A stretch of 34,794 bases of DNA from Symbiobacterium sp. (GTDB lineage Bacteria > Bacillota > Sulfobacillia > UBA995 > UBA9673), in the NCBI GenBank assembly GCA_020725405.1, contig DYFB01000008.1, forward strand, positions 1-34,794, given 5' to 3'. The notes beneath the pieces were generated by a model. That model saw nothing but the letters and a program-made list of their open reading frames with translations, did not search any database and was not told the DNA's origin. This document shows, in pieces, positions 1 through 34,794 of this stretch. Made by a program: the position numbers and the translations under genes. Positions within the stretch are counted from its first letter, which is position 1. Every line of letters begins with the position of its first letter.

Positions 1-265
1 ACCACAATGAGTAGAACGACAATACCTAACCTCGTCCCACGTGGCACAACACTCTCGGCGTTTCGGAACCCGCGTAGGCCGTCTAGCTGCGCCTTTCTCT
101 CCGCGTGGCAGTCGGAAGGGCTTCTGGCTGTCAAAGTCAAGGTTGAACATCATGCAGAAGATTCCTCCTATTCCAAGGTACAAAAGGTTGTGTATTCAGT
201 ATCCATCTGGTAGTGACCCCCTCGATCGGCCACGCGGCCGAGGGGCGGTTCACCGGGTCGGCCGG
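1..265. other. Left-edge region without a recognisable gene
   Basis: This stretch is visibly less G+C-rich than the genes beside it and holds no recognisable coding sequence. On the minus strand a reading frame opens at an ATG pair (positions 153-148) behind an AGGAGG-like sequence and stays open to the window edge. It would encode at least 51 residues ending in a Cys-rich stretch (a CC pair and two further Cys), but it resembles nothing I recognise and its codon use is unlike that of the neighbouring genes. A small hairpin (226-241) sits just beyond the stop of the DUF692 gene. The rest shows nothing I can support. Confidence 0.5.
226..241 (-). terminator. Weak hairpin downstream of the DUF692 gene
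   Basis: On the minus strand the sequence TCGGCC-GCGT-GGCCGA forms a perfect 6-bp stem with a 4-nt loop, 24 bases past the stop codon of the DUF692 gene. No U-run follows, so it may be a G+C-rich terminator or a 3'-end stabiliser. It is a candidate only. Confidence 0.3.
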
Positions 266-1120
266 TCACCCCCGCCCGAGGAGACCGGCGAGCATCTTGA
301 GACCTCGCAGGAGCTCATCGCGGCCGGAGCCGGTGGGCCGGTGGACCGGGTCGACCGTCCCGTACTCGAGGGTGACTGTCCCGGGCGTCGTCACCGATAG
401 GACGCGGGCCAGCCGGTCGGCGTCCTCCTCCTCGACGGCCCCGTGCCGGTCGCGCAGGACCCCATCCACCCAGAGGGGACGGTTGGCGTGGAGTTCCCGG
501 ACGGCCGCGAGGGGCAGCCCTACGAGGTATTCCTCGAAGGACAGGCCGAGGTAGAGGGCTGATATCTGGGCGTGGGCGACGTCCAGTAGGAGCCCGCAGC
601 CGGTCGTCTCGACCAGCTCGCGGATGAAGTCGGGCTCAACCACGCACCTCACCGAGCCGGGCCTTCCCGGCCGCACCCGGGTCCCCCAGTGGACGCCGTT
701 CTCGACGAGCACGGGAAGCCCCGACCAGGCCTGGAGGCCCTCGATATTCCGCCGGACGCGGTCGAGAATGGCCCGGCGCTCGGCCTGGCTCTGACGGTCG
801 GGAGAGGTCAGGTCCGGGGCGTCGGACGGCAGGAGATAGAGATGCACCTGGAGTTCGGCGGCCCGGCTGGCGTGGACGGCCCCCCTGAGGTCCTCGAGGT
901 CGAGGCGGTCCATAAGGTCTGCGCTGCCGGCCGTGAGGGGCTGGCCCCAATGGTGGAGGATAACGGGGAGCCCCGAGCTCCGGGCGAGAGCGATGTCGGC
1001 GTCCCGAGCGGCCGGCCCCGAGCCGCTGGTCGGGACCTTGACGGCGTCGACGACTACCAGACCTTCGGCGAGGAGGTCGAGAAGCTCGTGCGAGAGGTTC
1101 GCCGCGAGGCGGGGGGTCAT
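266..1120 (-). CDS. DUF692 / MNIO-family TIM-barrel metalloenzyme
   Basis: This 284-residue protein has the layout of the DUF692 family, now called multinuclear non-heme iron-dependent oxidative enzymes (MNIO, e.g. MbnB, TglH). A full set of likely metal ligands can be read in family order: His56/His57, His93, Glu140 (VLVENG), Asp180 and His183 ([14 protein letters not shown]), His211 (VRELHANRP), Asp224 and His226 (DRHGAV) and Glu252 (VTLEYG). Known members modify cysteine-containing peptides, but no partner protein or precursor is evident here, so the substrate is unknown. The ATG overlaps the uvrB stop by 4 bases (ATGA), so the gene is translationally coupled to uvrB and ends the operon. 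The alternative reading is a sugar-phosphate isomerase-like TIM barrel, which fits less well because of the DUF692-specific motifs. Confidence 0.75.
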
Positions 1121-3123
1121 GGGGCCGGGGCCCGGGCCCGCTCGCGCTCCGAAGCCGCCCGACGGAGCTCGAAGAGGATGTCCCGGAGCTCTGCCGCCCT
1201 CTCGAACTCGAGGTTCCGGGCCGCCTGGGTCATCTCTTTCTGGATCCTCGCTATCCAGGCGTCAAGCTCCTTCCGGGAGAGCGACTCCGGCCTGTCCGGC
1301 AGGACAGCGGCCTCCTCGACCACCGGCCGGGTGGCGGCGAGAACGTCCCGGACCGCTTTCTTCACGGTCTCCGGGGTTATCCCGTGCTTCTCGTTGAAGG
1401 CCGCTTGGATCTCCCGCCGCCGGGCGGTTTCGTCGATGGCCCGGCGCATCGACCCGGTGACCGTATCGGCGTACATGACCACGCGGCCGTTCAGGTTGCG
1501 GGCGGCCCGCCCTACCGTCTGGATCAGGGCCGTCTCCGAGCGCAGGTAGCCTTCCTTGTCCGCGTCGAGAATGGCGACCAGGGAGACCTCGGGGAGGTCG
1601 AGGCCCTCGCGGAGGAGGTTGATGCCGACGAGGATATCGAAGACCCCGAGCCTGAGATCGCGGATGATGGCCATCCGCTCCAGAGTATCGACCTCGGAGT
1701 GAAGGTAGCGGGCCTTCAGGCCGATCTCCCGCAGGTAATCGGTGAGATCCTCGGCCATCTTCTTGGTGAGGGTGGTGACGAGGACCCGCTCGCCCCTCTC
1801 GATGCTCTCGCGGGCCTCGGCCACGAGGTCGTCGACCTGGTTGCGGGTCGGCCGGACGTCGATGACCGGGTCGAGCAGACCCGTCGGACGGACGATCTGC
1901 TCGACGACACGGTCGGCCCGCTCCAGCTCGTACGGTCCGGGCGTAGCCGTAGTGTAGAGAACCCTCCGGGCCCGCTCCTCGAACTCCTCAAAGGTCAGGG
2001 GCCGGTTGTCGAGGGCCGAGGGCAGGCGGAAGCCGTACTCGACAAGGGTCAGCTTCCGGCTCCGGTCCCCGGCGTACATCGCCCTAATCTGCGGGATGGT
2101 CTGGTGGGACTCGTCGATGATGACCAGATAGTCCTCTGGAAAGAAGTCCATGAGAGTGTAGGGCGGCTCCCCGGGAGCCCGGCCGGTCAGGTGACGGGCG
2201 TAGTTCTCGACTCCGGGGCAGTAGCCGACCTCCCGGAGCATCTCGACGTCGTAGCGCGTCCTCTGTTCGAGCCGCTGGGCCTCCACCAGGCGGTCGCGGG
2301 CCCTGAGCTCGGCCAACCTCTCCTCCAGCTCGGCCTCGATGGTCGCGGCCGCCCGCCGTACCGTCTCCCGCTGGGTGACGTAGTGGCTGGCCGGAAAGAC
2401 GAGAGCATGGTCGCGCTCGGCCACCACCCGTCCGGTGAGGACGTCGATCTCCGAGAGGCGCTCTATCTCGTCCCCGAAGAACTCGACTCTCAGAGCCTTC
2501 TCCGTGTACGAGGCCGGGTAGATGTCGAGAGTGTCGCCGCGCACCCGGAAGGTCCCGCGGGTGAAATTGATGTCGTTCCGCTCGTATTGGATCTCGACGA
2601 GCTTACGGAGGACCTCGTCCCGGTCCCGCGGGGCACCCCGCCGGAGGGAAACGACGAGCTCGCTGTAGTCCTTCGGCGAGCCCAGGCCGTAGATGCACGA
2701 GACGCTGGCCACGACGATGACGTCCCGCCGCTCGAAGAGGGCACTCGTCGCCGAGTGACGCAGCTTGTCGATCTCCTCGTTGAGGAGGGTGTCCTTCTCG
2801 ATGTAGGTGTCGGACTGCGGCAGGTAGGCTTCGGGCTGGTAGTAGTCATAGTAGCTGACGAAGTACTCGACGGCGTTCTCGGGGAAGAACTCCTTGAACT
2901 CCCCGGCCAGCTGGGCGGCAAGCGTCTTGTTGTGAGAGATGACGAGGGTCGGCCGCCCGAGCCGGGCGATGACGTGGGCGGCGGTCAGGGTCTTCCCCGT
3001 CCCGGTCGCTCCGAGAAGGACGACGTGCCCGGCCCCGGCCTCGAAGGCCTCGACGGTCTCTTCGATGGCTTTCGGCTGGTCGCCCTTCGGCTTGAGGTCG
3101 GTCGTCAGCTTGAACCCGGCCAC
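1117..3123 (-). CDS. uvrB: Excinuclease ABC subunit B
   Basis: UvrB is the damage-verifying helicase-like subunit of nucleotide excision repair; it is loaded by UvrA and recruits UvrC. The 668-residue product has the family's usual length. Walker A is GATGTGKT at residues 38-45, followed by the [10 protein letters not shown] region of the beta-hairpin domain, the DESH helicase motif, helicase motifs V-VI ([22 protein letters not shown]) and a C-terminal UVR/UvrC-binding helix pair ([12 protein letters not shown]). I chose the GTG at 3123 because the conserved N-terminus ([19 protein letters not shown]) begins there and a GAGAGGG sequence lies 8 bases upstream. The open frame runs further upstream but would overlap the preceding gene with low-complexity residues. 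uvrA, a frequent neighbour, is absent from the window. Confidence 0.97.
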
Positions 3124-3164
3124 CGTGTGAACCCTCTCCTTCCACCCGCTCCGGGACGGGGGCC

Positions 3165-5456
3165 TCAGTGGTCGTTGTGGTCCCTCTCGGGGTCCCCGCC
3201 GTGGTCCCTCTCGCGGTCCCCGCCGCTCCCCGGGCCGCCCGGCGGCCCGAGCCTGACGAGGGCGTCGACCGCCACGCACCCCCGTCCCCTGGCGTAGAGG
3301 ATGACGGGGTTGAGGTCGGCCTCAGCCACATCCGGCCGGGAGGTGAGGAGACGGGACATCCCGAGTACTACCTCCGCGAGGGCTTCGGTATCAACGTCGA
3401 CCGGACCCGCGGCTCCCTCGACGGCCTCAAGGGCCAGCCGCCCGGCCGCGGCCGGGTCGAGCGGGGCCAGCCGGAACAAGAGGGGGCTGTCGAGCCCGAC
3501 TCGCGTTCCCCCGCGGCCGACGGCCACCACCGGGCCGAAAAGGGGGTCGCGCAGGCCGCCGACGATGACCTCCAGCCCCGGTTCGGCCTGCCGCTGGACC
3601 AGGAAGCCCTCCGGCCCCTCCGGCCCGAAGAGACGGGTGGCTGTCTCCCGCAGGGTCTCGAAGGCCCGGAGGAGGTCCTCCGGCCCGCCGAGGCCGGTCC
3701 TGACCGCCCCGGCCGCCGCCTTGTGGGGGAGACGGCGGGAACAGACCTTGAGGACGAGCGGGTAGCCGAGCGTCTTCGCCGCCTGGAGAGCCTCGTCGGC
3801 CGTGGACACAAGCACCGAGGGGGTCAGCCGAACGCCGGTCGTGGCGAGCAGGGCGGCCGACTCGGCCTCGTTGAGCGTCGTCCCCGGCCCGGCCGGCGCC
3901 GGAGGTGGCGCGGCGGGGCCCGGAGTGGAATCCCCGCGCTCTGACCCGGGGCTCGGAGCCGGGAGCGGGGCCGAGGCGGGCCCGCCGGGAACCTCCCCCG
4001 GCGGCGCGAGCTGGAGGGCCCGGGCCAGGTTGGCCAGGACGGCCACGGCCCGCTCCGGGCGGTCCAGGGCCGGCAGGCCGGCCCGCTCGAGGACGGCCCG
4101 GCCCCTGGCGCCCCACGAGCCGTGCATGATGACGGGCAGGAAGACCGGAAGGAGCCCGCCCGGCCCCGCCCCGGCGAGGCGGCTCCGCCAGGCCTGGGCC
4201 AGGGCCTCGGCGACGTCCGTGTCGGTCAGGAAGCGGGTCGCCAAGTCAAGGGTTATCACCGCGTCGACCGCCTGGTCGCGGAGGAGGAGGCCGGCGACCT
4301 CCGCGTGCTGCTCCGGGGTTGCCGAGGCCGTCATGTCGACGTGACCCTCGGGACGGCAGACCGAGGAGAAGGGCGGCACGGCCTCCTCCAGGGCCCGCCG
4401 GGTCTCCGACGACACAACGGCCGGCTCGAGAAGGCCCGGGCGCGAGGCGACCAGGTCCATGGTGTAGACCCCCGGCCCACCGGCGTGGGTGACCACGAAG
4501 ACCCGGAGCGGCCCACGCCCTCGCCGGGTCCGCACAGCGGCGGGACCCTCCCCGGGCCGGGCGGCGAGGACCCGGAGAGTGTCCACGAACTCCTCCATCC
4601 CGTCGACCCGCAGGACGCCCGCCTGCCGCAGGGCCCCGTCCCACACGCGGTCGACCCCGGCCAGGGCGCCCGTGTGCGAGGTCGCGGCCTCCCGGCCGGC
4701 CTCGGAACGCCCCGTCTTGAGGACGACCACCGGCTTGTCCGCGGCCAGAGCGGCCAGAGCCCGGAGGAGAGGGCGCGGCTCGGCCGTCCCTTCGAGGTAG
4801 AGGCCGACGGCCTGCGTGGCCTGGTCGCTCCGGAGGAAGTCGAGGGCGTCGGCCATGGTCAGGTCGGCCATGTTGCCCAGGCTTATGAACTTCGCGAAGC
4901 CGGCCGGTTCGAGCTCAGAAGAGAGCATCTGGGTGAACCAGGCCCCGACGGCTCCGCTCTGCGAGACGAAACTGATCCCTCCAGGCCGCGGGACGACCCC
5001 GTGGAGAAAGGTCGTGTCGATGCGGGAGTGAGTATCGATAACCCCGATGCAGTTGGGTCCCATGACCCTGACCCCCGCGGCCCGGGCGGCCCGGACGAGA
5101 CGCTTCTGGCGGGCCCGCCCTTCCGCCGTTCCGAGCTCGGCGTAGCCTCCGGAGGTGACGATGACGGCCTTCAGGTCCCCCCTGGTCTTCGCCCTCGCCT
5201 CGATGTGGCCGAGGACCTCGTCGAGGGCCCGCCCAGGGACCACCACCACGGCCAGCTCGACCGGAGCGGGAACGGAGACGAGATCGGGGTGGACCGGGAG
5301 GCCGGCTATCTCGGTCTCTCTCGGGTTGACCGGATGGAGGCGCTCGGGGGGGAACCCCGCGTCGAGCATGCTCCGAACGATCTGGTGGCCGGGCTTGGAC
5401 GGATCGCGCGACGCGCCGATGATAGCGCAGCCTGCCGGGGTGAAGAACGCCCTCAC
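3165..5456 (-). CDS. Fused alpha-beta ADP-forming acyl-CoA synthetase
   Basis: This 763-residue protein belongs to the NDP-forming acyl-CoA synthetase superfamily, which interconverts acyl-CoA, ADP and phosphate with acid, CoA and ATP through phosphohistidines. The alpha half (about residues 1-480) has a CoA-binding Rossmann domain (AIIGASRDP), the VMGPNCIGV and [10 protein letters not shown] motifs and the catalytic His261 in SHTGALAG. A Pro/Ala/Gly-rich linker (about 485-527) leads to an ATP-grasp beta half with His578 (LPHKAAAG), in the position of the family's LHK motif. There is no GNAT domain, so it is not a Pat-type protein acetyltransferase. The C-terminal tail is a short Arg/Asp/His repeat made by a 24-bp DNA duplication. 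The GTG start follows GGAGG with a 7-base spacer inside the end of the MinJ-like gene. Acetyl-CoA is the likeliest but unproven substrate. Confidence 0.88.
3177..3224. repeat. 24-bp tandem repeat, two copies
   Basis: Two adjacent 24-bp copies differ at one base and lie inside the 3' end of the acyl-CoA synthetase gene. They encode the repeated tail [18 protein letters not shown]. This looks like a slippage or unequal-crossover expansion in a non-conserved C-terminus. Confidence 0.8.
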
Positions 5457-5460
5457 GACA

Positions 5461-6792
5461 CTACCTCCTCGAGCCGGACGGTCCGGGACGCTCCCCGGAC
5501 GGCAGCAGCCGCCGGAGTAGCCTCGCCCCGAGGCTCACGGGCGCAACCTCGACGTAGGTCTGGTCGCCCGGCTCGGGAACCGTGACGACCCCCAGGGCGC
5601 CGCCCTGGTGGAAAGGCGCTTCAAGGCGCCGCGGTCCGGGCCGCAGGCTCCTCCGCCGCCGGTGGAAGTCGGGCGGGATGACGTCCAGGACCAGACGCCC
5701 CTCGTCGGCGGCCGCCCGCAGGCTTTCCTCGAGCTGGGCTCGCCCGGTGACCGGCCGGCCGTTGACCGCGGTGACGACCCAGCCCGGCCCGAGGCCGAGT
5801 TCTCTGGCCAGAGTTCCCGGTGGAGCGTCGAGGACCATCGTACCCGCGGCCGGCGGGACGAAGTAGGGCGTCCCGGCCGACTCGAGCCGGTTTCCGATCC
5901 TGACCACAGCCTCGTGACCGAGAGGCGCGAAGAGAGCCGCCGCCCAGACCAGTGGCTCCCAGCGGGTGGCGAGCACGCTGAACCCCAGGAGGACGAGGCT
6001 GTAGAGCGCCAGGCGGCCTGCCGTCCGCCTGGCCTTGAGGACGGGCGGGCCGGTCACGGCGAGGTCGCCGTAGCCCAGGGTGGCCGGCAGGGCGTGCAGG
6101 AAGAAAACCGCCCCGGGGTGGGCCAGTATCTCCGGAGTCGTCCGGAACAGGGGCCACCAGTCCGGCATGGCTATCCCGCCCTGGGCGGCCTCGACCGGCG
6201 AGATGACCGCCAGGATGAGAAGGCAGATGGGCACCGGCCAGTAGCGCTGGAGCTGGAAGGCGCCGATGGGGCGGCCCTGTCTCTCGACGGGCACGGGAGT
6301 CGCACCGGCCGCGCCGTTCAGAAAGATGAGCAGGCTCTCCATGAGGTGGAGGACGGCCACGAGGCCCATGAGGCTCGGGATGCTCACCTGGGGGAAGCCG
6401 AAAAGCAGGGAGCATAGGGAAACCAGTCCACCGGCGTAGGCGAAGCACATGAACCTGACATTCAGGAGCATGAGAGCCAGCGCGGTTCCGAGAACCCAGA
6501 TCATGCCGCCGCCGTCGGGAAGGAGGGAGATACCGAAGAAGGTCATGACGTAGCTCCCGGCCAGCCCGACAACGAGGCCCTCGAGCATGGCCACCGCCGT
6601 CAGCCGGACCGGGTCGCCGTACTCCCGCCCGTAGAGGAAGCCCTGGAGGCGAAGGGTCCTCGCGTACTGGCTGGACACGAAGGCAACCATCGTCCAGTAG
6701 AACAGGAAGCGCACACCCAGGGCCGGATTGTAGACGACCTGGGGAGCCGTCTCGAGGACGCTCAGCCCGATATCGCGAAAGGGGAAGGGCAA
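5461..6792 (-). CDS. MinJ-like polytopic membrane PDZ protein
   Basis: This 443-residue protein has a polytopic membrane N-terminal part with about eight hydrophobic segments up to about residue 305. A PDZ domain follows at about 315-375 (APPGTLARELGLGPG, VNGRPVTGRAQLEESL), then a basic cytoplasmic tail. This layout and its place next to a CtpB-type protease match Bacillus subtilis MinJ (YvjD), which bridges DivIVA and MinD in division-site selection. The assignment is by architecture and synteny, since sequence conservation in this family is low. The TTG start has a modest AGGT sequence upstream and lies 6 bases after the ctpB stop; the next gene begins 4 bases after this stop, so the genes form one operon. 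A PDZ membrane protein of other function remains possible. Confidence 0.7.
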   Translation of the reverse strand: MPFPFRDIGLSVLETAPQVVYNPALGVRFLFYWTMVAFVSSQYARTLRLQGFLYGREYGDPVRLTAVAMLEGLVVGLAGSYVMTFFGISLLPDGGGMIWVLGTALALMLLNVRFMCFAYAGGLVSLCSLLFGFPQVSIPSLMGLVAVLHLMESLLIFLNGAAGATPVPVERQGRPIGAFQLQRYWPVPICLLILAVISPVEAAQGGIAMPDWWPLFRTTPEILAHPGAVFFLHALPATLGYGDLAVTGPPVLKARRTAGRLALYSLVLLGFSVLATRWEPLVWAAALFAPLGHEAVVRIGNRLESAGTPYFVPPAAGTMVLDAPPGTLARELGLGPGWVVTAVNGRPVTGRAQLEESLRAAADEGRLVLDVIPPDFHRRRRSLRPGPRRLEAPFHQGGALGVVTVPEPGDQTYVEVAPVSLGARLLRRLLPSGERPGPSGSRR

Positions 6793-6798
6793 CGAGAC

Positions 6799-8052
6799 CT
6801 AGCCCCCGTTCTCCTGCTCCAGCGCCTGCCTGAGGATATCCACGGCGTACCTCAGCTGGGTGTCGCGCGGGTCCTCCGGGTCACTCCAGGTGAAGCCGTC
6901 CCAGTCGATGGGCCGCCCTTCGCCGTCAACCTCCGGTAGAGCCAGCCTGACGTGGGGCTCAATGCCCTGACCCGAGATGTGCTCCCCCTCCGGGGTAAGC
7001 CATTTCTCTGTCGTCAGCCGCAGGACCGAGCCGCCTCCCAGCTCGTAGGGGGTCTGGATGCTGCCCTTGCCGAAGGTGGTCACGCCCACCAGGATACCGA
7101 CGCCGTTGTCCTTGATGGCCCCGGCCAGAATCTCCGCGGCGCTGGCCGTGCCCTCGTTGATGAGGACGACCAGGGGCACGTCTACCGCGGCGCTCCCCGT
7201 CCCGGAGACGACGGCGACCCGCCCGCCGCGCCCGACGCGTTGGACGATGGTCCCCTCGGCGACGAAGAGCCTGGCGATGGTGATGCACTCCTGGAGAAGT
7301 CCGCCGCCGTTGTTTCGCAGGTCCAGAACGAGGGCCCGCAGCCCCTTCGACTTAAGGTCGGCCAGAGCCGCGCCGAACTGCTCGGGGGTCTTCGCGCTGA
7401 ACTCGGTTATCTGGATGTAGCCGAGCCCCTCGGCGGGATAGAGCATGTCCCCGAAGGCACTCGTGATGATTATTCTCTCGCGGACGAGGGTGACGTCGAA
7501 GGTCTCCTCGGTCTCCCCCGGGGTGCCCCGGGCGATGGTCAGGGTGACCGGCGTGCCCTCCTTGCCCCGGATGAGCCCGGCGACAATGTCGCTCGAGAGA
7601 CCGACGACGTTCCGGCCGTCAACGCCGACGATCCGGTCCCGGGCCCGGAGCCCCGCGCGCTCGGCCGGGCTCCCGCGCATCGGGGAGACGACGCACACGT
7701 AATCGCCGATCTTCTCGACGACCATACCGACCCCGACGTATTCCCCGGTCAAGGATATGTCGAAGTCCTCGTACTCCCGGGGGTCCATGTAGTAGGTGTA
7801 GGGATCCCCGAGGGCGTCGGCCATTCCGGCCAGCGCCCCCTCAACAAGCACCGCGGGGTCGACCTCATCGATGTACTTCGTCAGGATGAGGCGGTACTGG
7901 TTGGTCAGGCGCGAGAGCTCGCCGGTCCCGGCCAGCCCCACGCCCCAGTAATAGCCGATCCACGGAATGGCTCCTGTGGCCAGACTGTAGGTCACGAGAT
8001 TCGTGACCAGGATGATGACGATGACCGTCAGGATGGTGCGGTTGCGCTTCAA
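6799..8052 (-). CDS. C-terminal processing peptidase, S41 family (CtpA/CtpB type)
   Basis: This 417-residue exported serine protease has an N-terminal signal anchor (residues 7-24), a cap region, a PDZ domain (about 105-190) and the S41 catalytic core. The catalytic Ser304 lies in NEGTASAAEI and the Lys329 general base in TTFGKGSIQ, with LDLRNNGGG at 244-251. In spore formers CtpB cleaves SpoIVFA to trigger pro-sigma-K processing, while CtpA-type members process other envelope proteins; the sequence does not decide between these. The start is TTG, supported by GGGGAG 8 bases upstream. A 254-bp gap separates it from the EnvC-like gene, so it may have its own promoter, although I saw no convincing one. 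It heads an operon continuing through the MinJ-like gene to uvrB. Confidence 0.92.
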   Translation of the reverse strand: MKRNRTILTVIVIILVTNLVTYSLATGAIPWIGYYWGVGLAGTGELSRLTNQYRLILTKYIDEVDPAVLVEGALAGMADALGDPYTYYMDPREYEDFDISLTGEYVGVGMVVEKIGDYVCVVSPMRGSPAERAGLRARDRIVGVDGRNVVGLSSDIVAGLIRGKEGTPVTLTIARGTPGETEETFDVTLVRERIIITSAFGDMLYPAEGLGYIQITEFSAKTPEQFGAALADLKSKGLRALVLDLRNNGGGLLQECITIARLFVAEGTIVQRVGRGGRVAVVSGTGSAAVDVPLVVLINEGTASAAEILAGAIKDNGVGILVGVTTFGKGSIQTPYELGGGSVLRLTTEKWLTPEGEHISGQGIEPHVRLALPEVDGEGRPIDWDGFTWSDPEDPRDTQLRYAVDILRQALEQENGG

Positions 8053-8306
8053 AAGAGCCGCTCCCCTCTTGGTCCAAGGATATGGCCCGGACGGCGCCCT
8101 TCATAAGTCCGGCAGCAAGTGTCAAGTGTCAGGTGACGCGGGCGCAGCATTCTCTTCGACGCAAATCGCGGATGTCATGCCGGGAAGCGCCGACGAATGC
8201 GACCAATCGGGGGAGACGCCCCCTGGGCCGGGAGACAGGCCCTGGACTGGCGCGGAGTGGGCGGCCCCTGTAGACCGGCAGACCGTCGGGGTCCGACGCG
8301 GGCGGG
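8053..8306 (-). other. Intergenic region with three small hairpins
   Basis: No coding sequence is supported here. Downstream of the EnvC-like gene stop, the minus strand holds three hairpins: CGTCGG-ACC-CCGACG (8284-8298), a GGGCC/GGCCC stem (8225-8242) and a GGGGG/CCCCC stem (8209-8223). None has a U-run, but together they are the best candidate for transcription termination between the ftsEX and ctpB gene groups. A TTGACA (8125-8120, minus) resembles a -35 element but has no good -10 at a proper distance. Confidence 0.45.
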
Positions 8307-9488
8307 CTAGCGCTTCTCGAGGTGGTCGAGCGGGTTCACCGGCTCACCCTTGAAGCGGATCTCGAAGTGGAGGTGAGGTCCTGTGCTGTAGCCGGTGGAG
8401 CCGACCTGACCGATGACCTGGCCCTGGTTGACTATCTCGCCCAGCCGGACGTTGTAGCTGTCGAGGTGGGCGTAGAGCGTGGACCAGTTGGCGCTGTGAC
8501 TGATGACGATGCACTTGCCGTAGCCACCGGCCCAGGTGGCCAGGATGACCTTCCCCGCCGCCGAGGCCCTGACCTCCCGGCCGCGCGGGGCGGCGATGTC
8601 GATTCCTGTGTGGAGCCGCCACTCCTTCAGGATAGGGTGGTAGCGCATGCCGAACTCCGAGCTTATCCAGCCCTGGAGTGGCCACTTGAAAGTCGGCTTG
8701 GTACCTTCCGACGTCCCGAGTTCAGCGATGTAGCGCTCGAGCTCCTTGGAAACCATCTCGAGCTCGTCCAGGGCCCGCCGGACCTCGGCCTTATCGTTCC
8801 TCAGCCGGGCGAGCAGCTCGTCCTGGGCCCGCTTGTGCCGGGCGACCTCGGCCCGCCGGGCCGAGGTGTCGTTCCGGAGCCGGATAAGCTCCGCCCGCTG
8901 CTCTTCCAGATAAAGCTTCTTGCTCTCGAGCTGGCGCTTCTCCTCGGAGACCTCATTGAACAGGGCGATGTCACTGACGACGATCTGCCGGAGGAGTTCC
9001 AGGCGGGAGAGGAGATCGGAAAAGGTTCTCGCTCCGAGGAGGGCCTCGAGGTAGTGGACATAACCAACCTCGCTCATCGCCCGTATCCGGGTGAGCATGA
9101 GGTTGGTCCGCTTCTCCAGCCGGACCTCGGCGTCGGCTATTTCAGCCTCGGTGACCGCAATGGCCTGCTCGGTCTGGGCGAGCCGGGTCTCCAAGGCCTG
9201 CAGCTGCCCGTGCAGGACGTCGAGCTGCTGCTGGATGCGGTTTATGTCAGCGACGAGGGACCGCTCGCGCGAGACGAGTCGGTCGAACTCGGCCTGTTTG
9301 AGCTCCATCTGCCGCTGGAGGCGTTCCATTTCCCGCCAGGCGTCCTCGAGATCGCCGGCCTCGGCCAGGCCGGACCCGACCGGCCCCGGAAGCAGGAGTC
9401 CCTGGGGGGCGAGGGCCACGACGAAGGCCAGAAGACACAGGACTCCGAGCAGCCGGCCGGTCCTCTTGGGATAGGCGAGGGGTCTCAT
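8307..9488 (-). CDS. EnvC-like murein hydrolase activator / M23 peptidase
   Basis: This 393-residue protein has a signal peptide (about residues 1-43) and a long coiled coil (about 46-255). A C-terminal LytM/M23 domain (about 268-393) follows. The zinc ligands of active M23 enzymes are present: His293 and Asp297 (RLHTGIDIAAPRG) and the His372-Leu-His374 motif (GPHLHFE), with His341 as the likely catalytic His. It could therefore be an active endopeptidase rather than a degenerate activator such as E. coli EnvC. Its ATG overlaps the ftsX stop by 4 bases, which fits the known pairing in which FtsEX drives a coiled-coil hydrolase or activator across the membrane (EnvC, PcsB, CwlO). Substrate and activity are inferred from family and context. 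Confidence 0.9.
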   Translation of the reverse strand: MRPLAYPKRTGRLLGVLCLLAFVVALAPQGLLLPGPVGSGLAEAGDLEDAWREMERLQRQMELKQAEFDRLVSRERSLVADINRIQQQLDVLHGQLQALETRLAQTEQAIAVTEAEIADAEVRLEKRTNLMLTRIRAMSEVGYVHYLEALLGARTFSDLLSRLELLRQIVVSDIALFNEVSEEKRQLESKKLYLEEQRAELIRLRNDTSARRAEVARHKRAQDELLARLRNDKAEVRRALDELEMVSKELERYIAELGTSEGTKPTFKWPLQGWISSEFGMRYHPILKEWRLHTGIDIAAPRGREVRASAAGKVILATWAGGYGKCIVISHSANWSTLYAHLDSYNVRLGEIVNQGQVIGQVGSTGYSTGPHLHFEIRFKGEPVNPLDHLEKR

Positions 9489-10363
9489 GTCCGTAGGAAC
9501 CTCCTCAGGGACAGCACGCTGCCCAACCCGCCGATGACGGCGCCGAGACCACAGAGGAGGAGCCCGAGTCGCCAGGCCAGCGGCAGGACCGGGACGACGG
9601 GGATGAACGAGACGGCCCGGTAGACGCCGTTGACAGCCCAGGCGTAGGCCTGCCAGGCCCCGATAGCGGCGATGGCCGCCCCGAGAAGACCGAGGAGCAT
9701 GCCCTCGAGGAGTAGCGGCCAGCGGATGAACCAGTCGGTCGCGCCGACGAGCTTCATTATGGAAATCTCCTCGCTCCGGGCGAGGATGGTCAGGCGCACC
9801 GTGTTGGAGATGACGAAGAGGGTGGCGATGACCATCAGACCGACGAGGACGAGACCGCCGAAGTGGATGGCCGAGGTCAGGGGAAGAAGCCGCTGGATGA
9901 GCTCACGCTGGTAGCCGACGTCCTCCACCCCACCGAGACCGGCGGCGGCCGCGGCGACATGCTCTATCCAGGCCGGACCCTGGGTGAAGACCCGGAACGA
10001 GTCGCGGAGGGGGTTCATCTCGTCGATGCCCTCCAGAAGATCGGCCCGCGGGCCGAGCTGCTGTCTCAGGGTGGCCAGGGCCTCCTCCTTGGAGACGTAG
10101 ATGACCTCGGTGACGCCCTCGAGGGCCTCGACCAGGGCCCGGAGATCCTCGAGAGCGGCCTCGTCGAGGCCGGCGCTCAGGTAGAGCCTGACCTCGAGCT
10201 CACCCTCGATGGTCTTGACCATGTGGTCCACGTTCACGGCCGCCAGAAGAAAGACGGCGAGGATGAAGAGGGAGACGGCGACCGTCGTGGTCGAGGCCAG
10301 GCTCATCAGGGCGTTGCGCCTGACGCTCACCAGCGCCTCGCCGAGGATCATCCGGACGCCCAC
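9485..10363 (-). CDS. ftsX: Cell division protein FtsX
   Basis: FtsX is the membrane subunit of the FtsEX complex, which couples cytoplasmic ATP hydrolysis to extracellular peptidoglycan hydrolase activation. The product of about 292 residues has one N-terminal membrane segment (TTVAVSLFILAVFLLAAV), an extracellular domain with the typical EVRLYL and EVIYVSKEEAL elements, and three C-terminal membrane segments. The motif RSEEISIMKLVGATDWFIR, diagnostic of FtsX, lies in the cytoplasmic loop between them. I chose the GTG at 10363 because a GGGGAGGGGGAGGGG purine tract sits directly upstream; ATG at 10351 is the alternative. It follows ftsE with a short gap and overlaps the EnvC-like gene. Confidence 0.95.
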   Translation of the reverse strand: MGVRMILGEALVSVRRNALMSLASTTTVAVSLFILAVFLLAAVNVDHMVKTIEGELEVRLYLSAGLDEAALEDLRALVEALEGVTEVIYVSKEEALATLRQQLGPRADLLEGIDEMNPLRDSFRVFTQGPAWIEHVAAAAAGLGGVEDVGYQRELIQRLLPLTSAIHFGGLVLVGLMVIATLFVISNTVRLTILARSEEISIMKLVGATDWFIRWPLLLEGMLLGLLGAAIAAIGAWQAYAWAVNGVYRAVSFIPVVPVLPLAWRLGLLLCGLGAVIGGLGSVLSLRRFLRT

Positions 10364-10382
10364 GCCCCTCCCCCTCCCCTCT

Positions 10383-11063
10383 CTACTGGCTGTAGTCCCC
10401 GCGCTGGCGGTCCCGGACAAGACGGCCGTGGTCCAGGGTGATGACGCGCCGGCGGGCGGCGTCGACGATAGCCTTGGCGTGGGTAGCCATGAGGACCGTC
10501 GTTCCGCGCCGGTTTATCTCCAGCAGCAACTGGACTATCTCCCACGAGGTTGCGGGGTCCAGGTTGCCGGTGGGCTCGTCAGCCAGCAGGACCAGGGGGT
10601 GGTTGACGATGGCCCGGGCCAGAGCGGCCCGCTGCTGCTCGCCGCCGGAGAGCTCGGCCGGGTAGGCTTCGCCCTTGTCGACCAGGCCGACGAGCTCCAA
10701 CGTCGCCGGAACGCGCCGGGCTATCTCCTTTGGGCTCGCCCCGACGACCCGCATGGCGAAGGCGACGTTCTCGTAGGCCGTCTTGCGCGGGAGGAGCTTG
10801 AAGTCCTGGAACACCACGCCGATGTTCCGCCTGAGGTAGGGCACGGCCGCCGGCCGGAGCTTGGAGACGTTGACTCCGTTCACGAAGACGTAGCCGCTCG
10901 TGGGAAGAGTCTCCCGGTAGACCAGGCGGACCAGCGTGGATTTGCCGGCCCCGCTCGGTCCCACGACGAAGGCGAACTCGCCCTTGGGTATGGTCGCCGT
11001 GATGCCGTGAAGGGCTGCCGTGCCGTTCGGGTAGCTCTTGGAGACGTCGTAGAACTCGATCAC
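10383..11063 (-). CDS. ftsE: Cell division ATP-binding protein FtsE
   Basis: FtsE is the ATPase of FtsEX. The 226-residue ABC protein has Walker A GPSGAGKST (residues 35-43), the Q-loop (VFQDFKLL), the signature LSGGEQQ (138-144), Walker B with the catalytic Glu (LLADEPTG, 159-166) and the switch His195 (MATHAK). The length and the N-terminal MIEFYDVSKSYPNGTAAL are typical of FtsE. The GTG start has GGAGGGG 7 bases upstream. It is the first gene of the ftsE-ftsX-EnvC unit and lies about 197 bases downstream of the predicted start of a sigma-H-like promoter. In B. subtilis FtsEX is needed for timely entry into sporulation, which makes that promoter biologically plausible. Confidence 0.97.
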   Translation of the reverse strand: MIEFYDVSKSYPNGTAALHGITATIPKGEFAFVVGPSGAGKSTLVRLVYRETLPTSGYVFVNGVNVSKLRPAAVPYLRRNIGVVFQDFKLLPRKTAYENVAFAMRVVGASPKEIARRVPATLELVGLVDKGEAYPAELSGGEQQRAALARAIVNHPLVLLADEPTGNLDPATSWEIVQLLLEINRRGTTVLMATHAKAIVDAARRRVITLDHGRLVRDRQRGDYSQ

Positions 11064-11099
11064 GGGGCGGCCCCTCCTCCGCTGCCGGCATAGGGCGGC

Positions 11100-11154
11100 G
11101 GGGCCCCGGACGCCGAGGCCCCCGGCCCGGACCCGGACAAAGGCCGGGCGGGCC
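11100..11154 (-). promoter_or_regulatory. Structured 5' leader of ftsE with two hairpins
   Basis: Between the predicted transcription start and the ftsE start codon the minus strand can form two G+C-rich hairpins. The stronger (11124-11154) has an 11-bp stem interrupted by a 2-nt bulge and a 7-nt loop. The second (11100-11122) pairs GGGGCC with GGCCCC around an 11-nt loop and lies about 37 bases before the GTG. No U-run follows either, so factor-independent termination is not obvious. They could affect translation, pausing or mRNA stability. No riboswitch family is recognised. Confidence 0.4.
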
Positions 11155-11257
11155 CGAAGAGAAAACAGAAGACAGCTAAAACGAGGTGCTCCCCAATGCG
11201 CAGCGATATCCGAAGAAGGCCGCTTCAGTGGTTATGTAAAACGCGGCTCTTATGTGT

Positions 11258-11281
11258 GGTCCTGGAGAATTCGACAGGACC
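11258..11281. promoter_or_regulatory. Inverted repeat overlapping the ftsE promoter
   Basis: A perfect 7-bp inverted repeat, GGTCCTG and CAGGACC with a 10-base centre, spans the -10 element and likely start site of the sigma-H-like promoter. A second inverted repeat (CCCCCC 11280-11285 and GGGGGG 11300-11305) flanks the -35 element and shares two bases with it. A dimeric repressor could bind here, but no candidate regulator is encoded in the window. Confidence 0.35.
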
Positions 11282-11295
11282 CCCCGATATCCTTC
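11267..11295 (-). promoter_or_regulatory. Sigma-H-like promoter of ftsE-ftsX
   Basis: On the minus strand GAAGGATAT (11295-11287), an 11-base spacer and GTCGAATTC (11275-11267) match the sigma-H consensus RnAGGAwWW, 11-12 bases, RnnGAATwW almost completely. Only the last -10 base differs. Transcription would begin near 11260 and produce a leader of about 197 nt before ftsE. No sigma-A promoter is evident in the same gap. Confidence 0.65.
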
Positions 11296-11342
11296 AAATG
11301 GGGGGCAAGGTTCGCGGGGAAACGTCAGGAAATGCTAAGCCG

Positions 11343-12296
11343 CTAGGCCCTCTTCAGGCTCACCGCCTTCCTCGCCGCATCGGCGACGGCCCGGGGCGTC
11401 AGGCCGTAAGCCTCGAGGAGTTCATCGGGCCGGCCCGACCGGCCGAAGCGGTCGGCAACCCCGACCCGGACCACGGGCACCGGCAGGGTCCCGGAGAGGA
11501 ACTCGGCGACCGCGCCCCCCAGACCACCGATGACGCTGTGCTCCTCGGCCGTGACCACGGCCCCGGTGCGGGCGGCCACGGCGAGCAGGGTCTCCTCGTC
11601 GAGAGGCTTCAGGGTCGAGGCGTTGACCACGGCGGCGAGGACCCCGTCGGCGGCTAGGGACAGAGCGGCCTGGAGACAGATGTCGACCATTATGCCCGAG
11701 GCGACCAGGGCCACGTCCCGCCCTTCCTTCAGGACGTCGTAGCGGCCGATGGTGAACGACCGGCCGTCCGGGTAGATCACCGGGACCGGCGCCCGCCCCA
11801 GCCGGAGGTAGACGGGTCCCGGGTGGGCGACGGCCGCCCGGACCGCGGCCCTGGTCTCGGGACCGTCCGCCGGGACGATGACGGTCAGGTTCGGCAGAAC
11901 GCGGGCAAGGGCCAGGTCCTCGAGCGCCTGGTGGCTGGCCCCGTCTTCGCCCACGGTCAGCCCCGCGTGGGTCGCGGCGATCTTCACTCCGAGGGCGGGG
12001 TAGGCGACGGACATCCGGATCTGGTCGTAGACCCGACCCGGGGCGAAGACGGCAAAGGTGCTGGCGAACGGTATCTTTCCGGCCGCCGCCAGGCCAGCGG
12101 CGATGCCGATCATGTTGGCCTCGGCTATCCCGGTGTTGAAGAACCGCTCGGGGAAAACCCGGGCGAAGAGGCTTGTCTTTGTCGAGCCCGAGAGGTCCGC
12201 GTCGAGAACGACGATGTCCGGATTCTCCCGCCCGATTTCGACGAGTTCCTCCCCGTAGGCGTCACGGGTCGCCATACGCCTGGTCTCGGCGGCCAT
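11343..12296 (-). CDS. Transketolase, C-terminal (pyrimidine-binding) subunit
   Basis: This 317-residue protein is the C-terminal half of a split transketolase. It supplies the pyrimidine-binding domain and the C-terminal domain, and would pair with the upstream subunit to move two-carbon units between sugar phosphates. The conserved TPP-activating glutamate is Glu59 (NTGIAEANMIGIAAGLA), followed by TFAVFAPGR and the THAGLTVGEDGASHQALEDL loop. Its ATG overlaps the stop of the N-terminal subunit by one base (TGATG). Upstream in-frame residues are low-complexity Gly/Arg/Pro and antisense-like, so I placed the start at MAAETRRMATRDAYG. Whether it serves the pentose phosphate pathway or another ketol transfer cannot be told from sequence. 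Confidence 0.92.
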   Translation of the reverse strand: MAAETRRMATRDAYGEELVEIGRENPDIVVLDADLSGSTKTSLFARVFPERFFNTGIAEANMIGIAAGLAAAGKIPFASTFAVFAPGRVYDQIRMSVAYPALGVKIAATHAGLTVGEDGASHQALEDLALARVLPNLTVIVPADGPETRAAVRAAVAHPGPVYLRLGRAPVPVIYPDGRSFTIGRYDVLKEGRDVALVASGIMVDICLQAALSLAADGVLAAVVNASTLKPLDEETLLAVAARTGAVVTAEEHSVIGGLGGAVAEFLSGTLPVPVVRVGVADRFGRSGRPDELLEAYGLTPRAVADAARKAVSLKRA

Positions 12297-13249
12297 CAGC
12301 CCCGCCCCCCTCCCTTGCCTTTCCTGGTCCCGCTCCTGCCGTCCCGCCCTGGGCCCGGACCACCCGGAGCGGCCCCGGCCGTTCCAGGGCTCTCCGGGCC
12401 TCCCGAAGCCCCGAGAGCCCGCAGGGCCTCCTCCAGCTGCTCTCCGGATGGGGCCTTCCCGTGCCACTCGGCCCGGTTCTCCATGAAGCCGACCCCCCGC
12501 CCTTTGACCGTCCGGGCGAGGATGACCGTAGGGCGGCCGGGCTGGCGGTCGGCCGTCTCCAGGGCGTCAAGAATCTGGACCATGTCGTGCCCGTCGATGG
12601 AGAGGACGTTCCAGCCGAAGGCTCGCCACTTGTCGACCAGCGGCGAGATTGACATAACCTCCTCCACCGGGCCGTCGATCTGAAGGCCGTTGCAGTCGAC
12701 AATGGCCGTAAGGTTGTCCAGCTTAAAGTGGACGGCGGACATGGCCGCCTCCCAGACCTGCCCCTCCTGGAGCTCCCCGTCGCCGAGCATTACGTAAACC
12801 CGCCAGGCGGCCCGGTCGAGCTTCGCAGCCGCGGCCAGACCGACCCCGAAGGAGAGCCCCTGGCCGAGAGAGCCGGTCGACGCCTCGACGCCCGGGGTGC
12901 TCTTCATGTCCGGATGTCCCTGGAGGATGGAGCCGAGACGCCTGAGACCTCGGAGCTCCTCGACCGGGAAGAAGCCGCGCTCGGCGAGGACGGCGTAGAG
13001 GGCCGGAGCGGCGTGTCCCTTGGAGAGCACGAAGCGGTCCCGCTCCGGCCAGGCCGGATCCGCGGGGTTGAGCCTCAGCACGCGGAAATACAGGGCTGTC
13101 AAGAGGTCGGCCGCGGACAGCGACCCTCCCGGGTGGCCCGACCCGGCCAGGCCGATCATCCCGATGATGTGGCGCCGCACCCGGGCGGCGACCTGCCGGA
13201 GCTCCTCCGGACCGGCCCGGGGCCCGGTCAGACTCGTCGTTCCGCTCAA
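12296..13249 (-). CDS. Transketolase, N-terminal (TPP/PP-binding) subunit
   Basis: This 317-residue protein binds the thiamine pyrophosphate diphosphate group. It carries the phosphate-site histidines His39 (GSGHPGGSLS), His79 (SKGHAAPALYA) and His112 (GHPDMKSTPG), the GSLGQGLSFG motif, and the GDG...N metal-binding motif starting at residue 156 (MLGDGELQEGQVWEAA) and ending at Asn187. The C-terminal 45 residues are a Gly/Pro/Arg-rich tail outside the fold. The TTG start overlaps the stop of the DUF5693-TagA gene by 4 bases, so the split transketolase is co-transcribed with a wall-polymer glycosyltransferase. A supply of sugar precursors for the polymer is possible but unproven. Confidence 0.92.
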   Translation of the reverse strand: MSGTTSLTGPRAGPEELRQVAARVRRHIIGMIGLAGSGHPGGSLSAADLLTALYFRVLRLNPADPAWPERDRFVLSKGHAAPALYAVLAERGFFPVEELRGLRRLGSILQGHPDMKSTPGVEASTGSLGQGLSFGVGLAAAAKLDRAAWRVYVMLGDGELQEGQVWEAAMSAVHFKLDNLTAIVDCNGLQIDGPVEEVMSISPLVDKWRAFGWNVLSIDGHDMVQILDALETADRQPGRPTVILARTVKGRGVGFMENRAEWHGKAPSGEQLEEALRALGASGGPESPGTAGAAPGGPGPGRDGRSGTRKGKGGGRG

Positions 13250-16002
13250 CGTTCTTCACCGCCACTCTCCGACCCGGACCCGGGGCTCGTCATCCTGGAT
13301 CGGGGCGCCCGCCCGAAGGCGGCTCCCAGAACCGCGAGGACGAAGCCGGCGAGAGCCGGCACCCGCCTGAGACGGGCCCGGGGGCTCGACAAGATGCGAT
13401 ACAGCCACTCAAGGTTCAGCCGCCGGACCCACGCCGGCGCCCTCCGGGTGTCCCCGGAGAGGACGTCCAGAGAACCGCCGGCTCCCACGGCGACCACGCC
13501 GCCCAAGGCTCCTCGCCGCGCCGCGAGCCAGAGCTCTTGCTTGGGACTGCCGAGGCCGGCCACGAGGAGTTCGGGCCCGGCCGCCCGGATGGCCTCGACA
13601 ACCTCGTCGTCATCGGTGAAGTAGCCGTGTTCCGTTCCGACGACCCGGAGGCCGGGATAGCGAGCCGCCAGCGCGGCCGCCGCTCGTGCGGCGACCCCCG
13701 GGCGGGAGCCGAGGAGGAAGACCCGTAGAGGCCCGCTCTCACGGGTACGCTTGAAGAGCCCGGTGAGGAGGTCGACCCCCGCGACCCGGGTGGCCAGAGG
13801 TCGCCGGCTCAGGACCCGGGAGGCCAGGACGACTCCGACGCCGTCCGGGACCAGGAGGTCGGCCGAGTTGAGGACGGCCCGGAACGAGGCGTCCCGGCTG
13901 GCCCGGTAGAGCATCTCCGGGTTCGGCGTGAAGACAAGGCGGGCCCCACCGGTCCGTCCGGCCTCCCGGATGAGGTCGGATACCTGGGCCACGGCTCCGT
14001 CGAGGCTGACCCGATGGATCCGCACCCCGAGAATGTCGACGGCAGCGGGCCGGGCGTTGGGCCAGGTGTCGGACGGAGACCCGGGTCCGTCCGGTCCGCT
14101 CCGGAGGCCGGAGCCGCCGCTAGGCCGCTGCCGGGGGAGAAACGCGGACGTGACCCAGACTGCAGCCAAGCCCAGAGCCAGGCCCAGGAGGGCGCCGTTC
14201 GCTGTGCGGGCGAAGGTGAGGGCCAGCGGAGTCCGGACGTGCTCGAAAGAGTTGACAACGGAGACCAGGCCGACGGCCCCGACCGCCGCCCAGGCCGGGA
14301 GCCACCGCCTCCGACCCGTCCAGGCGAGGTAGGTCCCCAGGATGAGAGCGGGATGGCCGACGAGGAACTCCTTCAGGCGGGGTTGGGCGTAGAGGGCTCG
14401 ATCGAGCCAGGTCCTCACGGCCACCTCGGCCGACGTCACCGGAAGCCACGGCTGGTCGCCCGACCGGCCGACGTAGACCACCGCCGCCAGGCCCACAGCC
14501 AAGGCCAGGAAAACATGGCCGACCTCCAGGGGCCTCCCGGCGAGGGAGCGGAGCTGACGCCCCAGGGACCGGAGACGCGCGCCGGGCCCATCCGAGGAGC
14601 CCGACGCGAGCCAGGCCGCGCCTCCAAGGACGGCGACGGGCGGGACGACATAAGATAGCTTCACCCCGCGGAAGTACTGGATCTCCATGGCGAAACTGGC
14701 CTCGGCCATGAACCCGGCCACGACCAGCCCGCCCAGGACGGCCACACCGACGGCCGCGCCGACGTGTCGCAGGCCGGCCAGCCACGGATGCGGCCGCTCC
14801 CGAATCCCTTCGCCGGTGGGCTCGAACCACCGTGCGGCCACCCACAGCCCGGCCAGGGTCGGGTAGACGAGAGCGGCCCAAAGGGCGCCGAGTTTCCGCA
14901 CCGAAGGCTCGACTCCTCCGCCCCACCCCCCCAGGAGGGTGACCGCCGTCAGCCCGACGAGGGCGGCCGTCAGCGCGGCTCCTACCTTCGGAGCCCTCCT
15001 CCACCGGCCGAGGCGCCCCAGAGACAGGAGATCGAGGGTAAGGAGGGTCGCCGCCCAAGGCCCCAGGACGAGGACGACGAGTAGCGCCGGCGGCGCGGTA
15101 AAGGCCCCGGACGCGGGCCGCGCCGGGCCGACCTGGAAGCCGCCCCGTTCGAGGGCCCGCCGGACTTCCTCAACATAACGCAGGTTCGCCGCCAGGAGTC
15201 CGGTCTCACCCCCGGCCCCCGGGCGGGTCGTCCACCAGGCCGGAGGCTCGGTGGGAAAGCCGTAGAGGTCGAGCCAGACAGCCCGAAGGCTGCGCTCCTT
15301 GACCGAACGGGCTATCTTCGCCGCCACCCGTTCGGGCGAGTGCGCGCCGACGGCCGGAGGGTGATAGATCCGGACGAACGCGTAATCGAGAAGGGCCGCC
15401 AGCCGCTCGGTCCCGGCGAGGGGGACATAGCTCAGCTGGCTCGGGTCCTCCACGAGACCGACCTCGAGGCCGAGCTCCTTCAGGCCGGCGACAGTCCGCC
15501 CGAGAGCCGCCGGGTAGCCGGGGATGGCCTCGCCGTCGAAGACGACGATTCCGGCGACGACGCCTCGGGCGACGAAGGAGCCGATCCCGTCGAGGAGAGC
15601 CTCAACCTCCGCTTCCGTCTGGCCGGCCCGTCCCCGGAGGAGGGGAGCGTACCGGGGCCCACCCGGCCGGCCGAGAGCTGGACCGCGCTCGGCCTCCAGG
15701 CTCGCGGCGAAGGCCGGGTCGGCGATGACCGAAGTCAGTCCGGCGCGGGCGAAGCTTTCGAGGACTTCGGCCACGGGCCGCCCCTCCCGGTCAGCCACCT
15801 GGACGACGGCGCCGAGCTCGGCCGCCAGCTCGACCGTCCAGCCCTGGGCCCGGTCATGGGCGATCCGGGGTCCCACGGCCAGCAGGGCGGCCAGGCCGGC
15901 CAGAGCGAGCAGGACACGCAGGACTGAGCGCACAGGTGGCGGCCACAGCGGTGGATGGGCCGCGCCGCCCGGGACTCCCGTCAGCGAATCTCCACTCCCC
16001 AT
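13246..16002 (-). CDS. DUF5693 membrane protein fused to TagA/WecG glycosyltransferase
   Basis: This 918-residue protein joins two families. Residues about 25-630 are DUF5693-like: a signal anchor, an extracytoplasmic domain (about 45-300) and a polytopic membrane region. That region holds GRSGDQPWLPV (near 516), LKEFLVGHPALILG (near 546) and a VNSFEHVRTP segment, all shared with the giant DUF5693 protein at 20989. After a Pro/Gly/Ser linker, residues about 655-895 form a complete WecG/TagA/CpsF (GT26) domain with TPNPEML, VPDGVGVV, RVAGVDLL, VAGLGSPKQELWLA and LEWLYRI motifs. TagA-type enzymes add ManNAc or a related sugar to undecaprenyl-linked primers. The fusion places DUF5693 in polymer assembly. 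The start lies 3 bases after the preceding stop with no clear ribosome-binding site, so re-initiation is likely. Confidence 0.88.
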   Translation of the reverse strand: MGSGDSLTGVPGGAAHPPLWPPPVRSVLRVLLALAGLAALLAVGPRIAHDRAQGWTVELAAELGAVVQVADREGRPVAEVLESFARAGLTSVIADPAFAASLEAERGPALGRPGGPRYAPLLRGRAGQTEAEVEALLDGIGSFVARGVVAGIVVFDGEAIPGYPAALGRTVAGLKELGLEVGLVEDPSQLSYVPLAGTERLAALLDYAFVRIYHPPAVGAHSPERVAAKIARSVKERSLRAVWLDLYGFPTEPPAWWTTRPGAGGETGLLAANLRYVEEVRRALERGGFQVGPARPASGAFTAPPALLVVLVLGPWAATLLTLDLLSLGRLGRWRRAPKVGAALTAALVGLTAVTLLGGWGGGVEPSVRKLGALWAALVYPTLAGLWVAARWFEPTGEGIRERPHPWLAGLRHVGAAVGVAVLGGLVVAGFMAEASFAMEIQYFRGVKLSYVVPPVAVLGGAAWLASGSSDGPGARLRSLGRQLRSLAGRPLEVGHVFLALAVGLAAVVYVGRSGDQPWLPVTSAEVAVRTWLDRALYAQPRLKEFLVGHPALILGTYLAWTGRRRWLPAWAAVGAVGLVSVVNSFEHVRTPLALTFARTANGALLGLALGLAAVWVTSAFLPRQRPSGGSGLRSGPDGPGSPSDTWPNARPAAVDILGVRIHRVSLDGAVAQVSDLIREAGRTGGARLVFTPNPEMLYRASRDASFRAVLNSADLLVPDGVGVVLASRVLSRRPLATRVAGVDLLTGLFKRTRESGPLRVFLLGSRPGVAARAAAALAARYPGLRVVGTEHGYFTDDDEVVEAIRAAGPELLVAGLGSPKQELWLAARRGALGGVVAVGAGGSLDVLSGDTRRAPAWVRRLNLEWLYRILSSPRARLRRVPALAGFVLAVLGAAFGRAPRSRMTSPGSGSESGGEER

Positions 16003-16005
16003 AGG

Positions 16006-16440
16006 CTAGCGAATCTCGTACTCCCCGCGCACCAAGAGAATGACCTCGGTGACGGCCCGCAATCCCCGCCCGTCGCTCCGGGGGACCACCAGGAGATGGT
16101 TGGCCCGAACCGCTTCCTGTTCCTTTCTGTCAACACCGGCCGTGACGTCGGCCAGGCCGCCGGCCTGGGAGGCGATGACCCTGGCCTGACCGGCTCGGAG
16201 GATGATCTCGGTCCCCTCCGACCCGATAAGGTCCCGGCCGGCCGGCACGACGACGAGGCGCCACCGGAAGAGGCTGTCCACATAACTCTTGGCCACGAGC
16301 GGGTCGCCCTCGGTGCCCGGCGCGGCGGCCAGCGAGGCCGCGGCCCGGCCCGCCAGGAAGCTCGTAGTGACGAGGAGAATGGTAGCGACCACAGCGAGAA
16401 GAATATTCCTGAGTGTAGGTGTAATGGTGGCCCTTGGCAA
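16006..16440 (-). CDS. Conserved membrane-anchored protein of unknown function
   Basis: This 144-residue protein has one N-terminal hydrophobic segment (about residues 10-36), probably an uncleaved signal anchor, and an exported domain. That domain contains EGDPLVAKSYVDSLFRW, a GSEGTEIILRAGQARVIAS stretch and LLVVPRSDGRGLRAVTEV. I recognise the pattern as one common in Bacillota but know no function for it. The start is TTG with AGGAGG 9 bases upstream, which is convincing. The gene leads the operon of the TagA fusion and transketolase, and is divergent from the GT4 operon across a 243-bp gap. A role at the cell surface is inferred only from location and topology. Confidence 0.75.
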   Translation of the reverse strand: MPRATITPTLRNILLAVVATILLVTTSFLAGRAAASLAAAPGTEGDPLVAKSYVDSLFRWRLVVVPAGRDLIGSEGTEIILRAGQARVIASQAGGLADVTAGVDRKEQEAVRANHLLVVPRSDGRGLRAVTEVILLVRGEYEIR

Positions 16441-16519
16441 GGAAGGAAGCCTCCTGTTCAGCCGTGTGTAACCGGGGGCAACCTCAAAGTCAGCCGCCGG
16501 AAGTCAGCTGATGAGGCTG

Positions 16520-16549
16520 ACGTTCCATGACCGAATCCTCGAATCCTGC
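16520..16549 (-). promoter_or_regulatory. Weak sigma-H-like promoter candidate in the divergent gap
   Basis: In the 243-bp divergent gap (16441-16683) the minus strand has GCAGGATTC (16549-16541), a 12-base spacer and ATGGAACGT (16528-16520). This resembles a sigma-H promoter, with GAAC instead of GAAT in the -10. It would drive the operon starting at 16440. On the plus strand there is a TAGAAT but no -35 partner. No gene is evident in the gap. Confidence 0.25.
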
Positions 16550-16683
16550 CCTGACCTTTAGAATCCAGCAGTTATCTGGAGGGGTTCGCGAGGGGGCGCG
16601 GTAATGATTACGGTCGGCGCTCCGGCGGCCCGCGGCCCCTCCGCCGGCTCCAGGCAGGCCGCTCGAAGAAGGGACGGCTGGTC

Positions 16684-17832
16684 TTGAGAGTCCTCCACCT
16701 GGCGAGCGGGACGGACTACGGGGGAGCAAGAACACACATCTTCACCCTCCTGTCCGAGCTATCCAAGCACATCGAGGTTACTCTGGGCTGCTTCTCCGGC
16801 GGGCCGTTCCTCGAGGAGGCCCGCAGCCTCGGCCTTGACGTCCACAGCCTGGGGCAGGTCACCCGCTACGACCTCGGCGCCATCGGCCGACTGGTGACCC
16901 TTGTCCGGAGTCGGGGCATCGACCTCGTCCACTGCCACGGACCACGGCCGAACGTGCTCGCGGTCCTGGCCCGGCGGCGGCTCGGACGGCCTCTGGTGAC
17001 CACCGTCCACAGCGATTACCGGCGGGACTTCGCTGGAGATTTCTTGAAGAACATTGTTTTCAGCCGGCTCAACGGGTGGGCTCTGCGGCATTTCGACCGC
17101 TACCTGGTCGGGCTCGGGGTGGAGGAGTCCGTGCTCCAGCTCGGCGTCCCCCCGGCCGTCATCCGGCCGCTCAAGAACGGCCTTGATTTCACCCTCCCGC
17201 TCGTGCCGCCTCGAGACGCCGTGCTGGCCGAGCTCGGCCTCAGGGAGCCCGACGGGGCGGTAATCGTCGGCATAGTGGCCAGACTTCATCCGGTGAAATG
17301 TCACGAGATCTTCCTGGCCGGCGCGGCGGCCGTCGCCCGCCGCCACCCCCAGGCCCGCTTTCTCGTCGTGGGTGACGGCCGCATCCGGGGGACCCTGGAA
17401 AACCTGGCTGGACGGCTGGGTATCGCCGACCGGGTCCGGTTCCTCGGCCACGTCGTCGACCCCGACCACGTCTTCTCGATACTTGACATAAACACTCTGA
17501 CCTCGTTCAGCGAGACCCAGCCCTACGCCCTTCTCGAGGGAGCTCGCTGGGGCGTGGCGACCATAAGCTCGCGGGTCGGAGGCATCCCGGAGCTCATCAT
17601 CGACGGGCAGACCGGCTATCTCTTCGAGCCCGGGGACCTCGCCGGCTTCACCCGCCGCCTGGACGAGCTCGTCGCCGACCCCGACCTCCGGCGCAAGCTG
17701 GGAGACAACCTCCGGGAGCACGGGCGGCGGAACTTCACGCCGGCCGTCATGGCCCGGACGTGCCTTGAGGTCTATAGCGAGCTTCTGAACGGGGGAAAGC
17801 CGGGGAGGGATTCGTCCGATGCCGGTGATTGA
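16684..17832 (+). CDS. Glycosyltransferase family 4 (GT-B fold)
   Basis: This 382-residue cytoplasmic glycosyltransferase has the GT-B N-terminal signature (LHLASGTDYGGARTHIFTLL), the DLVHCHGPRPNVLA strand and the family 4 donor-binding region (SETQPYALLEGARWGVATIS with GGIPELI). It likely transfers a nucleotide-activated sugar onto a lipid-linked surface-polymer intermediate; neither donor nor acceptor can be read from the sequence. The start is TTG with a GAAGG sequence 11 bases upstream, and the protein begins at the canonical MRVLHLASG. It is the first gene of the plus-strand operon ending in csaB, and it overlaps the next gene by 14 bases. Confidence 0.9.
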   Translation: MRVLHLASGTDYGGARTHIFTLLSELSKHIEVTLGCFSGGPFLEEARSLGLDVHSLGQVTRYDLGAIGRLVTLVRSRGIDLVHCHGPRPNVLAVLARRRLGRPLVTTVHSDYRRDFAGDFLKNIVFSRLNGWALRHFDRYLVGLGVEESVLQLGVPPAVIRPLKNGLDFTLPLVPPRDAVLAELGLREPDGAVIVGIVARLHPVKCHEIFLAGAAAVARRHPQARFLVVGDGRIRGTLENLAGRLGIADRVRFLGHVVDPDHVFSILDINTLTSFSETQPYALLEGARWGVATISSRVGGIPELIIDGQTGYLFEPGDLAGFTRRLDELVADPDLRRKLGDNLREHGRRNFTPAVMARTCLEVYSELLNGGKPGRDSSDAGD

Positions 17833-18313
17833 CGAGAGGGGCCGCCTGTTCGGGCGGCTGAACGTCATCAACGTCGTTCTGGTCCTCATCGTCCTGGCCG
17901 CGGCGGGAGCCGGGGTCTTCAAGCTCCTGGCCGTCGAGGAGCAGGGACTCGTCGAGACCAGGACCGTCCTCATCACCTTCGAGGTCACGGGGGTGCGGCA
18001 GCCGTCGGTCGACGCCGTCAAGGTCGGAGAGGACGTGGCCGGGTTCGAGTCACAGCTTCATCTCGGCCAGGTGGTCGAGAAGCGAGCCGAGCCGCACCGC
18101 GAGCCGGTGGCCACGGCCGACGGACGCATCGTCATGGCCGAGGTCCCCGACCGCTTCGACCTCTTCATCGTCGTGCGGGCTCAGGCCGTCGCCGGACCAC
18201 GGGCCGTAACCGTGGCCGGACGGGAGACGAAGATAGGCATCCAGCTGCCCCTGAGCGGCCGCCTGTTCAGCTTCAAGGCGACCATCGTCGGCATCGAGGA
18301 GGTCCCTGATTGA
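17819..18313 (+). CDS. DUF4330 family membrane-anchored protein
   Basis: This 164-residue protein has the DUF4330 pattern: a short cytoplasmic N-terminus (IDERGRLFGRLNVINVVLVL), one membrane segment (about residues 17-38) and a beta-rich exported domain. The family has no established function. The ATG is preceded by GGGGAGGGA with an 8-base spacer. It overlaps the glycosyltransferase by 14 bases and the next gene by 4, so the operon is tightly coupled, which suggests a structural or regulatory role in making or exporting the surface polysaccharide. Confidence 0.8.
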   Translation: MPVIDERGRLFGRLNVINVVLVLIVLAAAGAGVFKLLAVEEQGLVETRTVLITFEVTGVRQPSVDAVKVGEDVAGFESQLHLGQVVEKRAEPHREPVATADGRIVMAEVPDRFDLFIVVRAQAVAGPRAVTVAGRETKIGIQLPLSGRLFSFKATIVGIEEVPD

Positions 18314-19845
18314 CGTCGGCGGCAGCCAGGCTTCTCAGGGTCTGGGACGAGAGTTGGCCGGGTTCGCTGGCCCGGGTCGTCTGGTCGCCCGGCGCCCGAA
18401 CGACCCGCCCGGGGGAAGGTCTGGCCCTCGTCGGCCTCGGTGCGCTGGCGGCTTTCAGCGCCTGGGCCTTCCACCTCTCGGGCGGGGGTCTGGCCCGCGC
18501 GACAGCTCTGGTCGTGAGCCTGGGGGTCGCGGCCGCCGACCCCGTCGCCGGCCTCTACGCCGTTCTGGTCGTCCTTCCGTTCGTGCCCGACTGGGCCGCC
18601 CTGGTCCTCACCGCCGTCCTTCTCCTCTCCACCCTCCTGCGGCGCTCCGGGGACGCCGGGCGGGTCCTCCGGCAGCCGGCGGCCGCGGTGCGGGCGGTGG
18701 CCGGCGACCTCCTGTCGCGGCTCGACCGTCCGGTCCTCCTTTTTGCCGCTCTGCTGGTCGTGGCTACGGTCACGTCCGTCGCCCCGGCCGGAAGCCTGCG
18801 ATATCTCGCCATCTGGGGGCTCGCCCTCGGGCTCTACTGGGCGGTGGCCGGCCTGGCCGGACGGGGAGACGGCACGGCTCTCGTCCGGGTGGCGGCAACT
18901 CTCGGCCTGACGGCGGTGCTCGCCGCCCTGTACGCCCTCTACCAGTTGGCCGTCGGCGTGCCCGTCCAGGCGGCGTGGATAGATTCGGCCCTCTTCCCGC
19001 GGGAGGGGACGAGGGTCTTCTCCTTCTGGGGGAACCCGAACGTCTTCGCCCTGCATCTCGTTCTGACCGGTCCTCTTCTCGCCGCCTCCCTCTGGACGGC
19101 GGGCACGCGGCCGGCCCGGGCCGGGGTCGGCCTGGCCGTCCTCTTGGCCGGACTGGCCCTCGTCCTGACCTTGTCGCGCGGCGGTTGGTTCGCCCTGGGG
19201 GTCGCCGTGCTCTTCCTCGGCCTACTTCGGGACCGCCGCATCCTGGTCGTCGGCCTCCTCGCCGCCGCGGCGGCCGCCCTCCTCGCTCCGGAGGTGGTCT
19301 CCTGGCGCGCGGCCACCCTTCTCCGCCTGGACGACCCCACGGCCGTCCACCGCATCCGGGTCTGGGAGGCCTCGGCCCGGATGGCGGCCGATTTCTGGTA
19401 CGCCGGTCTCGGGCTGAGCTGGCGCGCGTTCACAGCCATCTACCCCCAGTACTCCATCGGAGGGCGCTTCGCCTTCCACGCCCACAACCACTACCTTGAG
19501 ACCCTCATCGAGCTCGGGGTTGTCGGGTTCATCGCCCTGCACTGGCTCATGGTGAGGCCCATCGGCTGGGCTGTGCGCCTGGCCCGCCCGGCCCGCCTGA
19601 CCGCGCCGGGCGTCGTCCTCACCGCGACCGCGGCCGCCATCCTCGGCAGCCTGGCCTTCGGAGTCGGCGAGCCGGTCTTCTACCTGCCCCGTCCCATCCT
19701 CATCGCCTGGGCCGTCCTCGGCCTGGCCGCTGCGGCCCGTTCGGCGACCGCGCCCGCGGGCGGCACGGCCGGTGACCGCGGCCTACGGACGGTCCCCGGG
19801 AACCTCGTCGGCGGGCCGGCGACGGGAGGGACGCCCGGGCCGTGA
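18310..19845 (+). CDS. O-antigen ligase/polymerase-like membrane protein (Wzy/WaaL family)
   Basis: This 511-residue protein has about ten to twelve membrane segments and the Wzy_C-type motif near residue 392 (HAHNHYLETLIELGVVGF). Upstream of this lies the large loop with the WGNPNVFALHLVLTGPLL and LSRGGWFALG elements typical of O-antigen ligases and polymerases. In Bacillota such proteins polymerise lipid-linked repeat units or transfer polysaccharide to a wall acceptor. Here the neighbouring CsaB suggests a pyruvylated secondary wall polymer. The TTG start lies 7 bases after GAGGAGG and overlaps the DUF4330 stop (TTGA). The Gly/Pro-rich C-terminus is probably unstructured. Confidence 0.88.
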   Translation: MTSAAARLLRVWDESWPGSLARVVWSPGARTTRPGEGLALVGLGALAAFSAWAFHLSGGGLARATALVVSLGVAAADPVAGLYAVLVVLPFVPDWAALVLTAVLLLSTLLRRSGDAGRVLRQPAAAVRAVAGDLLSRLDRPVLLFAALLVVATVTSVAPAGSLRYLAIWGLALGLYWAVAGLAGRGDGTALVRVAATLGLTAVLAALYALYQLAVGVPVQAAWIDSALFPREGTRVFSFWGNPNVFALHLVLTGPLLAASLWTAGTRPARAGVGLAVLLAGLALVLTLSRGGWFALGVAVLFLGLLRDRRILVVGLLAAAAAALLAPEVVSWRAATLLRLDDPTAVHRIRVWEASARMAADFWYAGLGLSWRAFTAIYPQYSIGGRFAFHAHNHYLETLIELGVVGFIALHWLMVRPIGWAVRLARPARLTAPGVVLTATAAAILGSLAFGVGEPVFYLPRPILIAWAVLGLAAAARSATAPAGGTAGDRGLRTVPGNLVGGPATGGTPGP

Positions 19846-20951
19846 CCAGCGTGCTTATCTCCGGCTATTACGGCTTCGATAACTGGGGCGACGAGGCCGT
19901 CCTCGAGACGGCCGCCGCCGGGCTAGCCGCAGCCGTCCCCGGGGTGGAGATAACCGTCCTCTCGAGCAACCCGGAGAAGACGGCCGCGCGCTACGGCCTG
20001 CGGGCCGTCAGCCGGACCGACCCGCGCGCCGTGCTGCGCGAGCTCCGGCGGACCGACATGCTTGTCAGCGGCGGCGGCAGTCTCCTGCAGGACGTCACGA
20101 GCAGCCGGTCCCTCTGGTACTACCTCTCCATAATCCTCGCCGCCGAACGGCAGGGCAAGAAGGTCATGCTCTACGCGAACGGAGTGGGGCCCATCAGCCG
20201 CCCCTGGAACCGGCTGGCCACCCGCCTCGTCCTCGACCGCGTTTCTCTCATCACCGTCCGGGGTCCAACCTCGCGCCGGTTCCTTGAGGAACTCGGGGTG
20301 ACACGACCGCGGATCGTCGAGACAGCCGACAGCGCCTTCGCCATCGAACCGGCTCCGGTCGAGCGGGTGGCCGAGATTTGCGGGGCCGAGAGTCTGCCGG
20401 ACCTGACCGATCCGACCACCCGGCCGTTCGTCGGCGTCGTCGTCCGACCGTGGCGCGGCACGCGGGCCCTCGAGGCCGCGATGGCCCGGGCCGCCGACTA
20501 CATCCAGGACCGGCTCGGCTACGGGGTCCTTTTCCTGCCGGTCCATCGGGACGCCGACCTCCCGGTCGTGGAACGCATCCGGGCGGCGATGCGCGGGGGG
20601 AGTCACATTCTTCGCGACCTCTACTCGGCCCGGGAGACGGTCGCCCTCCTCGGGCGGCTGAGGTGGATCCTGAGCATGCGCCTCCACCCGCTCATCTTCG
20701 CCGCCGTCGGCGGCGTGCCGGCCCTCGGTCTCGTCTACGACCCCAAGGTCGAGGAGTTCCTCTCACAGGCTGAACAGGTTTCCGTCGGACCGGTCGAGCG
20801 GGTCACCCTCGAGGACATCCTGCTCGGCATAACCGAGATCGAGGCGGACTACGAGAACCGCGTCGCCCGGCTCGGGAGCGTGGTCCGTGAGCTCCGCGAG
20901 AGGGCCCGCCTGAACAACCAGCTCGCAGCCGAGCTCCTGACGGGCCGGTGA
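19842..20951 (+). CDS. csaB: Polysaccharide pyruvyl transferase CsaB
   Basis: CsaB adds ketal-linked pyruvate to the secondary cell wall polymer, creating the ligand for SLH-domain S-layer proteins. The 369-residue protein has the family pattern: GYYGFDNWGDEAVLETA at the N-terminus, a VSGGGSLLQDVTSSRSLWYY segment, YANGVGPI, VRGPTSRRFLEELGV and a C-terminal SMRLHPLIFAAVGGVPALGL donor-binding region. The GTG start overlaps the ligase stop by 4 bases (GTGA). It is the last gene of the plus-strand operon and converges on the giant DUF5693 gene. Its presence implies that SLH-anchored surface proteins are encoded elsewhere in the genome. Confidence 0.93.
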   Translation: MTSVLISGYYGFDNWGDEAVLETAAAGLAAAVPGVEITVLSSNPEKTAARYGLRAVSRTDPRAVLRELRRTDMLVSGGGSLLQDVTSSRSLWYYLSIILAAERQGKKVMLYANGVGPISRPWNRLATRLVLDRVSLITVRGPTSRRFLEELGVTRPRIVETADSAFAIEPAPVERVAEICGAESLPDLTDPTTRPFVGVVVRPWRGTRALEAAMARAADYIQDRLGYGVLFLPVHRDADLPVVERIRAAMRGGSHILRDLYSARETVALLGRLRWILSMRLHPLIFAAVGGVPALGLVYDPKVEEFLSQAEQVSVGPVERVTLEDILLGITEIEADYENRVARLGSVVRELRERARLNNQLAAELLTGR

Positions 20952-20968
20952 AAGGTCCCGCGCCGGGC

Positions 20969-20989
20969 GGCCGGAACGGGGTCCCGGCC
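20969..20989. terminator. Hairpin between convergent csaB and DUF5693 genes
   Basis: A 6-bp perfect stem (GGCCGG and CCGGCC) with a 9-base loop lies in the 37-bp gap between two convergent stop codons. A symmetrical hairpin could end transcription from both sides, but there is no U-run on either strand. Confidence 0.45.
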
Positions 20990-23900
20990 TAGGACCGCCG
21001 CCTCGCGCCGAGCCACGCCGCGCCCGCGGCACCCACGAGAAGAGCCGCGGCCGCCACCAGCGCCGGTCCGGCCGCCCCCGAAGTTGCCACGGAGAAAGCC
21101 GCTCCGGCCCCCCCGAAGGCCGCGGCCGCCGCGGTGGCTCCCTGCCGACCGGCTTGTCCGCCGGGCCCGACCCCGGCCCGGATGAGCGCCAGGGCGGCGA
21201 CCGACCCGCCGACGGCCCCCAGACCGCCGGCCACGACCACCAGACCGAGGGCGACGAGACCGACGGCGACGAGGAGACCCCCGAGGCCCGGCGTCAGCGG
21301 CGTCCACCACCACCCCGGGACGATCCCCGGTGTACCACGCGGCCGGGGCCAGAGGAGGACCCCCGCCAGGGCCGGAGCCGCCAAGGGCAGGAGCGGCGAG
21401 ACGGCGGCCGGGGAAAGCTCGAGGACCGCCCGGGCGTCGGCGAGGAGCACCCGCCCGCCCAGACCGCCGATGCCGGCCGCGGCAAGGATCGCGGCCAGGG
21501 CCGCTCCGCGAAGCCCGGAGCGCAGGGCCCGGCCGGCCAGAGCCGCTCCGGCCAGCGGCACGAGGACCAGAGCGAAGAAGAGGGCGGAGTCCCGGCCGGG
21601 AGACGCGGCCAGGGGTCCGGGGAGGACTACGGCCGGCCGGAGCGGCCGGGACGGACCGGTCGGCCGGCCATGCCCGGCGAGGGACAGGGAGAGGTCACGC
21701 GCGAACTCGACCACCGTCTCGGGGTCCTGCGGCCCGCTGAGCCGCACGTAGAGGAGATCGGCGCCGCGAGACGCAGCCCGCGGCACCGCCTCTACCTTGG
21801 GACCGGCGACGGCGACCGGGAGGACCCGCGCGTAAGCGTAGGCGAGGACCGGGGCGACCTCGGTCGCCCCAAGCTGGCCCAGGTAGCCGGGGCGGTCCGG
21901 GTGCAGGAGGACCCCGGCGGCGAGCCCGCGGCCGGTCAGAACGGCCGCCGCGCTGGATAGAGCCTGTGGGTACCCGGGGAACTCCCCGCCAGCCGGGACG
22001 GCCGTGGACCAGTCGAGGCCCAGCCGATCCAGTGACGCCCGGAGTTCGTCCAGGCTGGACGCGAGACGCTCAGGATCCCCTCCGGGCGGGTTCTGGGGCC
22101 TCGGGGCGACTAGAAGCCCGCTCCCGGCCACAGGACCGGCCCGCCAGACAACCTCGGGTCCGTAGAACCCGAGGCTGGCCCGTTCCAAGGCCTCCCGGGG
22201 GTACAGCGTCCGGAGAACGAGGGTTCCGCCCACCCTGGCGTGGAGAGTGATCCGCCCGTTCGAACTCAAGGCGAGACGGGCGGCGATATCCTCGACTCGG
22301 GGACCGGCGGCCAGGAAGACATAGCTTCCGGCGGCCTCGAACTCCGGGTGGCCGGCGACGATCGCCTCCAGCGTCCCGGCCAGGCCCAGGCGGACCCGGG
22401 CGGCCAGCTCCCGGCCATCCCGCACCTCAAGGCTCCCGTCCGCCGACCAGCGGACGAGGTCGCCCAGCGTGGTCTCGGCGAGGCCCACCGAGGTCACCCC
22501 GACCGAGGCAAGCTCGGCGGCCAGGGAGGCCAGCCGGGTGTCGTCGTCTCCGGTGAGCCGGCGGAGGTCCCCGAGGTCGACAGCCACCTCTGCCGGCCGG
22601 GGTCCGGAACCGGCTCCCACCAGGGCCGGCCAGTCCACACCGGCGAAGGGAGTCACCAGGAGGAACAGAGCCCCGAGACCGATGACCAGGGCGGGGACCC
22701 ACCCCAAGATGGTCCGGCCCGCCCCCGGCGGCCACAAGGCGCGGCGCCCGACCGTCGCGCTGAGAAGACCGGCGGCCAGGAGACCGGCGGCCAGGCCGAG
22801 GCCCAGCCCGACCGCGGTTCTCGCCGCCGAGACGGCGGCCGGGATGTGGAGGTGGGCGAAGGTGTTGAGCACCGACGAGACGCCGACCCCGGCCAGGGCG
22901 GCCAGGACGTAGCCCCAGCCCCGCTTCAGGACCGTCGGGCCGAGCCAGGCCCCGAGAAGCAGGGCCGGGTAACCGATGAGGAACTCCTTCGTCCGCGGTC
23001 TCACCCCGAGGAGGTCGGCGAGCCGGGCCCGGAGGGTGAACTCGAGGTCGCTGACAGGGACGAGCGGAAAGTTGCCGCTCCGGCTGATGTAGAGGACGAC
23101 CACACCGAGCGCGGCGACGGCCGAGACGACGGCACCCAGGGTCAGCGGGCGGCGGAGCAGCCCGGCCAGCCAGGCGCCGGCGGACCCGGCCCGGCCGGGA
23201 TCGAGCCGCCAGTAGAGGTAGAGAGCGAGGGCGGGGCCGGCAGCCAGGGCAAGCTTGGTGCCGGGCATCTGGAACGTCCGCAGGAGAAACTCCGGACCTG
23301 CCCCGAGAGCCAGGATGAGAAGGCCTCCGGCCGCCGCGACGAGGCCGGCCCCGACGGCCGTCCGCACGGCGTGGAGCACGGCCGGGAGAGCGAGAGCCGG
23401 CCGAGCCGGATCCACGGGGCCGGCATGGGAGCCCGACGGACCCTCGAGCCAGGCCCGGAAGACCGGGGCGAGGGCCACCACCGGGAAGGTGACGGCACCC
23501 AGGAGAATGAGCCCCTGCAGGATCGCCACTCTCACTCCGGACGAAAGACCCACCGGCAGGGCAAGGGCCGCCGCTCCCAGCACCGCGAGTCCGAGCCTCT
23601 CCAGCCCTCGGGGGAGGCCCAGCCGCCGCCAGGCCAGAGCCGCCCCGGCGAGGACGGCCCACCCGGTGACGACGGTCAGCCACGCGGGAGGTCGCCGGGT
23701 CGAGACGGGCTCCGGCGGGCCGGGCTCGAGCCCGCGGGCGGCAAGCTCCCTCGTGAACCCGGCCACAGCGGCGGCGACTCCGGCCGGCCAGGCCGGGTCG
23801 TCCTTGAACCGCTGCCAGAGGCCGGGCATGGCCACGAGGAGAGGCGCGCCCCTCTCCACGACGCCCTCGGCGAAGAGCTCCGGACGCCCGGTGCTCCAGA

Positions 23901-24786
23901 CGGTCTGCAGCTTGATCCCGCGCCAGCCGGCAGCTGCGGCCAGCTCGGCCGTCCCGGCCGGTTGCGCGGCCGGGTCCACGGCGAAGGGCAGGTCCAGCGC
24001 CCGGAGGTCCGCGCCGGCTCTGGCCGGGCCGCCCGGGAGACCGTAACCCCAGACCTCCCCACCGTCGAAGATGACAGCCACGGCCTCGGTCGACCCCAGC
24101 GGTTCAAGAGCCGCGGCCAAGGACAGGTGGGGCGATTCCCGCGGGTTCTGGAGCTGGACGACGACCCGCAGGCCGGCTCCCCGGGCCGCCTCCAGGTCGG
24201 GCGGGTAAAGACCAAGGCGAGTGTACGGCGCAAGGTCGCCCCTGACAGCCACGGCGTAGACCTGCGGGTCTCCGCTCGAGGTCCCGGCCGCGAAAGAAGC
24301 GACCCTGTCGGCGCCGAAGCGGGCCCGAGCGCGGTCCAGAGCCCACTCGGCCAGGTCTGGATGTCCGGTCAGAAGGAGGGTTACCGGCACCCCGGGCCGG
24401 GCCAGACGCCACCGTTCGAGGTCCGGGAAGCGAGCCGCGGCCGCCTGGGCCTCGGTCCCGCGGAGAGGAGCGCTCTCCCCGCTCAGGCGGAGGACGGTGA
24501 AGTCACCCCTGAAGGCGAGGTCAGCGAGGGTCCTCTCCTCCACGACCACCGCCGTCACCCCGGACGCGGCCAGCTCCCGGAGGACAGCGGCAGGCGAGAG
24601 CCCTCTCTCCAGGCTCTGGCCCTGGACGGACCTCAGGGACACGGCGAACTCCACGGGGGACGGTTCGGGACGGAAACGGCCGTCGAGCGCGAGGCCCGCG
24701 GTCGCCGCCGCGAGACCCGCAACCAGGGCCAGGATGAGCAGAAAAGTCAGGGACCTCTCCGTGGGCAAGGACCTCTCCGCGGGCAC
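20989..24786 (-). CDS. Giant DUF5693 membrane protein with two extracytoplasmic repeats
   Basis: This 1265-residue protein is a DUF5693 family member with an internal repeat. It has a signal anchor, then a first extracytoplasmic domain (about 40-360) and a first membrane block (about 365-705) carrying ISRSGNFPLVPVSDLEF, TKEFLIGYPALLLG and VLNTFAHLHIP. A second extracytoplasmic domain (about 720-1055) and a shorter membrane block (about 1065-1265) follow. The two soluble domains share the LRELAASGVTAVVVEERTL / LAAELASVGVTSVGLAETTL pattern. Function is unknown; it converges on csaB, and a paralogue is fused to TagA nearby, which points to wall-polymer assembly or export. The GTG start has no clear ribosome-binding site, so the exact N-terminus is uncertain. 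It is last in the secA-prfB-LmeA gene group. Confidence 0.82.
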   Translation of the reverse strand: MPAERSLPTERSLTFLLILALVAGLAAATAGLALDGRFRPEPSPVEFAVSLRSVQGQSLERGLSPAAVLRELAASGVTAVVVEERTLADLAFRGDFTVLRLSGESAPLRGTEAQAAAARFPDLERWRLARPGVPVTLLLTGHPDLAEWALDRARARFGADRVASFAAGTSSGDPQVYAVAVRGDLAPYTRLGLYPPDLEAARGAGLRVVVQLQNPRESPHLSLAAALEPLGSTEAVAVIFDGGEVWGYGLPGGPARAGADLRALDLPFAVDPAAQPAGTAELAAAAGWRGIKLQTVWSTGRPELFAEGVVERGAPLLVAMPGLWQRFKDDPAWPAGVAAAVAGFTRELAARGLEPGPPEPVSTRRPPAWLTVVTGWAVLAGAALAWRRLGLPRGLERLGLAVLGAAALALPVGLSSGVRVAILQGLILLGAVTFPVVALAPVFRAWLEGPSGSHAGPVDPARPALALPAVLHAVRTAVGAGLVAAAGGLLILALGAGPEFLLRTFQMPGTKLALAAGPALALYLYWRLDPGRAGSAGAWLAGLLRRPLTLGAVVSAVAALGVVVLYISRSGNFPLVPVSDLEFTLRARLADLLGVRPRTKEFLIGYPALLLGAWLGPTVLKRGWGYVLAALAGVGVSSVLNTFAHLHIPAAVSAARTAVGLGLGLAAGLLAAGLLSATVGRRALWPPGAGRTILGWVPALVIGLGALFLLVTPFAGVDWPALVGAGSGPRPAEVAVDLGDLRRLTGDDDTRLASLAAELASVGVTSVGLAETTLGDLVRWSADGSLEVRDGRELAARVRLGLAGTLEAIVAGHPEFEAAGSYVFLAAGPRVEDIAARLALSSNGRITLHARVGGTLVLRTLYPREALERASLGFYGPEVVWRAGPVAGSGLLVAPRPQNPPGGDPERLASSLDELRASLDRLGLDWSTAVPAGGEFPGYPQALSSAAAVLTGRGLAAGVLLHPDRPGYLGQLGATEVAPVLAYAYARVLPVAVAGPKVEAVPRAASRGADLLYVRLSGPQDPETVVEFARDLSLSLAGHGRPTGPSRPLRPAVVLPGPLAASPGRDSALFFALVLVPLAGAALAGRALRSGLRGAALAAILAAAGIGGLGGRVLLADARAVLELSPAAVSPLLPLAAPALAGVLLWPRPRGTPGIVPGWWWTPLTPGLGGLLVAVGLVALGLVVVAGGLGAVGGSVAALALIRAGVGPGGQAGRQGATAAAAAFGGAGAAFSVATSGAAGPALVAAAALLVGAAGAAWLGARRRS

Positions 24787-24803
24787 GTCGGTCTCGGCCG
24801 GCC

Positions 24804-25514
24804 TTACTGGCCCGAGGTGGCCTTGATGACCATCTGGCCGTCCTCGGCGACGACCTCGGTCCCGGTGAGAGGCAAGGGGAACGCCGTCAGGTCGAGCGAG
24901 AGGTCGGGACGGCCGAGAAGCTCGAGCCAGGTCTCGAGGAACTCCGTCGGCACGATGACGTCATCGACGCTGAAGCCCTCGATACGGAAGGACACCGTCT
25001 TCGGGTCCGCCAGGACGAAGCGGCCCGATAGTGAGCAGAGGAACTCCCGCTCGAGGACGGTGAGATAGCCCGAGATGACCGTGAACTCCGGAGTGATGAG
25101 GACCCGGGGATCACCGAACCCGGGGACGTTCCGGGCGAGGTAGGCTTCGAGGTTGCGCTGGGTGATGGTTATGGTCACCCGAGTCTTCTGGCTCCGCGTG
25201 ACGCGGAGGTCTCCCCCGGCGAGGAGAGCTCTCAAGTCCACCGACGCGTCCTCCAGGGTCACGGCCAGGGCTTCCAGGCTGATGGTCGAGGTCTCCACGT
25301 TGGTTGACGTAATGGTGACGTCATCGAAGTGCCCGAGGAGCATCCTCACCGCGGGGTAGGAGCGAAGCCTCACCCGGTGGTCCCCCGCCGGCCCGAACGT
25401 GGTCTCGAGGGCTTGCTCGACCCCGCGGGCGAGAAGACCGGGGAGGAAGAACTCGCTCAGGACGCCGACGACGATAAGGACCACCACGAGCACGAGGGCC
25501 AAACGCTTCAGCAT
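24804..25514 (-). CDS. LmeA-like phospholipid-binding protein (DUF2993)
   Basis: This 236-residue exported protein has one N-terminal membrane segment (about residues 2-24) and a beta-rich domain with the DUF2993/LmeA pattern (FDDVTITSTNVE, SLEALAVTLEDASVDL, TITQRNLEAYL, VSGRFV-like strands). In mycobacteria LmeA binds lipids and aids mannan elongation; in Bacillota the function is unknown. I chose the ATG at 25514 because GGAGGTG lies 6 bases upstream and the membrane segment begins right after it. The frame extends 13 codons further, through a 12-bp repeat, with no better start. It sits between prfB and the DUF5693 gene, so lipid or polymer handling at the membrane is plausible. Confidence 0.8.
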   Translation of the reverse strand: MLKRLALVLVVVLIVVGVLSEFFLPGLLARGVEQALETTFGPAGDHRVRLRSYPAVRMLLGHFDDVTITSTNVETSTISLEALAVTLEDASVDLRALLAGGDLRVTRSQKTRVTITITQRNLEAYLARNVPGFGDPRVLITPEFTVISGYLTVLEREFLCSLSGRFVLADPKTVSFRIEGFSVDDVIVPTEFLETWLELLGRPDLSLDLTAFPLPLTGTEVVAEDGQMVIKATSGQ

Positions 25515-25530
25515 GGCCGTCACCTCCACG

Positions 25531-25554
25531 CCTGACTCCACGCCTGACTCCACG
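25531..25554. repeat. 12-bp tandem repeat, two copies
   Basis: Two identical adjacent copies of cctgactccacg lie between the prfB stop and the start of the LmeA-like gene. A partial third copy (ctccacg) precedes them. They appear to be replication slippage in the spacer. Confidence 0.8.
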
Positions 25555-26731
25555 CTACCTTCTCTGGGCGGGGTCCCTCTCCTGCGGGGTCGACCGACCG
25601 TGGGCCATCCCGGGCGTCCCGGCCCGCCGGCCGGCGGCCTTCCGGGCCAGATAGGCCTTTATGAAGGGCGTTATCCTCCCGTTCATGACCGCTCCCACGT
25701 CGCCGACCTCCTCGCCGGTCCGGTGATCCTTGACCAGCGTGTAGGGTTGGAAGACATAGGACCGTATCTGGCTCCCCCAGGCGATGTCGTGCTGCTCCCC
25801 GCGGAGGACCGCAAGCTCCTTCTGCCTTTCCTCCTCCCGGAGCTTGAGGAGGCGGGACTTCAGGATGCGCATGGCCGTCTCGCGGTTGGCGTGCTGAGAC
25901 CTCTCGTTCTGGCAGGTGACAACGACACCGGTTGGCAGGTGGGTAAGCCGGACGGCCGAGTCCGTCTTGTTGACGTGCTGGCCGCCGGCGCCGCTGGACC
26001 GGTAGGTGTCGACCCGGAGGTCTTCGGGGTCGATCTCGATGTCGGCATCGTCCTTGATGTCCGGGACCACGTCCACCGAAGCGAACGAGGTGTGCCGCCG
26101 TCCCGAGGAATCGAAGGGCGATATCCGGACCAGGCGGTGGACCCCGTGCTCGGCCGAGCACAGCCCGTAGGCGTAGGGGCCCTCGATGAGCATGGTCACG
26201 CTCTTCAGACCGGCTTCCTCACCCTCCAGCCGGTCGAGCACCTCGACCCGGAAGCCCTGGTCCTCGGCCCACCGCGTGTACATGCGGGCGAGCATCTCGA
26301 CCCAGTCCATGGCCTCGGTCCCGCCGGCCCCGGCGTGGAGGGTCATGATCGCGCTGTGGTCGTCGTAGTCCCCGTCGAGGAAGGTGGCTATCTCGAGGCC
26401 GTCAAGGGTCTCTCCGGCCTGCTTGAGGAGAGCCTCTCCCTCCCGGACCAGCGAGTCGTCCTCCTCCTCCCGCGCGAGCTCCACCGTCGCCTCGAGGTCG
26501 CCGATGACCCGCTCGAGCTCCCGGAGACGCCCGAGGGTCTCCTCGATCGCACCGGCCTCGCGGGTCACGGCCTGGGCTCTCTCCTGGTCGTTCCAGAAGC
26601 CTGGGGAGGCCATCTCCTCGTTCAGCGCGGCCAGCCGATTCTCGAGGGTCGCGCGGTCAAAGGGAATCCCTCAGCTCGACATACCTCTCCTGAATCGTCT
26701 CCAGTTCCTGTCGCAGCTGCTCGAAAGACAT
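25555..26731 (-). CDS. prfB: Peptide chain release factor 2, with programmed +1 frameshift
   Basis: RF2 ends translation at UGA and UAA. The gene is read in two frames: 26731-26660 encodes 24 residues (MSFEQLRQELETIQER...) up to CTT followed by an in-frame TGA (26659-26657). A +1 shift resumes at GAC (26658) and continues to 25555, giving about 391 residues. The slip site CTT-TGA-C is canonical and an AGGGA element precedes it, as in known RF2 autoregulation where low RF2 favours the shift. The UGA-specific SPF motif (RISPFDSSG, residues about 204-206) and catalytic GGQ (about 249-251) are intact. The C-terminus has a basic extension of about 25 residues. It lies 72 bases after secA, its usual partner in Bacillota. 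Confidence 0.95.
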
Positions 26732-26803
26732 ACCCACCGTCTTCCTTCCGGGGCCTCGCGTTCCGAGCCGGCTCTCCGGCCCGGCCGGCAGGGACCCACG
26801 CTC

Positions 26804-29500
26804 TCAGGCCTCAAGGGCTCCATGGCACTTCTTGTACTTCTTCCCGCTCCCGCACGGGCAGGGGTCGTTCCGGCCCACCTTCGGCGGGTTCACCACCGGG
26901 GCGGGCCTTCCGCCGCCCGGGCTGCCCGGGCTCCGACCGGCGGGACCGGGACGGGGGGGCGGAGCGGCTCCGGTCGCGACCTGCCCCGGCCCGGCCGCGG
27001 GGCCGGACAGAAGCCCGCCCCCGGCCGCCGCCCGCGCGGCCACGAAACCGGCCGCCTCAGGCTTGACGGCGACGCCGGTCCGCTCCGGTGGAGCTTCCGG
27101 CCGGCGCTCGACCCTGAGCTTGAAGACCGTCCGGACGATGTCCTCCTGGATGGAGGCTATCGTCTGGTTGAACATCTCGAAAGCCTCGAGCTTGTACTCT
27201 GTCAACGGGTCCCGCTGACCGAAGGCCCGCAGGCTCACCCCGTCGCGCAGGTCGTCCATGGCATCGAGGTGGGCCATCCACTTGGTGTCGACCACCCGGA
27301 GCATCACGAGCTTCTCGAGTTCCCTCATTATCTCCGGGCCGAGCTCCGCCTCCTTGCGATCGTAGGCTTCCCGGCCGCGGGAGACGAGCCAGTCCCGCAG
27401 GGCCTTGCGGGCCTCCTCGCGCCGCCGGCCGTAGCCCGGCTCCTCGTCGCCCCAGGCGGCCCTGACCAGCTCGGACGCCTGGACCTCCCCGGGTTCGAGG
27501 AAGTGGAGTCCGACCTGCTCGGCCAGACCCTCGACGTCCCAGTCCTCGGGGTGGAGCTGGTCGGAGCAGTAGGTCTCGACCAGTCTCTGGACAAGCCCGG
27601 AGAGCATGCCGAGGACCTGGTCCTTGAGGCCTTCTCCCCCGAGCACGTGCCGCCGCTGGCGGTAGATGATCTCTCTCTGCTTGTTGATGACGTCGTCGTA
27701 CTGAAGGACGTGGCGCCTGATGTCGAAGTTGTGGCTCTCGACCCGCTTCTGGGCCCGCTCAATCGCCCGGGTCACCAGGGCGTTCTCGATAGCCATATCC
27801 TCCTCGACCCCGAGTCTCTCGAGGAGGCCGGAGATGAGGTCGGACCCGAAGAGCCGCATGAGGTCGTCCTGCAAGGAGACATAAAACCGGGAGCTGCCCG
27901 GGTCCCCTTGGCGGCCCGACCTACCACGGAGTTGGTTGTCTATCCGCCGGGCCTCGTGTCGCTCCGTGCCGATGACGTGGAGGCCGCCGAGCTCGGCCAC
28001 CCCCTCGCCGAGGACGATGTCGGTCCCGCGGCCGGCCATGTTCGTGGCGATGGTCACGGCCCCTCTCTGCCCGGCGAGGGCGACTATCTCGGCTTCCTTC
28101 TCGTGGTGCTTGGCGTTGAGCACCTGGTGCGGGATACCCCTCTTTTCGAGCATCCGCGACAGGCGCTCCGATTTCTCGATGGAGATAGTGCCGACCAGGA
28201 CCGGCTGCCCTCTCTGGTGGCACTCGACAATCTCCTCGACGACCGCGTCGAACTTGGCCCGCTCGGTCGTAAAGACCACGTCCGGGTACTCCGTGCGAAT
28301 GAGCGGTCGGTTGGTGGGGACGACGATAACGTCCATGCCGTAGATCTTCCGGAACTCCTCTTCCTCGGTGAGAGCCGTACCCGTCATGCCGGCCAGCTTC
28401 TTGTACATCCGGAAGTAGTTCTGAATGGTTATGGTCGCCAGGGTCTGGCTCTCCCGCTCTATCTTCACGCCTTCCTTGGCCTCGATCGCCTGGTGCAGCC
28501 CGTCGCTGTAGCGCCGCCCGAACATAAGCCGTCCCGTGAACTGGTCGACGATGATGACCTGTCCGTCCTTGATGACATAATCCTCATCGGCGTGCATCAG
28601 GGCCTGGGCTTTCAGGGCATTGATGAGGTAGTGGGAGAGGTCCTGGTTCCTGTCGTCGAAGAGGTTCTTCACGCCCAGCATCTTCTCGACCCGGGCCACG
28701 CCCTCTTCCGTCGGCACGACGGTGCGGGCCTTCTCGTCCACCGTGTAGTCCCGCTCCGGCTTGAGCCTCCGGGCCACCTCGGCGAAGCGGTAGTAGAGCT
28801 CGGTCGGCTTCTCGGCCGGCCCGGAGATGATGAGCGGCGTCCTGGCCTCGTCAATGAGGATGCTGTCGACCTCGTCGACGATGCAGTAATTGAGCTCCCG
28901 CTGGACGACGTGGTCGAGAGAGGCGACCATGTTATCGCGGAGGTAGTCAAAGCCCATCTCGTTGTTCGTGCCGTAGGTTATGTCGGCCTGGTAGGCCCGG
29001 CGCCTCTGGGCGAAATCCAGCCCGTGGACGATGAGACCCACCTCGAGTCCGAGGAACCGGTAGATGGCTCCCATCCACTCCGAGTCACGCTTGGCCAGGT
29101 AGTCGTTCACGGTTACGAGATGGGCCCCGCGGCCGGTGAGGGCGTTGAGGTAAAGCGGGAGGGTGGCGACAAGGGTCTTGCCTTCGCCCGTCTTCATCTC
29201 GGCGATGTTCCCCTCGTGCAGAACGATGCCGCCGAGGATCTGCACGTCGTAGGGCCGGAGACCGACCGTCCGCCAGGCGGCCTCGCGCACGACGGCGAAG
29301 GCCTCGGGCAGAAGGTCGTCGAGGCCCGCCCCCCGGTCAAGACGCTCCTTGAACTCCGTCGTCTTGGCCTTCAGGGCCGCGTCGTCGAGGGCGGCGATAG
29401 CCGGACCGAGCTGGTTGCACCGCCCGGCGATATGACCAATCCTCTTCAACTCGCGGGAGTTGAAGTCGCCGGCGACGAGTTTCTGAAGGGTCCTGAGCAA
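26804..29500 (-). CDS. secA: Preprotein translocase ATPase SecA
   Basis: SecA drives export of unfolded preproteins through SecYEG. The 898-residue product is typical in length and has Walker A KTGEGKT (103-109), [43 protein letters not shown] and the helicase motif [15 protein letters not shown]-terminal zinc-binding SEC-C motif follows (Cys881, Cys883, Cys892, His893) after a Pro/Gly-rich linker. The start is TTG: the conserved N-terminus begins there, a TGA in frame lies two codons upstream, and GGAG precedes by 9 bases. A good sigma-A promoter lies about 45 bases upstream. The next gene is prfB. Confidence 0.97.
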
Positions 29501-29541
29501 GCCTCAACACTCCGCAGGAAGACAGGATTTGGCGACACCCG

Positions 29542-29570
29542 ATTCTAACACAGGCCGCCACCCCGGGCAA
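29542..29570 (-). promoter_or_regulatory. Sigma-A promoter of secA
   Basis: On the minus strand TTGCCC (29570-29565), a 17-base spacer and TAGAAT (29547-29542) form a good vegetative promoter, with an upstream TG giving an extended -10. Transcription would start near 29535, about 35 bases before the TTG start of secA. Confidence 0.7.
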
Positions 29571-29617
29571 CGAAGACCCCCGGAGCATCCGGTGCGGAGG
29601 CGGGCGGCGGCCCTGGC

Positions 29618-29680
29618 GGCCGGTCTGTCCGGCGGCCCTGGCCGGTCTGTCCGGCGGCCCTGGCCGGTCTGTCCGGCGGA
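29618..29680. repeat. 22-bp tandem repeat, three copies
   Basis: Copies of ggccggtctgtccggcggcc plus ct begin at 29618, 29640 and 29662, the last one shortened. A degenerate fourth copy runs into the end of the DUF5317 gene. Each copy contains a CCGG-rich partial palindrome. The array fills the gap between the DUF5317 stop and the secA promoter and may form hairpins that end transcription. There are no spacers, so it is not a CRISPR. Confidence 0.85.
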
Positions 29681-29681
29681 C

Positions 29682-30254
29682 TTATCCGGTCTCTCCGGCC
29701 GTGGACAGCGCTCGCCCGACCATGATGCCCTGCACGAGCACGAAGACGCCGATCGCCAGGAGAAGGTCCCCCGCGCTGAACAGCGTCGGGTTCGGGAAGG
29801 GCGGCGACCCGACCAGGACGTCACCCAGCCAGGGCAGCCGTGTCTCCGGGGTGATGAGCCGGTGGGTGAGGCTCGAGCCGGCCGCGAAGTAGTCGCGCAC
29901 GCCGGCGCAGCCGAGAGCCACCAGCTTCTCCCCGTCGACCGGCATCTTCCCCCCGTTGGCCGTGATGACGGTCAGGTTGGCGAGGGTCCCGGCGGCCAGC
30001 CACACCACTCCGGGGGCGCGCCGGTTCAGGGCGAAGCAGACCAGAAGAAGGTAATAGGCTGAGGAGTAGAGGTAGGGAGCGGCTTTGTGAGCCAAGGGCA
30101 GGGCGCCCACCGTCGGAAGGTGAAGGAAGAACTGGATGGTGAAGGCAGCGAAAATCAGCCAGACGTGCCGGAACGGGAAATCGGTGAGACGCTCCAGCCG
30201 CCCGCCTCTCAGCCAGGCCACCGCCAGCGAGGCGGCGACGACGAAGATAAACAT
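29682..30254 (-). CDS. DUF5317 family membrane protein
   Basis: This 190-residue protein has about five membrane segments and the family-like element TANGGKMPVDGEKL in the centre, with a Leu/Val-rich C-terminal segment. DUF5317 proteins have no established function. The ATG overlaps the stop of the HD-GYP gene by one base (TGATG) and follows GAGGGG with an 8-base spacer, so the two are made together. This suggests that it works with the cyclic-nucleotide phosphodiesterase, for example as a membrane partner. The last bases of the gene have been drawn into the adjacent 22-bp repeat. Confidence 0.78.
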   Translation of the reverse strand: MFIFVVAASLAVAWLRGGRLERLTDFPFRHVWLIFAAFTIQFFLHLPTVGALPLAHKAAPYLYSSAYYLLLVCFALNRRAPGVVWLAAGTLANLTVITANGGKMPVDGEKLVALGCAGVRDYFAAGSSLTHRLITPETRLPWLGDVLVGSPPFPNPTLFSAGDLLLAIGVFVLVQGIMVGRALSTAGETG

Positions 30255-31675
30255 CAGCTTCGCCCCTCTTTACCCGGGCCCGGCGGCTGGCCGCTCGGGT
30301 CGGACCGGCTCGCGGGCGACGCAGGTTCGGCCGCCGCCGCCGCTTCCCTGCAGGCCGCCTCGGTCTCCAGAGGAGCCGCCCGGAAGGGGGCACCCGCAAC
30401 GGCATCGAGCACATCGTCGGGAGCCAGCGAGAGCACCGTCCGGATGAAGACCTCGACCAGATCAGGGTCGAACTGCGTGCCTGCCCCTCGCCTCAGTTCA
30501 GCGAAGGCCTGCTCCTGGGTCATCTTGCGGACGCGGTACGGTCGGGCGGAGGTCATGGCCTCGTAGGCGTCGGCGATGGCGATGATCCTCGCCCCGAGAG
30601 GGATCTCCGTCTCCTTCAGGAGGTCGGGATAGCCCGTGCCGTCCCACCGCTCGTGATGGTGCAGGATTATCTCAAGGTCCGGTCCCAGTGTCTTGATCTG
30701 CTTCGCGATGCTCGCCCCGATCTCGGGATGTCGCTTCATCTGCTGCCACTCGGCCGCTGACAACGAGGCCTTCTTCTGGAGGATGTGATCGGGGACGGCC
30801 AGCTTACCGATGTCGTGAAGCCAGGCTGCGTACTCCAGGCGCTCAATGTGGTCTTCCGTCAGGCGCAGGGCCCGGGCCGTGGCCACCGTGTACCGCGCGA
30901 CCCGGCGGGAGTGGCCGGCGGTGTGGGGGTCCCGGGCCTCCATGGCGACGACCATGGCCTGGATGGTCGCCAGGTAGGCCTTCCGCAAGTCTGCGTAGAG
31001 CTGCAGCGAGTAGCGAGCGATGAAAAGAGGCAGGAAGAGGAAGACCACGCCCACCATGCCTATCTGGGCGTGCACGGCGGCAATCAGGATTCCGAGCGGG
31101 GTGAGTGCCAGGTAGTGGGGGATGAGCCACCTGAAGTTCGTCAGCCAGATATTCCAGACCGAAGCCTTCCGGGTCACGGCCAGGGCCAGGACGACCGTTG
31201 TTATGTTTACGAGCGAGTAGACCACCGCGGCGGCCAGAAGGGCGGCCGGGCTCTGGAGAACGTTCAGCCCGTGGACGCTGCCGCCGAGAGCTACGTACGC
31301 CAGCCCGGCGGCCGCGGCCGACAGGGCGAGCTGGGCTCGGTTGAACAGAACCTTCTCGATGGACACCTGGAGGGTGAGCTCCCGCACGCGCAGGGTGGCC
31401 AGGGCGGCGAGCCAGGTGGCGATGCCCGGACCGAAGGTGATAATGGAGGCGTAGATGATCGCGTAGCTGACGGAGACGGACCCGCCCCCGCGGGGAAGGG
31501 GGACCGGGAGGGCCTCCGCGGCGAAGATGAGAAAAGCGAAGCAGACGACCTCGAGCCACAGGTCGCCGTGGACGTCCGGCGTGAGCCAGAGCATTGTGAG
31601 GCCACCGAGGCAGATGACGGTGAGGATATAGAGCCATGCTACGGGGTGCAGCTTCCGCTTGGGTTCGGCGGCCAC
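30254..31675 (-). CDS. Membrane-bound HD-GYP domain phosphodiesterase
   Basis: This 473-residue protein joins a polytopic sensor-like N-terminal region of about seven membrane segments (residues about 10-225) to a C-terminal HD-GYP domain (about 230-425). The metal-binding and signature residues are present: LHDIGK with His287-Asp288, HHHE (339-342) and DGTGYP (345-350). HD-GYP enzymes usually hydrolyse cyclic di-GMP, some cGAMP. The last 45 residues are Ala/Pro-rich. I chose the GTG at 31675 because GAGAGGAG lies 7 bases upstream; the longer frame starting at 31717 has no ribosome-binding site. No GGDEF protein is encoded nearby. Confidence 0.88.
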   Translation of the reverse strand: MAAEPKRKLHPVAWLYILTVICLGGLTMLWLTPDVHGDLWLEVVCFAFLIFAAEALPVPLPRGGGSVSVSYAIIYASIITFGPGIATWLAALATLRVRELTLQVSIEKVLFNRAQLALSAAAAGLAYVALGGSVHGLNVLQSPAALLAAAVVYSLVNITTVVLALAVTRKASVWNIWLTNFRWLIPHYLALTPLGILIAAVHAQIGMVGVVFLFLPLFIARYSLQLYADLRKAYLATIQAMVVAMEARDPHTAGHSRRVARYTVATARALRLTEDHIERLEYAAWLHDIGKLAVPDHILQKKASLSAAEWQQMKRHPEIGASIAKQIKTLGPDLEIILHHHERWDGTGYPDLLKETEIPLGARIIAIADAYEAMTSARPYRVRKMTQEQAFAELRRGAGTQFDPDLVEVFIRTVLSLAPDDVLDAVAGAPFRAAPLETEAACREAAAAAEPASPASRSDPSGQPPGPGKEGRS

Positions 31676-31737
31676 AGCAGCGCTCCTCTCGGTGAAGTCA
31701 AGAAAACGGATCGGCACCAGGTCGCGGGGCTAGGGTC

Positions 31738-31818
31738 TTACCAGCCCCACTGGACGCTCGCGCCTCCAGCCAGAAGCAGGGTCAGGAGGGCGAGGAAGAC
31801 CTTCATCAAACGGCTCAC
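31738..31818 (-). CDS. 26-residue hydrophobic small protein
   Basis: A short gene encodes a 26-residue product of a hydrophobic helix ending in ASVQWGW (MSRLMKVFLALLTLLLAGG then the tail). It starts with GTG, with GGAGG exactly 7 bases upstream, and ends in TAA. An internal ATG four codons in is a possible second start. The spacing, clean ribosome-binding site and place between two conserved genes support real translation. It could be a single-pass membrane peptide or a signal-peptide-like leader acting with the downstream HD-GYP protein. I know no named family for it. Confidence 0.6.
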   Translation of the reverse strand: MSRLMKVFLALLTLLLAGGASVQWGW

Positions 31819-31978
31819 GGCACAACCTCCGTTCGCGGAAGCTCGAGCCGGGTCCGCTCGACCGGCCGGCGTACCGCTCGACTGCCCGAAGATGTCCGCT
31901 CGTCTCAGACTTCGCTCCGGTACGCTAAATCGAGGAGTCTGTGGTCCGCGTCACCTGATGCCGATCCGAATTCTGGTG

Positions 31979-32713
31979 TCAAGGAACCTCGTGCTCCGAC
32001 TCGTTGGCGGCCGGGGAGTCCTCCGCCTCCCGCCTGGTCTCGGGCCTCCTGACAATCAAGGTGAACCGCCGGTTCACGGCGTCCAGGGCCGACCGGGCGG
32101 CCGCGTCGGCCTCGGCCGACCTCACCAGGGAGGTCCCGATGAGGGTCTCCTCCCCTTCCGGGGTGAGCAGCGAGATGGCGCTCAGAGCGATGCGCCATCC
32201 CCGGAAGTCGATCAGCAGGACGTCGTCGAGGGCCATCCGGTGGTTCGAGTTGAAGTACTCGCTGACCGCGTTGAGAACGGCCTCGGCCGGCACGCGCAGG
32301 CGGTTGGCCGCCGTGGCCGGCCGGCTCACCGTCGCCGTCTGGACAACCTCCTCGAACTCCACCTTCACCTCGGCCTCAACGGCTCCGGAGTCCACCGCAT
32401 AGCGAACGCCCAGGAGCCGCAGGCGGCCGCTTCCCCACGACACCTGGCCGCCACCGTCAACCTGGGCGACGCTTATCTTCTTGTGGTCCACGGAGAGACC
32501 GAACTTGGCCATCAGGGAGGATTCGATGTCCCGGACTATTTGCTTGGCACTCCGGCTGGAGCCGGAGAGGACGTGAATCTCGCTTATGGCTCCCCCGGGC
32601 GCGGCGACAAGCCGGACGGCCATGACGTCACGGATCCGCCGGATGGCCTCCTCGTACTCTCGAAGACTGCCCGTAGCCTGCGGGCGCTCGTGGCCGACAC
32701 TGTCCTTCCCCAT
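31979..32713 (-). CDS. Conserved protein of unknown function
   Basis: This 244-residue protein has no signal peptide or membrane segment. Its most conserved-looking part is SEIHVLSGSSRSAKQIVRD followed by IESSLMAKFGLSVDHKKISV, which I associate with uncharacterised Bacillota proteins. The C-terminal half has the alternating strand-helix pattern of a small alpha/beta fold (VEAEVKVEFEEVVQTATV, LDDVLLIDFRGWRIALSAI). The ATG is supported by GGAGAG with an 8-base spacer. It is the first gene of a group continuing with the 26-residue peptide, HD-GYP and DUF5317 genes, although 160 bases separate it from the peptide. No function can be assigned. Confidence 0.7.
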   Translation of the reverse strand: MGKDSVGHERPQATGSLREYEEAIRRIRDVMAVRLVAAPGGAISEIHVLSGSSRSAKQIVRDIESSLMAKFGLSVDHKKISVAQVDGGGQVSWGSGRLRLLGVRYAVDSGAVEAEVKVEFEEVVQTATVSRPATAANRLRVPAEAVLNAVSEYFNSNHRMALDDVLLIDFRGWRIALSAISLLTPEGEETLIGTSLVRSAEADAAARSALDAVNRRFTLIVRRPETRREAEDSPAANESEHEVP

Positions 32714-32802
32714 CGGATCTACTCTCCAAACTGCAGGTCAACACCGTCTCCGCGTCTGGCTGGCCGCCCGCTCCGCTTCAGGCAGTGCACCGTGACCCAG
32801 TA

Positions 32803-32831
32803 AGGTTCTCTGTTTGCCTGATTTATCCTCC
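32803..32831 (-). promoter_or_regulatory. Sigma-H-like promoter candidate before the 244-residue gene
   Basis: On the minus strand GGAGGATAA (32831-32823), an 11-base spacer and AGAGAACCT (32811-32803) match the sigma-H layout. The -35 is perfect and the -10 reads GAAC instead of GAAT. It lies about 90 bases before the ATG at 32713. Confidence 0.35.
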
Positions 32832-32834
32832 CGC

Positions 32835-32850
32835 GGGAAGGAGTCTTCCC
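32835..32850 (-). terminator. Hairpin after the GT-A-like gene
   Basis: GGGAAG-ACTC-CTTCCC forms a perfect 6-bp stem with a 4-nt loop, 22 bases past the stop of the GT-A-like gene. No U-run follows on the minus strand, so termination is only suggested. Confidence 0.35.
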
Positions 32851-32871
32851 TTCGTGTGACAGCCTGCGTCT

Positions 32872-34002
32872 CTACCTTCGCCGAGGCTGAAGGCTGTCCG
32901 CCAGCAGCCGGAGGCCGCCGGAGACGACGGAGTGTCCGCCGAGGACGACGGGGACCCGAGCCTCACCCGCCGCCCGGCAGAGGCTCCGGAGCGCGGGGTT
33001 CTCGACTCCCTGCCAGCGTCCCAGGTCGGCTTCGAAGCGGTCCGCCTCAGTGGGCCAGTCCCCGAGGTGGGCCATGACCACTCTCGTGTCCCAGAAGACG
33101 GCGTCCGACAGCTCGGCCAGCCGGCGCACGAGGTACTCGACACCGAGGTCCTCCATGACCCAGCCCAGGAGGGAGCGGACCTCCCCGCGGTCGACGCGGC
33201 CGAGGGCCTTCATGCCCCGTTCCTCGGAGAAGACCCTCAGCCGCAGGCGGAGGGCCGAGTTGAGGTGGTTCATCGTGACCCCCGAGACGCGTCCGATGAG
33301 GGTCACCGAGGCGTAGTCGCGGGAGAGGACCTCGGCCGCCCGCTCGAGAACGGACAGGTCGAGCTCCAGCCCGGCCAGCCCCTTGGCGCAGCGCGGCCCG
33401 AACCCCGGTTGACCCGGAGCGCCGGCCACCGTCCGGGCTCGCCGGGCCTCGTGGGCCAGGAAGAGGATGTCCGAGGGCGTGTCGAGATCGAAGCTCGTCG
33501 TGGGAGTGTCCGGCAGGAGCAGCCGCTCGTAGCCGGCGTCGACAAGGGTGAAGAGAGTAGCGTTGTCCGTCGCCAGAGGGGCGAGGGCCTCGACGGCCCC
33601 CGTCGACCCCAGGGCGACGAGGTCGGGCGACTGGACGTTGTTGGCCACGAAGACCCGGCCTCCGGGGCCGAGCCGGGCGAAGAGCCAGTCGAGCTCCTCG
33701 GGTCTCAGGAGGGGGACGGAGCCTCCTCCGAGGTAGACGACTCGATCCAGACCGTAGTCGCGGACGAGGCCGCCGAGGGTCCGACCGAAGTGGAACACCG
33801 GTCCGGTCCTGTGGACCTCCGCCCCCACGGCGCCGGCCTGGCGGGCCAGGGCATCGGAGTCGGTCGCCACAACGAGCACGTCCGTCTCGGGACGGCGGAG
33901 GAACTTCTCGGCCGTATCGAGGGTGGTCCAGCGGCGGACCTCGGCGAGAAGGGGGTGCTGCTGCCCCCCTTCAAAGATGAGGACTCCGGTCCGGGTGGTC
34001 AT
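32872..34002 (-). CDS. GT-A / nucleotidyltransferase-like protein of unknown function
   Basis: The N-terminal 190 residues of this 376-residue protein have the layout of a MobA/CofC-type nucleotidyltransferase (GT-A fold). Visible elements are TDVLVVATDSDALARQAGAVG, the VVYLGGGSVPLLRPEELDWL strand, an FVANNVQSPDLVAL segment and TSFDLDTPSDILFLA near its end. The usual N-terminal glycine/lysine NTP-binding loop is not obvious, so activity is uncertain. The C-terminal 185 residues are not recognised. It starts 18 bases after the hpf stop with no clear ribosome-binding site, so it is probably co-transcribed with and coupled to hpf. I do not assign a substrate. Confidence 0.7.
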   Translation of the reverse strand: MTTRTGVLIFEGGQQHPLLAEVRRWTTLDTAEKFLRRPETDVLVVATDSDALARQAGAVGAEVHRTGPVFHFGRTLGGLVRDYGLDRVVYLGGGSVPLLRPEELDWLFARLGPGGRVFVANNVQSPDLVALGSTGAVEALAPLATDNATLFTLVDAGYERLLLPDTPTTSFDLDTPSDILFLAHEARRARTVAGAPGQPGFGPRCAKGLAGLELDLSVLERAAEVLSRDYASVTLIGRVSGVTMNHLNSALRLRLRVFSEERGMKALGRVDRGEVRSLLGWVMEDLGVEYLVRRLAELSDAVFWDTRVVMAHLGDWPTEADRFEADLGRWQGVENPALRSLCRAAGEARVPVVLGGHSVVSGGLRLLADSLQPRRR

Positions 34003-34020
34003 GGTCCCAGGAGGCGGCGG

Positions 34021-34545
34021 TCATTCGGGCTCGATGAGTCCGTAGTTACCGTCCCGCCGGCGGTAGACCACGCTCACCTGCTCTGTCTCGGAGTTCATGA
34101 AAACATAGAAATCATGGCCTAGAAGGTTCATCTGCAGGATGGCCTCCTCGGCCGGCATCGGCTTGATGTTGAAGCGCTTCACCCGGACCAGGCGGGGCTC
34201 TTCCTCGTCCGGGGACGGAGCGGTCGGCAGGGACCGGACCTGGGCCCGGCCCTCCCTCTTCCGCCGCAGGAAGCGGGTGCGGTACTTCTCTATCTGGCGC
34301 TCTATCTTCTCAACGGCCATGTTGACCGAAGCGTAGATATCGTTGGTGGCTTCCTCCCCGCGGACGAACATGCCGTCGATGGGCAGGGTTATCTCCACAA
34401 TCTGCCGGCCCTTCTCGTTCTTGAGGACCACCTGCGCCGGAGCGCTGCCGTCGAAGTACTTGGCGAACTTCCGAACCTTCTTCTCGATGTAGCGCCGCAG
34501 GTCGTCTCCTATCTCGAGGTTCCTGGCCGTCAGATCCATCTTCAT
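34021..34545 (-). CDS. hpf: Long-form ribosome hibernation promoting factor
   Basis: Long HPF (YvyD in B. subtilis) binds the 30S subunit and joins ribosomes into inactive 100S dimers in stationary phase. The 174-residue protein has the N-terminal S30AE domain (MDLTARNLEIGDDLRRYIEK to about residue 100) and the C-terminal dimerisation domain (RVKRFNIKPMPAEEAILQM, LLGHDFYVFMNSET, VVYRRRDGNYGLI), joined by a charged linker. The open frame runs 63 codons further upstream, but I chose the ATG at 34545 because the conserved domain begins there and AGGAGAGAG lies upstream. A strong sigma-H-like promoter precedes it, as is known for B. subtilis yvyD. Confidence 0.96.
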   Translation of the reverse strand: MKMDLTARNLEIGDDLRRYIEKKVRKFAKYFDGSAPAQVVLKNEKGRQIVEITLPIDGMFVRGEEATNDIYASVNMAVEKIERQIEKYRTRFLRRKREGRAQVRSLPTAPSPDEEEPRLVRVKRFNIKPMPAEEAILQMNLLGHDFYVFMNSETEQVSVVYRRRDGNYGLIEPE

Positions 34546-34591
34546 CGGCCTCTCTCTCCTTCCGGCCCCGGTGGGCGCATCTCGCTGTGTA

Positions 34592-34620
34592 GTATTCCGC
34601 TGTCGTCTGCCAAATCCTGT
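34592..34620 (-). promoter_or_regulatory. Sigma-H-like promoter of hpf
   Basis: On the minus strand ACAGGATTT (34620-34612), an 11-base spacer and GCGGAATAC (34600-34592) match RnAGGAwWW, 11-12 bases, RnnGAATwW with one mismatch at the last base. Transcription would start near 34585, about 40 bases before the ATG. B. subtilis yvyD is known to have sigma-H and sigma-B promoters. Confidence 0.65.
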
Positions 34621-34655
34621 GCCGCGCGGCCCCGGCGACGCAGGCCTGGCCCGGG

Positions 34656-34794
34656 ATCGGGTAGGAGGGGAGCGTCTCGCTCCCCGTCCTCCCACACCAC
34701 CGGACATGCGGGTCCGCATCCGGCGGTTCAGCAAGGTTGACGAAGTGTGCGGTATGTGGCGTGCAAGCTGATGAGGCCCTGGGCCTGCCAGTAG
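34656..34794 (-). mobile_element. Group II intron, 3' end (continues beyond the window)
   Basis: Read on the minus strand, the right edge holds the end of an intron-encoded protein gene, then domains V and VI of a group II intron. Domain V (34729-34696) forms a 9-bp lower stem, a 2-nt bulge (TG) and a 4-bp upper stem with a GACC loop, with a CGC-type triad containing a G-U wobble. Domain VI (34693-34659) pairs GGG-A-GGA-C-GGGGAGC with GCTCCCC-TCCT-A-CCC and leaves one bulged A at 34662, the likely branch point. The intron would end CCCGAT at 34656. The 3' exon begins 36 bases before the sigma-H -35 of hpf, so the promoter is left intact. Confidence 0.85.
34728..34793 (-). CDS. Group II intron reverse transcriptase/maturase, C-terminal fragment (partial)
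   Basis: The last 21 codons of an open frame entering from the right edge read YWQAQGLISLHATYRTLRQP plus Cys, then TGA. The pattern of Tyr-Trp, AQGL-SL and an LRQ end fits the C-terminal tail of group II intron-encoded proteins. The stop codon overlaps the first bases of domain V, the usual compact arrangement. The rest of the gene lies outside the window, so whether it is intact is unknown. Confidence 0.65.
   Translation of the reverse strand, partial: YWQAQGLISLHATYRTLRQPC

Follow-up and report, generated by a model that had tools for sequence, protein, structure and literature searches.

A conserved, predicted SigH-type promoter upstream of ftsEX in a Symbiobacterium sp. genome, with a Spo0A box core superimposed on its -10 element

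The window analyzed here is the whole 34,794-nucleotide (34.8-kb) stretch of a Symbiobacterium sp. contig, DYFB01000008.1, from a 2.23 Mb genome in 97 contigs that is 95% complete. Four genes in this window share one direction, those for FtsE, FtsX, a PcsB coiled-coil M23 hydrolase, and a CtpB-like S41 protease. FtsEX is an activator of septal wall hydrolases, and the hydrolase encoded alongside is its probable partner. The features of the locus, in the coordinates of the window, are as follows.

5461–6792, minus strand: unclassified membrane ORF beside the S41 protease gene, possibly in the same operon (no NCBIfam or Pfam match)
6799–8052, minus strand: CtpB-like S41 protease, possibly in the same operon as ftsEX (PF03572, PF22694 CtpB_N-like, TIGR00225)
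8307–9488, minus strand: PcsB/EnvC-like M23 peptidoglycan hydrolase, probable FtsEX partner (PF01551 and PF24568 CC_PcsB)
9485–10420, minus strand: ftsX, the ORF as listed, whose true start may be internal (NF038347 over cut-off; PF18075 and PF02687)
10383–11063, minus strand: ftsE (TIGR02673, 285.2 bits, over cut-off)
11064–11262, minus strand: predicted 5′ leader of the SigH transcript, with the family-conserved blocks GAGCCGCG..ACATAA..AAGCGGCC..GCGCATYGGGGAGCA (alignment of four family members)
11258–11281, no strand: 7-bp inverted repeat GGTCCTG-N10-CAGGACC, judged to be chance rather than an operator
11269–11275, minus strand: -10 element RnnGAAT (GTCGAAT) of the SigH-type promoter (exact consensus match; spacing kept in relatives)
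11270–11276, minus strand: TGTCGAA, identical in sequence to the Spo0A box core (core from PMC3485338) and superimposed on the -10
11287–11295, minus strand: -35 element RnAGGAwWW (GAAGGATAT) of the SigH-type promoter (exact consensus match; AGG[AG] kept at fixed spacing in relatives)

Read on the minus strand, positions 11295–11269 are GAAGGATAT CGGGGGGTCCT GTCGAAT, which fits RnAGGAwWW-N11-RnnGAAT with 0 mismatches; the -35 is exact, and the -10 is exact at N11, where a spacing of 11–12 bp was taken as the criterion for SigH. The first-pass annotation had described a near-perfect sigma-H fit at the correct spacing with no vegetative promoter in view, and both descriptions hold; a scan of positions 8500–15500 returned no sigma-70-type site. 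The promoter site lies ∼50 bp past the stop of the upstream transketolase half-gene and ∼200 bp 5′ of the ftsE start, a position that predicts a 5′ end near 11260–11263. No intrinsic terminator was found at this promoter in the window. When up to one mismatch to the SigH consensus is allowed, the 34.8-kb window yields 3 matches against a shuffle mean of 0.06. A second exact match (34620–34594, minus strand) precedes hpf (TIGR00741, PF02482), ∼50 bp from its likely ATG (34545); just upstream of that promoter, at the contig end, Rfam places a group II intron match (34656–34728, minus strand, 48.5 bits). A one-mismatch site (32805–32831, minus strand) is found ∼90 bp before an ORF (32713–31979) with no Pfam or NCBIfam match.

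The genome encodes both SigH (TIGR02859, 384.6 bits, over cut-off) and Spo0A (TIGR02875, over cut-off), and similar sites recur in it. With the ftsE site included in each count, the generic SigH consensus has 9 sites against 0 for the reversed-pattern control, and AGGAWN12-13BGTCGAA has 7 against 1. These sites precede spo0A (locus L038), sigA (inside dnaG), divIVA, an EF-G gene, two spoVS genes, and hpf, as well as cmk, a subtilase gene, ubiX, plsY, genes for a flavoprotein and an MFS transporter, and a gene for a protein with copper-amine-oxidase N and AMIN domains. Of these, dnaG, ubiX, plsY, and the subtilase, flavoprotein, and transporter genes were named by eye from the translation, and the spoVS assignments were confirmed by place; cmk, ubiX, plsY, and the MFS transporter gene have no known SigH link. 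Each of the two spoVS genes (L295 and L302) sits behind an exact SigH consensus site. Known SigH targets of B. subtilis include sigA, through promoter P3 in dnaG, spoVS, and hpf/yvyD. Among relatives, the same -35, spacing, and GAA are present upstream of spoIIAA (25/30), spo0A (17/30), and spoVS (32/47). In the published table of C. difficile SigH promoters, those of fusA1, spo0A, spoIIAA, spoVS, and sigA2 share this layout (PMC7438776), and the B. thuringiensis spoVS promoters with this consensus are reported as SigH-dependent (PMC8510167).

If the ftsE site were a promoter of this kind, then its boxes should recur upstream of ftsE in relatives, as the first-pass annotation had anticipated, and they do. 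Within the class, 35 of 39 genomes (25/28 families) have both boxes at the fixed spacing, as do 69 of 102 other genomes of the phylum (39/61 families), so that 64 of the 89 families sampled overall have a SigH-type site before ftsE. The class sample derives from 41 genomes, less four without a full ftsE match or upstream DNA (G007, G009, G010, G015), plus G091 and G129; the phylum sample derives from 107 genomes with FtsE, less 4 class members and G082. For genomes with two FtsE matches, the better one was kept, and two genomes with short upstream DNA (G028, 71 bp; G147, 135 bp) were scored as misses. The misses in the class are G014, G027, G028, and G039, of which G027 carries AGGT..TGTCGAA. 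SigH scored over cut-off in 35 of 41 relatives; outside the class, the strict motif is missing from 33 of the 102 phylum genomes, though most of those tested have SigH. A wider sample gave the motif in 75 of 109 ftsE upstream regions, where Markov controls gave 0.3. Among the initial 30 class loci with upstream DNA, AGG[AG]-N13/14-NGTCGAA is present within 420 bp of ftsE in every case (30/30), vs only 3 of 80 named FtsE-relative loci from many phyla, all three Firmicutes by title (Thermohalobacter berrensis, a Thermacetogenium MAG, and Firmicutes UBA911). Among the same 80 loci, Thermosyntropha has a relaxed site at ftsE, and the motif is absent from Peribacillus (L047), the Lachnospiraceae, and the loci titled to other phyla. 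The distance from the motif to the ftsE match ranges from ∼50 to 280 bp across relatives, which argues against conservation through proximity alone. With conservation this far above control and at varying distance from the gene, we regard a functionless chance match as scarcely credible.

Two further observations were made on the strict sites of relatives. In 13 of 104, where 0.9 would be expected, an intrinsic-terminator-like hairpin with a T run starts at the end of the -10 (G033, G052, G065, G072, G075, G086, G095, G106, G112, G115, G133, G143, and G149). A SigH transcript would start inside such a hairpin and so escape it, and read-through from upstream would be stopped; this arrangement would insulate ftsEX and leave SigH as its main driver. 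WalR-box-like direct repeats are located 20–30 bp 5′ of the SigH -35 in G011, G016, G017, G036, G040, and G144. By their consensus, WalR boxes lie near the promoter in 12 of 104 regions against 5.2 expected, and none is present in this window.

The -10 of the ftsE site is also a perfect match to a second kind of element. The core of the 0A box, bound by Spo0A, is TGTCGAA, with contacts at G2, C4, and G5 (PMC3485338). We compared the -10 elements at ftsE with those in 30 spoIIAA, 30 spo0A, and 47 spoVS upstream regions, counting only regions with a generic site and taking the site nearest to the gene where there were several, by which rule G034 and G101 count as non-TGTCGAA despite a strict site farther upstream. 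TGTCGAA is present at 83 of 109 generic ftsE sites and at 0 of 57 spoIIAA and spoVS sites (Fisher p 3e-24, with related genomes treated as independent). The T that normally follows GAA in SigH promoters is found at only 30/109 ftsE sites, compared with 41/57 for spoIIAA and spoVS. Three genomes (G054, G097, and G135) have TGTAGAA at ftsE in place of TGTCGAA. The spo0A promoter was left out of the test because it may have 0A boxes of its own; its sites carry TGTCGAA in 1 of 17 cases and TC in 5 of 17.

This fixity at ftsE, together with identity to the 0A box core, could mean that the element is primarily a Spo0A site on the promoter of another sigma factor and that its likeness to a SigH promoter is secondary. 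The distribution of the motif is in agreement with such a role, as within the 109-region phylum sample it occurs in 73 of 98 genomes with Spo0A and in 2 of 11 without, and several genomes that are SigH-positive and Spo0A-negative lack it (G066, G073, G077, G107, G014, and G039). Against such a role, two genomes with SigH and no Spo0A match retain the element (G013 with TGTCGAA, G011 with CGTCGAA), as does family f58 (G067 and G108), where the Spo0A matches are weak; the three genomes with TGTAGAA at ftsE also count against it. A 0A box does not need an AGGA at a fixed distance of 12/13 bp, and that distance is kept; 18 of the 109 ftsE sites do not start with T (11 C, 4 A, and 3 G); and the scan around the ftsE promoter offers no sigma-70 site. 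We therefore consider a primary Spo0A site improbable.

A related possibility is that a different alternative sigma factor of closely similar specificity reads the AGGA..GTCGAA promoters. The statistical difference of the ftsE -10 from those of spoIIAA and spoVS could be taken in this sense, as could the 13–26 AGGA..TGTCGAA sites found in each of several other genomes. That abundance, which includes sites that precede spo0A, by coordinates, in G058, G145, and G156, may also mean that TGTCGAA is simply a strong SigH -10 in these lineages, a point against its selection as a 0A box. Against a separate sigma factor, the same form of site precedes spo0A in the genome studied here. The C. difficile SigH table also has TGTCGAA at spo0A, ssuA, and lplA (3 of 40 rows as counted), where the AGGA -35 and the layout are like those of the ftsE site and where expression falls in a sigH mutant (PMC7438776). 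A second sigma factor of this specificity thus appears slightly less probable still than a primary Spo0A site, and SigH is the preferred reader of the ftsE promoter.

Those three C. difficile upstream regions are bound by the DNA-binding domain of Spo0A (PMC3485338). The apparent overlap of 0A box and SigH -10 in that organism comes from our own comparison of PMC7438776 with PMC3485338, and the consulted text of neither paper states it. We consider it quite possible, at somewhat under an even chance, that TGTCGAA at ftsE is a functional 0A box; with about the same reservation, Spo0A∼P may compete with the SigH polymerase at the ftsE promoter. Repression would be more probable than activation, since the box lies over the -10 and since the 0A boxes of spo0A in B. 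subtilis act mainly as repressive sites (PMC12090719).

Repressor gating had been proposed in the first-pass annotation on a different basis, a perfect 7-bp inverted repeat. The repeat is there as described, with arms at 11258–11264 and 11275–11281, 7/7 paired around a 10-nt loop, and it spans both the -10 and the predicted start, as the operator of a dedicated repressor might. Its symmetry is at the level of chance, however: in so GC-rich a window a repeat of this kind is expected about 0.91 times per 279 bp, 12% of all 38-bp windows contain at least part of one, and the palindrome is absent from the aligned leaders of three other family members. We accordingly rejected the palindrome as an operator and consider that role very unlikely. 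Of the earlier proposal, the SigH promoter stands, on the evidence of sequence, and gating through the palindrome falls away. If a second regulator acts here, then the sequence points to Spo0A, through the TGTCGAA core, as a possible candidate.

The predicted leader was considered as a structured cis-regulatory RNA, and this too was rejected: no Rfam family matched the leader over its gathering score (one sub-threshold match, E 1.1, lies on the opposite strand), and RNAalifold found no covariation among 4 sequences, with 0 of 9 predicted pairs showing a two-sided change. Primary sequence blocks are shared by two families (window 11160–11262, minus strand, and loci L009, L010, L011, L015, L017, and L031), consisting of ACATAA and a word like GCATCGGGGAGCA. 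In the window, the ACATAA block takes the form TTACATAA, with 1 match against 0.04 expected.

The reading that we prefer is that the site is a SigH-dependent promoter for ftsE-ftsX, the PcsB-like hydrolase, and probably the CtpB-like protease, and we hold this with high confidence. It is well supported because the boxes, an exact motif in this window, are conserved, SigH is encoded in the genome, and sites of the same type lie at known SigH targets; use of the ftsE site by SigH in vivo is what we infer from these observations. Weighing against this reading are the 33 phylum genomes without the strict motif, the sites in this genome before genes that have no known link to SigH, and the absence of ftsE from the C. 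difficile table. SigH RNA polymerase would recognize AGGATAT and GTCGAAT and start near 11260–11263, and production of the septal wall-cutting machinery would therefore begin or rise as cells pass into stationary phase and sporulation. Since the same -10 doubles as a perfect Spo0A box, we tentatively suggest that ftsEX may be expressed at low Spo0A∼P and turned down at high. Taken as a whole, a composite switch across this phylum of endospore formers, in which one 7-bp word serves as SigH -10 and as Spo0A box, is a more speculative proposal, with perhaps one chance in three or a little better in our estimation. In such a switch, ftsEX would be turned on by SigH at the transition and off again as Spo0A∼P rises, and the outcome would be a burst of hydrolysis in the septal wall, timed to coincide with the decision to sporulate.

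The arrangement has partial precedents. The B. subtilis SigH regulon agrees with it in promoter consensus and in several target genes (spo0A Ps, PMC12090719; also sigA P3 in dnaG, spoVS, and hpf/yvyD), and differs in that no report of ftsEX being directly under SigH, for B. subtilis or any other organism, turned up in the open-access literature searched. The Peribacillus ftsE upstream region (L047) likewise differs in having no SigH-type site. The C. difficile promoters of spo0A, ssuA, and lplA belong to genes other than those found here, and ftsE does not appear in the published SigH promoter table for that organism (PMC7438776). A functional likeness is FtsEX-CwlO of B. subtilis, in which FtsEX controls a hydrolase of the cell wall and has a part in how cells enter sporulation; loss of FtsEX delays that entry, acting through CwlO (PMC7828314). 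In place of CwlO, the locus studied here has a PcsB-like M23 hydrolase whose gene belongs to the ftsEX cluster itself, and the link to sporulation here would also be transcriptional.

These findings support the notion that the ftsEX site is a genuine, deeply conserved SigH-type promoter, in which the palindrome would be incidental and Spo0A a possible second layer. If this is true, then ftsEX would belong to the core of the regulon for the onset of sporulation in this phylum, which suggests a wiring of the cutting of the septal wall to the decision to sporulate. The word shared by SigH and Spo0A raises the question of whether the switch for the division hydrolase is repressed by the very regulator that commits the cell to sporulate.

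Follow-up and report, generated by a model that had tools for sequence, protein, structure and literature searches.

A giant two-unit DUF5693 protein facing csaB in Symbiobacterium sp. and the possible place of its family in wall-polymer assembly

Organization of the locus

The window, i.e. the whole analysed stretch of 34,794 nucleotides from Symbiobacterium sp., contains a large open reading frame on the reverse strand (positions 20989-24786), annotated from a GTG start and encoding a protein of 1265 amino acids that matches the Pfam family DUF5693 (PF18949). A TTG codon at residue 7 (window position 24768), preceded by a GGAGAGG motif, is a likelier start than the annotated GTG. The same giant open reading frame is found in two further genera, with 1313 amino acids in genome G001 and 1329 amino acids in genome G002, and is therefore not a sequencing artefact.

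As had been predicted, the giant gene faces csaB (19842-20951, forward strand), encoding a polysaccharide pyruvyltransferase with a TIGR03609 score of 281.6 bits against a cut-off of 213.1 bits; the two genes are convergent. On the same strand as csaB lie genes for a GT4 glycosyltransferase (16684-17832) and a DUF4330 protein (17819-18313), both assigned by profile match, and for a Wzy_C / O-antigen ligase-like membrane protein (18310-19845), which overlaps csaB by 4 nt. These four overlapping genes (16684-20951) run on the opposite strand from the remainder of the locus. They recur as a set in genome G008, and in Fervidicola, Thermosediminibacter and G078 the set follows the direction of the locus and is arranged differently.

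Directly upstream of the giant gene, an LmeA-like protein is encoded (24804-25553, reverse strand), and this gene is conserved upstream of DUF5693 in relatives. A second DUF5693 protein of the window is a DUF5693-TagA fusion of 918 amino acids (13246-16002, reverse strand) with a B-type DUF5693 domain at residues 24-624 and a WecG/TagA domain at residues 714-880. In all three genera with this fusion its barrel is short by about 100 residues, with 13 of the 14 conserved residues described below being kept; many Armatimonadota DUF5693 proteins are likewise without a similar barrel part. At the other end of the window, adjoining uvrB, an MbnB/TglH/ChrH-like protein is encoded (266-1120, reverse strand; E 9e-14), belonging to a family known from RiPP peptide modification.

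Elsewhere in this genome 14 SLH matches were found on six contigs, together with Wzx-type flippases and an LCP protein. SLH-domain proteins bind, and need, the pyruvylated secondary cell wall polymer (SCWP).

Architecture of the giant protein and homology of its halves

The AlphaFold2 model of the N half (mean pLDDT 88.6, pTM 0.89) shows an anchor helix, an exported domain of alternating beta/alpha barrel-like structure and a membrane block. The TIM-barrel-like domain (residues 45-350; 23737-24654, reverse strand as for all parts of the protein) is modelled with pLDDT mostly above 90 and is further supported by a weak Foldseek match to TIM barrels and by topology prediction. It is followed by the membrane block TM2-TM10 (residues 368-675; 22762-23685), defined by the model and topology prediction; including the anchor, about ten helices are predicted in the N half from hydropathy, the positive-inside pattern and a model helix at residues 510-528. 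Within this block, a predicted outer loop carries the element R-x-G ... E ... R ... RPRTKE (residues 568-601; 22984-23085), nearly invariant across DUF5693, and a second conserved, predicted outer element reads N-x3-H-x3-P ... R (residues 641-656; 22819-22866). The barrel and both conserved loops of the N half are thus predicted to lie outside the cell.

The C half repeats this plan. According to topology prediction it begins with a membrane anchor helix of its own (residues 693-711; 22654-22710), at the place where a stand-alone gene would have its signal anchor. This is followed by a second TIM-barrel-like domain (residues 731-1040; 21667-22596) and a degenerate membrane block (residues 1067-1260; 21007-21588). 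The model of this half has an overall pLDDT of 78.7, with values above 90 over most of the barrel and of about 45-76 in the poorly predicted membrane block. Comparison of the secondary-structure elements in the models showed that the strand and helix order of the C barrel is that of the N barrel. The fusion is predicted to keep the topology, since the N half would end inside and the C half would start inside with its own anchor.

Both halves share the same top Foldseek hit, the TIM barrel of tryptophan synthase alpha, but the similarity is weak (best E 0.009-0.014). For the whole model only weak hits were obtained, mostly to TIM barrels, and no solved membrane fold alike was seen among the 50 matches listed. 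These results support the barrel, and no enzyme class is claimed from them. A sequence search of the PDB gave no significant match.

At the sequence level, the Pfam DUF5693 profile matched the giant protein in two stretches (E 1.1e-103; 348 bits against a cut-off of 29). The N half alone matched end to end (profile positions 3-606; E 6e-88, 294 bits), while the match of the C half alone, also above the cut-off of 29 bits, extended over the barrel and into the membrane block (positions 3-352; E 3e-13, 48 bits). With a profile built from relatives, the C half was matched at E 6e-30 (positions 34-474 of 677). Profiles were also used to compare the halves with each other, because direct BLASTP was almost blind, returning one stretch of 49 residues (E 4e-4). 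Profile-profile comparison of 14 A-type domains, the N halves included, with the three C halves gave a probability of 99.5 and an E-value of 1.4e-22, far beyond chance. The original prediction of two similar soluble domains, each followed by a membrane block, is therefore borne out by models, topology and profiles.

Conserved residues of the membrane block

Alignment of 84 DUF5693 domains places the majority of the nearly invariant positions in the membrane block and not in the barrel. Fourteen residues were scored: R569, G571, E582, R586, R596, P597, R598, K600, E601, P607, N641, H645, P649 and R656. They are predicted to lie on the outer membrane face. The N half has all 14, the DUF5693-TagA fusion 13, and the C halves, three of which are known, a single one each. 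All single-copy DUF5693 proteins examined, and nearly all A- and B-type copies complete over the scored region, score 13-14. Lower scores were obtained for second, separate C-like copies (6/14 in G008, 3/14 in G010) and for some upstream copies (9/14 in G175 and in G006, 5/14 in G007). In several lineages, therefore, the site is retained in only one member of a pair of copies.

The N half shows the hallmarks of the family, a barrel followed by a block with R-G-E-R, RPR-KE, P, N, H, P and R. The C half can be regarded as a degenerate member, since the barrel is present yet one of the 14 residues is left. This agrees with two further points of the original prediction, that the core elements would be restricted to the first membrane block and that the second copy had suffered a loss. 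RSGN-P and RPRTKEFL-G-PALLL occur in the N half and are absent from the C half. They had also been described as common to the TagA fusion, where they are present in slightly varied form (RSGD-P and QPRLKEFL-G-PALIL).

Linkage of the DUF5693 family to csaB and flippases

Among 149 genomes of the phylum, DUF5693 was detected over the cut-off in 95, and 92 of these also have a csaB match. In 84 of the 95, csaB follows DUF5693 on the same strand within 400 nt (domain to domain), unlike the convergent arrangement in the window. The same DUF5693 neighbourhood is seen in loci of Armatimonadota, Margulisbacteria and Atribacteria. Four of 14 control genomes (Thermus, Deinobacterium, Thermotoga and Bacteroides) have a DUF5693 match, over the cut-off in three of the four, and those of Thermus, Deinobacterium and Thermotoga also have SLH domains. 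Three genomes of one family (G103, G140 and G170) carry DUF5693 over the cut-off and gave no csaB match; in the first of them, G103, tagA is located directly downstream of DUF5693.

Flippases recur in these loci. Fusions of DUF5693 to a Wzx-type flippase occur in Cytobacillus and in two further cases (loci L056, L076 and L113), and one to a MurJ-type flippase was identified in Marinisporobacter (L104); these fusions, involving two different flippase families, stand directly upstream of csaB. Many other loci have flippase genes adjoining DUF5693/csaB. In Lysinibacillus the unfused order tagA-wzx-DUF5693-csaB is found, and in eight loci a MurJ-type gene directly follows csaB. Furthermore, a CsaB-TagA fusion of 678 amino acids adjoins a DUF5693 gene in G122 (L141, 3393-5429, reverse strand), and two loci (L145 and L146) show the order PGM-DUF5693-csaB-tagA-tagO. 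Because TagA, CsaB, flippases and DUF5693 are repeatedly fused to each other, the data suggest that they form one assembly line.

In Paenibacillus alvei, where TagA and CsaB were shown to act on a lipid-linked disaccharide, the locus has the order orf1-csaB-tagA-tagO (PMC6030368). This gene order matches DUF5693-csaB-tagA-tagO in two relatives with large genomes, G079 and G120, and orf1 of P. alvei is therefore probably a DUF5693 gene. DUF5693 is mentioned in none of the papers searched; a paper on Thermus DrpA/DrpB was checked and is unrelated to the family.

Comparison with known systems and possible function of the family

The SCWP assembly steps after TagA and CsaB, i.e. export, polymerisation and attachment, are stated to be open (PMC6030368, PMC6801904). 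Since it is almost always encoded beside csaB, DUF5693 is, as judged from gene context, a good candidate for a missing step in wall-polymer assembly. Its co-occurrence with flippases and the conserved charged residues in predicted outer loops suggest that it would act after flipping. For a post-export role in SCWP assembly, WpaA/WpaB of Bacillus anthracis (PF13425) have been proposed (PMC6030368); they belong to a different Pfam family, and no match was seen between them and DUF5693. The proposed role is similar to that of Wzy polymerases and WaaL ligases (PF04932), which DUF5693 would resemble in the approximately ten predicted membrane helices, the conserved charged residues at the predicted outer face and the use of flipped lipid-linked sugars. 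Unlike these, the giant protein carries a large exported TIM-barrel-like domain, and no structurally similar membrane protein was among the 50 Foldseek hits listed for the whole model. It did not match PF04932 either, PF18949 being the sole Pfam family reported at E-values up to 1.

Alternatively, DUF5693 could itself be a flippase or the partner of one, replacing or assisting the lipid-linked sugar exporter of the csaB operon. Its fusion to, or position next to, Wzx and MurJ flippases and its roughly ten predicted helices are in line with this, but we regard it as rather doubtful. DUF5693 occurs together with MOP-type flippases and would thus be no simple replacement, and charged residues in predicted outer loops and a large exported barrel suit a substrate that has already been flipped. 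The giant protein matched neither PF01943 nor PF03023, flippases being encoded as separate genes or as fused partners.

It is unlikely that DUF5693 tailors or trims the polymer at the outer face, as a hydrolase, a transferase or a factor in chain-length control, with Wzy_C serving as the polymerase. The fold of the exported domain is common in glycan-active enzymes, and a Wzy_C gene is present in the loci of the window, G078, Fervidicola and Thermosediminibacter; the Wzy_C protein of the window could be the polymerase, DUF5693 then having a tailoring or chain-control function. However, most of the most conserved residues are in the membrane block and not in the barrel, and most DUF5693 loci have no Wzy_C nearby. 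Within 6 kb, Wzy_C is commoner at csaB loci without DUF5693 (9 of 18) than at DUF5693 loci (2 of 22; Fisher 0.006), in a comparison that was post hoc, counted by hand and based on genomes that are not independent. Genome-wide presence of Wzy_C does not discriminate (40 of 40 genomes tested); only its position near csaB differs.

Probable origin as a fused gene pair

Most close relatives with DUF5693 have two adjacent, separate DUF5693 genes at the position of the giant gene. In relatives of the same order or class the gene order is typically secA-prfB-lmeA-A-B-csaB-tagA-tkt, often with overlaps of a few bases. Genome G003, from the family of the window's genome, has separate A-B-csaB-tagA genes. 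In G008 the layout of the window is found with separate genes: a gene of A type, cut off by the contig end, is followed by a degenerate gene, with an ORF overlap of 20 nt, and the pair converges on the csaB of a GT4-DUF4330-Wzy-csaB block. The csaB of the window is matched with 281 bits by that of G008 and with 196 bits by that of G003. Three genera (G000-G002) have the fused form, which did not turn up in any of the roughly 200 other genomes searched. The assembly containing the window is of draft quality, and the majority of its close relatives are known from metagenome-assembled genomes.

In the phylogenetic tree, the N half is placed inside the clade of the upstream genes, A (support 100/99), and the C half outside it. 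The DUF5693 part of the TagA fusion clusters with gene B, the downstream one, of G003 (99/94). A further tree, of 62 rows, was a quick tree; the degenerate copies form long branches, and the tree program cautions that branches of this kind may be joined falsely. In profile-profile comparison the C half is closer to the B-type (8.6e-31) than to the A-type profile (1.4e-22), and so resembles the downstream gene type in its sequence.

From these sequence comparisons, the giant protein is best read as a fused pair of adjacent DUF5693 genes that is conserved in three genera. The loss of the conserved residues in the C copy probably came before the fusion, since the unfused second gene of G008 also lacks the motif. 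In the history that we infer, a block with a C-type gene would have come between A and B, after which A and C fused; the old csaB would have been lost, so that B became joined to TagA. An internal duplication, as originally predicted, with an in-place copy of the N half arising inside a single gene and decaying afterwards, is quite improbable: both halves are DUF5693 and a tree of the barrel alone does not reject their grouping (p 0.25), but on the full length this grouping is rejected (AU p 0.003), the C half is closer to the B type, and most close relatives have separate adjacent pairs, including the unfused and already degenerate pair of G008. Of the original interpretation, the homology of the halves and the loss in one of them thus stand, while fusion of a tandem pair fits better than duplication.

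Proposed role and significance

As a whole, the explanation that we consider fairly probable is that of a fused A and C pair with a role in SCWP assembly, acting at the outer face after flipping. DUF5693 would work in the assembly of the pyruvylated SCWP to which SLH-domain proteins bind. On the inner face, TagA and CsaB would make the pyruvylated lipid-linked unit. A Wzx- or MurJ-type flippase would turn it over, and DUF5693 would receive the flipped unit at the outer face, where its task would most likely be polymerisation or hand-over to the wall ligase. The earlier idea that one half is active and the other a partner is retained: the N half would carry the working site, while the C half may be a covalently attached, non-catalytic partner that holds the glycan, sets the geometry or couples to CsaB/TagA. 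More tentatively, DUF5693 proteins might in general be membrane enzymes of the outer face, joining pyruvylated SCWP units by polymerisation or ligation in Bacillota, Armatimonadota, Margulisbacteria, Deinococcota and Thermotogota, with several lineages having paired working and non-catalytic subunits, here in one chain.

What is new here is a two-unit form of a known, functionally uncharacterised family. PF18949 proteins typically comprise one unit and about 640-740 amino acids. The N half has the complete barrel and membrane block with all conserved residues; the giant protein joins two units in one polypeptide and, unlike the norm of the family, its second unit is without the conserved membrane-block residues. 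The Wzx- and MurJ-DUF5693 fusions identified here in Bacillales and Marinisporobacter are also giant membrane proteins (about 1160-1260 amino acids) encoded immediately upstream of csaB, but there the partner is a flippase and here it is a second DUF5693.

Polymers of this kind hold S-layers in place in monoderms, and in Deinococcus-Thermus they attach the outer envelope (PMC10628300). An uncharacterised family with so close a link to csaB, and with flippase fusions in some lineages, provides in-silico evidence for a flippase-based route. The giant protein also hints that DUF5693 proteins can function in pairs in which one partner is non-catalytic. The main value of the results lies in the csaB/flippase link of the whole DUF5693 family, which makes the question of SCWP assembly directly testable.
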